Origin: Candidatus Helarchaeota archaeon
Lineage (GTDB): Archaea > Asgardarchaeota > Lokiarchaeia > Helarchaeales > HEL-GB-A
Assembly: GCA_013375455.1 (NCBI GenBank)
Contig: JABXJT010000131.1
Location: forward strand, 1-8,930
DNA: 8,930 bases
Direction of reading: 5' to 3'
Of this stretch, positions 1 through 8,930 are shown in pieces (within the stretch, counting starts at the first letter, position 1; each line of letters starts with the position of its first letter). The notes below the pieces were generated by a model that did not search any database, was not told the DNA's origin, and saw only the letters and a program-made list of their open reading frames with translations. Position numbers and translations under genes: made by a program.

Positions 1-1
1 A

Positions 2-55
2 AAGGAGCTTGCTCGATTAGAAAAGAAGTGGGCGCTCCTCATAGGGCAAATTTAA
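2..55 (+). CDS. Possible 3' end of a rightward gene (partial)
   Basis: The second frame is open from the window edge to a TAA at 53-55 and encodes KELARLEKKWALLIGQI. This charged, then hydrophobic helical peptide looks like a natural protein C-terminus. A T-rich stretch follows within 15 bases, as expected after an archaeal gene. Only 17 codons are visible, so no family can be named and chance cannot be excluded. The first frame is also open, to 105, but reads less like protein. Confidence 0.35.
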   Translation, partial: KELARLEKKWALLIGQI

Positions 56-68
56 AAAAGAAAATTAG

Positions 69-77
69 TTTTTTTTT
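69..77 (+). terminator. T-run, possible archaeal-type terminator
   Basis: An uninterrupted run of nine T residues lies 14 bases past the stop codon of the putative upstream gene end. A second C5-T tract follows around 111-121. Archaeal transcription commonly ends at T-runs without a strong hairpin. No convincing stem precedes the run. Confidence 0.35.
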
Positions 78-305
78 ACCAAGCACCCCTGAGATCTCAG
101 CCTAACCCTACCCCCTTTTTTATAAAAGAAAGTAAGAAACCCGGATTAATATTTTTATCTCATTAACATTCTTCCACCTAATGAATAAATAAAAGTTAAA
201 GATAAATTTTTTCGGCGCTATCACCGAAATTTCCGGTTTAAATTCATCTTACACAAATTTTTTTTGCATAATAAATATTTAGATTATTAAGTTACCATTT
301 TATAG
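78..305. other. AT-rich intergenic spacer
   Basis: No open frame with coding character was seen here on either strand. The only ATG on the + strand (181) meets a stop after three codons. The stretch holds poly-A/T tracts, a weak inverted repeat (TTCGG at 211-215 against CCGAA at 224-228), and a TATA-like AT stretch near its right end. It probably carries the promoter of the ferredoxin-like gene that follows. Confidence 0.5.
268..281 (+). promoter_or_regulatory. TATA-box-like element upstream of the ferredoxin-like gene
   Basis: The stretch ATAATAAATATTTA lies about 25-40 bases upstream of the Shine-Dalgarno-like site at 306-314. That is the distance expected for an archaeal TATA box serving a short-leader transcript. 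The whole spacer is AT-rich, so chance matches are likely and the call rests on position only. Confidence 0.25.
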
Positions 306-314
306 AAGGTGATC
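306..314 (+). promoter_or_regulatory. Strong Shine-Dalgarno site that points at a TTA codon
   Basis: AAGGTGATC is an extended match to the complement of the conserved 16S rRNA 3' end (GATCACCTCC). Seven bases after the AGG the expected start-codon slot (317-319) holds TTA, in the frame of the downstream protein. The same seven-base spacing is used by the FAD/NAD(P)H gene in this window, where the slot holds ATG. The site supports translation starting far upstream of the first canonical in-frame start (TTG at 776). Confidence 0.5.
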
Positions 315-316
315 AC

Positions 317-1201
317 TTAAGGAAATACCTAAGTAGGCTAAAATCATTCCTAACAGGGCGAAAACAAAAGTTAGATCTAAAACCAATCGAAATCAATACC
401 CCAAGGGCAAATCGATGGAAGAAACTGATCAGGCTTGCTAAACTACCGATAATAAAACAAATATTTAAAAGATACCTCTTCCCCGATGGGTTTGAGACCC
501 AGACCGGTTCCCCCATACCAATTAATGTCTCCCTGAACGTATCGCTGGGGACGTATGAGGATCAAATATTACCCCTCATTGTCACGGAATACTTCATTAA
601 GAAGGCAGGGACGATCCTTCTAATAGACTGCCCCTGTCGAACCGCCAATAAGTGCAAAAATCACGATGTTAAATTAGGGTGTACCTGGCTAGGGCGCGGA
701 GCTGGCAAAGTCGATCGATCGAAATGGCCAGGGGCACGTCTTGCAACTAAAGAGGAAGCTTTAGAACGAGAACATTTGGCTTATGAAAATGGGTTGGTCC
801 CCCACTTAGGGAAGCTGAGAGGGGATGCGAAAGTATATGATGTATTAGAATATGAGCACGAATTCATGTCTATCTGTCATTGTTGCCCTTGCTGCTGTGT
901 TGTTGCCGTCTTTAAATATGGCCCCTCCGATTATAAAAAAGTGGTAAAACGAATGGAGGGGGTTGAGGTAAGGGTGAATCGTGATACCTGTGTGGGTTGT
1001 GGGACCTGTTTCAAAGTTTGCATCTTTAACGGCTTGAAGATGAAAGACGACAAGGCAATAATTGTTCAAGAAAACTGTATGGGATGCGGTCGGTGCGAAA
1101 GGGCATGTCCCAACAGAGCCATTTCCATTTCCATAGATGATTTCAGTCGGATTGATGAGTTGATTGCCAGATTCGAAGCGCGCGTGGATATATCTTCTTA
1201 A
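317..1201 (+). CDS. Cysteine-rich 4Fe-4S ferredoxin-like protein, non-canonical or damaged start
   Basis: The C-terminus is a two-cluster ferredoxin: CVGCGTCFKVC (from about nt 989) and CMGCGRCERACP (from about 1076) should bind two [4Fe-4S] clusters. Before it lie CPCRTANKC (629-655), GCTWLG (677-694) and the dense CHCCPCCC (875-898). I recognise this layout from a family of uncharacterised archaeal and bacterial ferredoxin-like proteins whose N-terminal half carries such extra Cys motifs. The first canonical in-frame start, TTG 776, would give 141 aa and cut off the CPCRTANKC half. The frame is open back to 275 and a good Shine-Dalgarno site precedes 317, so the listed product is about 294 aa. 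No ATG, GTG or TTG occurs in frame between 275 and 776, so initiation is at an unusual codon, or the 5' end is mutated or mis-sequenced. The N-terminus is basic, with no clear membrane segment. It is probably a soluble electron carrier or Fe-S enzyme; its partner is unknown. It converges on the Hdr operon. Confidence 0.7.
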   Translation, partial: LRKYLSRLKSFLTGRKQKLDLKPIEINTPRANRWKKLIRLAKLPIIKQIFKRYLFPDGFETQTGSPIPINVSLNVSLGTYEDQILPLIVTEYFIKKAGTILLIDCPCRTANKCKNHDVKLGCTWLGRGAGKVDRSKWPGARLATKEEALEREHLAYENGLVPHLGKLRGDAKVYDVLEYEHEFMSICHCCPCCCVVAVFKYGPSDYKKVVKRMEGVEVRVNRDTCVGCGTCFKVCIFNGLKMKDDKAIIVQENCMGCGRCERACPNRAISISIDDFSRIDELIARFEARVDISS

Positions 1202-1331
1202 GAAAAGAGCTATAAAAACTCTAATAGAATAAACAAATTTTCATAGTGCTCTCTCTTAAAGGCAATATTGAATATAGCAGAGGGAAATTCGAAAGAATTA
1301 CTGAAGGCGATACCTTGGTAACGATTTAAAT

Positions 1332-1346
1332 TGAAATGAAATTTCA
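1332..1346 (-). terminator. Small inverted repeat just past the operon's last stop codon
   Basis: TGAAAT (1332-1337), a 3-base loop, and ATTTCA (1341-1346) form a perfect 6-bp stem directly after the leftward operon's final stop codon. It is AT-only apart from one G/C pair and is not followed by a long T-run on that strand, so it is at best a weak terminator. The 1202-1347 spacer between the convergent genes contains nothing else that I can identify. Confidence 0.25.
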
Positions 1347-1347
1347 G

Positions 1348-2649
1348 TTAAAAAGGATTTTTATTCTCTAGTATTTTTTTCCTGTATTCGCTTAGGGGTG
1401 GTGGACACAATCCTTTTTGAGATGCTTCTCTCTTTAAGTTTCTCATCATTTCTGCCAAATCCACGCCCGCAGGACACCACTTCGAACACTTTTCACATCC
1501 CGTACATAAAAATAATCCAGATTTCACAGCTGCCTCGATTCCATCGTGAATATATTCACGAATAATGGCTGTTGCCCCTAATCCAAATCTCCCTCCGAAT
1601 ACATTACCAAATGCACGGGAGGACGTGCATACGAAATTACAACTTCTACAAGCGATGCATTTTAAAAGACTCTTATATATGAGATTTTCTTTAGCAGCGC
1701 GCGTACGCCATTCATCCACAAGGATAACAACCACTTCTTTTGTACCATACATCCCGATTGTTCTGCCACCTTGAATACTGGATGTACCTGAGGGGCCAAA
1801 TATAATACTCATATAGGCCATAGACACGGTAGGAGCTCTAGCCTGCATCTTAGCTACTAGTAATGCATCAAAAAATGTCGGAACGATTTTAGTAATTCCA
1901 ACAGCAACGATATGTTTCTCAGTGGCTCTCGTTATCAAACTAATATTCCCCGATCCCTCAACAAGTACAATCGATCCATCATCAGCGGCTATAGCGTTAG
2001 CTGAGGTCAATGCAACAGTTACGTTGTTAAGTAATTCTGGACGGTAAGTATCTCTGTAGTATTTCACTATCGCTTCTACTCGAGGCTCAATATCAACACC
2101 ATGCACTTCTTTCATTTTCGCCACGATTTCATTCACTGTGAAATGAGCTCCATGACCTAATTGGTAGGTAGGTAACTTGTAATCAAATAGTTCAACAAGA
2201 ATCTCGCCTATTTCAGTTTCTCTGATTTCAATGTTATTCTTCTTTAAAGCTCTTAAAATTCCAATATCTTTTGCTTCATTAGTCATTGATTTATAGATTA
2301 CCTTATTTTCTCCCAGCTCCTCCATGAATATTTTTTGAGCTTCTTGGTTAGTTTTTGCATAATAAACTTTAAATTGGTTGGTTTTTCTCATCCGTTCTAT
2401 ACATTTTTCTACATAATAATCCATATTTTCAATAAAATCTTCCCTGATTTTTATCAATCTATCCTTATATTTTTCGACAAACTCTCGACTTGAATCATCA
2501 TATCCATATCTTAAATCAGCTATTTCCCCCTTAGTTTCACATCCAAGCCTCCAAAAATCAACAAATTGTTTTTCTTTGGTCCCCTGTTCAGTTAATCGAC
2601 TAATTTTTTTCTTTATATTTTCATAGGATACTTTTCCTTTATCACTCAT
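1348..2649 (-). CDS. LutB/LldF-like LUD-domain iron-sulfur protein
   Basis: The 433-residue protein resembles LutB, the iron-sulfur subunit of the LutABC L-lactate oxidation system. A charged helical N-terminus (about 1-90) precedes a LUD (DUF162) domain, with ETEIGEILVEL near 144-154, GHGAHFT near 165-171 and the family-typical TSANAIAADDGSIVLVEGSGN region near 215-235. The C-terminus carries two [4Fe-4S] sites: C331, C334, C337, C341 (CIACRSCNFVCT) and C382, C385, C388, C392 (CTGCEKCSKWCP). The first site has Arg where Gly is usual and Thr where Pro usually follows the last Cys. It starts one base after the CCG-protein stop, with GGAGATGAT upstream, so the two are probably translationally coupled. 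No LutC or flavin lactate dehydrogenase is in view. In this operon its paired clusters may do the job of HdrC, relaying electrons between HdrA and the CCG subunit. The family is clear; the substrate is not. Confidence 0.9.
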   Translation of the reverse strand: MSDKGKVSYENIKKKISRLTEQGTKEKQFVDFWRLGCETKGEIADLRYGYDDSSREFVEKYKDRLIKIREDFIENMDYYVEKCIERMRKTNQFKVYYAKTNQEAQKIFMEELGENKVIYKSMTNEAKDIGILRALKKNNIEIRETEIGEILVELFDYKLPTYQLGHGAHFTVNEIVAKMKEVHGVDIEPRVEAIVKYYRDTYRPELLNNVTVALTSANAIAADDGSIVLVEGSGNISLITRATEKHIVAVGITKIVPTFFDALLVAKMQARAPTVSMAYMSIIFGPSGTSSIQGGRTIGMYGTKEVVVILVDEWRTRAAKENLIYKSLLKCIACRSCNFVCTSSRAFGNVFGGRFGLGATAIIREYIHDGIEAAVKSGLFLCTGCEKCSKWCPAGVDLAEMMRNLKREASQKGLCPPPLSEYRKKILENKNPF

Positions 2650-2650
2650 T

Positions 2651-3397
2651 TTAAATAATCATCTCCCCATTCATTATTTTTATGATAAAATCCTCCAATT
2701 TCATCACATCAGTTTTTATTTTTGCCTCTTCTTTAACTCTTTTCAATGCGGTGTAACAAAACGGGCAGGATGTTATGAGGACCTTTGCGTGCTTCCTTTT
2801 AGCTTGTTTGAAAATTAGGGGGGAATTATAATCGCTATCTTCTTTAAATACAGAGTAAACCCCTCCTCCTGATCCACAACATAATGAATTAAATGTATTA
2901 TTCTTCATTTCTTTTAATTGAATCTCCCCCTTTATTGAATTTAATATATTTCTTGGTTCCTCTATAATAGGATTCATTGCATTCCTTAAATGACACGGAT
3001 CATGATAAGCAATAGTAAATTTTTTATCCCCAGTGTATTTTAAATCTAATTTCTTAATATTTTCTCTTTTATTCATGAATTGAACGATGTGTTGAACTTC
3101 AATGTCAAAGTCATTTCCTAAGTATTCTATGTAATATCGCGATAAATAGTTGTAGCAACCAGCACAAATCGTTACAAGTTCAGTAATTTCATTAACCTTA
3201 AACCATTCGTTTACAGAATGTAAATGTTTTTTTAATTCATCATCGGAAGCGGTGTGAAATGCTAACGAACCACAACAAGGTGCATCATCAAGCACCTTAT
3301 ATTCCTTATCTAAGAATTTAATCAGCTTTATGGCATTCTCACAAGTTGCTATAAAATTTTTTCTACTTAAACAACCTAGAAATATGAGTTTTGACAT
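2651..3397 (-). CDS. HdrB/LutA-like protein with two CCG domains
   Basis: This 248-aa protein has two complete cysteine-rich CCG domains. The first is C9-x31-C41-C42-x35-C78-x2-C81; the second is C135-x37-C173-C174-x36-C211-x2-C214. The spacing matches the HdrB motif whose cysteines bind noncubane [4Fe-4S] clusters that reduce the CoM-S-S-CoB heterodisulfide in methanogens. The same fold occurs in LutA, GlpC and the glycolate oxidase iron-sulfur subunit. Length and the adjacent LutB-like gene favour a LutA type; the Hdr operon favours an HdrB-like role as terminal acceptor module. No membrane segment is visible. The ATG at 3395-3397 is preceded by GAGG at a long spacing (13 nt). A 43-nt gap separates it from the upstream gene, the largest in the operon, and its bases are markedly AT-richer than the hdrA side. 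The substrate (disulfide, or hydroxyacid via a partner) cannot be read from the sequence. Confidence 0.88.
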   Translation of the reverse strand: MSKLIFLGCLSRKNFIATCENAIKLIKFLDKEYKVLDDAPCCGSLAFHTASDDELKKHLHSVNEWFKVNEITELVTICAGCYNYLSRYYIEYLGNDFDIEVQHIVQFMNKRENIKKLDLKYTGDKKFTIAYHDPCHLRNAMNPIIEEPRNILNSIKGEIQLKEMKNNTFNSLCCGSGGGVYSVFKEDSDYNSPLIFKQAKRKHAKVLITSCPFCYTALKRVKEEAKIKTDVMKLEDFIIKIMNGEMII

Positions 3398-3440
3398 AAT
3401 AACGAAATTCCCTCAAAAAATGTAATTTTATTTTAATTTT

Positions 3441-4277
3441 TTATGTATCGGCTTTGATGTCCTTTAATACATCCCAACAGAAAACGGGTCCATCCTTACA
3501 GATATAGAAATTACCAACGTTACATCGTCCGCATTTCCCAATTCCACATTTCATTCTGGCTTCTAGTGTCGTGTAGATCTGATCAGGAGTAAAACCAAGT
3601 TTTTCGAGATTTTGAATGACAAATTTAATCATTATGGGGGGACCGCAGGTAATTGCTATGGTATTTTCGGGGGATGGGTTAACCTCCATCAGGTTTGTAG
3701 GCACGAAACCGACGAATCGGGTCCAACCTTCCTCCTCAACATCAATTGAAAGGTGAACATCCACGTCTTTACTTTTTTCGAGTTCAAATAACTCATCTTT
3801 ATAGACCAAATCACCAGATGTCCTGGCTCCATAGATAATTGTCAATTTTTTATATTTATTACGATTCGCGAGCACGTATTGTATTATAGGACGTAGGGGT
3901 GCCTGACCAATGCCTCCTCCTATGAAAAGTATGTTCTTGCCTTCCCATTCTTTCACTGGAAATGCATTACCATAAGGTCCCCTGGCCCCTACTACGTCTT
4001 CCACTTCTAACTCATGAATTGCTGAGGTGTTTTTTCCGGCTTTCATGACGGAAACTTGAAGGTGTTCTTTACCCCAACATGAAATTGCAAACATGCTTTC
4101 TCCAACGCCGAGAATGCTAAACATGATGGTCTGTCCTGGCATATAATTGAATGATTCTTGGACTTTCGGATCATTAAACGTGAAAGTGATGGTTTTTATT
4201 GGTCTTGCACTACCACCAACTTCTACTTTAACATCCTTTACCGTCGCTAATTGGGGGGTATAGGGACCGCTGCTCAT
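3441..4277 (-). CDS. FAD/NAD(P)H oxidoreductase subunit (FlxA / HydG / AsrB type)
   Basis: This 278-aa protein belongs to the ferredoxin-NADP reductase superfamily: sulfhydrogenase gamma, anaerobic sulfite reductase B, PyrK and FlxA. A beta-barrel FAD domain (about 10-105) contains YMPGQTIMFSI and ARGPYGNAF. A Rossmann NAD(P) domain follows, with IGGGIGQAPLRP at about 119-130 and a TCGPPIMIK segment at 210-218. The C-terminal C244, C249, C252 and C260 (MKCGIGKCGRC...YIC) should bind a [2Fe-2S] cluster. It is expected to oxidise or reduce NAD(P)H and exchange electrons with the neighbouring dicluster protein. The usual FAD-contact signature (often P-x-S-I-S in this group) reads MFAIS at 62-66. 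Its ATG overlaps the upstream stop by four bases (ATGA) and has a near-perfect AGGAGGT ribosome site seven bases upstream. It is the likely electron entry point of an Flx-Hdr complex. NADH versus NADPH cannot be decided. Confidence 0.9.
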   Translation of the reverse strand: MSSGPYTPQLATVKDVKVEVGGSARPIKTITFTFNDPKVQESFNYMPGQTIMFSILGVGESMFAISCWGKEHLQVSVMKAGKNTSAIHELEVEDVVGARGPYGNAFPVKEWEGKNILFIGGGIGQAPLRPIIQYVLANRNKYKKLTIIYGARTSGDLVYKDELFELEKSKDVDVHLSIDVEEEGWTRFVGFVPTNLMEVNPSPENTIAITCGPPIMIKFVIQNLEKLGFTPDQIYTTLEARMKCGIGKCGRCNVGNFYICKDGPVFCWDVLKDIKADT

Positions 4278-5296
4278 ACTGCAACCTCCTTCAGTTTTTG
4301 GAGTGCATCAAGAATATCGCAATTTTCAGGGCAGAGTTCGATGCATCGACCACATCCAACACACCCAAACATATTCACGTTCTTAGGGAGATAAGCGAAC
4401 TTGTGTAAAATTTTGTTTCGCATCCGTTCTGTTCGTGCTTGCCTTGGATTATGCCCTGAAGCATGCAATGTGTATTCACTACTTTGACAGGTATCCCAAA
4501 TCCGAATGCGGCATCCCTCTAATCCTTCCACTTCGTCTTGAATATCAAAGCAATAACACTCTGGGCAATTATACGTACAAATACCGCAGCCTAAGCATCT
4601 CATAGCTAAACGTTCCCAGATATCATTTTCCCACAATTGGTCTAATTTCTCGGTCAACCCTTTCGTATCAATACCCCGAACGAACTGTTCTAAAACACTC
4701 TTTTGAACTTGAGTCTTTTTCCTTTCATCGTCGTTCGTTGCGTCTTTGAAAAGAGATTTCGAATCGTTGACTACCGATGATCCCTTATCGGTTAGAATCT
4801 CGACGAAGTATTTCTCTCCTAAATCCGTTAAGGCAACATCGAGATTTTGGGTTCCTGAGGGTGAACCTTCCACCGAGGTGCAGAAACAATTGATATCTGC
4901 CTCATTACATGTCACTCCAATGAGAATTGAGTTCTCACGCTGTTTTGCATAATACACATCTAAATAATCCTTTTTGTATACCTCATCAATAACAGAGAGA
5001 CCTTTTGCATCGCAGGGGCGTATTCCGAGTACAACAAATTTCTCCGATGATCCTACGGTTGTTATCTCTTTTTCTTTCCCAAGCTTGAAAGTAAATAGAG
5101 TTTCAGTCTGTTTTAAAAACAAATCCTTAGGTGAAATTACCGTGTTAATATGATCTAATGTGATATCTTTAGGGTCTGATATTTGCTTATAGATTGGTAA
5201 ATCGTTTTTAAGAACTGGGGCATACAACACAAATTTTTTTATGATATCGTTTGCCCACTGCCCTAATTTATCTTTCATTAATACCTTATTCGCCAT
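4274..5296 (-). CDS. Dicluster 4Fe-4S protein, sulfhydrogenase beta (HydB) / FlxB-like
   Basis: The 340-aa protein resembles the beta subunit of archaeal sulfhydrogenase and FlxB of Flx-Hdr complexes. Its N-terminal domain has the family motif GIRPCDAKGL (91-100), followed by a Cys-containing TCNEADINCFC segment (129-139). The C-terminal half has two [4Fe-4S] sites: C234, C237, C240, C244 followed by C247 and C249 (CLGCGICTYNCPECYC), and C312, C315, C318, C322 followed by C326 (CVGCGRCIELCPENC). It probably wires the FAD/NAD(P)H subunit to MvhD and HdrA. It starts 12 bases after the preceding gene with GAGGGATGAT upstream, and ends in a 4-bp overlap with the FAD/NAD(P)H gene, so tight co-translation of the pair is likely. 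It shares order and motifs with the upstream dicluster gene, suggesting an old duplication. It is cytoplasmic, with no membrane helices. Confidence 0.88.
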   Translation of the reverse strand: MANKVLMKDKLGQWANDIIKKFVLYAPVLKNDLPIYKQISDPKDITLDHINTVISPKDLFLKQTETLFTFKLGKEKEITTVGSSEKFVVLGIRPCDAKGLSVIDEVYKKDYLDVYYAKQRENSILIGVTCNEADINCFCTSVEGSPSGTQNLDVALTDLGEKYFVEILTDKGSSVVNDSKSLFKDATNDDERKKTQVQKSVLEQFVRGIDTKGLTEKLDQLWENDIWERLAMRCLGCGICTYNCPECYCFDIQDEVEGLEGCRIRIWDTCQSSEYTLHASGHNPRQARTERMRNKILHKFAYLPKNVNMFGCVGCGRCIELCPENCDILDALQKLKEVAV

Positions 5297-5308
5297 ATTA
5301 TCATCCCT

Positions 5309-6295
5309 CTACATGATATCCTTGTCAATTACCTCATCTTTTGGATTGAAAACTCCAAGTAAGGGCTTCCCTTCCTCTTCTACACCGGGAACATAGTTAA
5401 ATATTCGCTTTATTTCCTTTTCTAGCTTCTTATACAACTTCGTAAGCGGAATTCCCTTAGGACAAGCTCTCTCGCACTCGCCACAGGCAATACATCTACC
5501 GGCTAAATGAAACGCACGCATGAGATGATAGGCTGTATTTTCAGAGATATTCACGCTTCTTCTTATCCACTGGGGATTTAATTCTATGGCTTTACAGGTT
5601 GGACAATAGCACATGGGGCATATGTTCTGACACGCATAACACCGAATACATTCAGTGAATTGATCTTCCCAGAACGCCCACCGTTCTTCAAAGTCCATAT
5701 TTTCCAATTCTTCGATTAACGTGTAATCCTCTTTCTTGGTTACCTTTACTTGCTTACCAACGAGATGATCAGAAATGACGGGATTAGGATACTCGCAAGT
5801 TAAGCACTTTTGCGCGATAATTTCATCCTTGGGAATTTCTACAGTTTTGTCTCCCGCCTTGACAACATACTTCCCGTCCTCTTCAGTGACATCGTCAACT
5901 TGCTTGATCCCCTTCAGCTTCGGTTTTAGCTTATTCAGATCGATAACGCCCACGCAAGGGAATCCAATGACGATAATTTGATCACGTTCAATACCTTTCT
6001 CATTTAGGAGTTGGATGATAGACCGACTGTCGCAACCCTTTACAAGGATTACTATTTTCTTTTTTTCTGCCGTTTGCCCTCGTGGTAACGGTAATTTTTC
6101 CTCTTTTGTTAGGAAAGTTGCCAAATTCGCAACGCATAATGGATTATAGATAAACTTATCGACATCTTCGGGCGAGATTGCAAAGGATGGTCTCGTTCTT
6201 GCACCGTATGTCCCCTTCTCCCAGCCAATGGCGTATTTGACATCGTCTTGTTTGACTAAGTCTTTTATTAAGGCTTTCATCTCTTCTAGGTTCAT
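5309..6295 (-). CDS. Dicluster 4Fe-4S protein, FlxC-like
   Basis: The 328-aa protein is organised like its downstream neighbour. An N-terminal domain contains VKGCDSRSII (85-94), GFPCVGV (111-117) and CLTCEYPNP (164-172). A C-terminal half carries C216, C219, C222, C226 with extra C229, C231 and C234 (CIRCYACQNICPMCYC plus PTC), and a second [4Fe-4S] motif at C268, C271, C274, C278 (CIACGECERACP). The CDSRS segment corresponds to RPCDAKG in the paralogue. Such proteins sit between MvhD and the NAD(P)H-oxidising subunits in Flx-Hdr clusters and are thought to carry electrons; no catalytic centre is evident. Its ATG overlaps the mvhD stop by four bases (ATGA), with GAGGGTG just upstream. The C-terminal tail after about residue 285 is charged and probably helical. 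Assignment to FlxC is by position and architecture; general databases may call it only a 4Fe-4S dicluster protein. Confidence 0.85.
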   Translation of the reverse strand: MNLEEMKALIKDLVKQDDVKYAIGWEKGTYGARTRPSFAISPEDVDKFIYNPLCVANLATFLTKEEKLPLPRGQTAEKKKIVILVKGCDSRSIIQLLNEKGIERDQIIVIGFPCVGVIDLNKLKPKLKGIKQVDDVTEEDGKYVVKAGDKTVEIPKDEIIAQKCLTCEYPNPVISDHLVGKQVKVTKKEDYTLIEELENMDFEERWAFWEDQFTECIRCYACQNICPMCYCPTCKAIELNPQWIRRSVNISENTAYHLMRAFHLAGRCIACGECERACPKGIPLTKLYKKLEKEIKRIFNYVPGVEEEGKPLLGVFNPKDEVIDKDIM

Positions 6296-6732
6296 TTAGC
6301 CAGCACCCTCTGAAACTTTTTAATTGGCCCTAATTTTTTAACATCATTCACGACTTCTGTCACTACTTCGGCCCAGCGAGTGCCTTCCGATGCTGATACC
6401 CACGAAAGTCGAAATCGTTCTGGTTCAATGCCAATATATCTCAATAATTCCCGTAAAATCGCAAATCTTCTTCGCGTGTAATAATTCCCGTAAATGTAAT
6501 GACAATCCCCAATATGGCAGCCGGATATTAAAACGCCATCCGCACCTTGCTGAAGTGCATTTATGACAAATAAGGGGTTAATTCGGCTGGAACACATTAC
6601 TCGAATGATTTTTACATTATGCGGGTATTTAATTCTGCTCGTACCTGCGAGATCTGCTCCTGCGTAGGTACACCAGTTACATAAGAAGGCTACAATATTT
6701 GGCTCAAAATCGTCCGTGCTCAATTTACGCAC
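6292..6732 (-). CDS. mvhD: MvhD/FlpD/FlxD-type [2Fe-2S] electron-transfer subunit
   Basis: At 146 aa this is a full-length MvhD, the small subunit that passes electrons from hydrogenase, formate dehydrogenase or Flx proteins into HdrA. The family signature is intact: FLCNWCTYAGADLAG (C18, C21), VMCSSRI (C47) and GCHIGDCHY (C72, C77), which hold the [2Fe-2S] cluster. It lies directly after hdrA, as usual for HdrA/MvhD pairs, and before two dicluster proteins rather than hydrogenase genes. The GTG start used here overlaps hdrA by eight bases, but the AGGAGG site (6734-6739) is only one base from that GTG. A TTG three codons in (6721-6723) has a 10-base spacing and may be the true start, giving 143 aa and no overlap. 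No residue of the signature is lost either way. Confidence 0.95.
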   Translation of the reverse strand: MRKLSTDDFEPNIVAFLCNWCTYAGADLAGTSRIKYPHNVKIIRVMCSSRINPLFVINALQQGADGVLISGCHIGDCHYIYGNYYTRRRFAILRELLRYIGIEPERFRLSWVSASEGTRWAEVVTEVVNDVKKLGPIKKFQRVLAK

Positions 6733-8692
6733 CCCTCCTGCAAAAGGTTTCGATTATTGCAAGAATTTGGTTATCCTTGAAATGTCTTTGCTCCATCGCT
6801 CCTGAGAGACAAACCGCATTACAACATCCACACCCCTTACATAAAGCTTCGTTGACAGACGCAACAGTTACGAGATGCCCATATCTATTTACCTCTTTCA
6901 GTTCGATGGCAGTGTAGGGACATACTTCTACACAGAATCCACAGCCACGACATTTCAATTCATTCACGATGGAGGTTATTGGTTCAATTAACAACTGATC
7001 CTGCGATAAAATTTCGCATGTTTTAGCTGCCGCCCCGCTCGCTTGTGCGACAGTATCTGGAATATCTTTTGGAGCTTGCACGCACCCTGCTAAAAACACT
7101 CCATCGGTAAAAGTATCAACTGGACGCAGTTTGGGATGGGCCTCCATTAAAAACCCGTCTGGACTACGTGAAAGATTGAATAACCGTGCCAATTCCGATA
7201 AATTATCTTTAGGAACAAGACCAACGCCCAGAACAACTAAATCGAAATTCAATTCAAGTGGGCGATCTAAAAGCGTATCTTCCGCTCTTAAAGTTAAGCT
7301 TTTATCAGGATTCTCATAAATCTCAGCGACTCGCCCTCTTATAAATCGAACTCCAGGCGTATTTTGCGTGGCATTATAAAATTCCTCGAATCCTTTTCCA
7401 AAAGCCCTGACATCGATGTAAAACAAGTAGCATTCCGCTTCAGGATGCTTTTCTTTATATAGTCGTGCCTGTTTTATTAAATACATGCAACAAACTCGAC
7501 TGCAATACGGGTTAAAACCCTCCTGTAAACTCCTGCTTCCAACGCAATGAATGAAGGCGATACCTTTAGGGTGTTCCTTTGGGTTTGATATTTTGACGAC
7601 ATCACCCAAGGTTGGTCCAAACGAACTGAAAAGCCGTTCCATTTGGAGACCATCGATGACATTTTCATATTTTCCATAGCCATAGAATTCAGCTCTAGAG
7701 GCATCGAAGACATCATATCCAGATGCCATGACTACAGCACCCACCTCTACCACTTCATCCTCTGATTTCAAATTAAGATCGATTGCCTCAGGTTCACATG
7801 GTTTAATACACAAACCACATTTAATGCACGTGTCATCATCGATTACGTATTTATTGGGAACAGCTTGCGGAAAGGGGATGTAAATTGCCCTTCTTGGGCT
7901 CATCCCGAGCTCAAATTCATTAGGGACAATGACAGGACATATATCTGCGCAATCCCCACACGCATTGCACTTGTCAGGGATTACGTAAGTAGCCTTCTTT
8001 CTGATTGTAACCTTAAAATTCCCAATATATCCTTCGACTTGTATAACTTCCGTATTGGGGAGCAGAACAATGTTTGGATGCCTTCCCACGTCTGACATTT
8101 TAGGAGTCAAAATACAAGCCGAGCAATCCAGAGTTGGGAACGTTTTATCAAGCTGTGCCATACGTCCCCCGATCGTAGGCGATTTTTCCACTAAATATAC
8201 CTTAAAACCATTGTTAGCTATATCCAGCGCAGCCTGAATGCCTGCAATACCGCCCCCAATCACCATTGCTTGGTGTGTCACCCCGACTTTCGTTTTTATA
8301 AGAGGTTCCAGTAATGCTGCACGACTCACGGATCCTGCTATCAATGTCATCGCTTTCCGTGTCGCATCTTCCCTACTTGTATGGACCCACGAATTTTGTT
8401 CTCGAATATTTACCATTTCAAAACAGTAGGGGTTCATGCCAACATTTTCCACGGTGGCTCTGAAAGTAGGTTCGTGCATGCGTGGTGAACAGGCGGCTAC
8501 AATCACCCTATCTAATCCTAATTCTTCCACATCTTTCTGAATCATTTCCTGTCCGGGATCGCTGCACACAAATTTATACCATCGTGCTATTGCAACGTTG
8601 GGCAAGTCCTTCGCAAACTCTACGACTTTCTCCATATCTACCATGGATGCGATATTAATTCCGCACTCACAAACATAGACTCCTATTTTCAT
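6725..8692 (-). CDS. hdrA: HdrA, flavin-containing electron-bifurcating subunit of heterodisulfide reductase type
   Basis: This 655-aa protein is a full-length methanogen-type HdrA, the subunit whose FAD splits electron pairs between a low-potential (ferredoxin) and a high-potential path. In order it has an N-terminal thioredoxin-reductase-like linker domain with VCECGINIA (7-15) and CSPRMHEPTFR (68-78); the FAD-binding GGGIAG (146-151); CSACILTPKM (190-199); an inserted two-cluster ferredoxin (C242/245/248/252 and C289/292/295/299); HCVGSR (382-387) and YCSRVCCMYLIKQA (396-409); then a C-terminal two-cluster ferredoxin (C581/584/587/591 and C618/621/624/628). The last motif ends CLSGAM, with Leu for the usual Pro. 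It opens the leftward operon with AAGGAG six bases before ATG and is followed immediately by mvhD. No hydrogenase genes lie nearby, so electrons probably enter from NAD(P)H via the Flx-like subunits. Whether the acceptor is a CoM/CoB-type disulfide is unknown. Confidence 0.96.
   Translation of the reverse strand: MKIGVYVCECGINIASMVDMEKVVEFAKDLPNVAIARWYKFVCSDPGQEMIQKDVEELGLDRVIVAACSPRMHEPTFRATVENVGMNPYCFEMVNIREQNSWVHTSREDATRKAMTLIAGSVSRAALLEPLIKTKVGVTHQAMVIGGGIAGIQAALDIANNGFKVYLVEKSPTIGGRMAQLDKTFPTLDCSACILTPKMSDVGRHPNIVLLPNTEVIQVEGYIGNFKVTIRKKATYVIPDKCNACGDCADICPVIVPNEFELGMSPRRAIYIPFPQAVPNKYVIDDDTCIKCGLCIKPCEPEAIDLNLKSEDEVVEVGAVVMASGYDVFDASRAEFYGYGKYENVIDGLQMERLFSSFGPTLGDVVKISNPKEHPKGIAFIHCVGSRSLQEGFNPYCSRVCCMYLIKQARLYKEKHPEAECYLFYIDVRAFGKGFEEFYNATQNTPGVRFIRGRVAEIYENPDKSLTLRAEDTLLDRPLELNFDLVVLGVGLVPKDNLSELARLFNLSRSPDGFLMEAHPKLRPVDTFTDGVFLAGCVQAPKDIPDTVAQASGAAAKTCEILSQDQLLIEPITSIVNELKCRGCGFCVEVCPYTAIELKEVNRYGHLVTVASVNEALCKGCGCCNAVCLSGAMEQRHFKDNQILAIIETFCRRGA
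6734..6739 (-). promoter_or_regulatory. AGGAGG ribosome-binding site inside the hdrA end, bearing on the mvhD start
   Basis: The consensus AGGAGG sits in the last codons of hdrA. It is one base from the GTG at 6732 and ten bases from the TTG at 6723. Other genes in the operon use roughly 6-9 bases, so the site fits TTG better. Translation of mvhD is probably coupled to termination of hdrA. Confidence 0.5.
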
Positions 8693-8772
8693 ATGGGTCT
8701 CCTTCTTATCAATTCATTTAATTTGATGTTTCTAGGCGCTCTCAATAACCAAATAACGTAAAAAAAAGTCAC

Positions 8773-8786
8773 ATTAAAATATTGTG
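8773..8786 (-). promoter_or_regulatory. Candidate TATA element of the hdrA operon
   Basis: Read on the minus strand, this stretch contains AATATTTTAAT and lies about 80-95 bases upstream of the hdrA ATG. A start site some 26 bases downstream would leave a leader of about 60 nt, enough to include the AAGGAG site. It is one of several AT-rich candidates in the 8693-8820 spacer, so confidence is low. Confidence 0.25.
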
Positions 8787-8888
8787 GAATTAAGAACAGA
8801 TAAAAAAAATAGCTTCAATGGGAAACTTTTGGAATAGTTTATACTTACCAACAGGCTGACTTAAGCTGACGAATGACAATACAACTCT

Positions 8889-8930
8889 CTATTTCACTGA
8901 GTCAGGATTTGACTTTGGTGGCATTCCAAA
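8889..8930 (-). CDS. Possible 3' end of a leftward gene entering from the right edge (partial)
   Basis: Reading leftward from the edge, one frame encodes FGMPPKSNPDSVK and stops at TAG (8891-8889). A second frame encodes WNATKVKS and stops at TGA. Either could be a protein C-terminus, but at 8-13 codons neither can be assigned. The rightward frame from ATG 8873 is also open to the edge. Nothing here is established, and the entry mainly marks that hdrA's upstream region may border another gene or a mobile-element end. Confidence 0.15.
   Translation of the reverse strand, partial: FGMPPKSNPDSVK

Follow-up and report, generated by a model that had tools for sequence, protein, structure and literature searches.

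A Flx-HdrA operon of an Asgard archaeon with a lactate-oxidation-like CCG-LUD pair where the disulfide-handling pair is usual

The window analyzed here, a stretch of 8,930 nucleotides at positions 1 to 8,930 of contig JABXJT010000131.1 from a Candidatus Helarchaeota archaeon (GCA_013375455.1), holds eight open reading frames of at least 80 aa. Seven of these occupy the minus strand between 1348 and 8692 (ORF listing). In the direction of transcription they encode HdrA, MvhD/FlxD, FlxC, FlxB, FlxA, a CCG protein and a LUD protein, spaced −8, −4, +12, −4, +43 and +1 bp apart:

6725..8692, minus strand: HdrA, 655 aa, a flavoprotein that is a candidate for electron bifurcation and has an FAD domain as well as inserted and C-terminal ferredoxin domains (HdrA2 model and solved chains)
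6292..6732, minus strand: MvhD/FlxD, 146 aa, link protein with a GTG start, overlapping hdrA by 8 bp (FlpD PF02662, 186 bits; 7bkb_F, 5odc_D; five Cys)
5309..6295, minus strand: FlxC-like dicluster protein, 328 aa (Fer4_17)
4274..5296, minus strand: FlxB-like dicluster protein, 340 aa (Fer4_22, 105 bits)
3441..4277, minus strand: FlxA-like FAD/NAD(P)H and [2Fe-2S] subunit, 278 aa (NAD_binding_1, DHODB_Fe-S_bind)
3398..3440, minus strand: spacer that separates flxA from the CCG gene, 43 bp, A+T-rich, with a GAGGG stretch ahead of the CCG ATG
2651..3397, minus strand: CCG protein (LutA/HdrB-like), 248 aa, two CCG domains (PF02754, two stretches)
1348..2649, minus strand: LUD and HdrC-like 2x[4Fe-4S] protein (LutB-like), 433 aa (PF02589, 94 bits; Fer4_8)

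That these are seven real genes, correctly named, was the starting point of an earlier note on this DNA, and it is borne out by family and curated models and by matches to solved chains; clear family matches in all seven frames rule out an artefact of gene calling. The possibility of viral origin was touched by one search of viral contigs with FlxC, which found no relative. We infer that the seven genes are co-transcribed, and their tight, overlapping, same-strand order counts in favor of reading them as one system. The largest gap in the operon, the 43 bp between flxA and the CCG gene, falls at the very seam on which our finding rests; A+T-rich as it is, it could be the site of a separate promoter, and it counts against that reading. 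A scan for terminators and for sigma-70 promoters—the wrong type for archaea—gave matches no commoner than in shuffled sequence. No shared promoter motif was found by eye upstream of the pair in a comparison of 37 rows, the window plus the 36 free-standing pairs with more than 40% identity.

By gene content and order, with HdrA (FAD and ferredoxin domains), MvhD/FlxD, FlxC, FlxB and FlxA all together, the first five genes form a Flx-Hdr set. HdrA matches five solved HdrA chains over its full length (8rvu, 8rvv, 5odc, 9sfi and 7bkb), and scores 881 bits against the HdrA2 model, under the cut-off of 1100 set for a model that spans a fused MvhD part. Its residues E352 and K407, which we take to correspond to flavin-site residues from the 5odc work, are found in the window protein and in its relative in genome G084. 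MvhD/FlxD presumably carries a [2Fe-2S] cluster, and the order mvhD-flxC-flxB recurs in Asgard relatives. FlxB resembles the beta subunits of sulfhydrogenase and AsrA, both models scoring below their cut-offs, and FlxA lies close to sulfhydrogenase gamma (9nez_C, sulfhydrogenase 1 gamma, E 6.7e-60).

The same genes in the same order make up much of the FlxABCD-HdrABC systems that anaerobic bacteria possess (Ramos et al. 2015, as cited in PMC12054007, PMC4759654 and PMC5861303), which have been described from Asgard archaea too (PMC7015854). Unlike those systems, this one has no hdrB and hdrC beside hdrA: neither gene lies downstream in the window, and the 238 bp upstream of hdrA hold no ORF of hdrB length (the window being part of a 46,231-bp contig). 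After flxA comes the CCG-LUD pair, instead. The closest flx-hdrA relative, that of G084 (HdrA 81%), has canonical hdrC-hdrB genes in its operon, both products exceeding the NCBIfam cut-offs (TIGR03290, 199 vs 160; TIGR03288, 426 vs 345), and no LUD gene nearby. The absence of hdrBC from the neighborhood of hdrA, as earlier proposed, thus holds for the window.

What has taken up this position is, judged from its motifs and matches, a pair of proteins HdrB-like and HdrC-like in anatomy. The CCG protein has two complete CCG motifs, C9-C41C42-C78xxC81 and C135-C173C174-C211xxC214, and the pair's 18 cluster cysteines—ten in the CCG protein and eight in the LUD protein—are conserved, all 18, in 44 of 44 Asgard pairs. 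The best solved match of the CCG protein is not HdrB but an ‘iron-sulfur-binding reductase’ (9ojn_A, E 6.7e-14), which counts against our reading; the HdrB chains 8rvv_B, 8rvu_b, 5odc_B and 9sfi_C come next, at E 6e-8 to 2e-6. The curated TfrB, LdhH and HdrB models all fall below cut-off, TfrB (CoM/CoB fumarate reductase) being the best at 122 of 385 bits and the HdrB models reaching 50 vs 345 and 35 vs 450 bits. Around the first CC the protein reads ‘CCGSL’, where HdrB has ‘CCPAPG’.

The C-terminus of the LUD protein matches solved HdrC chains weakly (E 4e-4 with the single sequence, 8e-7 with a profile). The top row in this search of solved chains was a designed repeat protein, a chance match. 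Against the curated HdrC model the LUD protein scores 29 of 160 bits, so that neither protein passes as a curated HdrB or HdrC, though the ligand patterns agree. These matches and cysteines uphold the earlier claim of HdrB/HdrC-equivalent anatomy. The CCG protein is LutA-like in that it has two CCG domains and adjoins a lutB-like gene. LutB carries a C-terminal domain, and a domain-family search found none in the LUD protein, which scores 177 of 444.8 bits against the LutB model, TIGR00273. True LutB and true LdhH were both rejected as identities for the pair, curated cut-offs being missed. A domain search found no second LUD gene of LutC type in the window.

The way into 227 genomes was a genome-contig search, which itself gave only two Lokiarchaeota loci. 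The pair was listed at 51 places; G179 was left out and 50 loci were examined, 43 of them informative and seven with too little upstream contig to judge. In all 43 informative loci the pair is free-standing. LUD and CCG genes overlap or sit within 15 bp of one another in these relatives, and their identities correlate across pairs (Spearman 0.92), which suggests a free-standing, co-evolving unit. With five short loci (L051, L052, L077, L078 and L088) omitted from the neighbor, grouping, upstream and conservation comparisons, and with names checked by domain in one example per kind, the neighbors include 2-oxoacid:ferredoxin oxidoreductase alpha and beta (21 of 45 loci each), altronate/galactarate-dehydratase-like and RidA-like proteins (16 each), a hydroxyaspartate-aldolase-like protein (14) and methylmalonyl-CoA mutase (nine). 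At L073, where names rest on homology to domain-checked genes, the pair comes first in a series of same-strand genes that includes a 2-oxoacid oxidoreductase and a flavoprotein of FrhB + DHODB type. The 2-hydroxyacid side of the earlier note's proposal thus finds support in the pair's neighbors in other genomes. Lactate itself is another matter. The pair falls far below the LutB and LdhH cut-offs, and in seven of the eight Asgard genomes searched the only LUD gene is the pair's own, so the pair does without LutC there; on both counts a specificity for lactate is putative.

Linkage of the pair to flx genes is rare. None of the 50 pair loci (43 of them informative) has a CCG-LUD pair behind Flx-HdrA, and none of 20 flx loci—those examined in wide form, among 111 listed FlxC places in Asgard genomes—has a CCG-LUD pair; 12 of the 20 have hdrB/hdrC-like genes, by motif. 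A conserved seven-gene family is thereby rejected, and the refuting condition set in the earlier note, a lack of conservation of the last two genes beside Flx-Hdr in relatives, largely holds. One further case of flx/LUD linkage is probably provided by a 19,264-bp contig, that exact length being shared by the contigs on which FlxA is matched at 99%, FlxC at 96% and LUD at 81%. When 68 of 119 listed LUD homologues were grouped together with 45 locus proteins and the window, the LUD protein of this contig fell with that of a contig that has no listed flx genes. Because its LUD is only 81% alike and groups elsewhere, the flx and LUD blocks seem to differ in history. The proposition that HdrBC has been replaced by LutAB, then, holds as far as the window reaches, where hdrBC is not beside hdrA, and fails in relatives, where the linkage is not conserved; with one probable repeat, the swap appears to be an arrangement at the level of a lineage rather than a conserved trait.

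How might such an arrangement work? We tentatively favor an HdrA-centered electron-bifurcating or -confurcating system whose third couple, likeliest 2-hydroxyacid/2-oxoacid, passes via the CCG-LUD pair; the empty place of hdrBC, with CCG-LUD after flxA instead, argues for it. FlxA would take up hydride or release it as NAD(P)H, electrons would reach the HdrA flavin via FlxB, FlxC and MvhD, and ferredoxin would exchange electrons at the HdrA ferredoxin domains. The HdrC-like two-cluster tail of LUD and the HdrB-like non-cubane CCG motifs would enable the pair to occupy the HdrC-HdrB place and to handle the third couple, for which lactate/pyruvate would be a better candidate than CoM-S-S-CoB. 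Run oxidatively, the system would turn lactate + reduced ferredoxin + 2 NAD(P)+ into pyruvate + 2 NAD(P)H. The pair itself is most likely a LutC-less 2-hydroxyacid (lactate) dehydrogenase module that gives electrons to HdrA; its docking on HdrA, its substrate, the direction and the cofactor we infer, and the single seven-subunit complex of the earlier note is putative. That the whole amounts to an Asgard 2-hydroxyacid (lactate) dehydrogenase that is soluble, built on HdrA and ferredoxin-confurcating, with the HdrC-tailed LUD protein and the double-CCG protein in place of HdrC and HdrB, is a bolder proposition, and a doubtful one. Lokiarchaeal LutA/LutB-like genes and the use of 13C-lactate by Loki-3 have been published (PMC8027215), and the corresponding Lct reaction lies energetically near zero (dG0' about +6 kJ/mol; PMC5861303).

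It is quite possible, on the other hand, that the two blocks are mere neighbors: that CCG-LUD works by itself as a 2-hydroxyacid oxidoreductase, handing electrons straight to ferredoxin or some other carrier, as it does elsewhere among Asgard archaea, and landed behind flxA in one lineage, while HdrA-Flx uses HdrBC encoded elsewhere, or none. The free-standing habit of the pair, the hdrBC genes of HdrA-Flx relatives (canonical in G084), the discordance of the flx and LUD blocks when the window is set beside the 19,264-bp contig, and the 43-bp gap ahead of the CCG gene all fit this view, as does a reported HdrA-Flx locus without hdrBC in Desulfotomaculum reducens (PMC4759654). Against it are the missing hdrBC beside this hdrA, the close spacing of the pair on the same strand as flx-hdrA, and an HdrB/HdrC-like anatomy that fits the gap.

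Two further explanations keep the system and change its chemistry or its direction. The pair could be a genuine stand-in for HdrBC, its task still the reduction of a disulfide or other thiol carrier, with the LUD domain supplying a new binding site, in an otherwise ordinary NAD(P)H/ferredoxin/disulfide bifurcating Flx-Hdr. The double CCG motif is as complete as that of HdrB and the best curated model is TfrB, low though its score is; but the HdrB models score far below cut-off, the ‘CCGSL’ context departs from HdrB, pair neighbors indicate oxo- and hydroxyacids, and no LUD-containing disulfide reductase is known to us, all of which makes this improbable. Less probable still is that the favored system runs backward in fermentation, as an NAD(P)H-oxidizing 2-oxoacid reductase that yields reduced ferredoxin. 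The reaction is near equilibrium (PMC5861303) and Asgard archaea have been portrayed as syntrophs that degrade amino acids and show fermentative traits (PMC7015854), but the Loki-3 lactate uptake data point the opposite way (PMC8027215), and the sequence data give no indication of direction.

To our knowledge, it is not yet agreed which acceptor takes the electrons of LUD-type lactate oxidation in anaerobic archaea that lack quinones. A pair behind HdrA-Flx names a concrete route, to NAD(P)H and ferredoxin through HdrA, and the operon suggests a putative way for Asgard archaea to gain from lactate-type oxidation; among them, uptake of lactate has been reported for Lokiarchaeota (PMC8027215). 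If the confurcating dehydrogenase proves real, the Lct reaction was invented independently of EtfAB, LUD-type lactate dehydrogenases without LutC and quinone have a partner complex, and the high-potential arm of HdrA is swappable as a module. What stands out here is a Flx-HdrA operon with a lactate-oxidation-like pair where the disulfide-handling pair is usual; a search of open-licence papers found none that joins HdrA with a LUD domain.

The lldEFG genes of Archaeoglobus fulgidus include a LutC-type gene. LldEFG/LutABC of that organism has been proposed to transfer electrons to the HdrA-related Qmo complex (PMC3949148), and as an idea this is similar, since there too an HdrA-type protein would receive electrons from a lactate module of LUD and CCG proteins. 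It differs in that lldEFG has three genes and that Qmo, a membrane-bound complex, works in APS reduction, whereas here Flx is soluble and the window has no LutC. The Lokiarchaeal LutA/LutB-like pair probably belongs to the same Asgard-specific family as ours, likened by description rather than by sequence; the passages on it mention no LutC, no HdrA partner is named in that paper, and neither ‘hdr’ nor ‘heterodisulfide’ appears anywhere in the main text (PMC8027215). LctBCD of Acetobacterium woodii, a confurcating lactate dehydrogenase built on EtfAB, shares the proposed overall reaction, from lactate and reduced ferredoxin to NADH (PMC5861303). Here, though, the flavin would sit in HdrA and lactate would be handled by LUD-CCG; neither EtfA nor EtfB is among the window's eight ORFs, nor is there an LctD homologue in the window. 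LdhH, the large subunit of a quinone-type L-lactate dehydrogenase (NF045670), differs from the pair in that two genes are involved here, scoring 163 and 80 against a cut-off of 800, with no LdhG-type partner in the window; the two proteins, P0001 and P0002, nevertheless match successive parts of it, model positions 40–403 and 470–704.

Gene calls and family matches agree that the cluster described in the earlier note (HdrA-MvhD-FlxC-FlxB-FlxA-CCG-LUD) is real. It and the gene that faces it are laid out as follows:

8692 to 1348, minus strand: seven genes, in order of transcription HdrA, MvhD/FlxD, FlxC, FlxB, FlxA, a double-CCG (LutA/HdrB-like) protein and a LUD + dicluster (LutB-like) protein, with junctions of -8, -4, +12, -4, +43 and +1 bp.
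305 to 1201, plus strand: a gene convergent with the seven, encoding a Cys-rich (CHCCPCCC) protein that carries two 4Fe-4S motifs. The frame is uninterrupted from 305 or further upstream down to its stop codon; the first ATG, GTG or TTG comes only at 776, and probably this start is too late, or the start codon is unusual or the sequence in error.

The window's HdrA is matched end to end by five solved HdrA sequences (E ≤ 2e-215) and carries E352 and K407, which we take to coincide with flavin-site residues of the 5odc enzyme. The nearest solved matches of FlxA and MvhD are the sulfhydrogenase gamma 9nez_C and 7bkb_F, respectively.

Named sources among the 120 LUD relatives listed are all Asgard—Hodarchaeota, Promethearchaeota, Lokiarchaeota, Thorarchaeota and others—and at E ≤ 1e-60 the LUD protein occurs in 49 of 227 Asgard genomes, at 51 places. 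The CCG gene directly precedes LUD on the same strand at 47 of the 50 places examined, the LUD gene being cut by the contig end in the other three. Nowhere among the 50 does the pair stand behind Flx-HdrA genes; 43 are informative, and at seven (L051, L052, L057, L060, L078, L084, L089) a contig end lies too near upstream to judge. HdrA-like genes of lower similarity (about 43%) are found some 5–13 kb from the pair at four loci (L043, L075, L080, L084), and at L086 a 34% FlxC lies 7 kb away, followed by its own CCG-motif gene.

FlxC matches (E ≤ 1e-20) fall at 111 places in 92 of the 227 genomes. In wide stretches read for 20 of these, genes that look like hdrB/hdrC by their size and Cys motifs belong to the flx cluster at 12 loci, several of the other eight being truncated where the stretch or contig stops; the CCG-LUD pair belongs to it at none of the 20. 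When the 51 LUD places are set against the 111 FlxC places, genome G137 alone has LUD and FlxC within 20 kb on one contig (7 kb apart, the FlxC being the 34% one). Helarchaeota is the name of one of the closest FlxA relatives. The closest flx-hdrA relative, genome G084 (HdrA 81%, MvhD 84%, FlxC 75%, FlxB 57%), has hdrC and hdrB upstream of hdrA, both over curated cut-offs, and keeps LUD and FlxC some 850 kb apart on one contig; its cluster is without flxA here and has radical-SAM/SPASM and VhuG-like (Oxidored_q6) genes after flxB (L121, 10857–13198). Within the window itself, a LutA/LutB-like pair takes the place of hdrBC in the gene order, as the earlier note had it. The order recurs at none of the Asgard loci read here, and, judged from gene order, the swap is a lineage-level variant.

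The CCG protein has two five-Cys motifs (C9, C41, C42, C78, C81; C135, C173, C174, C211, C214), and two CxxCxxCxxxC motifs close the C-terminal end of the LUD protein. The former is best matched among solved structures by 9ojn_A, an 'iron-sulfur-binding reductase' (6.7e-14), with four HdrB sequences behind it (6e-8 to 2e-6). Solved HdrC chains match the LUD protein weakly (E 4e-4 with the single sequence, 8e-7 with a profile); the profile search of solved structures matched no LUD-domain structure and was topped by a designed repeat protein, no separate stretch of which was significant. The two proteins cover successive parts of the LdhH model. Since both fall far below the curated cut-offs for LutB, LdhH, HdrB and HdrC, they are, on sequence, a distinct branch, built like these families and outside them by the cut-off tests. 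In all 44 free-standing Asgard pairs the 18 cluster cysteines are kept and the two genes overlap or lie ≤ 15 bp apart; LUD and CCG pairwise identities correlate (Spearman 0.92, 946 pairs, uncorrected for shared ancestry). Seven of eight Asgard genomes searched have this one LUD-family gene only, and hence no visible LutC; G084 has a second LUD gene, within a 663-aa frame.

Neighbors were counted at 45 pair loci, five short ones omitted, and named from a domain test of one example each. Alpha and beta subunits of 2-oxoacid:ferredoxin oxidoreductase each occur at 21 loci (divergent from the pair at 19, on the same strand at two), a galactarate/altronate-dehydratase-like gene at 16, with a SAF-domain protein at 15, a RidA-like gene at 16, hydroxyaspartate-aldolase-like and aldehyde ferredoxin oxidoreductase genes at 14 each, and methylmalonyl-CoA mutase at nine. 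By association, these point to reactions of 2-hydroxy- or 2-oxoacids, with ferredoxin and either a nicotinamide or F420 as the coupled carriers; some may be shared simply by descent. At L073 the pair, the oxidoreductase and an FrhB + DHODB-type flavoprotein share one strand (names by homology, the gamma subunit by eye). The whole run, 8442–16943, comprises CCG-LUD, ferredoxin-like, 2-oxoacid oxidoreductase-like alpha/beta/gamma, flavoprotein, aldolase-like and RidA-like genes, and may itself constitute a separate operon for oxidizing hydroxyacids/oxoacids.

We read the window's pair as a lactate module feeding HdrA, lactate and reduced ferredoxin together yielding NAD(P)H—a plausible reading, resting on neighbors and distant homology. 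Given standard potentials of -190 mV for lactate/pyruvate, -320 for NAD and -420 for ferredoxin, the reaction to 2 NADH would be nearly thermoneutral, and HdrA could therefore run it in either direction. The Lct reaction is put at about +6 kJ/mol in passages of PMC5861303. By analogy, published ideas lean the same way: for A. fulgidus, and through a citation for D. alaskensis, electron transfer from LldEFG to Qmo, an HdrA-related complex, has been proposed (parts of PMC3949148), and Lokiarchaeal LutA/LutB are described along with 13C-lactate use (parts of PMC8027215). Alternatively, the pair may be self-standing and have come to lie behind flxA in one lineage, HdrA-Flx being partnered by hdrBC elsewhere in the source genome, or by none; the HdrA-Flx locus without hdrBC in D. 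reducens, as sections of PMC4759654 describe it, is a plain precedent.

In a search of 5.8 billion proteins (best 120 matches per list, only the longest contig per protein cluster), FlxA at 99% (P0248), FlxC at 96% (P0128) and LUD at 81% (P0009) each lie on an 'ena' contig of exactly 19,264 bp; most simply, to go by the equal sizes, this is one contig repeating the flx-LUD linkage. FlxA and FlxC relatives at 73–84% share contigs of 31,427, 35,094, 32,737, 14,419 and 12,349 bp, with no LUD on these among the 120 matches listed, and a 23,109-bp contig carries LUD P0010 (77%), with neither FlxA nor FlxC from it among the matches listed. P0009 clusters with P0010, away from the window's LUD (SH-aLRT 100, quick tree of 114 rows). 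The flx genes are near-identical between the window and the 19,264-bp contig, yet the LUD proteins are only 81% alike: either the pair was exchanged at the flx spot, module exchange being a possibility for these three matches, or its rate of evolution far exceeds that of the flx block, or the equal contig size misleads. This discordance makes an obligate complex of long standing less likely. A single complex of the seven proteins is so far a hypothesis, and in the portions of the open-licence literature covered we recognized no published description of this composition.

Other Asgard flx clusters differ again. A second group (L122, L123, L124, L126, L129–L132) has Flx-HdrA-hdrC-hdrB flanked on one side by genes of 2-oxoacid:ferredoxin oxidoreductase and on the other by an FAD + FeS pair resembling fumarate reductase (domains tested in L122 only), possibly a different terminal couple for Flx-Hdr. 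L134, L136, L138, L139 and L140 are large clusters that encode HdrA-like proteins some 1000 aa long together with additional MvhD copies upstream of flxCBA.
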